A stretch of 64,000 nucleotides of DNA from contig CALYRG010000001.1 in NCBI GenBank assembly GCA_945482615.1, positions 1 through 64,000 on the forward strand, in the 5' to 3' direction. Below the pieces are notes generated by a model, which saw only the letters and a list, made by a program, of their open reading frames with translations, made no database searches and was not told where the DNA came from. The position numbers and the translations under genes were made by a program. Positions within the stretch are counted from its first letter, which is position 1. Each line of letters starts with the position of its first letter. Below, piece by piece: positions 1 through 64,000 of this stretch. This DNA is from an uncultured Clostridia bacterium. Lineage in GTDB: Bacteria > Bacillota > Clostridia > Oscillospirales > Oscillospiraceae.

Positions 1-2
1 CC

Positions 3-368
3 AACTTCAACGGCGAGTGCAGCGAGGTCGGTATGTACCTGTGCATGGCCCGCATTGCCCACCGCGAGGGCTACCCCGAGATCGGCCTGTACTGGGAGAA
101 GGCTGCCTACGAAGAGGCTGAGCACGCTGCCAAGTTCGCCGAGCTGCTGGGCGAGGATCTGGAGCCCAACATGAAGGCCACCACCAAGGACAACCTGGCA
201 TGGCGTGTTGACTGCGAGTTCGGCGCCACCGCCGGCAAGTTCGACCTGGCCAAGTGCGCCAAGAAGAACGGCCTGGATGCCATCCACGACACCGTCCACG
301 AGATGGCCCGTGACGAGGCCCGTCACGGCAAGGCTCTGAAGGGCCTGCTGGAGCGGTACTTCAAGTAA
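3..368 (+). CDS. Rubrerythrin/ferritin-like diiron protein (NADH peroxidase-like), 5' truncated by window edge
   Basis: Open frame from base 3; helical ExxH motifs ([36 protein letters not shown]). Confidence 0.85.
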
Positions 369-537
369 GATATTTACCCCTAAGTAACTGCATAATCCTA
401 ACATCTCAGAGGGAATCACACTTGTGGTTCCCTCTTCTTTTTTATTTGGTAGTGTCTGAATGGTGTCCTATTGGAAAAAGAATGGTGTTTTTGACGCAGT
501 TTCGTACCCCTGTTAAGCCCGTGTTTCCCGGGCGGTC

Positions 538-906
538 TTATTCCATGGTTATTTCCGCTGCCGGGGCATTTTTCCGGATGCTCTCTATGCCGCCCAGGGC
601 CCCGGCCTTGGCGGTGTAGGACTTGGACTTGCCGATGGTCTCTCCATTGCGGGCCTTCAGCCGAAAGCGGAACATACCACTTTTGTCCTTATATAACTCG
701 AACCTGGGATTCGGCACAGCCCTGCCGTCCTCCCGGGTCTGATCCGCCACTGCGGCAATGGCGGCGTTTTTGATCACACTGTCGATGCCCTTACGGCAGG
801 CGGCCTCCGTGGTGTAGACCTCCGAGATCAGAAGCGCCTCGCCGTTGGCGGCTTTCAGCTGAAACCGAAAGCCGGATGGAACCGGGCGCACAGAAAATTT
901 ACTCAT
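538..906 (-). CDS. DUF1508/YegP-like protein with two tandem repeats
   Basis: Two similar units: FRFQLKAANGEALLISEVYTT... and FRFRLKARNGETIGKSKSYTA... Confidence 0.8.
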   Translation of the reverse strand: MSKFSVRPVPSGFRFQLKAANGEALLISEVYTTEAACRKGIDSVIKNAAIAAVADQTREDGRAVPNPRFELYKDKSGMFRFRLKARNGETIGKSKSYTAKAGALGGIESIRKNAPAAEITME

Positions 907-918
907 ACGGCAGCTCCT

Positions 919-1647
919 TTACAGGGGATTGTACAGCTCCAGCAGCTCCCGGGTGTGATCCTCCTGGAAGGAACCAACCGTCAGGGTCATGCCGAATTCC
1001 CCCAGGCGGTAGTCAAACACCTGTAGCATATAGTAGGCGACCCCCTGGTATGTGGATTCCGTGCGGAGGGCCGTCCGGCGCTCCCCCAGGAAGGAGATCT
1101 GCACCGCCTCCATGGCAGTCACTATTATGCCGGCCTTGGCGTAGCTTTCCACCAGGGCATCCTTCTGCTCCAGGTTCGACCGGATGAGGTCTTCGTCAGA
1201 CATGAGGGCATAGGCAAGCCGTTCCTTTCCGCTGAGCTTGGTGAAGATCACATTGGTGGTGGTCAGCGCCTGCCCATTCTGGGCCTGCATATCATAGATC
1301 TGGGTGCCGTCCTGGATGGCGCTGCCAACAGCAGTACCGTCCAGCGCGTCCCGCACCTCCCGGGAGAGCTCCTGCAGCTCCTGTGCGGTGGCCCAGCTCC
1401 AGCCATCTCCCAGACGGCAGCCAATCCCGGCATAGGTATTGGTGTACACTCCGTCCTCCACCCGGCCCAGAACCATGGGGTGTTCCCCCTCCGGTTCCGG
1501 GGAGGGCGCCGGTTCGGTGGTCTGCGGCGCAGTCTCCTGAATTGCCGGAACGGCGGCGGGCTCTGTATGCGCTGTTCCGGCTGCACGCTCTGCGCACCCA
1601 GCCAGCAGCACAGCCAGGACCAAAACCCAAAAAGCAGATCGTTTCAT
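919..1647 (-). CDS. Putative lipoprotein
   Basis: Signal peptide with lipobox LLAGC; no recognised domain. Confidence 0.65.
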   Translation of the reverse strand: MKRSAFWVLVLAVLLAGCAERAAGTAHTEPAAVPAIQETAPQTTEPAPSPEPEGEHPMVLGRVEDGVYTNTYAGIGCRLGDGWSWATAQELQELSREVRDALDGTAVGSAIQDGTQIYDMQAQNGQALTTTNVIFTKLSGKERLAYALMSDEDLIRSNLEQKDALVESYAKAGIIVTAMEAVQISFLGERRTALRTESTYQGVAYYMLQVFDYRLGEFGMTLTVGSFQEDHTRELLELYNPL

Positions 1648-1762
1648 GGCACTCCCTCTTTCGCAGTCGGATGGAATCCGTTTCCTTCATCCTATCACAA
1701 ACTGCGTCAAAGTCAAGGGCACGGAGGGAGCCGTCTGCCGCCGGGAGGAAATATTCAGGCGG

Positions 1763-2173
1763 TCACAACACTCTGACGGAGCGGAGCAGCCGCAGCTCCA
1801 CCAGCGTGCCGTCCTCAAAGAGGATGGCACGTTCCACATCGTCCAGATTTCGCACCACGCCGGTCTTGCGAAGGTAGGTGCCGCCGGACTTGAACATATC
1901 CTTTTCAAAGTAGGTCACTGTCACCTCCGGGCGTTCCCTCAGCCGGGAGCGAATATCCCGGAGGGCGGCATCCAGAACTGCCTTTTCATCCTCCTCCAGG
2001 AATACAAATTCCTCCGTCCGCCGCTCCTCCTCCCGGACGGCATCCTCGTAGCCCACCAGAGCGGCAAAGGGGGCGAACTGAGCCGCCCTGTCCGCCAGGG
2101 GCATGGGCAGATGCCGGTCCGATCCGGGCCGGGGCAGACCAATGATATCATCGTAGCGGTGGGATCTGTCCAT
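1763..2173 (-). CDS. YolD-like protein
   Basis: Sequence PLADRAAQFAPFAALVGYEDAVREEERRTE and position directly downstream of a Y-family polymerase. Confidence 0.65.
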   Translation of the reverse strand: MDRSHRYDDIIGLPRPGSDRHLPMPLADRAAQFAPFAALVGYEDAVREEERRTEEFVFLEEDEKAVLDAALRDIRSRLRERPEVTVTYFEKDMFKSGGTYLRKTGVVRNLDDVERAILFEDGTLVELRLLRSVRVL

Positions 2174-2183
2174 ACTGCCTCCT

Positions 2184-3662
2184 TCACGCCTTGTGACCGC
2201 CGATCTGTCCGTTGCGGCTGATGGTGGTGCCCTCCTCCCGGAGGTTCATGCCCTTGATGACGGCATTCCTGCCGAACTTCTTCTGAATGGCGAGAATGGT
2301 CTGCTGCTTGCGCATCTGGCGCTCCTCGTCCTCCGGTTCCTCCCGGGGCGTGTCAAACAGATTCATCTGCACCGGCCCTTCCTCCCTGGCCTCCTGGGCG
2401 GGGATCAGATGATTGGCGCTGATGGTTACCCGGCGGATGAGAAGATTTTTGTCCACCGTGCGCCCATAGATTTCCATGACGGCCCGGGTGATGCGCCGGG
2501 ACGAGGCTGTAAACCCATTCAGAGGCTCGCTGCCGTTGGCATATTTGGGGACAGTTCGCCCGTAGCGATCCATGACCAGCTCTCCCCGGTAGTCTTCTGC
2601 CGCCTCCCGGTCATAGCCCACCATCAGCACCACCTGATCCGTCACCATGCCCTTCCGGGCCAGATCCAGGGCCAGCTGATCCGCCATTTCCCGGACGATC
2701 AGACTCCCCTCGTCATAGGTATAGGGCCGCTGCAGAACCTGACCGGAGCTGACGCTGTTGCTGCGGGGGCGGTAGGCCTTGATGTCTCGCATGGTGCAGG
2801 GCTCGATGCCCCAGGCGTGGTCGATGAGAAGCTCCGCGTTGACGCCGAAGAGCCTGTACAGCAGCTCCTCATTGTAGTAATCCTGCGCCCCGCCCAGGGA
2901 GCACCGGGCGATATCCCCCATGGTAAAGAGCCGGTGCTTTTCCAGCTTCCGGGCATACCCCGGCCCCACACGCCAGAAGTCCGTCAGCGGGCGGTGATCC
3001 CACAGCTGCTCCCGGTAGCTGCGCTCCGTCAGCTCGGCGATCCGCACGCCGTCCTCATCCGGCGGAATATGCTTGGCCACAATGTCCATAGCCACCTTGC
3101 ACAGATACAGGTTGCTGCCGATTCCGGCGGTAGCGGTAATGCCGGTGCGCTGCAGCACATTCCGGATCATGGTCATCACCAGCTCCCGGGGGGTCTGACC
3201 GTAGAGCTTCAGATAGGCCGTCAGATCCATGAACACCTCGTCGATGGAGTAGACGTGGATGTCCTCCGGAGCGATATATTGAAGATAGATGCCGTAAATT
3301 TTGGTGCTGGCCTCCACATAGTAGCGCATCCGGGGCGGGGCCACGATGTAGGACACTGCCAGCTTTGGATTGGATGCCAGCTCCTGAGCATCCCAGGACT
3401 CCCCCTCAAAGTCAGCGCCCTGGAGCCTGCCCTTCCGGATGGCGTTGGCCTGCCGTACCTTCTCCACCACCTCAAAGAGTCTGGCCCGGCCGGGAATGCC
3501 CAGGGCTTTCAGGGAGGGAGACACCGCAAGGCAGATGGTTTTCTCCGTCCGGCTCTCATCCGCCACCACCAGATTAGTGCGCAGAGGGTCCAGCATCCGG
3601 GCGGCGCACTCCACCGAGGCATAGAAGGATTTTAAGTCAATGGCTGCGTAGACCCTGTCCAT
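2184..3662 (-). CDS. Y-family DNA polymerase (DinB/UmuC/UvrX-like)
   Basis: MDRVYAAIDLKSFYASVEC and VYSIDEVFMDLT motifs; start at 3662 preferred over 3809. Confidence 0.9.
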   Translation of the reverse strand: MDRVYAAIDLKSFYASVECAARMLDPLRTNLVVADESRTEKTICLAVSPSLKALGIPGRARLFEVVEKVRQANAIRKGRLQGADFEGESWDAQELASNPKLAVSYIVAPPRMRYYVEASTKIYGIYLQYIAPEDIHVYSIDEVFMDLTAYLKLYGQTPRELVMTMIRNVLQRTGITATAGIGSNLYLCKVAMDIVAKHIPPDEDGVRIAELTERSYREQLWDHRPLTDFWRVGPGYARKLEKHRLFTMGDIARCSLGGAQDYYNEELLYRLFGVNAELLIDHAWGIEPCTMRDIKAYRPRSNSVSSGQVLQRPYTYDEGSLIVREMADQLALDLARKGMVTDQVVLMVGYDREAAEDYRGELVMDRYGRTVPKYANGSEPLNGFTASSRRITRAVMEIYGRTVDKNLLIRRVTISANHLIPAQEAREEGPVQMNLFDTPREEPEDEERQMRKQQTILAIQKKFGRNAVIKGMNLREEGTTISRNGQIGGHKA

Positions 3663-3859
3663 ACCCCACCTCCGCTTTCCCTGGATAGACCCAGTATACC
3701 ACAATGGCGTCCAAAAATCTATTGGCAAAATAAACATATGTTTGATTTTGTCAATGCTCTCAAAGCATTCCTTGGCATCCATAATAAGTATTTGCAATTT
3801 TCCATGCATTTGTGTATAATGTAGGCCGTAGAATCGGGAAAAGCACAGAAAGGGGTCCT

Positions 3860-4528
3860 ATGATGGAGCATGTAATGGGAGTCGTTACCGACTCATTCTT
3901 CAAAATTCTCATACCGGGCATCACCATGACCATCCCCCTGACGGCGATTTCCTTTGCTCTGGCCATGGTCATCGCCGTGACCGTGGCTCTGGTGCAGTAC
4001 GCCAGGGTGCCGGTGCTGACGCCTCTGGCCCGGTTCTATATCTGGATCATCCGGGGAACCCCGCTGCTGGTTCAGCTGTTCGTGGTGTTCTACGGTCTGC
4101 CCAACCTGGGCATCCGCCTGGAGCCCTTTCCGGCGGCAGTGATGGTCTTCTCCATCAACGAGGGGGCCTACTGTGCCGAGACGGTGCGCTCCGCCCTGGA
4201 ATCCGTGCCTGTGGGTCAGCTGGAAGCGGGCTTCTGCGCCGGACTGAGCTACCTGCAGACCGTGCGGCGGATCATCCTTCCCCAGGCCCTGCGGACGGCC
4301 TTCCCGCCCCTGTCCAACTCCCTCATTGCCATGATGAAGGATACGTCTCTGGCTGCCAACATCACCGTCACCGAGATGTTTATGGCCACCCAGCGGCTGG
4401 CTGCCCGCAATTTTGAGTATCTGACGCTGTATCTGGAGGTGGCGTTCATCTACCTGATGTTCTCCACCGTTCTGACCCGGCTGCAAAGCTGGGGGGAAAA
4501 GCGGCTGAAGGCCGGTTTGGGGGAGTAA
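3860..4528 (+). CDS. Amino-acid ABC transporter permease
   Basis: WIIRGTPLLVQLFVVFYGLPNLGI and EAGFCAGLSYLQTVRRIILPQALR signatures. Confidence 0.92.
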   Translation: MMEHVMGVVTDSFFKILIPGITMTIPLTAISFALAMVIAVTVALVQYARVPVLTPLARFYIWIIRGTPLLVQLFVVFYGLPNLGIRLEPFPAAVMVFSINEGAYCAETVRSALESVPVGQLEAGFCAGLSYLQTVRRIILPQALRTAFPPLSNSLIAMMKDTSLAANITVTEMFMATQRLAARNFEYLTLYLEVAFIYLMFSTVLTRLQSWGEKRLKAGLGE

Positions 4529-4531
4529 CGA

Positions 4532-5278
4532 ATGCTGGAAATTCAGAATCTGACCAAGACCTTTGGTACACTCACGGTGCTGGACGGTGTGTCCCTGGCG
4601 GTAGAGCAGGGGGACGTGGTGGCCATTCTGGGCCCCAGCGGCTCCGGCAAGACCACGATGCTGCGATGCCTGAACTTTCTGGAAACCGCCGACAGCGGGG
4701 TCCTTACTTTTGACGGGGAAGCCTTTGATATGCGCACCATCTCCCGGCGGGACATAGCCCGGCTGCGGAAAAAGACTGCCTTCGTCTTCCAGAACTACAA
4801 CCTGTTCCGGAACAAAACCGCCCTGGAAAACGTCACCGAGGGTCTGATTATCGGACGGCACATGCCAAAGGTCCAGGCCATAGACATCGCCAAAAAGGCC
4901 CTGACCAAGGTGGGCCTTGCCGACCGGATGGACCACTACCCAGTGCAGCTTTCCGGCGGACAGCAGCAGCGGGTAGGCATTGCCCGGGCCATTGCCACCA
5001 ACCCCGAAATCATCTACTTTGACGAGCCCACCTCCGCTCTGGACCCGGAGCTGATCGGAGAGGTGCTGGCCGTCATGCGGCAGCTGGCGGAGGAGGGGAT
5101 GACGATGCTGGTGGTCACCCACGAGCTCAACTTCGCCAAAAACGTATCCAGCAAGGTGCTGTTTATGGAGGATGGAAGCATTCTGGAAGAAGCCTCCTCT
5201 CACGATTTCTTTGCCGCTCCCAGAGAGGGTCGGGTCAGAGAATTTCTGCGCTCCATCAGCACCGACCATATCTATTGA
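4532..5278 (+). CDS. Amino-acid ABC transporter ATP-binding protein
   Basis: Walker A GPSGSGKTT, signature LSGGQQQRVGIARAI, Walker B IIYFDEPTSALD. Confidence 0.95.
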   Translation: MLEIQNLTKTFGTLTVLDGVSLAVEQGDVVAILGPSGSGKTTMLRCLNFLETADSGVLTFDGEAFDMRTISRRDIARLRKKTAFVFQNYNLFRNKTALENVTEGLIIGRHMPKVQAIDIAKKALTKVGLADRMDHYPVQLSGGQQQRVGIARAIATNPEIIYFDEPTSALDPELIGEVLAVMRQLAEEGMTMLVVTHELNFAKNVSSKVLFMEDGSILEEASSHDFFAAPREGRVREFLRSISTDHIY

Positions 5279-5292
5279 GGAGAACCAACACC

Positions 5293-5985
5293 ATGATTCG
5301 CAAAATTATCCATATCGACGAAGACGCATGCAATGGCTGCGGCCTGTGCGCCACCGCCTGTCACGAAGGCGCCATTGAGATCCGGGAGGGCAAAGCCGTC
5401 CTCATCCGGGAGGACTACTGCGACGGTCTGGGAGACTGCCTCCCCGCCTGTCCCATGAACGCCATCTCCTTCCGGGAGCGGGAGGCCAGGGCCTATGACG
5501 CAGAGGCTGTCAAGCAGCACATGGCGGCGAAAAAAGCCGCGGCCTCCGTCCCTTCCGGCTGCCCCGGGATGCGGGCCAGAACCATGACTGCCGCCGCCCC
5601 TGTATCGGGTCAGTCCCGGCCCAGCCAGCTGCGCCAGTGGCCCACCCAGATCAAGCTCATGCCCCCCAAGGCTCCCTACTTTGACGGAGCCCGACTGCTG
5701 GTGGCTGCTGACTGCACCGCCTTTGCCTATGCCGCCATCCACGAGGACTTCATGCAGGGCCATGTGACCATCCAGGGCTGTCCCAAGCTGGACAACGTGG
5801 ACTACGCGGAAAAGCTGGGCCAGATTCTCAGCCTCAACGACATCCGGTCGCTTCACGTCCTGCGCATGGAGGTGCCCTGCTGCGGCGGTCTGGAAATGGC
5901 CGTAAAGCGGGCAGTGAAGCAGTGCGGCAAGGACATCCTGGTTCGCGTCACCATTATTTCTGTGGAGGGTAAAATCATCCGATGA
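5293..5985 (+). CDS. 4Fe-4S ferredoxin-type protein
   Basis: CNGCGLCATAC and CLPAC cluster motifs. Confidence 0.85.
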   Translation: MIRKIIHIDEDACNGCGLCATACHEGAIEIREGKAVLIREDYCDGLGDCLPACPMNAISFREREARAYDAEAVKQHMAAKKAAASVPSGCPGMRARTMTAAAPVSGQSRPSQLRQWPTQIKLMPPKAPYFDGARLLVAADCTAFAYAAIHEDFMQGHVTIQGCPKLDNVDYAEKLGQILSLNDIRSLHVLRMEVPCCGGLEMAVKRAVKQCGKDILVRVTIISVEGKIIR

Positions 5986-6407
5986 AGGACAAGCTGCTGG
6001 GCGCTCTGGTGGGCCTGGCCCGGGCCATGGACGAAAGCAATATGGGCGCTGCGCCTCTTGCCGCTATGGTCCAGGGTCTTACGGCCCTGGACAGCGGCAC
6101 CGGACTGGAAGAAGCTCTGGATACCCTCCGCCGTGCCAAGCACGCCGCCGTCCCGGACTGCGCCGTGTGCCAAAATCCCTGCGGCAGGACGGCGGATTTG
6201 GACGTTCAGGAGCTGGAAAGCCTGCCCCCGGAGCTTCGGGACGCAAAGCAGGCCCTGCTGTCTGCCGCCATCCGCTACGCCCGGCAGTGTGAACACCCTT
6301 CCCTGCCCCTGCTGACCCAGGCGCTGTTCGCCGTGGGGTACGCATGGTTTACCCAAGAGGAAATAGAAGAGCAAATCAAGATCATAGAAAAGGAGATCGT
6401 ATCATGA
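5982..6407 (+). CDS. Small Cys-containing helical protein (possibly Hcp-associated)
   Basis: Start overlaps ferredoxin stop; CAVCQNPCGRT motif. Confidence 0.5.
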   Translation: MKDKLLGALVGLARAMDESNMGAAPLAAMVQGLTALDSGTGLEEALDTLRRAKHAAVPDCAVCQNPCGRTADLDVQELESLPPELRDAKQALLSAAIRYARQCEHPSLPLLTQALFAVGYAWFTQEEIEEQIKIIEKEIVS

Positions 6408-7198
6408 AAAAGAGAATTGCACTTGCCCTGGCTCTTTGCCTCGTCCTGGCACTGACGGCCTGCGGCAAGGAAGCCCCCAAGGATCAGGATCTGCTGGCTC
6501 AGATCCAGGCCAAGGGGGAAATCACCATTGCCACCGAAGGCACCTGGGCGCCCTGGACCTTCCACGATGAAAGCGGCGCCCTGGTGGGCTTTGACGTGGA
6601 GGTTGCCACGGCCGTTGCCCAAAAGCTGGGGGTCAAGCCCGTGTTCATTGAGGGTGAGTGGGACGGACTGCTGGCTGGCCTGGAGGTCGGCCGCTATGAC
6701 ATGATGGCCAACGGCGTGGACATCACCACCGAGCGGCAGGGCAAGTATGACTTCTCCATCCCCTACGCCTACAACCGCACTGCCGTTATCGTCCGCGAGG
6801 ATGATGAGCGCATCCACACGCTGGAGGATCTGGCCGGCATGACCACCGCCAACACCATTTCCAGCACCTACGCCCAGCTGGCGGAGCAGTACGGCGCCAC
6901 CGTCACCGCCGTGGACGATCTGAACCAGACCATGGAGCTGCTGCTGGCAGGCCGGATCGATGCCACCCTGAACTCCGAGGTCACCTTCTACGACTACCTC
7001 CGGGCCCGCCCCGACGCGAAGGTTCGGCTGGCCGTTCTGACCGAGGAGGCCACTCAGGTAGCCATCCCCCTGTACAAGGGAGAACGCACCGCCACCCTCC
7101 GCGCCGCCATTGACCAGGCGCTGGAGGAGCTCCGGGCCGACGGCACCCTCACGGCCCTGTCCGAAAAATACTTCGGAAGCGACATCACGCAGCCGTAA
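6404..7198 (+). CDS. Amino-acid ABC transporter substrate-binding lipoprotein
   Basis: Lipobox LALTACG; GEITIATEGTWAPWTFHDESGALVGFDVEVA. Confidence 0.92.
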   Translation: MKKRIALALALCLVLALTACGKEAPKDQDLLAQIQAKGEITIATEGTWAPWTFHDESGALVGFDVEVATAVAQKLGVKPVFIEGEWDGLLAGLEVGRYDMMANGVDITTERQGKYDFSIPYAYNRTAVIVREDDERIHTLEDLAGMTTANTISSTYAQLAEQYGATVTAVDDLNQTMELLLAGRIDATLNSEVTFYDYLRARPDAKVRLAVLTEEATQVAIPLYKGERTATLRAAIDQALEELRADGTLTALSEKYFGSDITQP

Positions 7199-7205
7199 AA
7201 AATCA

Positions 7206-7225
7206 GCGGCCCCTTCCGGGGCCGC
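7206..7225. terminator. Bidirectional hairpin terminator
   Basis: GCGGCCCC-TTCC-GGGGCCGC between convergent genes. Confidence 0.7.
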
Positions 7226-7234
7226 TTCGTGCGG

Positions 7235-7537
7235 TTACAGGAGTTTTTCAATCTCCGCCTTGGGGCGGTAGCCAACGGCCCGGGCCACGGTCTGGCCGTT
7301 TTTGAGCACCACCAGGGTGGGAATGCTGGACACGCCGAACTGCATGGCAAGCTCCATCTCCTCGTCCACATTGACCTTGCCTACAGCCACGTCGGTACGC
7401 TCCCGGGCGATTTCCTCCACAATGGGGCCCACCATCCGGCAGGGGCCGCACCAGCTTGCCCAGAAGTCCAGCAGGACAGGCTTCTCAGACTGGGTAAACG
7501 CTTTGAAATTCTCTTTGGTAACGGTTGTAACGGACAT
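7235..7537 (-). CDS. trxA: Thioredoxin
   Basis: FWASWCGPCRMVGPIVEE active site. Confidence 0.95.
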   Translation of the reverse strand: MSVTTVTKENFKAFTQSEKPVLLDFWASWCGPCRMVGPIVEEIARERTDVAVGKVNVDEEMELAMQFGVSSIPTLVVLKNGQTVARAVGYRPKAEIEKLL

Positions 7538-7626
7538 ACGCTGTCCCTCCTTCGCATGGTTTTACGCAAATAGTATATCCTAAAACACGCCCTTATTCAA
7601 CACCAAAATGAAAGGAACCCAACAAT

Positions 7627-7968
7627 ATGCAATCCTGTAACGGAAGCTGCGGCGGCTGCTCCGGCTGCAGCAAAGCCTTGGAGCTGACAAAGCCTGAGCT
7701 GGACTTTCTTGCCTCCCTGGGAGAAATCCCCTTTCAGCCTCTGGTCCGGCTGCCTGGGGAGGACAGACCCATCTATCCCGGCCGGGGAGAGGAGACCACC
7801 CGGGTCCTCCTGCTTCTGGAGCGGAAGGGTCTGGTGTCCCTGGACTATGACAAGCCTCTGGCGGGCTTCCCCTATCCGGACTATCCCATCCGGGGCAGCG
7901 TTGCCCTGACCCTGCGGGGCCAGCAGGTTCTGGAGCTGATGGACTATCAGGGCATTCAAGACAGTTGA
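7627..7968 (+). CDS. Hypothetical protein with Cys-rich N-terminus
   Basis: CNGSCGGCSGCSK start; winged-helix-like remainder; isolated ORF with plausible start. Confidence 0.55.
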   Translation: MQSCNGSCGGCSGCSKALELTKPELDFLASLGEIPFQPLVRLPGEDRPIYPGRGEETTRVLLLLERKGLVSLDYDKPLAGFPYPDYPIRGSVALTLRGQQVLELMDYQGIQDS

Positions 7969-8016
7969 TTTTGCTCCCATCTGCTGATATAATACGGGGA
8001 ATACTCTCTATAGAAA

Positions 8017-8739
8017 GTGAATGACAATCCTATGAACATGCGCGAATACCGGCTGGGGGTCAGCCACGGCCTGCCGGTAGGAATGGGCTACTTCTCTGTC
8101 AGCTTTGGCTTTGGTGCCATGGCTGTCAGCCAGGGTCTGAAGGTGTGGGAGGCAACGCTGATCTCCCTGACCAATCTGACCAGCGCCGGTCAGTTTGCGG
8201 GGCTGACCGTCATCGTGGCGGGAGCCACCATTCTGGAAATGATCCTCACCCAGCTGATTATCAACAGCCGCTACGCCCTGATGAGTCTTGCACTGAGCCA
8301 GCGGATGGGGCAAAGAATCGGGGTATTCCCCCGAATCCTGATTGCCTTTTTCAACACCGATGAGATCTTTGCCCTGGCCATGGCCCGGCACGAGCCCCTG
8401 ACTGTCCCCTACCTTCTGGGGCTGGGTACCCTGCCCATCCTGGGCTGGACAGGCGGTACGCTATGCGGAGCCCTGGCCGGAAGCGTACTTCCGGTGTCCA
8501 TCCGGAATGCCCTGGGGGTCATGCTCTACGGCATGTTCATCGCCATCGTGGTGCCTCCGGCAAAGCGGGAGCGGGAGATTCTGGCAGCGGTGGGGCTGGC
8601 GCTGGTGTGCAGCAGCCTGTTTGCCTGGCTCCCGGTTCTGCAGAAGGTGTCCGCCGGCATTTCCATCGTGCTGTGCACCCTGGTTTCCGCCTGCATCTGC
8701 GCGGCGGTGTTTCCGGTGAAGGAGGAGGCTGCGGTATGA
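8017..8739 (+). CDS. azlC: AzlC family branched-chain amino acid exporter subunit
   Basis: GLPVGMGYFSVSFGFGAMAV and multiple TM segments; followed by AzlD. Confidence 0.88.
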   Translation: MNDNPMNMREYRLGVSHGLPVGMGYFSVSFGFGAMAVSQGLKVWEATLISLTNLTSAGQFAGLTVIVAGATILEMILTQLIINSRYALMSLALSQRMGQRIGVFPRILIAFFNTDEIFALAMARHEPLTVPYLLGLGTLPILGWTGGTLCGALAGSVLPVSIRNALGVMLYGMFIAIVVPPAKREREILAAVGLALVCSSLFAWLPVLQKVSAGISIVLCTLVSACICAAVFPVKEEAAV

Positions 8740-9053
8740 ACATCCTGCTCTACATTCTGGCCATGGCTCTGACCACTTATCTGATCCGGGTGCTGCCCCT
8801 GACCATCTTCCGCAAGCCCATCCGCAGCCGCTATCTGCGCTCGGTGCTCTATTATGTGCCCTACACCTGTCTGACTGCCATGACTTTTCCCGCAATTCTG
8901 AGCAGCACCACATCCCTGGTCAGCGGCGCGGCTGCCCTGGCTGTGGCCGTGTTCCTGGCCTACCGGGGAAAGAGTCTGATTGTGGTGGCTCTCAGCAGCA
9001 GCGCGGCGGTTCTTGCTGCAGAAGCGGTCATGCGGCTGGCAGGACTTCTATAA
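8736..9053 (+). CDS. azlD: AzlD domain protein
   Basis: Start overlaps azlC stop; TYLIRVLPLTIFRKPI...FLRSVLYYVPYTCLTAMTFPAI-type sequence. Confidence 0.88.
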   Translation: MNILLYILAMALTTYLIRVLPLTIFRKPIRSRYLRSVLYYVPYTCLTAMTFPAILSSTTSLVSGAAALAVAVFLAYRGKSLIVVALSSSAAVLAAEAVMRLAGLL

Positions 9054-9161
9054 TCGGAAAATTTGGAATTGTCTTCCTGCTATTGTAAATAAAATGTATA
9101 CTTTCTCCCCATTTTCTTGACGAAATGGGAAGTGTCTGTTATAATTCGGAGGTTCTTGTAC

Positions 9162-9731
9162 ATGACGATCGGAGAATTGCTGCTGCTCGCTGTCGGCCTG
9201 AGCATGGACGCCTTTGCCGTGTCCGTCTGCAAGGGCCTTGCCACGCCCCATTCCTCCGCAAAGGCCAGTGCCCTGTGCGGTGTCTGGTTCGGCGGCTTTC
9301 AGGGTCTGATGCCCCTGATCGGATTTTTTCTGGGCTCCCTGTTTGCCGAGGCCATTTCCAGCGTGGATCACTGGGTCGCTTGTGGCCTGCTCGCCATCAT
9401 TGGTCTGAACATGCTCAAGGAAGCCCGGGAATGCAGCGACTGTCAGGAATCCGATGGGGATCTGTCGGTGAAGACCATGTTCATTCTGGCGGTAGCCACT
9501 TCCATTGACGCTCTGGCCGTGGGCATTTCCCTGGCCATGGCAGGGAACGTGAGCATCCTGATGGCCGTGATCCTCATTGGCTGCTGCACCTGCATCCTGT
9601 CCGCCATCGGCGTGCAGGTAGGCAGTGCCTTTGGCAACCGGTTTGAGAAAAAGGCGCAGATTGCCGGAGGCATCATCCTCATCCTTCTGGGTATTAAAAT
9701 TCTGCTGGAGCACCTGGGGGTACTGGCATGA
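9162..9731 (+). CDS. mntP: Manganese efflux pump MntP family
   Basis: GLSMDAFAVSVCKGLA and ATSIDALAVGISLAM repeats. Confidence 0.92.
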   Translation: MTIGELLLLAVGLSMDAFAVSVCKGLATPHSSAKASALCGVWFGGFQGLMPLIGFFLGSLFAEAISSVDHWVACGLLAIIGLNMLKEARECSDCQESDGDLSVKTMFILAVATSIDALAVGISLAMAGNVSILMAVILIGCCTCILSAIGVQVGSAFGNRFEKKAQIAGGIILILLGIKILLEHLGVLA

Positions 9732-10165
9732 AGTGCACACCTGCACGGCTGCGCCTGTGCACTGCCCTGCTGACCGCCGTTCTGGTGTTCATCTGGGGCA
9801 ACTCTCTGCTGCCGGCATCGGTTTCCCAGCAGTTCAGTGATTTTGTGGGACATGTTCTGGAGGAGATCCTTCCGGTGGGCCTGGAAGACCTGCCGGAGGA
9901 AAGTGAAAGCTTCCTGCTGCGAAAGCTGGCTCACCTGACGGAATTTATCACCCTGGGTGTGCTGCTGGCCTGGAACTGCGCCATGCGTCAGAAAAGAACA
10001 GCTTTTCCCCTGCTGTGGGGCATTGCAGCTGCCTGTATCGATGAGACCATCCAGGTCTTTGTCCCCGGCCGGGGGCCGGGACTGCGGGATGTGGCCATCG
10101 ATTCTCTCGGCGTGCTGCTGGGTATCGTTTTGCTCCATTTGGGGCATAGATATCTCAAACATTGA
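9728..10165 (+). CDS. VanZ family protein
   Basis: FLLRKLAHLTEFITLGVLLAW and GRGPGLRDVAIDSLGVLLG. Confidence 0.85.
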   Translation: MKCTPARLRLCTALLTAVLVFIWGNSLLPASVSQQFSDFVGHVLEEILPVGLEDLPEESESFLLRKLAHLTEFITLGVLLAWNCAMRQKRTAFPLLWGIAAACIDETIQVFVPGRGPGLRDVAIDSLGVLLGIVLLHLGHRYLKH

Positions 10166-10191
10166 AGAAACATTAAACGGAGGAACTCTCT

Positions 10192-10776
10192 ATGAAACGC
10201 GCATTATCCATTTTGATGCTGGCCGCACTGCTCACCGGCTGCGGCAGCAGCAAGGCTCCCGCTCCCACTGCGGCTCCCACGGAAACCACCGTTGCCGCTG
10301 CCCCCGCTCCGGCCCCTTTGGAAATCCTGGAGACCGTTTGGGCTGCCATCCCGGAGGAAAACCGTTTCCCCGCCTGCGGCGGCGAAATGACCGATACCAT
10401 TCAGGAGGGTCCCGGCGCCCTGGATCCTGCCAACACCGACGCGCTCCTGTACACCCTGCTTGTGCCCGAGGAGCAGGTTGCAAACGTCAGGGAAGCCGCT
10501 TCCCTGATCCACATGATGAACACCAACACCTTCACCTGCGGCACATTCCGTCTGGAGGGCGTTACCGACGGCGTATTTGCCGATGCCATGAAAAACCGCA
10601 TCCTGAACAATCAGTGGATGTGTGGTTTCCCGGAGCGTGTGATTATTGCCTCCTTCGGCGACGACACCGTGCTGTGCGCCTACGGCAAGAACAGTGCGCT
10701 GGATCCTTTCATGGATCAGCTTACCAAGACCTACTCCGGTCAGATGGTTCTTCTGGTGGACGAGCCCATCGAATAA
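10192..10776 (+). CDS. DUF4358-like lipoprotein
   Basis: Lipobox LLTGCG; upstream of MBOAT and DHHW genes. Confidence 0.65.
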   Translation: MKRALSILMLAALLTGCGSSKAPAPTAAPTETTVAAAPAPAPLEILETVWAAIPEENRFPACGGEMTDTIQEGPGALDPANTDALLYTLLVPEEQVANVREAASLIHMMNTNTFTCGTFRLEGVTDGVFADAMKNRILNNQWMCGFPERVIIASFGDDTVLCAYGKNSALDPFMDQLTKTYSGQMVLLVDEPIE

Positions 10777-10833
10777 TCCCAATCGAGGCGGCCTGTGTGC
10801 CGCCTCAATTCCTATGAAAAGAGGTGGCTGCAC

Positions 10834-12207
10834 ATGGTTTTTTCCAGCATTCCCTTCCTGTATTATTTTCTTCCGGCTGTGATGCTGGTCTATTTTGCGG
10901 CACCCGGGAAGCTGAAAAACGGTGTGCTGCTCCTGTTCAGCCTCCTGTTTTACGGCTGGAGCGAGCCCCGGCTGCTGGCGCTGATGGTCGCAACAATTCT
11001 TCTGTTCTACCTGTGCGGCCTTGCCATCGGAAAAACCCGGCGCAGGTCGTTTCTGGTTCTGGGCACCGTACTGGGCGTGGGCCTGCTTGCCGTTTTCAAG
11101 TACGCCGATTTCTTCATCGGCAGCGTCAACGCCGCCACCGGGCTGTCCCTGCCCATGCTCCGGCTGGCTTTGCCTGTGGGCATCAGCTTCTACACCTTCC
11201 AGTGCCTGAGCTATATCGTGGATGTCTACCGGGGCAGTGTGCCCCCCCAGAAGAACCTCGTCTCCTTCGGCGCATATGTGGCCCTCTTTCCCCAGCTGAT
11301 CGCAGGCCCCATCGTCCGCTACGCCCATGTGGCCCGGGAGCTGGAAAGCCGCTGTCACACTTGGGAGGACGCGGCCCAGGGTGCACGTCGGTTTCTGGTG
11401 GGCCTGGGCAAGAAGGTGCTGCTGGCGGACAATTTTGCCCTGCTTATCCGGCTGTTCCGGGAAAGCGGAGAGAAAAGCGTCCTGTTTTACTGGATGTATG
11501 CCGCCGCCTTTACCCTGAACATCTACTTCGATTTTTCCGGCTACTCCGACATGGCCATCGGCCTGGGACGGATCTTCGGCTTCCACTTTGAGGAGAATTT
11601 CAACTATCCGTATCTATCCCGGAGCGTCACCGAGTTCTGGCGGCGCTGGCACATGTCCCTGGGCTCCTGGTTCCGGGACTATGTGTATATCCCCCTGGGG
11701 GGCAACCGTGTCAGCAGGCCCCGGTGGTTTCTGAATATCCTCACCGTGTGGCTGCTCACCGGCCTGTGGCACGGTGCAGCCTGGAATTTTGTGCTGTGGG
11801 GTCTGCTGTTCGCGGCGCTGCTGCTGCTGGAAAAGGCCCTGCCCGGAATCCAAAAGCTCCCCCGGTGGCTCTGCCATGGCTATGTACTGCTGGTGATTGC
11901 CATGAGCTTCGTGCTGTTCAATGCCGACAGCCTGTCTCAGGCATCCTCGGACTATCGGGCGCTGTTTGGCTTTGGGGGGCTTCCCGTCGTGACGAAAGTC
12001 ACCTTGTACTATCTGCGCTCCTACGCTGTGCTGTTCCTCCTGGGCATTCTGGGTGCAACTCCCCTGCCCCGGCGCATTGGGGCGCGGATCGCCGCATCCC
12101 GGGCCGGAACCGTCCTGACGGGGCTGTTCCTGGCGGCGGTGCTGCTGGTGTGTACGGCATATATGGTGGATGGGTCCTTCAGTCCCTTCCTGTATTTCCG
12201 GTTCTGA
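10834..12207 (+). CDS. MBOAT family O-acyltransferase (AlgI/DltB-like)
   Basis: SFYTFQCLSYIVDVYRG, FDFSGYSDMAIGLGRIFGF, WRRWHMSLGSWFRDYVYIPLGGNR, GLWHGAAWNFVLWG. Confidence 0.93.
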   Translation: MVFSSIPFLYYFLPAVMLVYFAAPGKLKNGVLLLFSLLFYGWSEPRLLALMVATILLFYLCGLAIGKTRRRSFLVLGTVLGVGLLAVFKYADFFIGSVNAATGLSLPMLRLALPVGISFYTFQCLSYIVDVYRGSVPPQKNLVSFGAYVALFPQLIAGPIVRYAHVARELESRCHTWEDAAQGARRFLVGLGKKVLLADNFALLIRLFRESGEKSVLFYWMYAAAFTLNIYFDFSGYSDMAIGLGRIFGFHFEENFNYPYLSRSVTEFWRRWHMSLGSWFRDYVYIPLGGNRVSRPRWFLNILTVWLLTGLWHGAAWNFVLWGLLFAALLLLEKALPGIQKLPRWLCHGYVLLVIAMSFVLFNADSLSQASSDYRALFGFGGLPVVTKVTLYYLRSYAVLFLLGILGATPLPRRIGARIAASRAGTVLTGLFLAAVLLVCTAYMVDGSFSPFLYFRF

Positions 12208-12220
12208 GGAGGGCCGCAAT

Positions 12221-13297
12221 ATGAAAAAAATGCTGCTCTGCCTTGGTTCGCTCTGGGCGCTGCTTGCCCTTGCCGCCTGGTTTCTCCCCGCCAGAGCCGT
12301 GGACGACGCAGAGCGCCGCCCTCTGGCGCAGCACCCCAAGACCAGTCTCCAGACGGTGCTGGATGGATCATTCCAATCCGGCTTTGAAGACTACGCCCAG
12401 GATCAGTTTCCCCTGCGGCAGACCTTTCGGCAGCTCAAGGCCGTGTTTCACACCTATGTGCTGAACCAGAAGGACAACAACGGAATCTACATGGCGGACG
12501 GCTTCGCCGTGGCCCAGGAATACCCCTTGAAGGAAGCCTCCCTGGAACACGCCCTGTCCCGGCTGGAATACCTCCACAAAAAATACCTTCAGGACAGCCG
12601 GGTGGTCATGGCCGTAATTCCGGACAAGAATTACTATCTGGCGCCGGAAAGCGGCCAACTGAGCCTCGACTATGACGCTCTGTTTGAAAAGTGCCGCCTT
12701 CCCTGGGCTGAGAATCTGGATCTGACCGGCACGCTGACCGCAGAGGATTTCTACCGCACCGACACCCACTGGCGGCAGGAACGGCTCTTTCCTGCGGCGA
12801 ACGCCATCTGTCAGGCTCTGGGGGTCACCGGACCTGATCCGGCGGACTACACCGTGGAAGCCCTGGCCCGGCCCTTCTATGGGGTCTACTACGGCCAGGC
12901 CGCCCTTCCCATGGAGCCGGACACCATGTACCTTCTGCGAAGCGATCTTCTGAGCCAATGCACCGTGTACGACTACGAAAGCGGTCAGCTTCTTCCCATC
13001 TACAATGAGCGCAAGCTCACTGCCAAGGATCTGTACGAGGTGTATCTGTCCGGCCCCCGGTCGCTGCTCACAATCACCAACCCCGGCGCCGCCACGGACC
13101 GGGAGCTGATCCTCTTCCGGGATTCCTTCGCCAGCGCCATCACGCCGCTGCTGCTGACTGACTACCGGACGGTGACGCTGGTGGACATTCGTTATATCCA
13201 GACTGATATGCTGAGCAGATTTCTGGATTTCCACGGCCAGAACGTGCTGATTCTCTACAGCGCACTGGTTCTGAACAACAGCACAACCATGAAATAA
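12221..13297 (+). CDS. DHHW/AlgJ-like protein partnered with MBOAT
   Basis: Signal anchor; FYRTDTHWRQE and LILFRDSFASAITPLL. Confidence 0.8.
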   Translation: MKKMLLCLGSLWALLALAAWFLPARAVDDAERRPLAQHPKTSLQTVLDGSFQSGFEDYAQDQFPLRQTFRQLKAVFHTYVLNQKDNNGIYMADGFAVAQEYPLKEASLEHALSRLEYLHKKYLQDSRVVMAVIPDKNYYLAPESGQLSLDYDALFEKCRLPWAENLDLTGTLTAEDFYRTDTHWRQERLFPAANAICQALGVTGPDPADYTVEALARPFYGVYYGQAALPMEPDTMYLLRSDLLSQCTVYDYESGQLLPIYNERKLTAKDLYEVYLSGPRSLLTITNPGAATDRELILFRDSFASAITPLLLTDYRTVTLVDIRYIQTDMLSRFLDFHGQNVLILYSALVLNNSTTMK

Positions 13298-13306
13298 AGA
13301 AAAAAC

Positions 13307-13352
13307 GCGGGCGACTGGCAGCTCTCCGTCGGAGGGTCTGTCAATCGCCCGC
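13307..13352. terminator. Hairpin terminator between convergent genes
   Basis: GCGGGCGACTGGCAG...CTGTCAATCGCCCGC followed by T-rich DNA. Confidence 0.65.
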
Positions 13353-13365
13353 AATTTTTCGCGTT

Positions 13366-14748
13366 TTATTCCGTCAGGTTCCGGATCCACTTGCCTTGTT
13401 TGAGCATAATGGTGCCCAAAATGCACTTGCAGCAGTTGGCCAGCTGACACACGGTGTACAGGGGGATGATGGTGATGCTGGTCAGGCGGCTGAGCACAAA
13501 CGCGATGGACACATTGCCCAGCCAGGTATAGCAGCTGTCGAAGAGCAGGGTAACCATCACCTGGCCGCCGGAGCGGAGGGTGAAGTAGGTTGCATTGGCA
13601 TAGGCGTCAAAGGGCATCACCAGTGCAGAAATGAGGATCAGCCGGGACGCCAGCAGCCGCACCTCCTGGGTGGTGTTGTAGATGCGGGGGAACGCACCGG
13701 ACACCGAGGCCATCAGAAGACCAAACAACACGCTGGACGCCACAGACACCGTAATGAGCTTGCGGTTGGCATCGCGCACTTCCTCTTCCCGGCAGCCGGA
13801 GCCCAGCATCTGGCCCATGATGATGCCCACCGATACGCCCATCGCCATAAACACCACGCTGCTCAGGTTAAACAGGGTGGAGGAAATGTTCATGGCAGGA
13901 ACCACAGTCAGGCCGCAGGTGGAGTAGCACTGATTCAGCACCGCCACACCGCTGGCCCACAGCAGCTCGTTGACCAGCAGCGGCATTCCCTTGAGGAAGA
14001 TGTCCCGGAGCAGCACTGCCGGAATACGGAAGGAATGGTAGGCCCCCCGGATGAAGGGATTCTTCTGGCTGTGGGTGTGGGTCCACACGGCCACGATGGC
14101 CAGCTCCGCGTACCGGGAGATGACGGTTGCCAGGGCCGCGCCCTCCACGCCCATGGCCGGGGCGCCGAAGTGGCCGAAAATCAGTACGTAGTTCAGGCAC
14201 AGGTTGATCAGCACCGCGGCAATGCCCGCCGCCATGGGAACCATGGTCTGTCCGGTTTCCCGGAGGGTGCTGGAATAGACGTTGGCCAGGGCAAAGGGAA
14301 CCAGTCCCCACAGCATCCAGCGCAGATACTGCATACCGTACGCCAGAACCTGGGCGGCATCCGCCGCGTCACCCTCGCCGGTGAGGTACAGCCGAACCAG
14401 GCTTTCGCCCCCAACCCGGAAGATAGCCCAGCCCACGACTGCCAGGAAGGCGCAGATCAGGAACTTAAAGCGGAAGGTATGCCGGACGCCCTTGTGATCC
14501 TGGGAGCCGTAGAACTGGGCGGTAAAGATGCCCGCGCCGGAGCTGGCTCCAAAAATACACAGATTGAATACAAACAGCAGGCCGTTGACGATGGAAGCGC
14601 CGCTCATAGGCGCGGTGCCGATCTGACCCACCATGATGTTGTCCAGCATGGACACGAAGTTGGTAATGCCATTTTGAATCATAATGGGAATGGCGATCCC
14701 GAAGACCCGGCGGAAGAACGCCCGGTCACCAATGTAACGCTTCAGCAT
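13366..14748 (-). CDS. MATE family efflux transporter
   Basis: AIPIMIQNGITNFVSMLDNIMVGQIG N-terminus; 12-TM pattern. Confidence 0.92.
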   Translation of the reverse strand: MLKRYIGDRAFFRRVFGIAIPIMIQNGITNFVSMLDNIMVGQIGTAPMSGASIVNGLLFVFNLCIFGASSGAGIFTAQFYGSQDHKGVRHTFRFKFLICAFLAVVGWAIFRVGGESLVRLYLTGEGDAADAAQVLAYGMQYLRWMLWGLVPFALANVYSSTLRETGQTMVPMAAGIAAVLINLCLNYVLIFGHFGAPAMGVEGAALATVISRYAELAIVAVWTHTHSQKNPFIRGAYHSFRIPAVLLRDIFLKGMPLLVNELLWASGVAVLNQCYSTCGLTVVPAMNISSTLFNLSSVVFMAMGVSVGIIMGQMLGSGCREEEVRDANRKLITVSVASSVLFGLLMASVSGAFPRIYNTTQEVRLLASRLILISALVMPFDAYANATYFTLRSGGQVMVTLLFDSCYTWLGNVSIAFVLSRLTSITIIPLYTVCQLANCCKCILGTIMLKQGKWIRNLTE

Positions 14749-14764
14749 AATCTCCTCTCAAAAA

Positions 14765-15934
14765 TCAAACACAGTGGTTAACGGAAACCACCTTCAGCAT
14801 TCTTTCGTGCATGGTAACCATCAGCACCAGAATCGCCAGCAGGAACACCGGCAGCAGGGCTGTGGTGATGTGGTTGGCGATGAGGCCAAAGATGGGAGGC
14901 GCGGCGCAGGTACCCACATAGGCGCTGGCCATCTGCACACCGATGAGCGCCTGGGATTTGTCCGCACCGAAGTTGCCGGGGGTGGAGTGAATGATGCAGG
15001 GATAGATGGGGGCGCAGCCCAGACCAATGAGGATCAGGCCAGCCAGAGACACCGCCCGGCCCAGAGGCAGCAGCATGGCGGCAATACCCAGTCCGATCAC
15101 CCCCTGCCCCATACGGATCAGCTGGGTATCGCTGAATTTCATGGTAAGAAATCCGTTCAGGGCCCGTCCGGCAGTGATACCGATGTAGAACAGGCTGGCA
15201 AAGAAGGCCGCCGTTTCGGCGGACACCCCCTTGATCAGCACCAGGTAGGAGCTGGCCCACAGGGCAGCGGTCTGCTCAACGGCGCAGTAGCAGAAGAAGG
15301 TGATGAGGATTTGTTTCGCGCCGGGGATACGTACCACCTGGGAGATGGGCAGCGGCTTGGTGCCGTGGGGGTCGCTGCCGTCACCGGGGCGCTTCTTCCA
15401 CAGAGGCAGGCTCAGGAAAATGCAGGCGCAGAGCACCACCTGAATGATGCCCACATACCGGTAGGCGGCGCTCCAGTGTCCGCCGCCGGAGAGCACCATG
15501 CCCATAACATAGGGGCCGGTGGCCGCACCCAGGCCCCACATGCAGTGCAGCCAGCTCATGTGGCGGCTGGTGTAGTGCAGGGCCACATAGTTATTCAGGG
15601 ATGCATCCACGCTGCCCGCGCCCAGACCGTAGGGGATGGCCCACAGGCACAGCATCCAGAAGGAGCTGCTTACCGAAAAGCCCAGCAATGCGGCAGCGGT
15701 GATGGCTACACTGATGGCCGTGACCTTGCCGGTGCCCAGATAGTAGGTCAGCCGGTCTCCCATGAGGCTTGCCACGATGGTGCCCAGGGCAATAATCATG
15801 GACAGCACGCCGGCATAGGACAGCGGCGCGCCGAACTCCACATACATGGTTGGCCAGGCCGCGCCCAGCAAACCGTCCGGCAGGCCCAGGCTGATAAAAG
15901 CAATATAAATAATCGCAAGCAGCAGATGTGTCAT
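14765..15934 (-). CDS. MFS transporter
   Basis: Multiple TM segments; GLPDGLLGAAWPTMY; GDRLTYYLGTGKV. Confidence 0.88.
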   Translation of the reverse strand: MTHLLLAIIYIAFISLGLPDGLLGAAWPTMYVEFGAPLSYAGVLSMIIALGTIVASLMGDRLTYYLGTGKVTAISVAITAAALLGFSVSSSFWMLCLWAIPYGLGAGSVDASLNNYVALHYTSRHMSWLHCMWGLGAATGPYVMGMVLSGGGHWSAAYRYVGIIQVVLCACIFLSLPLWKKRPGDGSDPHGTKPLPISQVVRIPGAKQILITFFCYCAVEQTAALWASSYLVLIKGVSAETAAFFASLFYIGITAGRALNGFLTMKFSDTQLIRMGQGVIGLGIAAMLLPLGRAVSLAGLILIGLGCAPIYPCIIHSTPGNFGADKSQALIGVQMASAYVGTCAAPPIFGLIANHITTALLPVFLLAILVLMVTMHERMLKVVSVNHCV

Positions 15935-16068
15935 GGTGGGAACGTCTCCTCTGTCAATAATCGATTGCGTACATTATAACATGAATGATCCAAAAAGAAT
16001 AGGGACAAATGTGTTGAAAAATCGGTTTTTTTCTGCTATGATGGGGAAAATCTCAGGTTGGAGGCTCT

Positions 16069-16839
16069 ATGATGGAAACCGAATTTTCCCTTGACTTACC
16101 CGATCTGACTGTCAAATGTATTCTCACCCTTCCGGAGGGAAGGGTGAGTCGGATCGTCATAGGTGTTCACGGCATCGGCGGCAGCTCCCGGGACCCGATT
16201 CAGAACGCACTGGCCGAGGAGATGTCCCTGTTCGACTCCGCCGTATTTCGCTTTGATCTGCCCGGCCATGGGCAGAGCCCAACCGACGAGCTGACTCTGG
16301 CCGGCTGCACGGCTTCCCTGACTGCCGTTGCCCGGGAAGCCCGGAGGCGCTTTCCGGAGGTGGAGGATCTTTGCATCTTCGCCAGCGGCTTTGGTGCCTA
16401 TGTCACCCTGGTCTCCATCGATCAGCTGCTGGCACTTCCCGGCAGGCTGAAGCTGGTGGTTCAAACCCCCTCTGTGCGGATGGATCTGACCATTCTGGCC
16501 ATGTGCGGCCTCACAGCCGAAACGCTGTGGACCATGGACAGCTTTACCCTGCGCTCTCCCCGGCCTCTGAAAATCTCCTACCGGTTCTTTGAAGAGCTGG
16601 TGGATCACTTCGCTGTCAACACCTACCCAGTGCCCATGCTGATCCTCCACGGCGAGGAAGACAGCTTCATCCGCATGGCAGATGTGCGGGTGCTGCGGGA
16701 CAAAAACGAACAGAGCAAGCTGGTCATCATTCCCGGCACCAGCCACCGCTTCCTGGAATCCGGAGCCTGGGATATGGTGGTGGATCTGACCCGGGACTGG
16801 TTTGAATTTGAGCAGGTCCTGCTGAGCGACTGGGAGTGA
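16069..16839 (+). CDS. Alpha/beta hydrolase
   Basis: GVHGIGGSSRD, FDLPGHGQS, LILHGEEDSFI, IIPGTSHRF. Confidence 0.85.
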   Translation: MMETEFSLDLPDLTVKCILTLPEGRVSRIVIGVHGIGGSSRDPIQNALAEEMSLFDSAVFRFDLPGHGQSPTDELTLAGCTASLTAVAREARRRFPEVEDLCIFASGFGAYVTLVSIDQLLALPGRLKLVVQTPSVRMDLTILAMCGLTAETLWTMDSFTLRSPRPLKISYRFFEELVDHFAVNTYPVPMLILHGEEDSFIRMADVRVLRDKNEQSKLVIIPGTSHRFLESGAWDMVVDLTRDWFEFEQVLLSDWE

Positions 16840-16861
16840 CTTTCTACCCTGCCGTAAAAAT

Positions 16862-16889
16862 CGTGCCATTCCGTTTTGGGAATGGCGCG
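16862..16889 (+). terminator. Rho-independent terminator
   Basis: CGTGCCATTCC...GGAATGGCGCG then GTTTTTCGTTTTT. Confidence 0.75.
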
Positions 16890-16952
16890 GTTTTTCGTTT
16901 TTCTATACCCCAGTTTTCTTCTGTCTGCCCACATCATTCCTGGAAAAACTAC

Positions 16953-16981
16953 TTGACATGGTGTTTCTTTTTTTGTATTAT
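16953..16981 (+). promoter_or_regulatory. SigmaA-type promoter of psuK-psuG
   Basis: TTGACA-17 bp-TATTAT, followed by two copies of ATGCTTAG. Confidence 0.65.
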
Positions 16982-17025
16982 AAACACATGCTTAGAAACT
17001 AAACCTATGCTTAGGAGGGCGGGCG

Positions 17026-18111
17026 ATGACACAGCGGGAACGGCAGATCTTGCAGCTCATTGAAGCAAACCCCATGATCTCCCAGCAGGAGATCGCGGAC
17101 ACCCTGGGCCTGGCCCGATCCTCGGTAGCCGTCCACATCTCCAACCTGATGAAGAAGGGCTGTATCGCCGGGAAGGGCTACGTTCTGCGCAGCGGAAGCT
17201 ATGCCGTTGTGGTGGGCGGCGTGAATATGGACATCGGCGGCAGGTCTTCTGCCCCCCTGGTGGAGGCTGACTCCAACCCCGGCACCGTCACCATGAATCT
17301 GGGCGGTGTAGGCCGGAACATTGCCCACAATATGCGCCTGATGGGTGTGGACGTCCGTCTGCTCACCGCCTACGGCGACGATCTGGCCGGCGAACGGGTG
17401 GCCGCCTCCTGCTCGGAGCTGGGCATAGACCTGAGCAGCGCCCTGCACATTTCCGGTGCTCCCACTTCTACCTACCTTTACCTGACAGACCCCCGGGGGG
17501 AAATGGCCCTGGCTGTCTCGGACATGTCCATCTGCGACGCCATCACTCCCGGGTATCTCGCCGCCAACCTGAATGTGCTGCAAAACGCCCAGCTGGTGGT
17601 GGCCGATGCCAACATCCCCGCCGCATCCCTGCAGTATCTGGCAGATAACCTGAGCTGCCCGCTGTTTGTGGACCCGGTCTCCACCGTCAAGGCGGAAAAA
17701 CTCCGTCCCATCCTGCCGAAAATCCACACGCTCAAGCCCAATCGCCTGGAGGCGGAACTTCTCACCGGCGTGGCCATCCACAGCCGGGACGATGCCCGGA
17801 AGGCTGCCGATGCCCTGCTCCGGCTGGGTGTCCACCGGATCTTCCTGTCCCTGGGCAGTGACGGTGTCCTCGCCGCCATGGGAGACCAGCGGCTGTGGCT
17901 TCCCTGCCTGCCGGGTAACATGGTCAACACCACCGGCTGCGGCGATGCCTTCATGGGTGCCCTTGCCTGGGCATACCTGGAAGGTACCGACCTGCGCGGC
18001 TCTGCCCTGGCAGGACTGGCCGCTGCCGCCATCGCCATGGAGTCCCCCCAGACCATCAACGAGGGAATGTCCGCCGCGGCGATTCAAAACCGTATTTCCA
18101 GCCATTTATAA
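17026..18111 (+). CDS. psuK: PfkB family carbohydrate kinase with N-terminal HTH, pseudouridine kinase-like
   Basis: N-terminal winged HTH (QQEIADTLGLARSSVAVHISNL), PfkB motif NTTGCGDAFMGA; adjacent psuG. Confidence 0.85.
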   Translation: MTQRERQILQLIEANPMISQQEIADTLGLARSSVAVHISNLMKKGCIAGKGYVLRSGSYAVVVGGVNMDIGGRSSAPLVEADSNPGTVTMNLGGVGRNIAHNMRLMGVDVRLLTAYGDDLAGERVAASCSELGIDLSSALHISGAPTSTYLYLTDPRGEMALAVSDMSICDAITPGYLAANLNVLQNAQLVVADANIPAASLQYLADNLSCPLFVDPVSTVKAEKLRPILPKIHTLKPNRLEAELLTGVAIHSRDDARKAADALLRLGVHRIFLSLGSDGVLAAMGDQRLWLPCLPGNMVNTTGCGDAFMGALAWAYLEGTDLRGSALAGLAAAAIAMESPQTINEGMSAAAIQNRISSHL

Positions 18112-18139
18112 TATTGTCTCAGAAAGGAATACAGCTGCA

Positions 18140-19060
18140 ATGAGTATGAACAAATTCTTGGATGTCAAGCCCGAGGTCGCCGAGGCCCTGGCCGCCGGTA
18201 AGCCCGTGGTGGCTCTGGAGTCCACCATTATCTCCCACGGTATGCCCTACCCCCAGAATGTGGAAACTGCCCTGAATGTGGAGCGGATCATTCGGGACAA
18301 TGGCGCTGTACCTGCCACCATTGCCGTCATCGGCGGCCGCCTGAAGGCCGGTCTTACCGAGGAGGAAATCGAATACTTCGGCAAGAAGGGCCAGGCCATT
18401 CACAAGGCCTCCCGCCGGGATCTGGCCGTACTGTGCGCCCGGGGTGAGGATGGCGCTACCACCGTCACCACCACTATGATGATTGCCCACATGGCAGGTA
18501 TCAGCATCTTCGCCACCGGCGGTATCGGCGGTGTGCATCGGGGCGCGGAGACCACCATGGACATCTCCGCCGACCTGGAGGAGCTGGCACAGACCCCTGT
18601 GATGGTGGTGTGCGCAGGTGCCAAATCCATTCTGGATCTGGGGCTGACCCTGGAATACCTGGAGACCAAGGGCGTGCCTGTCATCGGCTACGGCACTGAG
18701 GAACTGCCCGCCTTCTATACCCGTCAGTCCGGCTTCGGCGTGGACTACCGCATCGACACCCCCGAGGAGCTGGCCGCCGCCTTCAAGGCCAGCCACGACA
18801 TGGGGCTGAAGGGCGGTATGCTGGTGACCAACCCCATCCCCGAGGAATTTGCCATGCCCAAGGATGTCATTGACGCCGCCATTGACCAGGCCATTGCCGA
18901 GTGCAATGCCAAGGGCATCCACGGAAAAGCCACCACCCCCTTCCTGCTGGCCCGGGTAGCAGAGCTTACCGGCGGCGACAGCCTGGCGTCCAACATCCGC
19001 CTGGTCTACAACAACGCCAAGGTTGCAGCCCGCACCGCTGCCGCCTACTGCCGTCTGTAA
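18140..19060 (+). CDS. psuG: Pseudouridine-5'-phosphate glycosidase
   Basis: VALESTIISHGMPYPQN, GEDGATTVTTTMMIAHMAGISIFATGGIGGVHRG. Confidence 0.95.
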   Translation: MSMNKFLDVKPEVAEALAAGKPVVALESTIISHGMPYPQNVETALNVERIIRDNGAVPATIAVIGGRLKAGLTEEEIEYFGKKGQAIHKASRRDLAVLCARGEDGATTVTTTMMIAHMAGISIFATGGIGGVHRGAETTMDISADLEELAQTPVMVVCAGAKSILDLGLTLEYLETKGVPVIGYGTEELPAFYTRQSGFGVDYRIDTPEELAAAFKASHDMGLKGGMLVTNPIPEEFAMPKDVIDAAIDQAIAECNAKGIHGKATTPFLLARVAELTGGDSLASNIRLVYNNAKVAARTAAAYCRL

Positions 19061-19066
19061 CATACA

Positions 19067-19112
19067 GTTTTTCTTCTCCCCTGTTTCCCCGGAAACAGGG
19101 GAGAAGAAAAAC
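19067..19112. terminator. Perfect 22-bp-stem hairpin, probably bidirectional terminator
   Basis: GTTTTTCTTCTCCCCTGTTTCC-CC-GGAAACAGGGGAGAAGAAAAAC. Confidence 0.75.
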
Positions 19113-19202
19113 TTTCTCAAAATTTTTCAAAAAATGATTGCCAAACTGTTCGTCCCATGATATAATACGCCGTGTGCCTCGCAGACAGGCGCCGCTCCAC
19201 AT

Positions 19203-19277
19203 TGGGATGTCGCCAAGCGGTAAGGCACCAGACTTTGACTCTGGCATTCGTCGGTTCGAATCCGGCCATCCCAGCCA
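19203..19277 (+). tRNA. tRNA-Gln (TTG)
   Basis: Acceptor TGGGATG/CATCCCA, TTCGAAT T-loop, anticodon loop CTTTGAC, encoded CCA. Confidence 0.93.
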
Positions 19278-19282
19278 AATAC

Positions 19283-19358
19283 GATCCGCTAGCTCAGTAG
19301 GTAGAGCAATTGCCTTTTAAGCAATGGGTCTGGGGTTCGAATCCCCAGCGGGTCACCA
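19283..19358 (+). tRNA. tRNA-Lys (TTT)
   Basis: Acceptor GATCCGC/GCGGGTC, GGTTCGAATCC T-arm, anticodon TTT, encoded CCA. Confidence 0.93.
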
Positions 19359-19486
19359 AAAATCCCGAATGCACCGGCGTTCGGGATTTTTTCTTCTTTC
19401 TTTGTATGATCTCTATTGACTACCGATCGATTGGAAGGTATAATAAAACCATCAGACAGAGAACAATCAGGCAGGAGGAACCAATT

Positions 19487-20101
19487 ATGGAGCGTGGAAA
19501 CACAAAGCAGGATATTCTGGAGGCGGCACTGGACTTGTTCTCTGTACAGGGATTTGAGGCCACTTCCATTTCCCAGCTTGCCGGGGCCGTTGGCATTCGG
19601 AAAGCGTCACTGTACAGCCATTTTGAGAGCAAGCAGGCAATTCTGGACGCACTGGTGGAGGACGTTTTGCAGCAGTATGCGGTACGTTCCCTTTTTTCCA
19701 GGGCAAACTGGGACGCGGAGGAGCGGCCCGGTCTGAGCGCGGAGGAAACCGTTCAGATGATTCAGGGACAGCTTCGCTATGTCCTTCACGATGCCCACAT
19801 CCGTAAGGCCCGGAAAATGCTGGTGATCGAGCAGTTTCAGAATCCGGAGCTGGCAGAGCTCCAGACCAAGCAGAATTACACGGACGTAATGCACTACTTC
19901 ACCGGGTTTGTCCGCTTTCAGATCCGGCAGGGGATTCTGGTGGGGGATGACCCGGAGGTGATGGCCGCCCAGCTGTGTCTGCCGATTTCCGTATGGCTGG
20001 GCCTGTGCGACCGGGAGCCGGAGCGGGAGCAGGAGGTCATGGCATTGGCAGACCGGCACATCCGGCAGTTTTTCCGGCTGTATCAGCCGGCGTCAGCCTG
20101 A
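19487..20101 (+). CDS. TetR/AcrR family transcriptional regulator
   Basis: KQDILEAALDLFSVQGFEATSISQLAGAVGIRKASLYSHFESKQAIL. Confidence 0.93.
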   Translation: MERGNTKQDILEAALDLFSVQGFEATSISQLAGAVGIRKASLYSHFESKQAILDALVEDVLQQYAVRSLFSRANWDAEERPGLSAEETVQMIQGQLRYVLHDAHIRKARKMLVIEQFQNPELAELQTKQNYTDVMHYFTGFVRFQIRQGILVGDDPEVMAAQLCLPISVWLGLCDREPEREQEVMALADRHIRQFFRLYQPASA

Positions 20102-20124
20102 TTGGACGCCCAGAGGTCAGCGCC

Positions 20125-20619
20125 ATGATCCTGTCCGTCACTGAAGTAACCCTTATGACCGCGGCCACCATCCACGCGGAAGCCTGGCAGGCCTCCCACC
20201 GCAGCTTTTGCAGCGAGGCATTTGTAAAGGCCCACACCCCCTTGCGGCAGAAGACCCTTTTTCAGGAGGAACTGCGGGGCGGCATGGCGCTCTATATGCT
20301 CATAAAGGATTCCCCTGTGGGGGTTGTCTCCGTCAAGGAAGACCTGATCGAAAACCTGTATATCCTCCCGGCGGAGCAGAATAAGGGCTACGGAACCGAG
20401 CTGCTCCAATTTGCCATGGCCCAATGCAGGGGGACGCCCCGGCTCTGGATTCTGGACAACAACCACCGGGCGCTGGCATTTTACCGGAGGCATGGCTTTC
20501 GTCTCACCGGAAAGCGTAGTCCCCTCTCGGAGCAGCTGTCCGAGCTGGAGATGGTCTTTGCAGGCAGCGAACCTCCGGTTTGTCCGGCACCTGCGTACCA
20601 TTACCGGAGCAGCACATAA
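20125..20619 (+). CDS. GNAT family N-acetyltransferase
   Basis: IENLYILPAEQNKGYGTELLQFAM and NHRALAFYRRHGFRLTGK. Confidence 0.88.
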   Translation: MILSVTEVTLMTAATIHAEAWQASHRSFCSEAFVKAHTPLRQKTLFQEELRGGMALYMLIKDSPVGVVSVKEDLIENLYILPAEQNKGYGTELLQFAMAQCRGTPRLWILDNNHRALAFYRRHGFRLTGKRSPLSEQLSELEMVFAGSEPPVCPAPAYHYRSST

Positions 20620-20820
20620 GATCGGATGAATTTGCCATCCCCAGGCGGCAGCGAGGATTGCCGCTTTCGGATCACCGTAAACAGAAAATCATCTTAAGAA
20701 CAAACACAAACGGCTGAAAACTGTGCCTATCGGTATTCACCGCGCCCCTGTAGAATAGAGACTATCAGGCCGCTCTGATTCATTCGGCAGAGTCGGCAGC
20801 GTAATTATGGAGTATATCGT

Positions 20821-21024
20821 ATGAAAGATAAGCATTTTTCTTCCCGTATGCTCACCTGCTCCGGAGCACTGATGAGCATCGCGGGCATATTGATCATCAT
20901 CTGCGGACAATCCGGCTATGGCGGCATTCTGTTGGCAGCGGCTTGCTGCATGTTCTTCGGGGCCCGGAATTTCCGCATTGCGGAGGACAGAGCAGAACAG
21001 GAGGAAAAGCATGAGCAGGAATAA
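20821..21024 (+). CDS. Small membrane protein
   Basis: Two hydrophobic segments; overlaps next ORF. Confidence 0.5.
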   Translation: MKDKHFSSRMLTCSGALMSIAGILIIICGQSGYGGILLAAACCMFFGARNFRIAEDRAEQEEKHEQE

Positions 21025-21481
21025 ACGCACACAATTTCAAATCGCAAGGAACTGGCTGCTTTTCTGGACGCTGTTTATCGGCATCGGCGCTGTTGCCGGT
21101 GCAAGCGGGATGCTCCTTGACCCCAGCGGAAAGGCCATGGGAATGGATGCCATGCTGCCTTACTTTCAGGTGCTGCCCCTGGCGGATAAGCTGTTTCAGA
21201 ATTACATATTCTCCGGCATCGCCCTTCTGATCGTGAACGGCCTGACCAATCTGACTGCGGCTGTTCTGCTTCTGCTCCGGCGGAAGCTGGGGGTGATCCT
21301 GGGCGGCATATTCGGTGTCACGCTGATGCTGTGGATCTGCATTCAGTTCGTCATCTTCCCGATGAACTTCATGTCCACCAGCTACTTTATCTTCGGCCTC
21401 TGTCAGGCCATCGCAGGGTACGCGGCATGGGTATTGGGAAAGCGGGAGGCTGCCAACATGGGAGGGACCGACCGTGCTTGA
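21011..21481 (+). CDS. Multi-pass membrane protein
   Basis: Start overlaps upstream ORF; several TM segments. Confidence 0.6.
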   Translation: MSRNKRTQFQIARNWLLFWTLFIGIGAVAGASGMLLDPSGKAMGMDAMLPYFQVLPLADKLFQNYIFSGIALLIVNGLTNLTAAVLLLLRRKLGVILGGIFGVTLMLWICIQFVIFPMNFMSTSYFIFGLCQAIAGYAAWVLGKREAANMGGTDRA

Positions 21482-21737
21482 CTTCATCCGGGCGGCAACG
21501 CCCTGGGTTTTGATTGGCCTGTCCCTGGCGGTATTCTTCGCGGGAAACGCCAACAGGAAGCCGGATGAAAAGCCCCGGGGTAATTTCGGGTCTGTGGGTA
21601 TGTGCATTGGTATGTGCATCGGCACCGCATCGGGAAGTGCCCTTTGGAATAACACCGGCCTGGGAATCTCCATGGGTATGCTGGTTGGACTGGTCATCGG
21701 CTCCTGCATCAAAAAAGAGACGGATGATGATGCGTAA
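21474..21737 (+). CDS. Small membrane protein with Gly-rich TM
   Basis: GSVGMCIGMCIGTASGSALWNNTGLGISMGMLVGLVIGSCIKKE; overlapping starts and stops with neighbours. Confidence 0.6.
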   Translation: MLDFIRAATPWVLIGLSLAVFFAGNANRKPDEKPRGNFGSVGMCIGMCIGTASGSALWNNTGLGISMGMLVGLVIGSCIKKETDDDA

Positions 21738-22116
21738 ATGGGCAGCCCTGGCAGGGCTGTGCCTTCTGCTATTGGCTGCCACCGGAGTGCAGTTCCTGCG
21801 CAATCAGGAAGGGTTCACCGGCAGCCGGGTGAAAAATCCGGACTTCTATCTGCTGGACATTGAGAAAATGAACGGAACCGATCTGCACACCCTGGAGCTG
21901 CAGAAAGGGGATACCCTTCACATCCGGTTTCAAACGGAGCAGGGCTCCTTGTATCTGGAAATCAAGGCGCCGGACGGAACTTCCGTCTATCGCGGAAACG
22001 GGCAGGATGTCACCGACTTTACCGTAAACGCCCCGGAAAACGGCGTATACACCATCTTGGTTGAGGCGCACCGCGCCAGGGGAAGTATTCAGATTTATGT
22101 GGAGGGAACGCCATGA
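21724..22116 (+). CDS. Secreted/anchored beta-rich protein
   Basis: N-terminal TM then LHIRFQTEQGSLYLEIKAPDGTSVYRGNG; last of a coupled small-ORF cluster. Confidence 0.55.
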   Translation: MMMRKWAALAGLCLLLLAATGVQFLRNQEGFTGSRVKNPDFYLLDIEKMNGTDLHTLELQKGDTLHIRFQTEQGSLYLEIKAPDGTSVYRGNGQDVTDFTVNAPENGVYTILVEAHRARGSIQIYVEGTP

Positions 22117-22321
22117 AAACCATTGGCATGATGAAAGCCCTGTGGTTATGCAGTCAGTACAAAAAGGCATCTCCTCAGCAGCGGAAAGCCATTCAGGCGG
22201 CGCGTCTGCAAGCCCTGACTATGAATGCGGCCTCTGGGTGCCCATCTGCCGCGTCCCCGATAAAGGCGAACAGGAGACGGCGGAAACCGTTGCTTCCGCA
22301 ACCCTTCTCGATATCCTCTGA
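22113..22321 (+). pseudogene. Remnant: start resembling AMP-dependent/phenylacetate-CoA-ligase-like N-terminus joined out of frame to a GyrI-like C-terminus
   Basis: Frame 1 MKTIGMMKALWLCSQYKKASPQQRKAIQAARLQAL; other frame PDYECGLWVPICRVPDKGE...LLDIL*. Confidence 0.4.
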
Positions 22322-22340
22322 AAAAATTACAAATTTCCTC

Positions 22341-22372
22341 TTGACTCTCCCCCGCAGGGGAGATGCTACAAT
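22341..22372 (+). promoter_or_regulatory. MerR-type promoter with overlong spacer
   Basis: TTGACT-20 bp-TACAAT with dyad CTCCCC-CGCA-GGGGAG in the spacer. Confidence 0.65.
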
Positions 22373-22405
22373 CCTCCTTGTAACAAACACAAGGAGGATT
22401 TTTCT

Positions 22406-22900
22406 ATGGATGAACCATCGATCCGCGTTACCAATCTGACCAAGTCCTTCGGCGGCCGGAAAGTGGTGGACGATCTGTCCTTTGACGTGGAAAAGGGCCA
22501 GGTCTTCGCGCTTCTGGGTCACAACGGCGCCGGAAAAAGCACCACCATCGATCTGATTCTGGGGCTGAAAACCCCGGATACCGGTTCGGCCCGGATTCTG
22601 GGCATGAATGCCGGGAAGCACCGGAAGCAGGTATTTGAGCGTGTGGGGGTACAGCTCCAGCATACCCAGTATCAGAGCAGCATCACAGTGGAGGAGGCCT
22701 GCATCGAGTACGCTTCCCTGTACCCCTGCCCCGGGGACTACCACACGCTTCTGGAGCAGTTTGGCCTTACCGCCCTGAAAAAGAGCCTTGTTGCCAAGCT
22801 CTCCGGGGGCGAGCGGCAGAAGCTCTCCGTGGTGCTGGCGCTCATCGCTATTGCCGTAATCTGCATCACCATCGCCGTCAAGACCTTCCGGTGGGAGTAA
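22406..22900 (+). pseudogene. ABC ATPase N-terminus fused to apparent ABC-2 permease C-terminus (internal deletion)
   Basis: Walker A GHNGAGKST and LSGGERQKLSVVLALI present, but no Walker B; then AIAVICITIAVKTFRWE*. Confidence 0.75.
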
Positions 22901-23097
22901 CGGAATTCATATTTTGTCGTCAGAAATAGTGCTGCGAAAGGATTGCATTTTCCACCGCAATCCGGTATACTAATTGGATAACAGACAGCAGGCGGTGAAC
23001 CGGAAACCCATTGACGTCCCGCTTGCTGATTCTGGCCTGCGGACAAATCCGCACCCGGCGTTTTGCCGGGAATCAAGGCGTATAGGAGGCAGCAGCT

Positions 23098-24753
23098 ATG
23101 GGAGAATCAAAGCACGCAGTGGTTGTAATTGGGCACCGGAATCCGGATACGGACTCCATATGCTCTGCAATTGCCTACGCTGCGCTGAAAAATCAAACAT
23201 CGGAGCTGCAGTATGAGGCGCGGCGTGCCGGCGAGCTCAATGCGGAGACCACCTTTGTCTTAAAGCACTTTGGCGTGGAGCCACCCCGGCTCTGTCTGGA
23301 CGTGAATCCCAAGGTCCGGGACGTAGACTATCGGAAATTCGATGGCATCCCCGGCAGCACCAGCCTGCGCCGGGCCTGGACCATCATGCGCAGTCAGGAG
23401 ATCGACACCCTGCCGGTGATCGATGACGAGGGAAAGCTGCTGGGTCTGGTCGCCGTAAAGGACATTGCCACGTCCAACATGGACATTTTCGACACCGAGG
23501 TTCTGGCAAAGAGCCACACCTCCTACCGCAACATTCTGGAAACCCTGGAGGGAACCATGGAGGTGGGCGATCCGGACGCCTTTGTGGAGCATGGCCGGGT
23601 GTTCATCGGCGCGGCCAGTCCGGATATTATGGAGGAGACTGTGCAGGCCGGGGACATTGTACTTCTGTCCAACCGCTACGAAAGCCAGCTGTGCGCCATT
23701 GAGATCGGCGTCAGCCTGCTCATCGTCTGCCAGGGGGCTCACATCACCAAAACCATCCGAAGGCTGGCATCCGAGCGGAACGTTGCCATCATTCGCGTAC
23801 CCTTCGATACCTATGCGGCGGCAAAGCTCATCTGTCAGAGTACCCCGGTGTCCTATATTATGACCACTCAGAACCTGCTCAAGTTCAGTCTGTACACCCA
23901 GATTGCCGAGGTCCTGAAGGTCATGGGCAAGGTCCGCCATCGCTACTTTCCGGTTCTGGATGAAAACGGGAAGTACTGCGGCATGCTCAGCCGCCGGAAT
24001 GTCATCAACATGCCCAAGCGGCAGATGATTCTGGTAGACCATAACGAGCAGACCCAGGCGGTGGAAGGGACCTCTGATGCCGAAATTCTGGAGATCATCG
24101 ACCACCACCGAATCGGTCGGCCGGAGACCCGCAACCCCATCTTCTTCCGGAACCAACCGGTGGGATGCACCGCTACCATCATCACCCAGATGTATCTGGA
24201 AGCGGGTGTCGAGATTCCCGCCCCCATCGCCGGAATTCTGCTCAGTGCGATCCTGTCCGATACGCTTGCCTTCCGAAGCCCCACCTGCACCCCCACAGAT
24301 CAGAAGACGGCGCAAATGCTGGCCCGCATTTCCCAGGTGGACATGGAGCAGTTCGCCAGTGAAATGTTCGAGGCCGGTGAGCACATCAGTGGAAAGACTC
24401 CGGAGGAAGTGCTGATTCAGGACTTCAAGGTTTTCCTGTGCGGTGACACCCGGTTCGGCGTTGCCCAGCTGTACTTTATGACGGAGAACAACCTGAAAGC
24501 CGCCCAGGAGCTGCTGAAGCCATACCTGTCGGAAGCCATCTCCAAGCAGAAGATCGAGGATCTGTATGTGATGCTGACCAACGTCCCCCAGAACGCCAGC
24601 ACCGTCATGCACACCGGCTACAATACCGTCCAGATCCTGTCGGATGCCTTTGATGCGGCGGCGGTGAAAGGCAACGCCGTGGTGCTGCCGGGTGTTATCA
24701 GCCGAAAAAAGCAGTTCCTCCCCGCCCTTATGGCCGCTTACCAGCAGCTGTAA
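23098..24753 (+). CDS. ppaC: Putative manganese-dependent inorganic diphosphatase with CBS/DRTGG insert
   Basis: GHRNPDTDSICSAIAYA, CBS-like repeats, IIDHHRIGRPETRNP, LSAILSDTLAFRSPT. Confidence 0.93.
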   Translation: MGESKHAVVVIGHRNPDTDSICSAIAYAALKNQTSELQYEARRAGELNAETTFVLKHFGVEPPRLCLDVNPKVRDVDYRKFDGIPGSTSLRRAWTIMRSQEIDTLPVIDDEGKLLGLVAVKDIATSNMDIFDTEVLAKSHTSYRNILETLEGTMEVGDPDAFVEHGRVFIGAASPDIMEETVQAGDIVLLSNRYESQLCAIEIGVSLLIVCQGAHITKTIRRLASERNVAIIRVPFDTYAAAKLICQSTPVSYIMTTQNLLKFSLYTQIAEVLKVMGKVRHRYFPVLDENGKYCGMLSRRNVINMPKRQMILVDHNEQTQAVEGTSDAEILEIIDHHRIGRPETRNPIFFRNQPVGCTATIITQMYLEAGVEIPAPIAGILLSAILSDTLAFRSPTCTPTDQKTAQMLARISQVDMEQFASEMFEAGEHISGKTPEEVLIQDFKVFLCGDTRFGVAQLYFMTENNLKAAQELLKPYLSEAISKQKIEDLYVMLTNVPQNASTVMHTGYNTVQILSDAFDAAAVKGNAVVLPGVISRKKQFLPALMAAYQQL

Positions 24754-24813
24754 CCTCCTCTTACCAAAGAACGCCAGCCCCGACGGATCCTTACGGATCA
24801 GCTGGGGCTGGCG

Positions 24814-25335
24814 TTATCCCTTTTCCTTCAAACAGGTCGGGAGGCACAGCCCTCCTTCCAGGGTCAGAAGCCTCTCTTTCCGGTTCAGCCCTCCGGCGTA
24901 GCCGGTGAGACTGCCGTCAGCGCCCACCACCCGGTGGCAGGGGACGATAACGGAGATAGGGTTGCGCCCCACGGCTGCACCCACAGCCCGGGCGGAAAAG
25001 CGTTCCTTTCCCAGCCGCTCCGCCGTAATAGCCCCGATGGCTCCGTAAGACACGGTCTTTCCATAGGGAATGGTCAGCAGGCTCTCCCAAACGGCCACCT
25101 GATACTGTGTTCCCACCAGGTGCAGCGTGGGTGTAAAGTCTGGCCTGTCCCCGGCGAAATACGCATCCAGCCAGCGTTTGGCCTGCTCCAATACGGTGCA
25201 GCTGCCCTCTGCTAATCCCGGGAGCTGCGCCGGGTAGTATTTCTGCCCGGCAAACCACAGCCCGGTAAGGCCAATTTCATCTGCTGCCAGGAGGATATCT
25301 CCCAAGGGGGAATCATAATGGGCCGTGCAGGGCAT
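24814..25335 (-). CDS. ogt: Methylated-DNA-[protein]-cysteine S-methyltransferase
   Basis: VGAAVGRNPISVIVPCHRVVGADGSLTGYAGGLNRKERLL. Confidence 0.95.
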   Translation of the reverse strand: MPCTAHYDSPLGDILLAADEIGLTGLWFAGQKYYPAQLPGLAEGSCTVLEQAKRWLDAYFAGDRPDFTPTLHLVGTQYQVAVWESLLTIPYGKTVSYGAIGAITAERLGKERFSARAVGAAVGRNPISVIVPCHRVVGADGSLTGYAGGLNRKERLLTLEGGLCLPTCLKEKG

Positions 25336-25336
25336 C

Positions 25337-25612
25337 TTACTTCCCATCTTCTTTGATCAGGCGGCTGTAGCCGGTGCCATACTGGACGCACCGGGACACC
25401 CGGCTCAGGGTGGCCGAGGAAATATCCGTACCCGCCATGACCTGCTGATAGGTCATGCCCTGCATCAGCAGCTTGGCGGCGTAAAGCCGCTCGGCCATTT
25501 TTTCCAGCTCCTTGCGGGTGCAAAGATCCTCAAAAAACGCCTGGCAATCCTGGGCATTTTCCAGACCCGCGATCTGCCGGTACAGAGCCTGTAGCTTTTC
25601 TTCCTGACACAT
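25337..25612 (-). CDS. YerC/TrpR-like DNA-binding protein
   Basis: DLCTRKELEKMAERLYAAKLLMQGMTYQQVMAGTDISSATLSRVSRC. Confidence 0.9.
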   Translation of the reverse strand: MCQEEKLQALYRQIAGLENAQDCQAFFEDLCTRKELEKMAERLYAAKLLMQGMTYQQVMAGTDISSATLSRVSRCVQYGTGYSRLIKEDGK

Positions 25613-25644
25613 GGATGGTTCCTCCTGATTCTGTATGTCTTCCC

Positions 25645-26388
25645 TCACAGTACGCTTGCCGCGCCCCGGAGGAAGGCCTTGGTTTTTTCACTTCTGGGGT
25701 GCTCGAAGACCTCCTCCGGGGTGCCCATTTCTTCGATGACACCATCGGCCATATAGATCACCACATCGGCCACACTCCGGGCAAACTCCATCTCATGAGT
25801 GACCACGATCATGGTGTTGTCCTTGTTTTTCAGGCCCCGGATGACCCGCAGCACTTCCCCGGTGAGCTCCGGGTCCAGGGCGCTGGTGGGCTCGTCAAAG
25901 CACAGCACCTCCGGCCGCAGAGCCAGCGCCCGGGCAATGGCGATGCGCTGCTGCTGACCGCCGGACAGCTGGTAGGGGTAGAAGTCGGCCTTCTGCCTGA
26001 GCCCAACCTGTTCCAGCAGCCTCATGGCATTGTCCCGGAGCTCCTGCTTGCTGCCCAGGCCCAGCAGACTGGGAGCAAGGGTGATGTTTTCCAGCGCGGT
26101 GTACTGGGGAAACAGGTTGAAGTTCTGAAACACCAGTCCAAAATGGAGCCGGTTCTTCCGGATCTGCTCCTCGGAGGCGCCGCCCAGCAGCTTCTGGCCT
26201 TTGACGATAATCTCCCCCGCGTCCGGGGTTTCCAGAAAGTTCAGGCACCGCAGCAGCGTGGTCTTGCCGCTGCCGGAGGAGCCGATGATGGCCAGCACCT
26301 GGCCTGGCTCCATGGAAAACGAAATATTTTTTAAAACGGCAGAGCCGTCAAAGCTCTTTTGCAGATTGTTGACTTCCAGTAGTATCAT
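25645..26388 (-). CDS. Amino-acid ABC transporter ATP-binding protein
   Basis: GSSGSGKTTLLRCLNFLE, LSGGQQQRIAIARAL, LCFDEPTSALDPEL. Confidence 0.95.
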   Translation of the reverse strand: MILLEVNNLQKSFDGSAVLKNISFSMEPGQVLAIIGSSGSGKTTLLRCLNFLETPDAGEIIVKGQKLLGGASEEQIRKNRLHFGLVFQNFNLFPQYTALENITLAPSLLGLGSKQELRDNAMRLLEQVGLRQKADFYPYQLSGGQQQRIAIARALALRPEVLCFDEPTSALDPELTGEVLRVIRGLKNKDNTMIVVTHEMEFARSVADVVIYMADGVIEEMGTPEEVFEHPRSEKTKAFLRGAASVL

Positions 26389-26392
26389 AGCA

Positions 26393-27103
26393 TCATCCTC
26401 TGAAATAGTCCAGTCTCTTTTCTACCCAGCCGAACAAAAGTGTCAGAGCACCGCTGAACACCAGATAGTACAGTGCCGTAAAGAACAAGGGCCACACCTG
26501 GCCGGAGATTCCCTGAGAGCCCTTCAGGAAAGCCGTACCCGCCCAGATAATCTCCTGCAGGGCAATGATCCGGGCCAGAGCCGTGTCCTTGACCAGGGTG
26601 ATGATCTCATTGCTCACCGGCGGGACAATGCGCTTGATAACCTGCAGAAGCATGATTCTCACAAAAATCTGCCCTCTGGTCATGCCCAGCACCTGCCCGG
26701 CCTCCAGCTGGCCCACAGGGATGCTCTGGATGCCGCCCCGGTAGATTTCAGAGAAATAGCAGGCGTAATTGATGATGAAGGCCGCCGCCGAAGCGGCAAA
26801 GCGTCCGTTCTCACCGCTGCCCCAGATCGGCTGCCCCAGAGCCATGCTGGGAAAATAGAAGATGATCAAAAGCTGGATCATCAGCGGCGTGCCCCGGATA
26901 ATCCAGACAAAGAACCGGGTCACAATACTCAGCGGACGGAACCGGGACATGGAACCAAAGGCGATAATGAGTCCCAAGGGCAGCGCCCCCACCAGGGTTA
27001 TGCCAAAGAGCTTCAGGGTCTGAAGAAAGCCGACATTCAGCGCCCCAAAAACAATGGGTAATTGCTGTAAAAAGGTCATGTTTTTCCCCCTATTCACAAA
27101 CAT
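26393..27103 (-). CDS. Amino-acid ABC transporter permease
   Basis: FVWIIRGTPLMIQLLIIFYF; EAGQVLGMTRGQIFVRIMLLQVIKRIVPP. Confidence 0.93.
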   Translation of the reverse strand: MFVNRGKNMTFLQQLPIVFGALNVGFLQTLKLFGITLVGALPLGLIIAFGSMSRFRPLSIVTRFFVWIIRGTPLMIQLLIIFYFPSMALGQPIWGSGENGRFAASAAAFIINYACYFSEIYRGGIQSIPVGQLEAGQVLGMTRGQIFVRIMLLQVIKRIVPPVSNEIITLVKDTALARIIALQEIIWAGTAFLKGSQGISGQVWPLFFTALYYLVFSGALTLLFGWVEKRLDYFRG

Positions 27104-27158
27104 GGGTCATCCGCCCGGCAGGGAAAGTGCCGGACGGATGAATTTTCATCGCGTGTAA

Positions 27159-27947
27159 TTACTGGGCGATCAGGGCGGCGGTGACACCGTAGGTGTCGGC
27201 ACAGGCCTGCATGGAACCATCCTTGTAGGAGGCGGCGAAGAAATCGTTCAGCGCCGCAGTCAGGTCGGAGCCGGTGCGGAAGCCAACACCGTATTCCTCG
27301 CTGTTGAGCTTGGCGGTGTAGGTCAGATCCGCGTAGCCGGTGCCCTCGCCCACCATGGCGGCAGCCATCAGGGAGTCAATGACAGCGGCGTCCGATGTAC
27401 CGGCGGCAACCTCCATCAGCGCGGCGGCCTGGGACTGGACAGGGGTGCAGCTGTAGCCCAGGGCAGTGACCTCGGCTTCACCGGCGGAGCCTGCCTCCAC
27501 GGCAAACTGCAGGTCGGCGCAGCTCTCGGAGGTCTGATAGTCCGCGGCCTTGGCAGCGGGCACGATGACCACCTGGGCGTTGTTGCAGTAGGGCTTGGAG
27601 CAGCTCATGGCAGCGGTGACCTCGCTTGTCAATGTCATGCCGTTCCAGACGCAGTCAATGTTCTTGCTGTCCAGCTCCAGAACCTTGTTATCCCAGTCAA
27701 TCTCCACGAACTCCACCTTCACGCCCAGGCTGGCTGCAAAGGCCGCAGCCATGTCGGCATCAAAGCCGATCCAGTTTCCGCTTGCATCCTTGTAATCCAT
27801 GGGGGCGAAATCGGTGATGCCAACCACCAGAGTGCCTTTATCCTTGACATACTTGAGATCGGAGTTGGCGTCTGCCTTCTTGCCGCAGCCGGCAAACAGT
27901 GTCAGTACCAGAGTCAGTACCAGAGCCAGTGCAATTATCTTTTTCAC
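27159..27947 (-). CDS. Amino-acid ABC transporter substrate-binding lipoprotein
   Basis: Lipobox LTLFAGCG; KGTLVVGITDFAPMDYKDASGNWIGFDADMA. Confidence 0.92.
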   Translation of the reverse strand: MKKIIALALVLTLVLTLFAGCGKKADANSDLKYVKDKGTLVVGITDFAPMDYKDASGNWIGFDADMAAAFAASLGVKVEFVEIDWDNKVLELDSKNIDCVWNGMTLTSEVTAAMSCSKPYCNNAQVVIVPAAKAADYQTSESCADLQFAVEAGSAGEAEVTALGYSCTPVQSQAAALMEVAAGTSDAAVIDSLMAAAMVGEGTGYADLTYTAKLNSEEYGVGFRTGSDLTAALNDFFAASYKDGSMQACADTYGVTAALIAQ

Positions 27948-28137
27948 AGTGATTACCTCTCTTTTTCTGGGGGGCGCCGGAGACGCTTCCCGAATTGGTT
28001 TTTCTTTACAGGACGCATTATACTTCATCACGCTAAAGCTGTAAAGTGTTTTTTCAGAAAAATCGAACTTTTGTCAAAACTGTCAGAATTGGCAAAAGCT
28101 CATGATGCAATTTATACAATCCGCCAGCATTTTGCTT

Positions 28138-28163
28138 GAGAGGGCGGCAGATGCCGCCCTCTC
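28138..28163. terminator. Hairpin terminator
   Basis: GAGAGGGCGGCA-GA-TGCCGCCCTCTC. Confidence 0.6.
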
Positions 28164-28166
28164 TGG

Positions 28167-29777
28167 TTACTTCCATTTCTCGATCAGACTGCGAATCTGG
28201 GCTGTGAGCTTGGCATTGTCCTTGTTGGACCGGCCCCGGAACCCCTGCACCAGCTTCAGCAGATCCCCGGCGGCTGCCACCAACTCGCCATAAATCTGCT
28301 TTGCCCGCTGGCTGCCCTTAAACACCGCCGCCCGGTCAATCTTTACGCCTTGGGTGAAGGCCGTCATCTTCCCGGTGAGCAGATCGTACTCCGTGCCGCT
28401 GTAGGGTGCCTCGGCGCAGTAGCCCATGGACTGAAGGGTTGCGCGGAAGGCCTCGCAGCTTTCATCGTCACCGTGGTTTACGAACACCATTCCCGGCTTA
28501 TTCTGGAAGCCCCCGAGCCAGGCAAGCAATCCGTCCCTATCCGCATGGCCGGAGGTGCCGTGGAGAGACCCGATTTCGGCGCACACCGCGATTTCCTCAC
28601 CGAAGAGCTTTACGTCCTTCACCCCCTGCTGGAGCCGCTGGCCCAGAGAGCCCTCGGCCTGGTACCCCACAAACAGGATCATGCTCTCGCTGCGCCACAG
28701 GTTGTGCTTCAGATGATGCCGAATCCGTCCCGCCTCGCACATACCGCTGGCGGAAAGAATGACCTTGGGCTTGGCATCGAAGTTGATCGCCTTGGAATCC
28801 TCGGAAGTCACAGACAATTGCAGTCCGTCAAACCAGATGGGATTGATACCCTGTTCCAGAATGGCCCGGGTCTCATCGTCAAAGTTATTCTCGCTGCTCT
28901 GCAGGAAGATACCGGTTGCCTCCACCGCCAGGGGAGAGTCCACATACACCGGAAATCCGGGGTGATTCTTCACAAGCTCCTGCTGCTTGATCTCCCGGAT
29001 GGCATACAGCAGCTCCTGGGTTCTGCCCACCGCAAAGGCGGGGATCACCAGATTGCCGCCCCGGTCCAGCGTACGCTGAATGCACTGGGCAAGCTCTCCT
29101 ACCACGTCCACAGGAGCCTTGTCGTGGAGCCGGTCGCCGTAAGTGGATTCGATCACCAGGTAGTCCGCCGTCTGAACCGGCTGGGGATCCCGGAGCAAGG
29201 GCTGGTTGAGGTTGCCCACATCCCCGCTGAACACGATCTTGCGCTGCTCCTGGCCCTCCGTAAGCCACAGCTCGATGGCAGCGGATCCCAGCAGATGGCC
29301 AACATCCGTAAAGCGGAGGTCAATCCCCTCTGCCACCCGCAGCAGCTCGCCGTAATGGCAGGGCCGCAGCAGCCGGATCGCTGCCAGCGCATCGTTCAGC
29401 GTATAGGTCGGCTCGGTCAGTGCCTCCCCTGCCCGCTCAGCCTTCCGATTGCGCCACTGGGCCTCGGATTCCTGAATATGGGCCGAATCCCGGAGCATGA
29501 TGTCGCACAGACTGCAGGTGGCCTCGGTGGCGTAAATGAGACCGGAGAAGCCATCCTTGCAGAGCTTTGGCAGCATACCGGAGTGGTCGATGTGCGCATG
29601 GGTCAGGAATACCGCTTCGATCTGCCCGGGGCTGACCGGCAGCGGCACATTCTGGAATACGTCCATCCCCTGCTCCATACCGCAGTCCACCAGGTAATGT
29701 CTTCCGCCGACCTCCAACAGGGTGCAGCTTCCGGTCACCTCATGGGTCGCGCCGATGAACTGGATCTTCATGCCCAT
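28167..29777 (-). CDS. MBL-fold/beta-CASP metallohydrolase (RNA-processing type)
   Basis: FLTHAHIDHSGMLP; VIPAFAVGRTQELLY; VILSASGMCEAGRIRHHL; FVNHGDDESCEAFR. Confidence 0.93.
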   Translation of the reverse strand: MGMKIQFIGATHEVTGSCTLLEVGGRHYLVDCGMEQGMDVFQNVPLPVSPGQIEAVFLTHAHIDHSGMLPKLCKDGFSGLIYATEATCSLCDIMLRDSAHIQESEAQWRNRKAERAGEALTEPTYTLNDALAAIRLLRPCHYGELLRVAEGIDLRFTDVGHLLGSAAIELWLTEGQEQRKIVFSGDVGNLNQPLLRDPQPVQTADYLVIESTYGDRLHDKAPVDVVGELAQCIQRTLDRGGNLVIPAFAVGRTQELLYAIREIKQQELVKNHPGFPVYVDSPLAVEATGIFLQSSENNFDDETRAILEQGINPIWFDGLQLSVTSEDSKAINFDAKPKVILSASGMCEAGRIRHHLKHNLWRSESMILFVGYQAEGSLGQRLQQGVKDVKLFGEEIAVCAEIGSLHGTSGHADRDGLLAWLGGFQNKPGMVFVNHGDDESCEAFRATLQSMGYCAEAPYSGTEYDLLTGKMTAFTQGVKIDRAAVFKGSQRAKQIYGELVAAAGDLLKLVQGFRGRSNKDNAKLTAQIRSLIEKWK

Positions 29778-29857
29778 TCCCCCTTTTTTCTTTTATTATA
29801 GCACTCCCTTTGCAAAACGCAAGTCCGGAGCGCTTCCCAGGAGGTACGCAGTGTTTT

Positions 29858-30535
29858 CTATTCCAACTCCTTTCGCAGCTTTTCCAGCGCACGCTTCTCG
29901 ATCCGGGATACGTAGCTCCTGCTGATTCCAGTGATAGCCGATACCTCGCGCTGCTTTTTCGGAGGGCCGCCATCCAGGCCATAGCGCAGGACGATCACCT
30001 GCCGTTCCTGATCCGACAGGCAGCTGTCTACCTTGCCCCGGAGCTGCCGCGTCAGCTCCCGGTTGGATACCTGCTCCAGAAGGTCCCCGTCCTGGCTGAC
30101 CACATCCATCAGCTCCAGCGGCGCACCGTCCGTACCCGTCTCGATCATGTCGGACAAGGACACATCCTGGGCGCTCTTCCGCTGCGCCCGGAAATACATG
30201 AGGATTTCATTTTCTACGCACCGGGCGGCATAGGTTGCCAGCCTTGCTCCCTTTTCGGGGTTGAAGGTTTCAATGCCTTTGATGAGCCCAATGGTTCCGA
30301 TGGAGATCAGGTCCTCCTGATCGGAGGTCTGGGTGTAGTATTTTTTCATGATGTGCGCAACCAGGCGCAGATTCCGTTCAATGAGGATGTTTCGGGCGTC
30401 CAGATCTCCCTGGTGGGCAAGCTCCACGTAATAGCGCTCCTCCTCTCCGGTCAGAGGCTTGGGGAAGGAGCCGGTGGACAGCTGCAGGGAGTACAACAGT
30501 GTGCTGAGCATCAGCCATGCGGAAAGCAGCATCAT
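29858..30535 (-). CDS. sigK: RNA polymerase sporulation sigma factor SigK (full length, 225 aa)
   Basis: SigK-like pro-sequence, region 2 [42 protein letters not shown], region 4 SYVSRIEKRALEKLRKEL. Confidence 0.95.
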   Translation of the reverse strand: MMLLSAWLMLSTLLYSLQLSTGSFPKPLTGEEERYYVELAHQGDLDARNILIERNLRLVAHIMKKYYTQTSDQEDLISIGTIGLIKGIETFNPEKGARLATYAARCVENEILMYFRAQRKSAQDVSLSDMIETGTDGAPLELMDVVSQDGDLLEQVSNRELTRQLRGKVDSCLSDQERQVIVLRYGLDGGPPKKQREVSAITGISRSYVSRIEKRALEKLRKELE

Positions 30536-30581
30536 ACATCACCTCAGCATACCTTATTCGCTGTTGGTTGTCCCTTTTCCT
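30345..30581. repeat. Direct repeat copy A (237 bp, perfect; within full-length sigK and its upstream DNA)
   Basis: Base-by-base identical to 39856-40092 (offset 9511). Confidence 0.97.
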
Positions 30582-30838
30582 ACAGGTTTCAAAGAACTTG
30601 TCTGCCTTTCTGCCAGGGGTGGAATACCCGTTACAATCCTCTGCCCATGAAAATGCCCCCGTATCCTTGCATCTCTCAAACGGATGCGACATAATGTGGG
30701 CAACAGAATCATAACTTCCAAAATTTTTCTGGAATGTGTGACCCGGGAGAGAAAACCTCGTACTACCAGGGTGAGGAACGAATGGAAAGCGCAGTGTCAA
30801 CAAATCCACAGGAAGGAACTGTTGGAAGGATAACAAAT

Positions 30839-30864
30839 CCCACCGATCAATTCTGACCGGTGGG
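30839..30864. terminator. Hairpin near element left end
   Basis: CCCACCG...CGGTGGG followed by TGTTTTCG. Confidence 0.5.
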
Positions 30865-31112
30865 TGTTTTCGTCATGTGTAATACTCTTTCCATTCCTAT
30901 TGGATTTCTCGTTAAATCACAGGTCTCCTTTAAATTGAGACTTTGGGGATTTCGGTTTTTTTAGCTTGTTTTATTCCGACACCTGTTTCGGATGCAGATT
31001 TCGATAATGTCGATTAGTGTATCAGCAGAATCTACAAATTGTAGAAATGCTAGAACTCCTTTAGCTGTCCAAGAAAGTTCCATACGTACAACGGACAAAT
31101 AATAAGAAGAAA

Positions 31113-31141
31113 TTGAAAAACAACCAAACTTATGCTATGAT
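31113..31141 (+). promoter_or_regulatory. SigmaA-type promoter of the element operon
   Basis: TTGAAA-17 bp-TATGAT, about 50 bp upstream of the first ORF. Confidence 0.6.
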
Positions 31142-31188
31142 TGCTACAGAGAATTTATTTATTTCAGTAACCAGAAAGGAGGAAATCC

Positions 31189-32187
31189 ATGCGTTTCAAC
31201 ATTTCACTCAATATCTGTGAAGAAACTATAATGAATTATGCCCCGGCATTGCTGGATATTCTCCTTTTTGATCGTACCACAAGACGAAACATCATCTGGG
31301 CTACGGATGACTATGCCGAAAGAGGCATTGAATACAGTGCTTCCTCTGAGATTCGTCCTGAATTGATAACAGGCTTCAACTCCATGCTGATTCGCCCCAG
31401 AATTGCCAAGAGCATTGAAGCCCAGGAGAGCCGTACCCGGGGCAGAGCAGAGGTTTTTACTCCTTGCTGGGTCTGTAATGTTCAGAATAATTTGGTAGAT
31501 GAGCAGTGGTTTGGCCGTTCCTCTGTATTTAATATAGAGGGCGATAAAGAGTGGGAAACCACTGGGGATAGAATTCAGTTCCCGGACGGGTACCAGAAAA
31601 CATGGAAAAAATATATAGATGCTAAGCGTTTGGAAATCGCCTGTGGTGAAGCTCCCTATTTGGTCAGCCGCTATGATACGGTTTCTGGCTCATTGATTCC
31701 GATTAAACGCAGGATAGGCCTGCTGGATCGCAAGCTTCGTGTGGTCAATGAGAATACGGACAACGCAGAGGACTGGTTCAAGTGGACACTCCGGGCATTT
31801 CAGAGTGTTTACGGATATGAATTTCAAGGAGATAACCTGCTTCTGGCGCGGGAGAATCTGCTGGCAACCTTTATTGAGTATTATCAGGATCGTTTTGGTG
31901 AAGCACCTACTGTGAAGCAACTTGGCTTAATTGCCCGTACCATAAGCTGGAACATCTGGCAGATGGATGGCGTCAAATTCGTAGTTCCCTACAGCTGCAA
32001 GCCGCAGCAATTGGATCAACAGCTGTCTCTGTTTGATTTTGGAGAAGATCAGGAAGAAGTCATACCCTGCTTCGGCTGTAAAACCGGGAATATCCGTGAA
32101 CACACCGGTATCTATTGCAGGATATATGACTGGCGCGAGAATGCCAGCTTGCGATATGTAGATATGGTGAAAGGAGAGCGTGTATGA
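31189..32187 (+). CDS. R-M methyltransferase component with motif X/I-like sequence (annotated elsewhere as 'restriction endonuclease subunit M' type)
   Basis: RGRAEVFTPCWVCNVQNNLVD (motif X-like), LEIACGEAPYLVSRYD (motif I-like), YGYEFQGDNLLLARENLL. Confidence 0.7.
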   Translation: MRFNISLNICEETIMNYAPALLDILLFDRTTRRNIIWATDDYAERGIEYSASSEIRPELITGFNSMLIRPRIAKSIEAQESRTRGRAEVFTPCWVCNVQNNLVDEQWFGRSSVFNIEGDKEWETTGDRIQFPDGYQKTWKKYIDAKRLEIACGEAPYLVSRYDTVSGSLIPIKRRIGLLDRKLRVVNENTDNAEDWFKWTLRAFQSVYGYEFQGDNLLLARENLLATFIEYYQDRFGEAPTVKQLGLIARTISWNIWQMDGVKFVVPYSCKPQQLDQQLSLFDFGEDQEEVIPCFGCKTGNIREHTGIYCRIYDWRENASLRYVDMVKGERV

Positions 32188-35100
32188 GCACACAGATCTA
32201 CACTGGTACTGCCCAGTACAATCTGATTTATGTCTTTGCGATTCATGACGATGGGCATAAGGACTATCTGAAGATCGGCGAAACTAGCTTTTCCAGTGCT
32301 TCCAGTTTCAAGCAGCTCTCTCCGAACTGCCATGAGTTGAATCTCCATGCCCATGCCCGGATTCAGCAGTACACCAAAACTGCGCTCATTCAATATGAGC
32401 TTCTTCATACGGAACTGGCTAGAATCCAGGTCCAGCTTGCGGACGGGACCATTGAAAGCACCACCTTCAGTGACAAAGATGTGCACGAAGTGCTGGATCG
32501 CTCCGGCTTTGACCGTCACAATTTCTATGACACCGGGAAAGGCAGTGAGTGGTTCAAGGTAAGCTTGCCGCAGGCAATTTGTGCCATTCGCGCGGTAAAA
32601 GAGGGCAGAAATACCCTTACTGCCGCTGAAATCTCCGGTGCGATTGTCCTTACGGATACAACGAACCCTGTAATCAGCAGCGCGGCGGAAAGGCCAAAGC
32701 CCAAAATCGTCCTTCGCGATGAGCAGAAAGCATGCATTAACAAGACTCGCAGCGTATTTGCCCAAGGGGATCGTATGCTCTGGGACTGCAAGATGCGTTT
32801 CGGCAAGACCATCACTGCCTATTCTTTGGTCAAAGAGATGGGCTATCAAAAGGTTCTGGTGGTCACCCACCGCCCTGCGGTTGTGGACGGCTGGCGTAAC
32901 GATTTCAGCTTGATATTTGAAGATGACCGGGTGTTTGTTACCAAGGAAAACATCACTGTGGGGGACCGTTTCACCGCAGAGGATGCGGGTATTGACGCAG
33001 AAAATGACCGTCATCTGCGGAATTTGGCAGATAGCGGCAGACCTTTCGTGTATTTCGCCTCCATGCAGGACCTGCGTGGTTCCGCATTAGCGGGCGGCAA
33101 ATTTGATAAAAACCGTGGCGTGTTTGCCATGGACTGGGATATTATCATCTATGACGAAGCCCATGAGGGAACCCAGACCGATCTGGGGCTCAATGTGCAG
33201 AAACTGTTGGAGGAGCCAAAGACCGGCAAGGCTCCTAAGAAGGTGCTTCAGCTTTCTGGTACGCCCTATAATCTGCTGAATCAATACGCAGATGACAATG
33301 TGTATTCCTGGGACTATGTCATGGAACAGCAGGCAAAGCGTGATTGGGACAAGACGCACCCCGGTGACCATAATCCCTATGCTGACCTGCCGGAAATGCG
33401 GATTTGCACCTTTGACCTGCGGAAGAAGCTGGCAAACTCCTACCGTTATGAGGATGAGAGTGTTGCTTTCAACTTTCACGAATTCTTCCGCACCTGGACT
33501 GGTGACCCGGATCGGGATTTCCGTCCCCTGCCAGCAGGTGTATCTGCCGGTGACTTTGTCCATGAAAGCGATGTCTGGCAGTTTCTGAATTTAATCTCCA
33601 CGGATAGTGAGGATTCCAACTATCCCTTTGCCACCCAGGAATACCGGGATATGTTCAAGCATACTTTCTGGATTTTACCCGGCGTAAAGGAAGCACGGGC
33701 ATTCAGTGCCATGCTGAAAAAGCACCCGGTGTTTGAAAAATATGAGATTGTCAATGTTGCAGGTGAGGGAGATCAGGAGCAGCCTTATGACGATGCGCTG
33801 AAAGCCGTCCGGGAAGCCATCGGTAAGCACAGCCATACCATCACCCTGTCCTGTGGTAAACTGACTACCGGCGTTACTGTGAAACAGTGGACCGGTGTAA
33901 TGCTGCTTTCCGGCTCTGCCAGTACCGGTGCGGCCGGGTATATGCAGACCATTTTCCGCGTTCAGTCCGCCGGCAGCATTGATGGCAAACAGAAGACGGT
34001 TTGCTATGCGTTTGACTTCGCTCCTGACCGCACTCTGAAGGTGCTGTCGGATGTTCATAGTCTGAAAAAGTCTGCTGTCGGAACCGACGATGCGGGGAGG
34101 GTCAAGCTGGGCGAATTTCTGAACTTCTGTCCTGTTCTGGCGGAAGCGGAAACCGGCATGGAATTCTATGATGTTCCGAAAATGATGCGTCAGCTCAAGC
34201 GGCTGACCGTGGATGCCGCAGTCAAGAGCGGTTTTGACGATGACAGCATTTATAAGGCTGATGCAGGCATCGTTATGGATAAACAGAAGCTACAGCTTAT
34301 GGATGTGCTGAAAGCTCGGCTGAGTCCCCAGAAGAAGGGTAAACAAGACCCCCACGTGAAGGTCAATGACCAGGGACTAACGGATGAACAGTACCAAAAG
34401 GCGCAGGATGCCAAGCGTAAGCCCAAGCGGGAACGTACCAAGGAGGAGCAGGCGGCTCTGGATAAAGAAAAGGAAATGAAAAAACAGCAGCAGAATCTCT
34501 TTGACCTGCTGCGCAATGTCTCCATCCGGCTACCGCTGCTGATTTTCGGAACCGCCGCTGACTTTGATGAATCCATCCGGCTGGCGGAATTTGTGGACAA
34601 GGTGGACGCGGCCTCCTGGCAGGAGTTCATGCCGAAGGAACTGGACAAAGAGCTGTTCCTGAAACTGCTGGTATTTTACGATGAGGATGTAATTGAGGGA
34701 GCGGGGATGCGCATCCGCCGCATGGCAAAAGCTGCAGACGAGCTGATGCCCACGCGCCGTGTGATGAAAATCGCCGAGATTTTCACCTATTTCAAAAACC
34801 CCGCAAAGGAGACGGTGCTGACGCCGTGGCGTGTGGTGAACATGCACATGGGTAATACGATAGGCGGCTATAACTTCTGTAAAGAGGACTATCCTATGCA
34901 GGACGGGCTGCTAGAGGAACCACGCCTGATCGAGCAGGGCGAGGTGACAAGCGCCTTGTTCCTGAACGAAAATGTTCGGATTCTGGAGATGAACTCCAAA
35001 TCCGGTCTCTATCCGCTTTATGTGGCCTACACCATCTATCGCATGATGCTCCCGAAGAACGAAGAGCAGATGACACTGGAAGAGGCACAGAGCTGGTGGC

Positions 35101-36302
35101 GGCGGGCACTTCGCGACCACCTGTTCGTGCTGTGCCAGACAACCATGGCTGTGGCCATTACAAAGCGTACTCTGGCAGGCTATACTGGCGCGGAGGTCAA
35201 CGCCATCTATCTGCCCAAGCTGCTGAATCGCATGGAGGATAAACAGCGGCTTGCGCGGAAACTGACCAGCCCGGCGACCTGGAAGAAAGAAGGGGAACGT
35301 TTGAAATTTGATGCTGTTGTAGGAAATCCGCCCTACCAGCTGACGGGCGGCTCTGGCGGAACAAATGATTCGCCGATTTATCAGCATTTTGTACAGCTAG
35401 CAAAGAAGGTAGATCCAACTTACTTGTCGTTCATTATGCCCTCTCGCTGGTTTACTACAGGACGTGAAAACCTGATTGGCGGATTTCGTCGTGAAATGCT
35501 GACTGATAGAACTATCAGCAAAATGGTTGTTTACACTGATTCCCATGATGTTTTTCCATCAGTTGAAATCAAAGGCGGACTTTGCTATTTCTTGATGGAT
35601 TCAAGATATAATGGCGATTGCAGATATGAGCTGATAGAGGGGGGCGCAAGAACTGTTGATATGCGCAATCTTGGCGACTTTGATATTCTTATCAGAAATG
35701 CAAAGCTGGGCGAAATTGTCAAAAAGGTAATGTCCGGCATTTCAAGCGAGAGCGAAACAGTAGCCTCCATTGTTTCATCTGATACGCCTTTTGGAATACC
35801 GACAAATCCGTTTGGCAGTGCGAAGCTGTCTATCCCAGTTTACCGTTACATATCTGCTGAGCATAATACCCGCCTCTACTATTTGGAAAACATGGAGCGC
35901 TCCATAGCGTATGTGAGCAAAACGTCCATTACAAAAAATTCTCAGGACATTGATAAGTATAAGGTGTTGATTCCTGAAGCCGGAGGTTCCGGCAATGACC
36001 CAATGGTATTAGGAAAACCGATTTGTGCCCCGGAGAATTCAATTTGTTCACAGACATTTTTGTATGTTCCTTTTGAGAGCGAGGTAAAGGCTCTGAATTT
36101 TATTTCATATTTGCAGACAAAGTTGTTCCGTATACTGGTTTCTGCTTGCAAGATTTCACAGCACGCGCCGAGCAAAACCTATCGTTTTGTTCCCATGCAG
36201 GATTTCTCCAGACCGTGGACGGATGCAGATTTGTATGCCAAGTATGGCCTGACGGATGAGGAGATTTCGTTCATCGAAGCGACGATCAAGCCAATGGTGT
36301 AA
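32184..36302 (+). CDS. GIY-YIG-like/SF2 helicase/Eco57I-type N6-adenine methyltransferase fusion (1372 aa)
   Basis: YVFAIHDDGHKDYLKIGET; Walker A-like MRFGKT, DEAH IIYDEAHEGTQTD; FDAVVGNPPYQLTGG; C-terminal LYAKYGLTDEEISFIEATI. Confidence 0.85.
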   Translation: MSTQIYTGTAQYNLIYVFAIHDDGHKDYLKIGETSFSSASSFKQLSPNCHELNLHAHARIQQYTKTALIQYELLHTELARIQVQLADGTIESTTFSDKDVHEVLDRSGFDRHNFYDTGKGSEWFKVSLPQAICAIRAVKEGRNTLTAAEISGAIVLTDTTNPVISSAAERPKPKIVLRDEQKACINKTRSVFAQGDRMLWDCKMRFGKTITAYSLVKEMGYQKVLVVTHRPAVVDGWRNDFSLIFEDDRVFVTKENITVGDRFTAEDAGIDAENDRHLRNLADSGRPFVYFASMQDLRGSALAGGKFDKNRGVFAMDWDIIIYDEAHEGTQTDLGLNVQKLLEEPKTGKAPKKVLQLSGTPYNLLNQYADDNVYSWDYVMEQQAKRDWDKTHPGDHNPYADLPEMRICTFDLRKKLANSYRYEDESVAFNFHEFFRTWTGDPDRDFRPLPAGVSAGDFVHESDVWQFLNLISTDSEDSNYPFATQEYRDMFKHTFWILPGVKEARAFSAMLKKHPVFEKYEIVNVAGEGDQEQPYDDALKAVREAIGKHSHTITLSCGKLTTGVTVKQWTGVMLLSGSASTGAAGYMQTIFRVQSAGSIDGKQKTVCYAFDFAPDRTLKVLSDVHSLKKSAVGTDDAGRVKLGEFLNFCPVLAEAETGMEFYDVPKMMRQLKRLTVDAAVKSGFDDDSIYKADAGIVMDKQKLQLMDVLKARLSPQKKGKQDPHVKVNDQGLTDEQYQKAQDAKRKPKRERTKEEQAALDKEKEMKKQQQNLFDLLRNVSIRLPLLIFGTAADFDESIRLAEFVDKVDAASWQEFMPKELDKELFLKLLVFYDEDVIEGAGMRIRRMAKAADELMPTRRVMKIAEIFTYFKNPAKETVLTPWRVVNMHMGNTIGGYNFCKEDYPMQDGLLEEPRLIEQGEVTSALFLNENVRILEMNSKSGLYPLYVAYTIYRMMLPKNEEQMTLEEAQSWWRRALRDHLFVLCQTTMAVAITKRTLAGYTGAEVNAIYLPKLLNRMEDKQRLARKLTSPATWKKEGERLKFDAVVGNPPYQLTGGSGGTNDSPIYQHFVQLAKKVDPTYLSFIMPSRWFTTGRENLIGGFRREMLTDRTISKMVVYTDSHDVFPSVEIKGGLCYFLMDSRYNGDCRYELIEGGARTVDMRNLGDFDILIRNAKLGEIVKKVMSGISSESETVASIVSSDTPFGIPTNPFGSAKLSIPVYRYISAEHNTRLYYLENMERSIAYVSKTSITKNSQDIDKYKVLIPEAGGSGNDPMVLGKPICAPENSICSQTFLYVPFESEVKALNFISYLQTKLFRILVSACKISQHAPSKTYRFVPMQDFSRPWTDADLYAKYGLTDEEISFIEATIKPMV

Positions 36303-36337
36303 GACAACATTTTTATGAGGAGGAGGTGATTTGCGCA

Positions 36338-37333
36338 ATGCCAAAGTCTTCAAACGCAACTGCATCAGCTTTCGGATGGGAGTTTCAGAGCAATGCAGCC
36401 ATTATGCTGATGATAAAAAATATCGTTAACGCTTCTAAAGTCAAAGTTGAGGGTGAAAACGAAGATGTTGAAATAACGTTTTCTGACGGGAAAATGCTGA
36501 TGGCTCAGGCAAAAGCTGTTGAAAACCCTGATGATGTTAGTCATGTCAAGGAAAAATTGACGAGCGGCCTTCGAACACTGAATGATGCCGCCAAGGATCC
36601 AAATGTCAATCAGCTGATTTTCGTTACAAATTCACCAAATCCTTTTAAGGATGTAACAACAATGTATAAATTCAGCAGCCCGCTCAATGTAGTTCCGTTT
36701 TCCGAGTTGCCAGAGAGCTGCCAAGAGGTGGTAAACGATATTTGCGCAACGTGCGGATACAATATCGACGTGTCAATGCTGACCGTTTGCGTGATGCAGT
36801 TTCATGGGCAGGCCGAAGATGAGCGTTACAAGGTGCTGCGATCTTTGACAGAAGAATTTCTCAACGACATTGGTGTTGAGAAGGTTTCTGCCAACCAAAT
36901 ACTGTCATTGTGGCAACATTCATTTTCAGTAAATGCCTCACAGCGAACAACGTCAATCACCAAGGAGAGCATGGTGTGGCCAATTATCGCCATTCTTTGC
37001 GAAGTGCGCGAAACTGACACGGAGCTAGACGATTATGACTCTTCTGATGTCGCTGAAATCCTACGGAAATATAAGGCCGTGATAAACAACAATTCTGAAC
37101 GCTTTGAGTTTATTTCAAAGGTACTCAGCGACTACGAAGAGTTCCATCTTGAAATGAAATCAAGGGACAGGGTGCCTCGTTTTATTTCCGAACGATGGAA
37201 TCAGTACACGGAGGACTTTGATCTAAAAAATGCAGATACAGCTACAGCGGAAGCAGTGATACGACTTACGATATTAAATGTCCTTAAAAGCCGCAGGATA
37301 ATTGCCGACATAAAAAGCAAGGTGAAATTATGA
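36338..37333 (+). CDS. PD-(D/E)XK-like putative nuclease (Cap4/DUF4297-like arrangement)
   Basis: FGWEFQSNAAIMLMIKNI...VEGENEDVEITFSDGKMLMAQAKAV: E...ED...QAK arrangement; RBS AGGAGGAGGTGA. Confidence 0.5.
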   Translation: MPKSSNATASAFGWEFQSNAAIMLMIKNIVNASKVKVEGENEDVEITFSDGKMLMAQAKAVENPDDVSHVKEKLTSGLRTLNDAAKDPNVNQLIFVTNSPNPFKDVTTMYKFSSPLNVVPFSELPESCQEVVNDICATCGYNIDVSMLTVCVMQFHGQAEDERYKVLRSLTEEFLNDIGVEKVSANQILSLWQHSFSVNASQRTTSITKESMVWPIIAILCEVRETDTELDDYDSSDVAEILRKYKAVINNNSERFEFISKVLSDYEEFHLEMKSRDRVPRFISERWNQYTEDFDLKNADTATAEAVIRLTILNVLKSRRIIADIKSKVKL

Positions 37334-38790
37334 GAATTGTATCATTACAAGTCAATTCAATACAGCGGACTTTTTTGAGTGATGACCAGAAGACATATGC
37401 GTTCGGCCCAAATGTGAATATCATTTTCAGTGCAAAAAATAGTGTTGGAAAAACTACACTGCTACGAATGCTTATGTATGCTTTAGGCTACCCAATACCA
37501 AGTACTCGCGGCATTCGGTTTTCTGATTATGAAACGGTTCTCACAGTCATAGGTGCAAATGAGCGAGAGTTTGTATTGACCAGAAATCGTAATTACATTG
37601 AAATTGCATATGATGGGAATGAAAACGGGTACTCCCTTCCTTCTGAACAAGCCGAACTACATACGCTGATTTTTGGTATTGACAACCTTGAAGTAGTTGA
37701 AAATCTTCTAGGCGCATTTTATATTGACCAGGAAAAAGGCTGGACCCTTTTGAACCGTGGGAAGGTTATTGGGGATATCCACTTTTCGATTGAATCCTTG
37801 CTCAGGGGACTTTCAAATAAATCGAATGATGAATTAGCACAGAGACTTGCTGTCGTCAGACGAGAAATTCAGAAATATAAGCACATGCTCGATGTGGCCA
37901 ATTATAAGGCTGAGATAAATAAGCTTGGAGAAACCATTTATCTGGATTCTACAGCCGACGAAATAGAGTCTATGTTAGAAGCACTGTACTGCGAAAGAAA
38001 GCCTCTCGAAGAAGAACTGCATCGGATAAAGAATGTTGTCCGAAAGAATTGTAGTTTCGAGAAGTACATCGCTTCTTTTCGACTTCGGGTAAAAACGCCA
38101 GATGGAAACGAAATACCTGTCAATAAGGATACTTTGGTAGGTTATGCAGATACGGCACAGCTTCTTGTTACGAAACAGCGACTCGTTTGTCAGCGGCTAG
38201 CAGAAATTGATCAAAAAATACAGGTTTTAAAGAGTAGGCAAGACAAAGATGAAGCCATGTTCGATGTGAAAACTAGGCTAGAGCAATTTGACAGTGAAAT
38301 ATCCAGGATTGACGTTGATGCTTTGGCGATACAGCGTATAATCTCAAAATTGGAAAAAGAGCGAAAGAGCCTGGAAGATCAAGTTATTACAAATGTCAAG
38401 CGGGATAATCCCCTTGTGATTGAACTGCACGGACTGATTTCACAATATGCTACACGTCTCGGCTTGGATGAAAAATATGTAAGTGCGCGAACAGATTATA
38501 TTTTTACAAACGACCTTAAGTCGTTATCCGGAGCAATATTTCATAAAGTGGTATTTGCTTTTAAGATATCGTATGTAAAACTCATTCAGAATCATACAGG
38601 AATTTGCCTCCCGATCATTCTTGATTCTCCAAGAGGACGTGAAGTAAGCGAAGAAAATGTAAACGAGATGATGGCAATCCTATCAGAAGACTATTATGAC
38701 CATCAAATTATAATTGCATCGATTTATAACAGTTACGCTTTCACCGATAAAATTGTAATTGAATTACAGGATCGACTTTTGCCATTTTAA
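37330..38790 (+). CDS. Rad50/SMC-like AAA ATPase
   Basis: Walker A FSAKNSVGKTTLL; predicted coiled-coil middle; Walker B-like LPIILDSPRGREVSEENV; ATGA overlap with upstream gene. Confidence 0.8.
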   Translation: MRIVSLQVNSIQRTFLSDDQKTYAFGPNVNIIFSAKNSVGKTTLLRMLMYALGYPIPSTRGIRFSDYETVLTVIGANEREFVLTRNRNYIEIAYDGNENGYSLPSEQAELHTLIFGIDNLEVVENLLGAFYIDQEKGWTLLNRGKVIGDIHFSIESLLRGLSNKSNDELAQRLAVVRREIQKYKHMLDVANYKAEINKLGETIYLDSTADEIESMLEALYCERKPLEEELHRIKNVVRKNCSFEKYIASFRLRVKTPDGNEIPVNKDTLVGYADTAQLLVTKQRLVCQRLAEIDQKIQVLKSRQDKDEAMFDVKTRLEQFDSEISRIDVDALAIQRIISKLEKERKSLEDQVITNVKRDNPLVIELHGLISQYATRLGLDEKYVSARTDYIFTNDLKSLSGAIFHKVVFAFKISYVKLIQNHTGICLPIILDSPRGREVSEENVNEMMAILSEDYYDHQIIIASIYNSYAFTDKIVIELQDRLLPF

Positions 38791-38934
38791 TGGAAGCTGA
38801 GTTGCATCTAGTTTCAGAGGTTCTATTTTCAGAACTGTGGTGTCAAGCTGTTGTCAACGAGGACGCAAGCGGTATATAAAACCAATTGTGAAGGACACAT
38901 TGCCATGTGAGGAAAAACGACATATTATATTCAA

Positions 38935-39201
38935 TTATCTTTCCTCCATTACTTCGAGCATCATCCGAGCTCCCAGGCGGAAGCTGTTCTGGAACAGAAG
39001 GCATTCTGCCATATCTTGAAATTCCCGCACACTGTCCACATACCGGGCGAACAACTCCCTCTGTGCATCCGTCATGGTGGTCTGGACCTTTTCTTCGTTC
39101 CGGCTAATCAGCTGAAGGGCTTCCTTGTATTCCGCACAGGGACATGTATCATATTCCGTTGGCTCAATATTACCGTACCAAAATTCTTCAAGTATTCTCA
39201 T
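38935..39201 (-). CDS. DUF6809-like protein associated with transposons
   Basis: MRILEEFWYGNIEPTEYDTCPCAEYKEAL; overlaps TnpV-like ORF. Confidence 0.65.
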   Translation of the reverse strand: MRILEEFWYGNIEPTEYDTCPCAEYKEALQLISRNEEKVQTTMTDAQRELFARYVDSVREFQDMAECLLFQNSFRLGARMMLEVMEER

Positions 39202-39563
39202 TTTATATCCTCCCCGTAGATTAGCTCCTCTCGGATGATTTCCTCAGCTCTGGCGCGGATGTTGTTCATGGCACCAACCCAAGCCATTGGGTCGTTAGCT
39301 TTCAAGTCTTCCGTAATTCCCTCGGCGGTTTTCATCTGCTCGATTATCCGATCCAGCCTGTCCTGCGCCTGCTCATTCAGGTCAGCCAGATAAGTCCACA
39401 GTTCGCCGGACAGGAGCAGACAGTTGTACTGAATCGGCTTATGCTCTCTCAGGTACTCCCGGCGCATCCGGCCCCACCTGCCAATGGGGCGGGATTCTTG
39501 TGGCAGTTCCAGGTCAGGAATGAAGTAATCGCCCATTCGAATGTATTGCATTTCCATAGTCAT
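39198..39563 (-). CDS. tnpV: TnpV-like transposon-encoded protein
   Basis: YIRMGDYFIPDLELPQESRPIGRWGRMRREYLREHKPIQYNCLLLSGELWTYLADLNEQAQDRLDRII. Confidence 0.8.
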   Translation of the reverse strand: MTMEMQYIRMGDYFIPDLELPQESRPIGRWGRMRREYLREHKPIQYNCLLLSGELWTYLADLNEQAQDRLDRIIEQMKTAEGITEDLKANDPMAWVGAMNNIRARAEEIIREELIYGEDIK

Positions 39564-39707
39564 GCCTCCTTTACTTCGGTACTGTTATGATACCGAAGGA
39601 TCGGGATGCAGTCGAATGTGCCGCCTTGCAAAGTTTATTACATTGATGTAACAAACTTGAAAATTTTACGACTTTATTACATGTCAGCAGCCATCCATGC
39701 AGCGTTC

Positions 39708-39742
39708 AAGCCCGGCAAGTGTCAATCACCTGCCGGGCTTGT
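39708..39742. terminator. Hairpin near element right end
   Basis: CAAGCCCGGCA...TGCCGGGCTTG. Confidence 0.6.
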
Positions 39743-39845
39743 CCTTACTCACATCAGCACCGCATTCCAGTGGATTTTCGCGGTTCTGCCATAGTACGCA
39801 GACAAAATCATGCCGTTTGTCCTCCACAGAAAGTTTCCGCGGGCA

Positions 39846-40046
39846 TTATCCCTTATTCATGATGTGCGCAACCAGGCGCAGATTCCGTTCAATGAGGATG
39901 TTTCGGGCGTCCAGATCTCCCTGGTGGGCAAGCTCCACGTAATAGCGCTCCTCCTCTCCGGTCAGAGGCTTGGGGAAGGAGCCGGTGGACAGCTGCAGGG
40001 AGTACAACAGTGTGCTGAGCATCAGCCATGCGGAAAGCAGCATCAT
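39846..40046 (-). pseudogene. Truncated sigK 5' copy (63 sigK codons, then NKG-stop)
   Basis: Identical to SigK residues 1-63, then diverges at the element junction. Confidence 0.95.
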
Positions 40047-40092
40047 ACATCACCTCAGCATACCTTATTCGCTGTTGGTTGTCCCTTTTCCT
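39856..40092. repeat. Direct repeat copy B (237 bp, perfect)
   Basis: Identical to 30345-30581. Confidence 0.97.
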
Positions 40093-40147
40093 GCAGGCTT
40101 CAAAAGAACGCGCCTGCTTTCCTCCAAGGCCAGGATGCAGCCTGTAC

Positions 40148-40178
40148 AGTGTGGCATTGGCGCTGATCGGAATATGCC
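40148..40178 (-). promoter_or_regulatory. Possible sigmaE-like promoter upstream of the sigK stub
   Basis: Minus strand GGCATATT-15 bp-GCCACACT, partial match to the sigmaE consensus. Confidence 0.3.
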
Positions 40179-40263
40179 TGTAGCATCCGGTTCCAAGGGT
40201 ACGCTGTCACATAGCTTTCCGTACGCTGTGTATCTCTCTGCCTCAGCAAAACATCAATGAAAA

Positions 40264-42801
40264 TCACTGCGCGCTGTACCGACCAATGGAAATCGTGCCG
40301 TTTTCCACCAGCCGGATGAACACTTCACCGATCCGAGGATCGAACTGGGTGCCCAGGTTTCTCCGGATTTCTGCAAGGGCATCCTCCACCGCCATCGGCT
40401 GCTTGTAGCTGCGCCGGGACATCATGGCGTCAAAGGAGTCCGCAAGGCACAGGCAGCGCGCACCCAGCGGAATCTGGTTTCCTGCCATTCCTCTGGGATA
40501 GCCCTTGCCATCCCACCGCTCATGGTGTCCCAGAACAGACGGAATGACATAGTCAAGGGACGGCAGATACTTGATCATGGAGATTGACGCATCTACGTGC
40601 TGCTGGATAATGGCGTATTCCTCCGCATTCAGCCGGGATTTCTTGGTCAGAATGGCTTCCGGCGTACTGATCTTGCCAATGTCATGCAGCAAGCCGGCCT
40701 GCCGGATAATCTCCACATGCTCCGCGTCCAGCTGCAGCTCCTTGGCAAGAATGGAGGCAAACTCTGCCACATTGTTGGAGTGATTGAATGTGTAGTGGTC
40801 CTTGGCATCGATGGCTGCCGTCAGCGCATAGATGGTGGACGCGCAGCTGTCTGCCAACGCCCGCTTGTCCCTGTAGCTGTCGGTCAGGCCGCCTGCTCCG
40901 GTCTGTCTGGAGTATAGCACCACCTTATTCTTGCCATTGTTCTTCGCAGAAAACAGCGCCATGCTGGCATAGGTAAACAGCTCGTCGATGGAAGCCGCAT
41001 CGGTGGGATAGGCGCTGATTCCGGCAGACAGAGTCAGGTACTTCTTCGCTCTGCCCTCCGGTTTCTCCATCTGCGTGCGAAGCCATTCCTGCGCCCGCAG
41101 TGCATACTCCTGGGCCACCGCAGCTGTACACATGGGGAAGCTGACTGCAAATTCCTTGCCGTTGTACCGCGCCGCCGTACCCCGGGATCCCACCAGAAGC
41201 TCCAACGCCCGGGCAAACTTCTGCAGGATCCGGTCGCCTTCGCCGGTGCCGTAAAGCTCGTTATAAAGATGGAAATCATCAAAGCTGATAATCATCAGGG
41301 AGATCTGGTGGTTTTTTGACAGTGCAAATTCCTTTTCCAGATTCTCATGGAAAAAACGCCGGTTGTAAAGATTGGTCAGCGGGTCCCGCTGGGCCTTGTA
41401 CTTCAGCTCCTCATACATAACCGCGTTGTTCAGCCCGATGGAAAACACCGCCGACGTGGACTCCAGGAAATTCATGCTTTCCGTGGAAAGTGTCCGGTGC
41501 TTTCTGCTGTGGTCTGCGGCAGAGATCAATGTAACGGCCATCAGCTGATTGTTGCTGCAGATGGGCAGAATGGCGGTCACGTCCATTTCCTCCAGACGCT
41601 GCTTCTCCTTCGCCCACATAGCCCGGTAATTCTGGGTTCGGCGGAAGCTTCCATAGCTGATGGCCCGGGGGTGGGCCGAAAGCCACTGGATCAGGGGATG
41701 ATCCGCCGGGAAGCTGTCCTTCAGCGCCATGGCGACATCGGTGGTTCCCCGCATCCGATAGTCTCCGCTGGCAGGATGATAGAGGAACACCCTTGCGGTC
41801 TGCCCACGCAGGTTCTCCTGAAGGAAGCTGCAATACAGCTGGAGCAGCGGATTCAGCTTCAGCGTCTTGCTGGCGGCAGTGCTGAACTCCCGGAACCGCA
41901 CCTCCCGCTCTTCCGATTTCTTTGTTAAGAGGTTCGCCATCAGCCAGTGGAACAGCTGGTACAGCCCCAGCGTGCCCAGCGTCATGAGCACGGAGGTCAC
42001 AATCACCTCATACGCCGCGTAATTGGGCAGAATCCGGTGGTACAGCGCGGAAAACCTGCCGTGCGCATTCACCATTACCAGCACAGCACACAGAATGGAC
42101 ACCGCATATATCGGCCCATTGCTGACAATTCCCTCCAGGTGGATGACTCTGCGCTTGTAGAGCATATAGTAGAGGCAGACTGCATTGATGCTGCAGGAGA
42201 AGGTATCCACCGGCAGCGACACCATCTGAGGAAGAGCGGCAGCGACGGTTCCGAAAAACATGATGAAAACGCCCACAAACAGAGGTGTAAACTGAGAAAG
42301 ACTGATATTTCCCTCCTTGCAGCTGCGATAGATCAGAAAACACGCTACAATAATGGTAAACACAGCCAAGGCCACCGGCAGCGCCAGCAGCGGCGACACG
42401 CCATACACAAACCGCCGCTCATTGCCGTCCATCACCATCCGCGGATCGGTAATGAACATATTGCTCAGGTTCATAACGGTAATGAGAATCCAGCTCACAA
42501 ACAGAACACTGCGCAGAAAATACCCGCGGGTATTTGTGTAGCGATAGACAAAGTTATACAGGAAGAACGGCACCAGGAAGATTCCCGTAATGGAAATCAT
42601 GTACCAGAACGGCGGGCCGGGGAACAGCTCCATGCGCATGAACAGAGACCCAAGGCTCCACGCTGTGAAGGTCAGCAGCAGTCCAATAAAGGATCGTACC
42701 AGCCGGTCCTTTTTCACCGAGCCAACAGCCAGAAGCAGGAAGATGTTAAACATCGAGGCGATCAGCGGAACAATGATGAATACCCGTTCATTCAGCGACA
42801 C
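40264..42801 (-). CDS. Membrane sensor with degenerate GGDEF and intact HD-GYP domain
   Basis: N-terminal multi-TM; RYNGKEF in place of GGDEF; HDIGKISTPEAIL and HHERWDGKGYPRG. Confidence 0.9.
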   Translation of the reverse strand: MSLNERVFIIVPLIASMFNIFLLLAVGSVKKDRLVRSFIGLLLTFTAWSLGSLFMRMELFPGPPFWYMISITGIFLVPFFLYNFVYRYTNTRGYFLRSVLFVSWILITVMNLSNMFITDPRMVMDGNERRFVYGVSPLLALPVALAVFTIIVACFLIYRSCKEGNISLSQFTPLFVGVFIMFFGTVAAALPQMVSLPVDTFSCSINAVCLYYMLYKRRVIHLEGIVSNGPIYAVSILCAVLVMVNAHGRFSALYHRILPNYAAYEVIVTSVLMTLGTLGLYQLFHWLMANLLTKKSEEREVRFREFSTAASKTLKLNPLLQLYCSFLQENLRGQTARVFLYHPASGDYRMRGTTDVAMALKDSFPADHPLIQWLSAHPRAISYGSFRRTQNYRAMWAKEKQRLEEMDVTAILPICSNNQLMAVTLISAADHSRKHRTLSTESMNFLESTSAVFSIGLNNAVMYEELKYKAQRDPLTNLYNRRFFHENLEKEFALSKNHQISLMIISFDDFHLYNELYGTGEGDRILQKFARALELLVGSRGTAARYNGKEFAVSFPMCTAAVAQEYALRAQEWLRTQMEKPEGRAKKYLTLSAGISAYPTDAASIDELFTYASMALFSAKNNGKNKVVLYSRQTGAGGLTDSYRDKRALADSCASTIYALTAAIDAKDHYTFNHSNNVAEFASILAKELQLDAEHVEIIRQAGLLHDIGKISTPEAILTKKSRLNAEEYAIIQQHVDASISMIKYLPSLDYVIPSVLGHHERWDGKGYPRGMAGNQIPLGARCLCLADSFDAMMSRRSYKQPMAVEDALAEIRRNLGTQFDPRIGEVFIRLVENGTISIGRYSAQ

Positions 42802-44432
42802 GCCCTGTCTCCCCCTTCCCAGTCACACGAGGTCTGCAGCCGGAGAATCTCCAGCACCGTTTCCTTCGTGGCGCCAACCGGAGGGATGTGCCCGCCGGTA
42901 CGTGCGGTGTAGCGCTCCATGCTGCCGGTTTTGATAACAGTGACCTTCAGAGGATCCACATTCAGCAGCCGCTTCAGATCGCTGTAATCTCCGTCATAGA
43001 AGTGGAAATACAGGGCAAGATGGTCCCTCAAAAGCTGGCATCCGATTGCATTGGCATCCGCATCCTCCGTATCCAGCTCCACATACAGGTTGAGGAAGGA
43101 CCGGTTCTGTTCGTCATATTCCTTCACCGCAAACCAGTGCGCAATGGGCAGCCGGGACAGGCGGATCACCTTTTCGATCTCCCGCTGGGTGATCCGGGTG
43201 AATCCGGCAATGTCGATCACAGAAGGAACCCGATCCACATACTCAAACTGGGGCAGGTCAATCTTATCTCCGGCGTTTCTCAGGCGCAGGCAGCGATACA
43301 CATCACCCACCCGATACCGCAGGAAGGCGCCCCCGTGGAGCACCGTGATCACCAGCTCGTAGTTCTGTCCGGCCACCAGCTCGTTCATCAGGTAGGTGTT
43401 GGGAACATAATCCGGCTCTGCCATCTCTCTGCGCAGCTCCGTCTCCGGGATAAACTCATAGAAGCAGGCATCGGGGAACAGTACCAGGCCGTTCTTGCTC
43501 CAGGTTTCGGTGCCCATGCAGGTGGGTTCCGTTCCGCCGGCGATTTCCAGCGGACGGATGCCCCAGGCTTCTTCCAGCTCATCCCTGTACAGTGCCGTGT
43601 CCGTGCCTACGCACACAAAGCCCTGCAGGTGAAAGAGATCTTTGGGGCGGATGGGTGTGCCGTCCCGCTTTTCCCGGTACTTGGCATTGAGCAGCCGCCA
43701 AAGCATTTTCGGGCGGAGGGAGAGCAGCTCTCTGAGGCGAATGCTTCCGCCGGAGCTCTGGGTCAGCGCATCCAGGCTTCTGGTTGCGCCGTAGAGCACG
43801 CTGCTCATGCCGAAAAACAGATTCATGTCCTTCTTGATGGCGAGCTTGTAGCCGGTCTTCATCTGCTGGCCGAAGGACATTTTCCGTGCCTCCCGCACAG
43901 AGGGCATGAATCGCAGATTGATTTCCGGGTGAATGAGATCCGGGAACATGCCTGTGGCATAGGGCATCGGAGCCAGACTGTACAGCACCCGCATACCCGG
44001 ATAGACACAGAAGGTATTGCGCCCATGGGAGGTAGCAAGCAGCATGGCGCCGATGATATTCGTCTTGTAGGTCTCCAGCATGCCTTCCGTGTACGGAGCC
44101 CTCTTGGAGGGGAAATCGCCGCCCTCCCAGGTGGTTTGCAGCCAGAGCACAGGCTTTTCCGGCAGCATCTCCTCTTTCTGGGGAATCAGCACATCCGCGT
44201 AATCCTCAAAGCTGGTCAGCGGAACCATTTTCCGGAATTCCTCCACTGTGGCCGGCACGCCCTTGCGGAAAAAGCGTTGGCCCAGAGGACACCGGGACAT
44301 GAGGTCCACCTGCTCCATAAGCAGCCGCTTTTGAATGGTCATGTATTCGTCCATGGACAAGTCCAGAAAGCTGCAGTATTCCTGCCAGATTTCCTTTGCC
44401 GAATAATTTCTGAGCTTTTCTTCAAATGTCAT
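42792..44432 (-). CDS. GH3 auxin-responsive-promoter family (acyl-adenylate ligase-like) protein
   Basis: FEEKLRNYSAKEIWQEYCSFLD; FPDLIHPEINLRF; LAGGTEPTCMGTETW-like ligase region. Confidence 0.8.
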   Translation of the reverse strand: MTFEEKLRNYSAKEIWQEYCSFLDLSMDEYMTIQKRLLMEQVDLMSRCPLGQRFFRKGVPATVEEFRKMVPLTSFEDYADVLIPQKEEMLPEKPVLWLQTTWEGGDFPSKRAPYTEGMLETYKTNIIGAMLLATSHGRNTFCVYPGMRVLYSLAPMPYATGMFPDLIHPEINLRFMPSVREARKMSFGQQMKTGYKLAIKKDMNLFFGMSSVLYGATRSLDALTQSSGGSIRLRELLSLRPKMLWRLLNAKYREKRDGTPIRPKDLFHLQGFVCVGTDTALYRDELEEAWGIRPLEIAGGTEPTCMGTETWSKNGLVLFPDACFYEFIPETELRREMAEPDYVPNTYLMNELVAGQNYELVITVLHGGAFLRYRVGDVYRCLRLRNAGDKIDLPQFEYVDRVPSVIDIAGFTRITQREIEKVIRLSRLPIAHWFAVKEYDEQNRSFLNLYVELDTEDADANAIGCQLLRDHLALYFHFYDGDYSDLKRLLNVDPLKVTVIKTGSMERYTARTGGHIPPVGATKETVLEILRLQTSCDWEGGDRACR

Positions 44433-45019
44433 GGCCTATCGTTCCTTTCCGACTGCCTGAAGGAAGCAATCATCTCTTTTGCGCTGGAAAAGGTTGGAAT
44501 CAGAAACGGTGTTGCCTTCTGATATTCCCTGTAGCGGTCAATGGTATAGGGAAAAATCCATCGGTCCTGGCAGTACACATAGAGGACATCCCCTGCCGTG
44601 AAGAGCAAAAATGCCAGCAGCCACAGCGGGCTCATGAAGGCAAGTGCCATAAACCCATAAAACGCACCCAGCCACAGCACCCCCGGGTGACGGCACAGCG
44701 CGTACATCCCGCGGCAGCTCAACGGCTGCTTTTCCGGCGGGCAGGACTGCCTGTCCTCCTGTCTGGGCTTCACAGCGAAGAAGACGCTGTACACCAGCAG
44801 AAGCAGGCTCACCAGCGCCAGCCCCATGGAGACGGCGGAACTGCCGTCCAGTCTGTCCCAGCTGCTTACCCACAGCAGCCGGAGGGTGGAGGCGATGAGC
44901 AATCCGCACCCAAAGAGGAACAGCGGCGCTCCACACCCTGGCCGTCTGCGCAGGCAGCAGTAGTCGCAGGCAGCCATTGGAACAAAGGAAAGGGTGCCCA
45001 TCAGCAGTGGAAGCATCAT
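44429..45019 (-). CDS. Isoprenylcysteine carboxyl methyltransferase-like membrane protein
   Basis: MYALCRHPGVLWLGAFYGFMALAF and multiple TM segments. Confidence 0.6.
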   Translation of the reverse strand: MMLPLLMGTLSFVPMAACDYCCLRRRPGCGAPLFLFGCGLLIASTLRLLWVSSWDRLDGSSAVSMGLALVSLLLLVYSVFFAVKPRQEDRQSCPPEKQPLSCRGMYALCRHPGVLWLGAFYGFMALAFMSPLWLLAFLLFTAGDVLYVYCQDRWIFPYTIDRYREYQKATPFLIPTFSSAKEMIASFRQSERNDRP

Positions 45020-45870
45020 GCGTCCCTCTCCAAAAAAGCAAATCCGATGCAGCCGGGGCCTGTGTAAACGCCAATTACCGCGCCGACCCAGCCTATGTGG
45101 ATGCGGCAGTCCGGATCTGTTTCCAGAAGCTCCAGCCGGATCTTCCGGGCAAGCTCCTCCCGGTCGCTGTGAAACAGGAACACGTCGCCGCCAAAGGCAG
45201 CCCGCTTGCGGTACAGCTCCACGACCCGGGCGACAGCATTGTCGTATCCGCGCACAACACCGATGTCCTTCACAAGTCCATCCCGAAACGTCAGGATCGG
45301 CTTCACCTTCAGCAAATCGGCAGCCAGAACCCGAATCGCTCCCACACGGCCGCCGCGCCGGGCATATTCCAGCGACTGCATGGCAAAGTACACCCCGATT
45401 TTCGGACGGATCACATCCAGCTCCGCCACGATCTGGGCAGCGGAACAGCCACGCTTTGCCAGCTTTGCAGCCTCCCTGACCAGCGTCCCCAGGCCGAAGG
45501 ATATCTGCAGCGAGTCGTATACGGTTATGGGCGTGGTAAAGCCCTGCTCTATCAGCAGCGTACGGCTGCTGCAGGCAGTGCTGTATGCGCCGGACATCCT
45601 GCTGGTGGGACTGATGCAGAGAATTTCGTCCGCGTATTCGGCGGCCCTCCGGAAGGTGTCCATGTTCAGCTGCAGGTTCGGATGTGCTGTTGTGGGCAGC
45701 TTCTCACACCTGGGCAGCCGCGCAAAAAGCGTTGGAGGATCAATTTCCAGATTGTTCCGGAATTGCTCGGATTCCGAGAAAATGATCACATCCGGAATCA
45801 TCAAAACACCATATTCCTCCGCCAGCTCCGGGGACAGGTCGCATACGGAATTTGTGACAACAGCTACCAT
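45016..45870 (-). CDS. DegV family (fatty-acid-binding) protein
   Basis: MVAVVTNSVCDLSPELAEEYGVLMIPDVI; LCISPTSRMSGAYSTA; LEYARRGGRVG. Confidence 0.92.
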   Translation of the reverse strand: MVAVVTNSVCDLSPELAEEYGVLMIPDVIIFSESEQFRNNLEIDPPTLFARLPRCEKLPTTAHPNLQLNMDTFRRAAEYADEILCISPTSRMSGAYSTACSSRTLLIEQGFTTPITVYDSLQISFGLGTLVREAAKLAKRGCSAAQIVAELDVIRPKIGVYFAMQSLEYARRGGRVGAIRVLAADLLKVKPILTFRDGLVKDIGVVRGYDNAVARVVELYRKRAAFGGDVFLFHSDREELARKIRLELLETDPDCRIHIGWVGAVIGVYTGPGCIGFAFLERDA

Positions 45871-46130
45871 AATCGGGCATCCCCTCTCTGTTTTATGTAA
45901 ACGTGCACACGCCCGCATTTTTCTGTTTTCTATTCTAACATCATTCAAAAACATTGTCAATTCCATTCGTTTTTTACTCGTCCGGATACCCTGTCATTCA
46001 TTTCCCTGCTGCCGGAAAACCCGGTCTTTCCGGTTGATTTTTGGGGGGCAGATCGTGTAGAATCAAATCAGTCCGGCCGCGTCATGCGTCACGCAATTGC
46101 AAAGTTGAAGTCAGGGAGGACTGGATGGGT

Positions 46131-46622
46131 ATGACGATTATTCCGAAGGTAAAAGAAGAACGCATTCTCAATGGGAATGCGGTGATCCACCGTGTACACT
46201 GGCTGTTTCCCGAGGAGACGGAAGACCGTCTGCGCAGCGCTGCCCAGGCGCTGTTCCCGGATGATCCTGCCGGGTATCCGGTCCGCGTTTCCCTGCTGGA
46301 TACCGAATCTCAGGCCTACCGGCTGAGGATTCTGCCGGAGGGCGCCGAAGTTGAAGCGGACTGCGCCGCGGCAGCCTTTTACGCCATGCAGTCTCTGGCC
46401 ATGCTGCACCGTCTGTATGCCGGAACCATCCCATGCCGGGAAATCTCCGATGCGCCCGGCCTGCCCTTCCGGGGCTTCATGCTGGATGTGACCCGGGGCC
46501 GGGTCCCGACCATGTCCAGCCTGAAGGCAATCGTCCGGCAGCTGGCCCGGTACAAGATCAACAAGCTGCAAATATACATCGAAAACGCCTTTCCCTTCGA
46601 GCAAATGCCGGGTCGCCCATAA
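46131..46622 (+). pseudogene. Truncated glycoside hydrolase (GH20-like) N-terminal fragment
   Basis: DAPGLPFRGFMLDVTRGRVPTMSSLKAIVRQLARYKINKLQIYIENAFPFE then premature stop before a catalytic barrel. Confidence 0.65.
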
Positions 46623-46735
46623 TGGGTAACGCGGGCAATATGCATCGTAACAGAGCCCGGTCAATTCTGGGCGAATGATCCTTTCGCTGTGGATCATTTT
46701 CCCCCCTTGATTTGGCCCTGCGCCGTCAAAAAGGA

Positions 46736-46761
46736 CTCCCTTGCCAATAACGGCAAGGGAG
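46736..46761. terminator. Hairpin terminator
   Basis: CTCCCTTGCC...GGCAAGGGAG followed by CTTTT. Confidence 0.65.
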
Positions 46762-46825
46762 CTTTTCGTGTGGCGCGGTAATTGGGACTGGGACATGCAA
46801 AAAGCGAATAGCGACAAAAGTCCGG

Positions 46826-48007
46826 CTACAGGATCCGGGCCACATGCTCGGCCAGGCATTTCCAGTCATACTCCGTCAGCAGATGGGGGCCTTTGCGCAG
46901 ATGGTAACCGATGGCACCCGCCTCTACAGGGGTGTTGACCGCCGGGAAGGATTCTTCCAGCCGGGGATTGCCGTAAAGTGCGTAAACTTCACTGGCCAGT
47001 ACGGTGCTTCTGTGTTCCCCTTCCGGGTCAGCCCAGAAGTCTTCGCTGCCGCTGGCGACATGGAGCACTCGGGGCGCCACCAGGGCAAGGACTGTGTGCT
47101 GGTCAAAGGGCAGCGCGGCCTCCCTGCCTACAAATTTGCCGAAGGCCGGGGCAAACCAGTAGGGCATCATCAGATTGATGCTGGCCATATTCTCCCCGTG
47201 TTTGCCCCGCAGCTGGGCAGCACCGCAGCAGCCGGAGCCGTTGGGCATGACCCATGCGAACCGCTCATCCGTGACGCCGGCCCACAGGGCGGCCTTGCCG
47301 CAGCGGCTGTGACCGGTGACGCCGATCCTGCTGCTGTCAATTTCCGGCAGCGTCCGCAGGTAATCCAGAACGCAGCTGGCCGCAAATGCCCAGATGGCCA
47401 GGACGCCCCACTCATTTTCCCCACGGTTTTTGGTGGTTCCGAAAATCGCAGCCAAACCGCTTTCAAAGGCGGCATCGTCCGGCTGCGCCTCGGTGGCGTA
47501 GAAGCCGGAAACCGCGTGGCCCATTTCCATCATCATGGGCACAGGCCAGTGGCCGTTGTCCATGTCCACCGCCAGATCCAGCGCCCGGCGGGGGCCGCCC
47601 ATGTCCATGGGGCCGTCCATGACAATGTTCAGCATACTGAGGATTTTGGGTAAATCCTCCATTTTGAAGCCCTCGGGCATTTTCTGAGGCACCAGAACCC
47701 GGGACTGGCTGCAGATCAGCAGGGTGGCAGGGATTTTTTTTGCGGATTTCGGCAGGAAGGTGTACAGGGGAAAGGTATGACTGCCCAGTCCGGTGGTTAC
47801 AGTGATGTCCGTAATCAGCCGGTCTGCCTTACCCTCCAGCACGGTCTGCCGGGATTTGAGTTCCCAGCTGACGGAATACGGCATTTCGGGGCGGCAGCCG
47901 TATTCGGTTTCGGCGATGGTCCGGACCATTGCCCGGCGACGGGCTTCCCATTCCGCTCTGCATTCGCCGGGCTGCAGCAGCGCCGGAACATTCTCAAATG
48001 TCCGCAT
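46826..48007 (-). CDS. CE15-like glucuronoyl/acetyl esterase
   Basis: IGVTGHSRCGKAALWAGVTDERFAWVMPNGSGCCGAA nucleophile motif. Confidence 0.8.
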   Translation of the reverse strand: MRTFENVPALLQPGECRAEWEARRRAMVRTIAETEYGCRPEMPYSVSWELKSRQTVLEGKADRLITDITVTTGLGSHTFPLYTFLPKSAKKIPATLLICSQSRVLVPQKMPEGFKMEDLPKILSMLNIVMDGPMDMGGPRRALDLAVDMDNGHWPVPMMMEMGHAVSGFYATEAQPDDAAFESGLAAIFGTTKNRGENEWGVLAIWAFAASCVLDYLRTLPEIDSSRIGVTGHSRCGKAALWAGVTDERFAWVMPNGSGCCGAAQLRGKHGENMASINLMMPYWFAPAFGKFVGREAALPFDQHTVLALVAPRVLHVASGSEDFWADPEGEHRSTVLASEVYALYGNPRLEESFPAVNTPVEAGAIGYHLRKGPHLLTEYDWKCLAEHVARIL

Positions 48008-48017
48008 GGATGCCTCC

Positions 48018-49427
48018 TCAGTCACTGCTCAGAACGTCGGCCAGGTCGGGGGTTTCCAGTGAGCCGTCGGCGTTGCGGCCCAGGGCGACATTCATTTCAG
48101 CCAGCTTCTGGTTGTTCAGATTGTAAATAAAATGCATGGCCAGGAATGCGATCAGGCAGCCAATAGCCGGCAGAATGCCGGACATGATTTTCAGATTGTT
48201 GGCAACCTCCATCGTCTGCTCGCTCTGCATTGCTGCCACATAGCCGCTGATGGACAGGCCCACGGCGATAATGGAAGAAGAGAAGCTGGAGACAAACTTG
48301 GACAGGAAATTGTAGGTGGCGTAAACGGTGCCCTCCTCCCGGCGGCCGGTGATCATTTCCTGATAATCGATGCAGTCGGCAATCAACGCCCACATCAGAA
48401 GGGTGAACAGGCCCATAAACGCACCGCTGACAAATTGCAGGGCGATCCAGACATAGGGGCTGGAAATGGGGGCAAAGGCCAGAATCATATCCACGACGAA
48501 GCTGCCCAGGAAGGGCCAGGAGCACAGGGCCTTTTTGCCGAAGCGCTTGGTCAGCGGGGTCACGCAGGTCATGCACAGGACCATGGGCAGCATGGTGGCC
48601 AGATTGCTCAGGCTCAGCAGCTTGGTGTCCTTGAAGTAGCACATAAATACGTACTGGTTGGTGGACCCGGTGGAGAAGCAGAACAGCTTGAACACCAGCG
48701 TGCAGATGATCAGTCCAATCATGGGGCGGTTCTTGCCGATGGCCTTGAGGGTTGCGATGTAGTCAAATTTGACCTGTTCCTTCTTCGTGGGTTTGATCCG
48801 TTCTTCACACAGGAAGTAGGTCAGCATGAACGCGCCGAAGGAAATGACGCCCAGGACCAGGGTCAGGGGCAGGAAACGGCTGCCCACAGGATTGTTGTTC
48901 TTAAACAGCAACAGCGGGATGATGATCATCACCGGGAGATTTGCCAGCAGCGCACCGACGGAGCGGAAATTGGACAGCTGAGTACGCTGCACAGGGTCGG
49001 CGGTGATAACGGACGCCATGGAGCCATAGGGGATGTTCATGGCGGTGTAGGCGATGTCCCACGCAATATAGGTGACCACACAGACGGCAATCCGCACCCA
49101 GTAGGGTGCGTCGGGAATGTTCAGGAATACCAGCGCACCGACAAAAACCAGGGGAATTGCGCTTCCCAGAATCCAGGGATGGAATTTACCGCGCTTGCCG
49201 GGACGGCCTGCATCCACCAGCGCTCCGATGATGGGATCGTCGAAGGCGTCAAAAATTTTGATGATGGCGACGATGGTTGCATAGTGCAAGGGATTGATGC
49301 CGATGACATTGACATAGAAAAGCATCATGTAGGAGGTGATGATGGCGCAGCTCATGTTGCAGCCAAAGTCACCTGCCGCATAACCCAGCTTGTCACGCCA
49401 GCCGAAGGGACGGGAGGGGGTGGACAT
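48018..49427 (-). CDS. GPH (glycoside-pentoside-hexuronide):cation symporter
   Basis: KLGYAAGDFGCNMSCAIITSYMMLFYVNVIG; FDAFDDPIIGALVD. Confidence 0.92.
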   Translation of the reverse strand: MSTPSRPFGWRDKLGYAAGDFGCNMSCAIITSYMMLFYVNVIGINPLHYATIVAIIKIFDAFDDPIIGALVDAGRPGKRGKFHPWILGSAIPLVFVGALVFLNIPDAPYWVRIAVCVVTYIAWDIAYTAMNIPYGSMASVITADPVQRTQLSNFRSVGALLANLPVMIIIPLLLFKNNNPVGSRFLPLTLVLGVISFGAFMLTYFLCEERIKPTKKEQVKFDYIATLKAIGKNRPMIGLIICTLVFKLFCFSTGSTNQYVFMCYFKDTKLLSLSNLATMLPMVLCMTCVTPLTKRFGKKALCSWPFLGSFVVDMILAFAPISSPYVWIALQFVSGAFMGLFTLLMWALIADCIDYQEMITGRREEGTVYATYNFLSKFVSSFSSSIIAVGLSISGYVAAMQSEQTMEVANNLKIMSGILPAIGCLIAFLAMHFIYNLNNQKLAEMNVALGRNADGSLETPDLADVLSSD

Positions 49428-49579
49428 GTTGATTTCCTTCTTTCTTTATATTTGTGTCGTGAATCTTCTCCACGGTAACACTAGTATATTGACTTTTCTT
49501 CAATATGTCTGGTAAAATATAATCAGATTTTCGTATTAAAAAGGAAAAAATGTCTTTAAATTTCATGGAGGGCAGGACG

Positions 49580-50311
49580 ATGAGCCGGATTCAGCAGCAG
49601 ATGAACAATCCATATATTCATGACGCCGCCCACGAGCAGATTCTGCTGAAACGGTACGAGCAGTTCAGCGTGTTCAGCACCATGCTCCGCTTCGGTGATA
49701 CACAGACGGTGTGGGACAATATCTCAGGCATTCTCGACAGCATCCACGAGGTCAACCGCCGTTATACGCCGGAGGAAGAAAACCAGTATCAGACCTTCGC
49801 GCGGCTGATTTCTGTCAATGTGATTCTCTCCATGGCCTGTCATAATACCGGTGTGCATCCGCTGTATATACACAGTGTCAGCCGCCGCTTTGACAAGGAG
49901 ATTGCCCATTGTTCCATTGAGGGGGAACGGGAGCTGACCCGGCAGATGGTGGAATCTTACTGCAAACTGATCCGGAATGCCCATGTGGAGCATTACGGAG
50001 AATTTTCCGACCGGATTATCCGCATTCTGCTGTCCTCACTCACGGATCCGCCTTCTCTCGGGGAACTGGCCAAGCAAATGTATGTGTCATCGGCCACCGT
50101 TACCCGGCGGTTTAAGAAAGAAACCGGGCAGACCATTCCGGAATTTCTGAACAGAACCCGGATCCGGGTGGCGAAGCTCTACATGCAGCAGAACGATATG
50201 AATCTTGGAGAGATTGCCCAAGCGGTGGGCTTTTGCGATGCAAGCTATTTCTCAAAGGTGTTCCTGCGTTATACCGGGTTGACCCCCACGGCGTATTTAC
50301 ACAATGGATAA
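49580..50311 (+). CDS. AraC family transcriptional regulator
   Basis: C-terminal LAKQMYVSSATVTRRFKKETGQTIPEFLNRTRIRVAKLYMQQNDMNLGEIAQAVGFCDASYFSKVFLRYTGLTPTAY. Confidence 0.95.
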   Translation: MSRIQQQMNNPYIHDAAHEQILLKRYEQFSVFSTMLRFGDTQTVWDNISGILDSIHEVNRRYTPEEENQYQTFARLISVNVILSMACHNTGVHPLYIHSVSRRFDKEIAHCSIEGERELTRQMVESYCKLIRNAHVEHYGEFSDRIIRILLSSLTDPPSLGELAKQMYVSSATVTRRFKKETGQTIPEFLNRTRIRVAKLYMQQNDMNLGEIAQAVGFCDASYFSKVFLRYTGLTPTAYLHNG

Positions 50312-50629
50312 GTGCCGGGTTGAAAAGGGGCCGATGCTTGGGACGCGCATCCGCAAACAAGGCGCCCGCAAAGGCCAATCTGTTTCGGAACAGGGTTCGA
50401 TTCCCGCAGAGCTTGTCTATCGGTTTCTTTACAAGAATACCGTCTGAAAATCGGTAATTTTCCTGTTGTAATCCTGTAATTTCACCCTTTCATTGGACTT
50501 GTGGAGATTTTACGGAATTTTACTTGAACCCGGCACAAAGTTGTGATAAAGTATATCAAATTGATACCATCGCGCGAAAAGCTGCTTTGGGGGAAGGATC
50601 GAATCCTTCCGGAGAAGGAGGGGGATCCT

Positions 50630-52234
50630 ATGAAAAAAAGCCGCCTGGAGCGAGTAACCGTGGCATTCTACTGCATCCTCCTGGCAGGATTCGTATCTTT
50701 TGCCGTGTATATGTTCTGCTTTGAGCACAATGCGGTGTACAGTGCCCGGGAGTTCGGCGGCTCCAGGGTTTTGCAGACAGGGGCAGAAAGAACCATCGCC
50801 GATCCTTCCGCACCGGCAGGCGTCCGCCGGGAATTTACCTGGACAATGCCGGATTGCGCCGCCGATGAAAACTGCCTGGCATTCTATGTGGTTCACCATT
50901 ATGCTCAGGTCTGGTTCGATGACGCGCTGGTGTACAGCCTCTGCCCGGGGCCGGATAATCGGATCGGCGGTTCCCCCAGCAGCAATTGGATTCTCATCCC
51001 TGTCTTCCCCGGGGACAGTGGGCGAAAGGTTACGGTTCTGCTGACCCCGGCTTATGAAAGCGTGGTCGACAGGAGGATTGACTTTCTCCTGGGCTCCCGC
51101 TCCTCGATTCTGACGGCCCAGATGAAGACGGATCTTCCCCAGCTTGCTTTGTCCTCGCTGTGTATTCTGATCGGGAATCTGCTGATGGTCGCGCAGCTGC
51201 TGATACTGTGGCAAAAAAAGGCATCAAGTTGGGAGCTGCTCTATTTGGGCCTGTTTGTCCTGCTGGTGGGTATCTGGCGAATTACGGATACCCGGTTATC
51301 GCCCATCCTGCTTTCCCGGAATCCCATGACCCTGGGCTACGTCACCATTGGAGCGCTGTTTCTCATTGTGGCCCCGATCCTTCTGTACATGAAGGCCTTT
51401 TACCGGGGCAGCGAGAAGCTGATTCTATCCGCCGCACTGCTGATCTGCGTGTCCTCCGCGGCAACGCTGCTGTGTCAGCTTTTGGGCATAGCGGAATTCA
51501 GGCAGACCCTGTTTGTAGCCCACCTTTCCATGATCGTATGCCTGGCGGTATTGCTGGCGGTCAGTGTGCGCTGCACCATAGCCGGCAGCAGCCAGCCCGG
51601 CGCGTGGGAATTGCTGCTGGTGCTGGCGGTCAGCTCCGTTGCGGATCTGATCTATTTCTACATACACCGAAACTCCTCGGGCGTTCTGTTCACCGTTTTA
51701 GCTCTGGTCGTGTTTGCTTTCTATAAGCTTATTGACAGCGTTCTGAAAGCGAACCGCAAGGCCTATACGGATGTGAGAACGGGCCTTTTCAACAAAAACC
51801 GCTGGGATGAGCTGATGAAAAATTCCTACGGAAAAGAAGACTCCATCGGTGTCATCATGATGGACCTGAATGAACTGAAACACGTCAATGACACCCAGGG
51901 TCACGCCATGGGCGACAGAATGATCCTGAATTTCGCCAACATTCTCCGGAACACCATTCCGCCCAGCAACACCATCTGCCGCTGGGGCGGAGATGAATTT
52001 ACCGTCATGACAATAGATGCCAGCCGGGAGAAGATGGAGCAGACTACGAATGCCATTGCGGAAGCGGTTGCAAGCTACAACGCTGCCGATGAACTGCCCA
52101 AAATCCATTACGCCTGCGGCTGGGCCCTTTCCTCCGAGTTCCCGGGACTGAGCCCCAGCGAGCTGCTGAGGGAGGCGGATAAACGGATGTATCTGGATAA
52201 GCGGCGCTGGTACGAAGCCAATGCCGGAAAATAG
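50630..52234 (+). CDS. Membrane GGDEF diguanylate cyclase
   Basis: N-terminal 7TM-like region, RWGGDEFTVMTID. Confidence 0.93.
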   Translation: MKKSRLERVTVAFYCILLAGFVSFAVYMFCFEHNAVYSAREFGGSRVLQTGAERTIADPSAPAGVRREFTWTMPDCAADENCLAFYVVHHYAQVWFDDALVYSLCPGPDNRIGGSPSSNWILIPVFPGDSGRKVTVLLTPAYESVVDRRIDFLLGSRSSILTAQMKTDLPQLALSSLCILIGNLLMVAQLLILWQKKASSWELLYLGLFVLLVGIWRITDTRLSPILLSRNPMTLGYVTIGALFLIVAPILLYMKAFYRGSEKLILSAALLICVSSAATLLCQLLGIAEFRQTLFVAHLSMIVCLAVLLAVSVRCTIAGSSQPGAWELLLVLAVSSVADLIYFYIHRNSSGVLFTVLALVVFAFYKLIDSVLKANRKAYTDVRTGLFNKNRWDELMKNSYGKEDSIGVIMMDLNELKHVNDTQGHAMGDRMILNFANILRNTIPPSNTICRWGGDEFTVMTIDASREKMEQTTNAIAEAVASYNAADELPKIHYACGWALSSEFPGLSPSELLREADKRMYLDKRRWYEANAGK

Positions 52235-52284
52235 CGGCACACCCAAGCCCGGTGCCGCGAGGAAACGCAGAAGGAAGCTGAGGT

Positions 52285-53622
52285 ATGGAAGGATCTGTTT
52301 TTGAAGCCAGATCGGTTCCCCGCGCCTACTTTGGGATGGCCCTGCCAGGTGTGTTCAGCATGGTCATCACCATCATCTACAACATCACCGACACCTACTT
52401 TATTTCCCTGACCCACAACACCGCTCTGGTTGCCGGTGTCAGCCTGTGTGCCCCTCTGTTTACCCTGCTGATGGCCTTCGGCAACATTTTCGGTCAGGGC
52501 GGAAGCTCCCTGATCAGCCGTCTGGTGGGCAGGAATGACCAGGAAAACCTGCACCGGGTCAGCTCCTTCTGCTTCTATGCCGCCATAGCCTTTGGCATTG
52601 CCTCCGGGGCACTGATGCTGCTGCTGCGCAGACCGATCCTGACCCTTCTGGGAGCGGATGCCGATACCGCCCAATACGCCGCGCCCTACTACACCTGGTT
52701 CGCTGTCGGCGCTCCCGCCATGGTGCTGACCTTTATCCACACCAATCTCCTGCGGGCGGAGGGCAAGTCCAGACAGTCCATGATCGCCTCCGTGGGCGGC
52801 TCCGTTGTGAATATCATCCTGGACCCCATTCTGATCTTCGGCTGCAGGCTGGGCGCGGCAGGTGCTGCCATTGCCACCGTGCTGGGCTACATCTTTACGG
52901 ACCTGTACTGCATCTGTGTGGTGCTGCGCACCAGCCGGTTCCTCTCCATCGATCCCCGGAAGTGGAGAATCTGCCGGGCCTTTGTGGGACAGATCTTCGG
53001 CATCGGCACCTCCGCCGCCCTGTCCAACATCACCTCCAGCTTTTGTCTGGTCCTCACCAATCAGCATCTGCTTCCCTACGGCAGCGATAAAATTGCAGCC
53101 ATGGGCATCGTGCAGAAGGTGAGCATGGTGGTCATGCTGGTGATCGTGGGCTTCTCCTTCGGCGGTGCCCCACTGGTGGGTTTCTACTATGGCTCCGGGG
53201 ACAAAGAGAAGCTTCGCCAGCTTCTGTCCTTCGTGCTGAAATTCCTGTGCGCCCTGGCCCTTGTCATGTCCGCCGCCATGATCCTTCTGGCCCCGGCGGC
53301 CATCCGGCTGTTCCTCCAGGAGGAGGCGCTGGTGCAAACCGGCGTAAGTATGCTCCGGCTCCAGGTGGCCGGTATGGTCTTCATGGCGGTGGTGCTGTTT
53401 ACCACCATCATCTTCCAGGCCACCGGCAAGACCCTTCCGGCTATGGTACTGTCCCTGTCCCGGCAGGGCGTGGTGTTCCTTGTGGTGCTGCTTGCCGCCA
53501 CATACCTTGCAGGGTACCACGGCATCCTCATGACCCAGGTCATCTCCGATCTGATCTCCGCCGGCATTGCCCTGGGTCTGCTGCTCCATCTGAAGCGCAC
53601 AGACCCGCTGCTGAAAAACTGA
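52285..53622 (+). CDS. MATE family efflux transporter
   Basis: ALPGVFSMVITIIYNITDTYFISLTHNTALVAGVSL. Confidence 0.93.
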   Translation: MEGSVFEARSVPRAYFGMALPGVFSMVITIIYNITDTYFISLTHNTALVAGVSLCAPLFTLLMAFGNIFGQGGSSLISRLVGRNDQENLHRVSSFCFYAAIAFGIASGALMLLLRRPILTLLGADADTAQYAAPYYTWFAVGAPAMVLTFIHTNLLRAEGKSRQSMIASVGGSVVNIILDPILIFGCRLGAAGAAIATVLGYIFTDLYCICVVLRTSRFLSIDPRKWRICRAFVGQIFGIGTSAALSNITSSFCLVLTNQHLLPYGSDKIAAMGIVQKVSMVVMLVIVGFSFGGAPLVGFYYGSGDKEKLRQLLSFVLKFLCALALVMSAAMILLAPAAIRLFLQEEALVQTGVSMLRLQVAGMVFMAVVLFTTIIFQATGKTLPAMVLSLSRQGVVFLVVLLAATYLAGYHGILMTQVISDLISAGIALGLLLHLKRTDPLLKN

Positions 53623-53747
53623 TTGCCCTTCCGCCGTGCTTCAACCGGAGTACGGCGGTTTTTCGTCAAAACGCAGCAATTCCATGTTGCCATAGAGTAT
53701 TCTTTGTGCTAAAATAACCACATCCTGTTTGTGGAGGCGTGAATTGC

Positions 53748-55895
53748 ATGGAACATACAGATACCTTTCCCTCCCAATGCTACGCCAACCGGGAGCTATC
53801 CTGGCTGCAATTTAACGAGCGCGTTCTGGAGGAGGCGGCGGACTGCGCCAATCCTCTGATGGAGCGGCTGAATTTTGTATCCATTTTTCAGAGCAATCTG
53901 GATGAGTTTTATATGGTTCGGGTGGGTATGCTCATGGACACCCTGGACATGGGCATTACCGACGACAAGCTGGGCATGACCAGCGCCCAGCAGCTGAGCG
54001 CCGTGCTGGAGCGTACCCGGGAGCTGCTGTCTCAGCGGGACCGGCTGTTTAAGAGCCTGATGCAGGAGCTTACCATGAGCGGTGTGGAGCTTTGCCGGTT
54101 TGCCTCCCTGTCTGACAAAACCCAAGCCGTGCTGGAAAAATACTTCCGCTCCAATGTACTGCCGCTGCTGTCCCCCCAAATCGTGGGCCGCAAGCAGCCC
54201 TTCCCCTTCCTGCGCAACAAATCCATCTATGCCATTGCCTCCCTGAAGAGCAAGGACGGCACCGTGAGTATGGGCATCGTCCCCTGCGAGGATGGGGTGC
54301 TTCCACGGCTGGTGAGTGTACCCGGGGAGGGGCGGCGGTTTGTGCTGATGGAGGAGCTGATTCTGGGCTTCCTTCCCAAGGTTTTCGCCCGGTGCAAGGT
54401 TGAGGAATCGGTTCTGGTGCGGCTGGTGCGCAGTGCAGACATTGAGGTGGACGATTCCGCAGCGGATGCCGACGACCTGCTGCCGGAGGAATACCGCAAA
54501 CGGATGGAAAAGCTCATTCGCCGCCGGAAGAAGCTGAGCCCCGTCAAACTGGAATACAAGGGCCGTATGTCCGATCCCCTCCGTTCCAACCTGAGTAAGC
54601 TCTTGGGCCTGAGCAAAAAGCACATGTTTGCAGGCTCTGTGCCTCTGGATCTGTCCCTGATTTCCCTGCTGCGGGATCAGCTCCGGGAGGACACCACCCT
54701 GTTCTATCCCCGGCGGGTGCCTCAGGACAGCCCCGCCGTTTCCCTGCGGCAGTCCGTCACCGAGCAGATTCGCCGCGCAGATATTCTCCTCGCCTACCCC
54801 TACGAAAGCATCCGCCCGCTGCTGCGGCTGCTGCGGGAGGCGGGCCGGGATCCGGAGGTGGTTTCCATCCGGATCAGCCTCTATCGGGTGGCCCGGAACA
54901 GCAAGATCATCGAGGCCCTGGTGGATGCCGCCGAGAACGGCAAGGATGTTACCGCCGTGGTGGAGCTGAAGGCCCGGTTTGACGAGGAAAACAACATCGG
55001 CTGGTCCCGGGTGCTGGAGGACGCAGGCTGCCGTGTGATCTACGGTCTGGAGGGCATGAAGGTTCACGCCAAGCTGCTGCTGATTACCCGGATGCACAAC
55101 GGTCAGGTCGAGTACATCACCCACGTGGGCACCGGCAACTACAACGAGGACACGGTGCGGCTGTACACCGACCTTTCCCTGCTCACCGCCCGGCCGGATA
55201 TCGGCGCGGAGGTGGCGGAGGTTCTTACTGGGCTGTCCATGGGTCAGCTGGTGGAGCACACCGAGCAGCTCCTGGTCTCGCCTCTGGGCCTGCGGCCTAT
55301 GGTGCTGAACAGGATCGACGGTGAGATCCTTCAAGCCCGCAGCGGAGCCGAAGCATACCTGGGTTTTAAGCTCAACGGTCTGACGGACAAGGTTATCATT
55401 GACAAGCTCATTGAAGCCTCCCGGGCGGGGGTACACATCGATCTTCTGGTGCGGGGCATCTGCTGCCTGGTGGGCGGTGTCCCCGGTTACACCGACAATA
55501 TCCGGGTGTGCAGCATCGTGGGCCGCTACCTGGAGCACAGCCGCATTTACATCTTCGGCACCCAGCAGCGGCGGCAGGTCTATATTTCCTCTGCCGACTT
55601 CATGACCCGCAACACCACCCGCCGGGTGGAGGTTGCAGCTCCCATACTGGACGAGGCGCTCAGGAAGCGGGTGGAGGGCATGTTCTTTGACCAGCTCCGG
55701 GACACCGCCAAGCTCCGGCTTCAGCAGCCGGACGGCACCTACCGGAGCATCCGCCAGAACAGTCCCGGACTGTTCAATTCTCAGGAGGCCTTCGCCGGGC
55801 GTGCCAGTGCCAGCGCCCCCCGGGAGGAAGATCCCGGGAAAGCGCCCTCCGGCGGTGTGATTGCATGGCTGAAAAAACTGTTTTCCAAGGGATAA
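53748..55895 (+). CDS. ppk1: Polyphosphate kinase 1
   Basis: YANRELSWLQFNERVLEEA; YPYESIRPLLRLLREA; MKVHAKLLLITR; THVGTGNYNEDT. Confidence 0.97.
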   Translation: MEHTDTFPSQCYANRELSWLQFNERVLEEAADCANPLMERLNFVSIFQSNLDEFYMVRVGMLMDTLDMGITDDKLGMTSAQQLSAVLERTRELLSQRDRLFKSLMQELTMSGVELCRFASLSDKTQAVLEKYFRSNVLPLLSPQIVGRKQPFPFLRNKSIYAIASLKSKDGTVSMGIVPCEDGVLPRLVSVPGEGRRFVLMEELILGFLPKVFARCKVEESVLVRLVRSADIEVDDSAADADDLLPEEYRKRMEKLIRRRKKLSPVKLEYKGRMSDPLRSNLSKLLGLSKKHMFAGSVPLDLSLISLLRDQLREDTTLFYPRRVPQDSPAVSLRQSVTEQIRRADILLAYPYESIRPLLRLLREAGRDPEVVSIRISLYRVARNSKIIEALVDAAENGKDVTAVVELKARFDEENNIGWSRVLEDAGCRVIYGLEGMKVHAKLLLITRMHNGQVEYITHVGTGNYNEDTVRLYTDLSLLTARPDIGAEVAEVLTGLSMGQLVEHTEQLLVSPLGLRPMVLNRIDGEILQARSGAEAYLGFKLNGLTDKVIIDKLIEASRAGVHIDLLVRGICCLVGGVPGYTDNIRVCSIVGRYLEHSRIYIFGTQQRRQVYISSADFMTRNTTRRVEVAAPILDEALRKRVEGMFFDQLRDTAKLRLQQPDGTYRSIRQNSPGLFNSQEAFAGRASASAPREEDPGKAPSGGVIAWLKKLFSKG

Positions 55896-55932
55896 AGCAG
55901 AAAACCGATTAATATAGAAGGGAGATTTCATT

Positions 55933-57012
55933 ATGACACGAGTTGGATTGCTGACCAGCGGCGGAGACTGCCAGGCGCTGAACGCCACATTGCGGGGTGT
56001 TGCCAAGGGCCTGTACAACCTCTACGGCGACGAGGTGGAGCTGTTTGGCTTCATTGACGGCTACAAGGGCCTGATGTATGAGGATTACCGGAAGATGTCC
56101 CCGGTGGACTTCACCGGTCTTCTCACCCGGGGCGGAACCATCCTGGGCTCCAGCCGCCAGCCCTTCAAGCTTATGCGGGAGCCTGACCCCAACGGTCTTG
56201 ACAAGGTGGAGGCCATGAAGTACACCTACCGCCGGATGCGGCTGGACTGCCTGGTGGTTCTGGGCGGCAATGGCAGCCAGAAAACCGCAAACCTGCTGTC
56301 CCAGGAAGGACTCAATGTCATCGGTCTGCCAAAGACCATTGACAATGACCTGTGGGGCACGGACAATACCTTTGGCTTCCAGAGCGCCGTGGATATCGCC
56401 ACCGATGTCATCGACTGCATCCACACCACCGCCTCCTCCCACAACCGGATCTTCATTGTGGAGATCATGGGCCATAAGACCGGCTGGCTGACCCTGAACG
56501 CCGGTATCGCCGGCGGCGCGGATATCATTCTGATCCCGGAGATTCCCTACAATATCGACTCCATCATTTCCAAGATCAAGCAGCGTGCCGCCCATGGCAA
56601 CGGCTTTACCATCATCGCTGTGGCCGAGGGTGCCGTCTCTCAGGAGGTGGCTGCCATGGACAAGAAGGAGCGGAAAAAGCACCTTGCCAAGCGCAAGGAT
56701 CCCTCCGTCTCCTACGAAATCGCCCGGCTGATCACCGAAGCCACCGGCCGGGAGGTTCGGGTCACCGTGCCCGGCCACATGCAGCGCGGCGGCACGCCCT
56801 GCCCCTATGACCGTGTCCTGTCCTCCCGGCTGGGCGCCACCGCCGCCCAGATGATCCAGCGGGGCGAGTTCGGCGTGATGGTCGCCATCAAGAACCGGGT
56901 CGTCACCTCCGTGCCTCTGGAGGAGGTGGCGGGCAAGCTCAAGCTGGTGGACCCTGCCTCCGATGTCATCGGCGAAGCGAGGCTGCTGGGCATCAGCTTC
57001 GGCGACGACTGA
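55933..57012 (+). CDS. 6-phosphofructokinase family protein
   Basis: GLLTSGGDCQALNA; GLPKTIDNDLWGTDNTFGFQSAV; VEIMGHKTGWL. Confidence 0.93.
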   Translation: MTRVGLLTSGGDCQALNATLRGVAKGLYNLYGDEVELFGFIDGYKGLMYEDYRKMSPVDFTGLLTRGGTILGSSRQPFKLMREPDPNGLDKVEAMKYTYRRMRLDCLVVLGGNGSQKTANLLSQEGLNVIGLPKTIDNDLWGTDNTFGFQSAVDIATDVIDCIHTTASSHNRIFIVEIMGHKTGWLTLNAGIAGGADIILIPEIPYNIDSIISKIKQRAAHGNGFTIIAVAEGAVSQEVAAMDKKERKKHLAKRKDPSVSYEIARLITEATGREVRVTVPGHMQRGGTPCPYDRVLSSRLGATAAQMIQRGEFGVMVAIKNRVVTSVPLEEVAGKLKLVDPASDVIGEARLLGISFGDD

Positions 57013-57037
57013 TCCAAACCTCTCCTGTACATAATTT

Positions 57038-57072
57038 GGCCGCACGGCAGACATTGCATCTGCCGTGCGGCC
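57038..57072. terminator. Strong bidirectional terminator
   Basis: GGCCGCACGGCAGA...TCTGCCGTGCGGCC between convergent genes. Confidence 0.8.
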
Positions 57073-57086
57073 GATATTTTACTGAT

Positions 57087-59363
57087 TTAGGCGTTTGCGA
57101 ACTGGTTGAGGGTGGCGATGAGGCCGTCCAGATCGATGGCGCCGCCGGAGAAGGAGGCCAGGGACTTGATGGGCATGCCGTACATCATGGCTTCCATCAT
57201 CTCCGCGCCGCTTCCCAGAGGGTTGGGCTCGTCGGAGGGCTGGTCGGCGCCAAAGGCCTTGCCCATCTCGGCAACCATCTTGCCGGCCACGGCGGCGGTG
57301 CGGCTGTCCTTCAGCAGCTCACCCAGGGTGGTGGCGCCGGTGATGATCAGGGGCAGCTTCTTGGCGGTGGTGAAGGAGACCTCAGCGGTCAGCTTGATGT
57401 CGTTGCTGGCATGGCCCACCAGAACCTCGTAGGTGCCGGAGGGGGCGTACCAATCGCCCAGGCCCTCGTGATAGAAGGACAGAGCGCGAGCATCGATGAC
57501 CATGGAGGCGGTCTTGGTTTCGCCGGGCTGCAGGCTCAGCTTCTCAAAGCCCTTCAGCTCCTTGATGCAGCGGCCGGGCGTGCCGTTCTTGTCGGCAACA
57601 TACAGCTGCACCACTTCCTTGCCGGCCACCTTGCCGGTGTTGGTCACATCCACGCTGACGGTGACGGTGGTGTCATCGCTCATGGAGGGAGCGGACAGGC
57701 GGAGGTTGCTGTATTCAAAGGTGGTGTAGCTCAGGCCGTGGCCGAAGGCCCAGCGCACAGGCAGCTTCTTGGCCTCGTAGTAGCGGTAGCCCACGTAGAT
57801 GCCCTCGGCATAGTCCACGTTGAAGCCGTCGCCGGGGAAGTTCAGGTAGCTGGGGTTGTCCTCCAGGCGGTAGGGGAAGGACTCGGCCAGACGACCGCTG
57901 GGGTTGGCCTCGCCGTAGAGCAGGCGGTCGGTGGCCTCGCCCACGCCCTGGCCGCCCAGGTACATTTCCAGAACGGCAGCAACGCTGTCGGCCCAGGGGG
58001 CTTCCACGGGAGAGCCGTTGTGCAGCACCACCACGGTGTTGGGCTGAACCTTGGCCACTTCCTCAATGACCCGGTTCTGGCACACAGGCATGGCCATGCT
58101 CTTGCGGTCGTAGCCCTCGGACTCGATGACATCGGGCAGACCCGCAAAGATGACGGCCACATCGGCTTCCTGGGCAGCCTTCACGGCGGCAGCCAGCTCG
58201 GCTTCATCCAGCACATCGCCATCGAAGGGGAAGCCCTTGGTGTAGGTCACGTTCCGGCCCTTGGCCTGGGCGCTCTCCAAAGCGGAGGTCACCTTGCTGC
58301 AGTTGATGTGGCTGGAACCGCCGCCCTGGAACCGGGGCTTGGCAGCATACTCACCGATGTAGGCAATTTTCTTGCCGGCAGACAGGGGCAGGATGCCGTT
58401 GTTCTCCAGCAGGACGCCGCACTCGGTGGCGCAGTCGATGGCCTTGGCATGATCGGCATCCCGGTCAAACCTGGCCTCGGGGTGGCGGTGGTCAATGTAG
58501 GAGAAGGACACCCGCAGGATGTTCTCAACCGCCTTGTCCAGTTCCTTTTCGTCCAGTGTGCCGTTCTTCACAGCCTCCACGATCTTGCGGTCGTTGACGC
58601 CGCCGGAGGCGGGCATCTCCAGATCCAGACCGGCCTGAATGCCCTTGACCCGGTCGGCAACAGCGCCCCAGTCGGTCATGACATAGCCCTGGAAGCCCCA
58701 CTCGTCCCGGAGGATGTCGGTGAGCAGCTTCTTGTTCTCGGAGGCGTAGACGCCGTTGATCTTGTTGTAGGAGCACATCAGAGTCTTGGGCTGGGCCTCC
58801 TTCACGGCCATCTCAAAGCCGGTGAGGTAGATTTCCCGGAAGGCGCGCTCGGACAGGTTGGAGGAGCAGCTCATGCGGTTAAATTCCTGGTTGTTGGCGG
58901 CGTAGTGCTTCATGGAGGTGCCCACGTCCCAGCTCTGGACGCCCTTGATCTCGGCAATGGCCATCCGGCCGGTGAGGTAGGGATCCTCAGAGAAGTACTC
59001 AAAGTTACGGCCGCACAGGGGGGAGCGCTTGATGTTGGCGGCAGGTCCCAGCAGGATGCTGACGTTCTCCGCCTGGCACTCCTCGCCCAGGGTCTTGCCC
59101 ATGCTCTCCAGCATCTTCTCGTCCCAGCTGGATGCGGTGGCACAGGCAGCGGGGAAGCAGACAGCAACGATGCTCTCATTGAGGCCCAGGTGGTCACCCT
59201 CGGAGTCCTGCTTGCGCAGGCCGTGAGGGCCGTCGGACACCATCACATTGGGGATGCCCAGACGCTCCACACTCTTGAGGAACCAGAAGTCCTTGCCGGA
59301 GCACATACCGGCCTTCTCCTCCAGTGTCATCTGAGCCACGATTTCTTTGATGTTGCGGTTCAT
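57087..59363 (-). CDS. GH3 family beta-glucosidase
   Basis: VSDGPHGLRKQ; FVMTDWGA-type GYVMTDWGAVADR; C-terminal fibronectin III-like domain. Confidence 0.96.
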   Translation of the reverse strand: MNRNIKEIVAQMTLEEKAGMCSGKDFWFLKSVERLGIPNVMVSDGPHGLRKQDSEGDHLGLNESIVAVCFPAACATASSWDEKMLESMGKTLGEECQAENVSILLGPAANIKRSPLCGRNFEYFSEDPYLTGRMAIAEIKGVQSWDVGTSMKHYAANNQEFNRMSCSSNLSERAFREIYLTGFEMAVKEAQPKTLMCSYNKINGVYASENKKLLTDILRDEWGFQGYVMTDWGAVADRVKGIQAGLDLEMPASGGVNDRKIVEAVKNGTLDEKELDKAVENILRVSFSYIDHRHPEARFDRDADHAKAIDCATECGVLLENNGILPLSAGKKIAYIGEYAAKPRFQGGGSSHINCSKVTSALESAQAKGRNVTYTKGFPFDGDVLDEAELAAAVKAAQEADVAVIFAGLPDVIESEGYDRKSMAMPVCQNRVIEEVAKVQPNTVVVLHNGSPVEAPWADSVAAVLEMYLGGQGVGEATDRLLYGEANPSGRLAESFPYRLEDNPSYLNFPGDGFNVDYAEGIYVGYRYYEAKKLPVRWAFGHGLSYTTFEYSNLRLSAPSMSDDTTVTVSVDVTNTGKVAGKEVVQLYVADKNGTPGRCIKELKGFEKLSLQPGETKTASMVIDARALSFYHEGLGDWYAPSGTYEVLVGHASNDIKLTAEVSFTTAKKLPLIITGATTLGELLKDSRTAAVAGKMVAEMGKAFGADQPSDEPNPLGSGAEMMEAMMYGMPIKSLASFSGGAIDLDGLIATLNQFANA

Positions 59364-59387
59364 ACAATACCTCCTGCTTATTTCAAA

Positions 59388-60764
59388 TTAATACTTGTTG
59401 ATCATCTGCGCCTCGGCCTCTTCCCGGCTCATTTCGCCGTTGTTGACCTTGGCCATCAGCTGTACGTCATGGTCGTTGAGCTTGTAGAAGTGCAGGATCA
59501 CCAGAGCAATGATGGTGCCGGCCAGAGGCAGAAGCTTGCTGCAGTTCCACATCTTCTGGGCAAAGTCGGCAGCCTGGACAGCACCCTCGCCCTCCACAAA
59601 GCCGATCAGGCCCAGCACCATAGCCCCAAAGGCGGTGACCAGAGCGGACTGCAGCTTGGCGAAGAAGGTCTGTGCGGCGAAGGTGATGCCGGGCAGGGAG
59701 TTGCCGGTCTTATACTGGCCGTACTCACAGCAGTCTGGGGTGAACATGAAGCCCAGCACGGTGGTGAAGCCGGCAGGGATGCAGGCCAGAACGCAGCCCA
59801 GCAGATACACAGGCAGATTCTGATAGCCCATGATCCAGGTGACGGCGATCAACACTGCGGAAGCAGCGGTGGCAAAGTAGTACACCTTGAACTTGTCCAC
59901 CTTCCGGCAGATCAGGGGGACGAACATGCCCAGCAGGATGGAGGGAAGCAATCCCAGAATGCCGGTGATGGACTGGATGGCCTCATTGCCCACGCAGTAG
60001 CGGGCGATGTACAGGCCCCACACGGAGCCCACGTTGGCAGTACCGATAATGAGGAAGGCCACGTAGTACAGCAGCAGATACTTGTTGTGCACCAGGTAGT
60101 TCATCATGTCCTTGATGCCCACGTCCTGATTCTGACCGGCCTCGGGGGCGCAGCGCTCCTTGGCGGTGAAGCAGATGGGAAGCATGGTGATGGCGCCCAC
60201 GATGGACAGCACCAGAACGGTGGAGGTCCAGCCGCCCAGCATGGAGCGGAAGGTAGGGATGATGACCATAACGATCAGCACGGCGATCATGGCGCAGACG
60301 CGGCCGATGGCGTTCATGGAGGTACGCTCACTCTGCACATCGGTGATGGTGGTGACGATACCGAAGATGGGCACATCACACAGGGTATAGGAGGTGTCCC
60401 ACAGCATGTAGGCGATGACGGCCCAGGTAACCTTCACCCAGGGCGCGGCGCCGTTGGGGATAGCGAACATCAGAACGGTGGCAACCGGAATGCCCACCAG
60501 GGAGATGCGCAGCCAGGGCAGGAACTTGCCCTTTTTGAACTGGATCTTGTCCATCAGACCGCCGAACAGAGGGTCGTTGACAGCGTCCCACACCTTCACG
60601 ATCAGGGCGATGACCGCAACTGCCGCCACGGAGATGCCCACGTCGGTGAAGTAGGTGTTCATGTACATGTAAATGAGCATGTAGAAGATGTTCTGGCCCA
60701 GGAAGTACAGGCCGTAGCTGGCCTTCTCCTTCCCGGTGACCATGCCGGTTTTCTGCTTTTGCAT
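59388..60764 (-). CDS. GPH:cation symporter
   Basis: KASYGLYFLGQNIFYMLIYMYMNTYFTDVGI; WDAVNDPLFGGLMD. Confidence 0.93.
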   Translation of the reverse strand: MQKQKTGMVTGKEKASYGLYFLGQNIFYMLIYMYMNTYFTDVGISVAAVAVIALIVKVWDAVNDPLFGGLMDKIQFKKGKFLPWLRISLVGIPVATVLMFAIPNGAAPWVKVTWAVIAYMLWDTSYTLCDVPIFGIVTTITDVQSERTSMNAIGRVCAMIAVLIVMVIIPTFRSMLGGWTSTVLVLSIVGAITMLPICFTAKERCAPEAGQNQDVGIKDMMNYLVHNKYLLLYYVAFLIIGTANVGSVWGLYIARYCVGNEAIQSITGILGLLPSILLGMFVPLICRKVDKFKVYYFATAASAVLIAVTWIMGYQNLPVYLLGCVLACIPAGFTTVLGFMFTPDCCEYGQYKTGNSLPGITFAAQTFFAKLQSALVTAFGAMVLGLIGFVEGEGAVQAADFAQKMWNCSKLLPLAGTIIALVILHFYKLNDHDVQLMAKVNNGEMSREEAEAQMINKY

Positions 60765-60911
60765 TCTTGATTTGCCTCCTGAAATGATTGTTTTTTGATA
60801 GGCACTATTGACATTATAAAAAAGAAAGTTTACAATTTATATATGATTTTCCAGAAAAATATCTTTCTTTTCAGTGGCCTATCCCACAAAAAACAGTGTA
60901 AGGATTTGTGC

Positions 60912-61709
60912 ATGATGACAGCTTCCACTTCTTCCCAGGCCCAGGACCGGCAGATCACCGCTTACGCGGACCAGGTGCTGCGCCGCTACTACGATAATTA
61001 CAACGGCAAGACCAAGGCATCCCTCCGGGACACCAACCGCCGGGCGGGGGAGAAAGCCATGATGGAGCCCATTGTCCGGGGAGATCTGGCGGCGGTTCGC
61101 GCCATGCAGGAACGGATGCTTCACTTCTCCCTGGATCGGGATGTGGGGCAGATGAGCTACAACAGCCTCCAGCAGCTGCGCTATACCGTTGTCAGCTGCA
61201 TCACGCTCTTCTGCCGGGCAGCTCTGGACGGCGGACTCCCGGAGCGGATTTCCTACGGTCTCAGTGACAGTCTGATCCAGACCGTGGATGAGCTGGATGA
61301 TGCCGCCGTAGGGCCTTTTCTGTGCGCAGCCATGCTGATCTTCACTGAGGCAGTACGGCAGAATCGATTTGCAGGCGGACACCCCACCCTGCGGCAGTGC
61401 CATGAGTATATCGCCGCCCACCTGGACGAGCCGATCCGCCTGTCTCAGCTGGCGGAGGCCTGCGGCAGGAACCCCCGATATCTTTCCGACCTTTTTGAAA
61501 AGGAGCTGGGCATCCGCCCCGCCGCCTATATCCGCAAATGCAAGCTGGAGGCAAGCCGCCAGGAGCTGCAATACACCCGGGAGAGCATTGCCACCATTGC
61601 CGACTACTACGCCTTCCCCAGTGCCAGCGCCTACTGCGCCCAGTTTAGGCAGGCCTACGGCATCACCCCCCAGCAATACAGAAAGCAGCCATTTACTTTC
61701 AAACGGTAA
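60912..61709 (+). CDS. AraC family transcriptional regulator
   Basis: LSQLAEACGRNPRYLSDLFEKELGIRPAAYIRKCKLEASRQELQYTRESIATIADYYAFPSASAYCAQFRQAYGITPQQYR. Confidence 0.95.
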   Translation: MMTASTSSQAQDRQITAYADQVLRRYYDNYNGKTKASLRDTNRRAGEKAMMEPIVRGDLAAVRAMQERMLHFSLDRDVGQMSYNSLQQLRYTVVSCITLFCRAALDGGLPERISYGLSDSLIQTVDELDDAAVGPFLCAAMLIFTEAVRQNRFAGGHPTLRQCHEYIAAHLDEPIRLSQLAEACGRNPRYLSDLFEKELGIRPAAYIRKCKLEASRQELQYTRESIATIADYYAFPSASAYCAQFRQAYGITPQQYRKQPFTFKR

Positions 61710-61720
61710 GGAGTATTTCT

Positions 61721-62182
61721 ATGACAGATCACGCAACGAAAGCCGCACAGCTGTTCCTGTCCGGCTGTAACTGTTCCCAGGCCGTGGTGGTGGCCTTCTG
61801 CGATGAAACCGGACTGGAGGAGGACTTTGCCAAAAGGCTCTCCTCCTCCTTTGGCGGCGGCATGGGCCGGATGCGGGAGGTCTGCGGCGCAGTCAGCGGT
61901 ATGCTGATGGTGCTGGGCCTGCTGTACGGCTATACCGACCCCGGGGAGGGGGACTGTGTCAAGCGGGAGCATTACAAGGCAGTGCAGTCTCTGGCCGCAC
62001 AGTTCCGGGAAGAAACCGGCTCCATCATTTGCCGGGAGATTCTGAAGAATCCTCCCGCCGATCCCAATCCCACCCCCCGGACTGCGGCGTTCTACCAAAA
62101 ACGCCCCTGCACCCGAATGGTGATGACCGCCGCCCGGATTCTGGATGCCTATATTGCGGAGCATCCCCGGGAAAATCAATAA
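61721..62182 (+). CDS. C_GCAxxG_C_C family redox protein
   Basis: GCNCSQAVVVAFCDETGL; SSFGGGMGRMREVCGAVSGMLMVLGLLYG. Confidence 0.9.
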   Translation: MTDHATKAAQLFLSGCNCSQAVVVAFCDETGLEEDFAKRLSSSFGGGMGRMREVCGAVSGMLMVLGLLYGYTDPGEGDCVKREHYKAVQSLAAQFREETGSIICREILKNPPADPNPTPRTAAFYQKRPCTRMVMTAARILDAYIAEHPRENQ

Positions 62183-62230
62183 TGTGCTTATCGGCGTAAG
62201 TCAGCAATATGGTGCTTTCGCCAATCCCTT

Positions 62231-62274
62231 GGCTCCACCTTTGGGGGAGCTGTCAGCTTCGCTGACTGAGGGGG
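62231..62274. repeat. REP/BIME-like intergenic repeat common in Oscillospiraceae-type genomes
   Basis: GGCTCCACCTTTGGGGGAGCTGTCAGCTTCGCTGACTGAGGGGG with two internal stem-loops. Confidence 0.65.
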
Positions 62275-62348
62275 TATCCTCTAAACTTTCAACTTTCAAT
62301 CTTCAACTACTCACCTGAGTCAATCCGATACGCATTCATAAAAACAGA

Positions 62349-62387
62349 CCGGCCACGAAACGAGTTGTCTCCGGCGACTCGCCGGTT
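62349..62387. repeat. 39-bp direct repeat, copy 1
   Basis: CCGGCCACGAAACGAGTTGTCTCCGGCGACTCGCCGGTT, ends in CCGGCG-ACT-CGCCGG hairpin. Confidence 0.75.
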
Positions 62388-62454
62388 TTCGCCGCCCAAC
62401 CTTTTTGTGCTGCTTCGTTACCAAGCCGACCACCCAGGAGTCCCGGTTGACACA

Positions 62455-62493
62455 CCGGCCTCGTAACGAATTGTCCCCGGCGACTCGCCGGTT
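62455..62493. repeat. 39-bp direct repeat, copy 2
   Basis: CCGGCCTCGTAACGAATTGTCCCCGGCGACTCGCCGGTT, near-identical to 62349-62387. Confidence 0.75.
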
Positions 62494-62602
62494 AACAGAT
62501 TGTTTTCATACTTTCCTCTTGTTTTGCGGCGGAAAATAGAGTATAATGTTCGTCGTCAACGAGAAATGATGCATCAATCCTGCTGCGAAAGGAGGCGGAG
62601 CC

Positions 62603-63940
62603 ATGGCCCTTCGGGATGAAGATATGGATAAGCGGAGAGAAAAGCGGGAAGCCATGCGCCGCAAGCAGCGCTCCGCTGCCCGGCGGATGCGTCTGACCCT
62701 GCTGGTCGCTCTGGTCATTCTGGGCCTGTGCGGCTACGGCATCTGGCAGCTGACCCAGAACGGAGAAGATGTCCAGGCCGCCGCCCCTACCCAGGCGACC
62801 CATCCTCCCACGGAGGCCACCGAGCCAACCCAGCGCAGCCCCCTGACCACCATCCACCTCCGGGCTGCCGGTGACCTGAATGTCACCGACAGCGTCGTCT
62901 CCTCCGGCATAGCCGTCAATGGCTATGATTTCAGCGGCGTTTTCAAGGACGTATCCTCCGTTCTGTCCGGCGCGGATCTGACCTTTATGAACTTTGAGGG
63001 CAATGCCTGCGGCGAGCCCTACGGCTCAGAGACCTCCTCCGCCCCCGTCCGTCTGCTGGATGACCTTCGGGCCTGCGGCGTGGATTTGCTGCAGGTAGCC
63101 AACTCCTGCGCCATCAACAACGGCATCAACGGTCTCACCGCCACCCTCAACAGCATCCGCTCCGCGGGCATTGAGCCGCTGGGTGCCTACGCCTCCTCCC
63201 GGGAGTATCAGGCTTCCAAGGGCTACACCATCGTGGAGGTCAAGGGCGTCAAGATTGCCTTTGTGGCCTTCACCAAGGGTCTCGGGGGCCGGGGTATGCC
63301 CGCCGGCAGCGAGAATCTGGTGAACCTTCTGTACGTGGACTACGATAACCTGTATCAGGAGATTGACAAGGACACCATCGAAACCGTGCTGAAAAACGTC
63401 CAGGCAGAGCGGCCTGATCTTACCGTCGCCCTGCTCCACTGGGGCAGCGAGTACAATGACGACATCAGCAAGACTCAGAAGTCCATCGCCAATCTGATGC
63501 TCAAGCGGGGCGTGGACGTGATTATCGGCACCCACCCCCATACCCTCCAGCCCATTGTGTTCGATCAGGCTGCCGGAACGCTGGTTGCCTACTCTCTGGG
63601 CGACTTCTTCGGCGATGCCGTCCGGGGCGCCACCAACTACTCCATCGTGCTGGATATTGAAGTCACCAAGGACACCACCACCGGTAAGACCCGGGTGACG
63701 GACTACAGCTACATTCCGATTTACACCGTCACGGAATCGGAGTGCCCGGATCAGAAGCGCCGGGTGGTGCGCATCCAAGGCGCCATGAAGGGCTACGGCC
63801 TGTATGATCCCACCGGAGAGAACACCTCCTACCCGGGCCGGTACCTGGACAGCATCACCCTGCAATGCTATGAAGGCATGAAATACGCCCTCCAGCGTAT
63901 CGAAGAGCGAATCGTCATGCCGGAGGAAAAGAGCAGCTGA
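62603..63940 (+). CDS. CapA family (poly-gamma-glutamate synthesis-like) metallophosphatase-fold protein
   Basis: AAGDLNVTDS; MNFEGNACGE; LHWGSEYND; VDVIIGTHPHTLQPI. Confidence 0.93.
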   Translation: MALRDEDMDKRREKREAMRRKQRSAARRMRLTLLVALVILGLCGYGIWQLTQNGEDVQAAAPTQATHPPTEATEPTQRSPLTTIHLRAAGDLNVTDSVVSSGIAVNGYDFSGVFKDVSSVLSGADLTFMNFEGNACGEPYGSETSSAPVRLLDDLRACGVDLLQVANSCAINNGINGLTATLNSIRSAGIEPLGAYASSREYQASKGYTIVEVKGVKIAFVAFTKGLGGRGMPAGSENLVNLLYVDYDNLYQEIDKDTIETVLKNVQAERPDLTVALLHWGSEYNDDISKTQKSIANLMLKRGVDVIIGTHPHTLQPIVFDQAAGTLVAYSLGDFFGDAVRGATNYSIVLDIEVTKDTTTGKTRVTDYSYIPIYTVTESECPDQKRRVVRIQGAMKGYGLYDPTGENTSYPGRYLDSITLQCYEGMKYALQRIEERIVMPEEKSS

Positions 63941-64000
63941 TACAGCCATTCGGGGGCATACCGCCCCCGATTCTTTTCGCTTCTATGACCGTATTGATTA

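Follow-up and report, generated by a model that had tools for sequence, protein, structure and literature searches.

A pair of adjacent genes at 36338-38790 of a 64,000-nt stretch of DNA from an uncultured Clostridia bacterium (the window) raises two questions: to which kind of defense system does the pair belong, and what does its position behind a restriction system mean? An earlier note, made from the sequence alone, had called it a minimal two-gene module of a nuclease and an ATPase, with products of 331 and 486 aa, and the two ORFs are indeed present at these positions. They are named M46A (gene 3) and M46B (gene 4) here, and M46AB as a pair. Our preferred reading, to which we assign a probability of about 0.7, is that M46AB is a two-protein Lamassu-type defense module, which would sense DNA ends, release a nuclease, and often act as the second line of a restriction-modification (RM) operon.

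M46A (36338-37333, forward strand, 331 aa) is a predicted PD-(D/E)XK nuclease of the Cap4/LmuA type. The gene starts with an ATG at 36338, with a strong Shine-Dalgarno sequence (aggaggaggtg) just 5' of it, and stops at 37333. The protein matches the PADLOC model PDC-M46A (PDLC04661) over its full length (1.2e-114; residues 1-331 to 1-335 of 335). Pfam Cap4_nuclease is matched at 9e-4, which is under the Pfam cutoff. The nuclease residues are G13, F16-Q17, E38, D43, Q57 and K59. In an alignment that initially comprised 20 proteins and was then enlarged to 30, G13, Q17, E38, D43, Q57 and K59 are invariant (30/30 homologs), so that the acidic/QxK motif attributed to gene 3 in the earlier note is conserved well beyond chance; as judged from the alignment, this is the layout of a Cap4-type PD-(D/E)XK nuclease. 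A variant from a Fusobacteriaceae genome (L021, 4623-6155) has an N-terminal addition of about 160 aa and retains the nuclease residues. The AlphaFold2 model of M46A (pLDDT 89) has as its top PDB folds LmuA of Salmonella with DNA (9hr5, 3.6e-5), LmuA in 9nxx, HerA-DUF and Cap4. The sequence match to LmuA in 9ux7 is weak (0.0066). Sequence profile and predicted fold together indicate that M46A is a nuclease of the Cap4/LmuA type. Matches to the designed proteins 7unh and 7uni were rejected as helix noise, and a SAVED domain was not found with Pfam or PADLOC.

M46B (37330-38790, forward strand, 486 aa) is a predicted LmuB-like ATPase of the Rad50/SMC type with a short coiled coil. It matches PADLOC PDC-M46B (PDLC04663) at 2.1e-174 (residues 18-484 to 12-476 of 483), with the LmuB models as the next PADLOC family (7e-22) and a sub-threshold match to Pfam AAA_23 (3e-5). 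Both nucleotide-binding motifs proposed for gene 4 were located: Walker A (S34, N37, G40-K41 and T43) and Walker B (IILDSP, 429-434), where a serine replaces the usual glutamate (DSP). The signature motif is LSGA in the window (399-402). A further motif, YIDQEKGW, is found at 131-138, and its DQEKGW stretch is strictly conserved in the M46B alignment. When the M46B profile was compared to PDB sequences, there was a single match, LmuB of the LmuAB-DNA complex 9ux7 (4e-16); the chain with the best fold match to the M46B model (pLDDT 84.7) is also LmuB of 9ux7 (3.5e-15). TM-scores of the M46A and M46B fold matches are low to modest (0.33-0.48), so that the fold evidence relies on E-value and rank rather than on full-length superposition. 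By sequence profile and predicted fold, M46B thus appears closest to LmuB of 9ux7, and the suspected kinship to LmuA and LmuB applies to both genes. Matches to PHROGs and to an archaeal SMC-related protein of NCBIfam (1.9e-8, with 33 bits where the cutoff is 300) were rejected as weak, generic ABC/coiled-coil matches.

M46A and M46B share 4 nt (ATGA), and their order and overlap are the same in nearly all homologous loci. A third Lamassu component hidden between them was considered and rejected because the genes overlap; neither the window nor the homologous loci have an LmuC-like gene in this place. Based on the full-length profile matches, M46AB is assigned to the PADLOC candidate PDC-M46 and hence to a family that had already been catalogued. 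Some PDC-M46 calls have been merged with the Lamassu calls of another tool in one survey (PMC11811056). In the literature, we found no described function, mechanism or RM link for PDC-M46, but an earlier mention of RM linkage is possible. Two-gene Lamassu systems are recognized as type I, and type II adds LmuC (PMC8565338; PMC12409362). Profile and model evidence points to M46AB as a compact, two-gene, type I-like Lamassu relative. In a tree of 30 M46B and 13 LmuB sequences, M46B forms a single clade (support 100/99) on a long branch; the tree is unrooted and some of the LmuB sequences are on long branches, so that the M46B clade may lie either within LmuB or next to it. A CxxC zinc hook is absent from all 30 M46B proteins and present in all 13 LmuB controls. 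According to a review (PMC10586767), the hook is present in many, not all, LmuB; its absence from M46B is therefore the mark of a sub-type, and M46B can still be a member of the Lamassu family. Where the earlier note had left the choice between a compact relative and a distinct family, both descriptions apply: the pair is homologous to type I Lamassu and belongs to a separate, hook-less clade. A categorically new family was rejected, given that full-length PADLOC models exist and the folds match LmuA and LmuB.

The view of a minimal two-gene module holds for the pair itself but is incomplete, as M46AB takes up the 3' end of a longer operon, which has four genes and begins near 31189-31231, and stands there behind an ATP-dependent RM system. 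This operon was not foreseen in the earlier note, and neither were the cataloguing as PDC-M46 and the recognition of two-gene Lamassu as an established form. The first gene, M1 (31231-32187, forward strand, about 318 aa; the ORF may start at 31189), codes for the RM partner. It matches PADLOC MTase_II (PDLC03390, 9e-128), has no Pfam match, and overlaps the gene for the RM subunit by 4 nt. This adjacency is conserved, being also found in L018, L115, L118, L119 and L121. The RM subunit (32184-36302, forward strand, 1372 aa) has a GIY-YIG-like N-terminus, a ResIII helicase domain (Pfam, 1e-12) and an Eco57I methyltransferase domain (Pfam, 1.5e-23; PADLOC REase_MTase_IIG, 2.7e-52). The GIY-YIG-type domain (T5orf172/MUG113) is significant only in the homologs from L117 and L119, with a weak match (0.21) for the protein from the window. 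M46A starts 35 nt after the RM subunit.

The operon is part of a 9.5-kb low-GC island, which is bounded by two 252-bp direct repeats (30342-30593 and 39853-40104) that are identical at 249 of 252 positions. The left copy covers the 5' end of an intact sigK-like gene for a sporulation sigma factor (29858-30535, reverse strand). The right copy is a truncated sigK-like 5' end, the frame breaking off after HIMNKG (about 63 codons). The island's right end holds genes for TnpV and DUF6809 (38935-39563, reverse strand), which are typical accessory genes of transposons and ICEs. A recombinase gene was not seen within the 9.5 kb. A genome from the same genus (G823) was compared to see if its sigK locus lacks the island; its contig stops about 520 bp upstream of sigK.

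Linkage to RM genes is recurrent. In 10 of 31 non-redundant loci (window included), M46A is immediately preceded by RM genes in the same orientation, with gaps mostly between -3 and 66 nt. M46AB directly follows an MmeI-like RM (L005), a D12 methylase with AlwI (L009), a type III RM (L010), D12 with EcoRV (L011), a type ISP RM (L014), a type I RM (L022), and relatives of the RM system from the window (L018, L023). It also follows a C5/Eco57I methylase with a type II enzyme (L002), in this case with an intervening 240-aa gene. When either strand and a distance of about 7 kb are allowed, 17 of 31 loci have RM genes. On the tree, direct RM linkage needs 7 changes (a change being a gain or a loss), at least 6 of which are forced by well-supported branches. 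M46B from the window and from L002 are 79% identical, and their upstream RM systems differ; L014 has an RM system, and its near relative L017 does not.

The position behind a given RM system may also have other occupants. In L118 (950-10051), genes for a CBASS cyclase and an E1-E2 protein, plus two others, come 14 nt after an RM system of the window type (M1 and the helicase-methyltransferase). We consider this to be an exchange of the abortive module in the slot that M46AB takes behind this type of RM. In L116 and L121, the window-type RM is followed by DUF262-like genes (with HEC-06-like and NsnA-like matches). In L115, a 397-aa protein devoid of Pfam and PADLOC matches is encoded 22 nt behind it (7640-8833); this protein is a possible candidate for an abortive partner of the RM. 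The kind of C5/Eco57I RM that is located ahead of M46AB in L002 also stands ahead of a canonical, zinc-hook LmuAB (L086, 3876-10791), which means that two different Lamassu clades have taken the same position.

Other Lamassu-type loci were analyzed for comparison. RM genes are directly upstream in 1 of 14 (L086) and within about 7 kb in 3 of 14. The enrichment of M46AB over these loci has p=0.07 for direct linkage (10/31 vs 1/14) and p=0.037 within about 7 kb (Fisher, one-sided); both values are indicative only, since the RM criteria were set while the loci were being inspected and the searches that supplied the 31 M46 loci were of unequal depth. The enrichment is thus suggestive, and with p=0.07 for direct linkage, we do not claim a statistically proven association. 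M46AB also stands alone, on plasmids (L030, L035 and L037, e.g., plasmids of 7.6-9 kb) as well as on chromosomes. Since such stand-alone pairs are frequent, M46AB does not require RM to function. Relatives at full or near full length are encoded on one phage record and on nine plasmid records, of which that from Bacillus mycoides is a weak match (22%); most of the loci found are chromosomal. One 19.5-kb plasmid from Secundilactobacillus (L034) carries two M46AB pairs (2171-4601 and 8968-11398).

For the mechanism, we draw on characterized Lamassu systems. Published work describes Lamassu as a sensor of DNA ends or hairpins (PMC12904381), and LmuA, once freed, forms a tetramer, which activates Cap4 (PMC12409362). 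By analogy, M46B would act as a Rad50/SMC-like ATP-binding clamp that keeps M46A inactive while it monitors for free or abnormal DNA ends. Upon binding of M46B to such ends, M46A would be released and would oligomerize into an active Cap4-type nuclease, which would destroy DNA in the infected cell (abortive defense). End sensing, release, oligomerization and harm to the infected cell are all inferred from this analogy. As M46B lacks the canonical zinc hook of LmuB, its dimer may differ. In RM operons, M46AB is most likely a second line of defense. It is tempting to speculate that RM cleavage of incoming DNA provides the ends that M46B senses, an idea which is based on the operon position and on two precedents: PrrC, which a linked type I RM keeps silent and a phage anti-restriction factor activates (PMC2610378), and RloC, which is activated by a DNA break inducer (PMC3874168). 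A more far-reaching version, which we regard as doubtful, is that RM operons of many types have an exchangeable 3' slot for abortive modules, with M46AB as one suited occupant that is triggered by RM cuts. If true, this would be a two-stage circuit with a sequence-specific first stage (RM) and a suicide second stage (M46AB).

Plain clustering of defense genes is a strong rival to any functional RM link. M46AB may be an independent Lamassu-like system that came to be adjacent to RM genes by island clustering and co-transfer, and we rate this at slightly less than even odds. The stand-alone pairs on plasmids and chromosomes fit this explanation, as do the flanking repeats and the TnpV gene of the island in the window, the nonsignificant enrichment of direct linkage over other Lamassu, and the canonical LmuAB behind RM in L086. 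It does not account well for the tight same-strand spacing in most direct cases (-3 to 66 nt), which is seen behind at least seven kinds of RM, or for an RM linkage that was repeatedly gained or lost on the tree.

In two other explanations, the role of the pair itself is different. M46AB might guard the RM system, with the RM complex silencing it until a phage anti-restriction protein disrupts the RM and thereby fires it. The location at the end of RM operons and the precedent of PrrC (type I RM silencing and phage anti-restriction activation; PMC2610378) are in line with such a role, but a specific protein contact would be hard to keep with RM partners that are structurally unrelated, and M46AB exists also without any RM neighbor; we consider this quite improbable. 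M46AB might instead have plasmids, not phages, as its main target, like DdmABC in Vibrio, which restricts plasmids (PMC12409362), and mobile elements might carry it to keep competitors out. This is unlikely, though less so than the guarding of RM: relatives do occur on the plasmid and phage records listed above, but plasmid carriage suits any mobile defense gene, and most loci are chromosomal.

With M46AB, a catalogued but unexplained candidate, PDC-M46, gains an identity as a short, zinc-hook-less, two-protein Lamassu. Its recurrent RM link is possibly meaningful and leads to a testable idea of why abortive systems are found behind restriction systems: the alarm may be the restriction cut itself. 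As linkage changed at least six times and one kind of RM carries either M46AB or CBASS, there are many natural combinations to test.

Among known systems, PrrC and RloC resemble M46AB in that an ABC/Rad50-like sensor is coupled to a suicide nuclease; they are, however, single tRNA-cutting proteins, whereas M46 has a separate protein with a DNase fold. CBASS with a Cap4 effector differs in that M46A has no SAVED match and the operon in the window has no cyclase gene (Pfam, PADLOC). Lamassu type II, DdmABC and ABC-3C share the combination of a Cap4-domain effector with an SMC-like ATPase but have a middle component (LmuC/DdmB) that is lacking in M46. Type I Lamassu (LmuAB; 9ux7/9ux8) also consists of two genes, for a Cap4-type LmuA and a Rad50/SMC-like LmuB, and the LmuAB chains of 9ux7 have the GxxxQ...ED...QxK and YIDQ...W motifs in common with M46AB. 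The differences are that M46B is in a separate clade, is devoid of the CxxC zinc hook, and is shorter (about 475-490 aa, compared to 560-670 aa for LmuB). PDC-M46 itself matches both genes at full length and is identical in composition.
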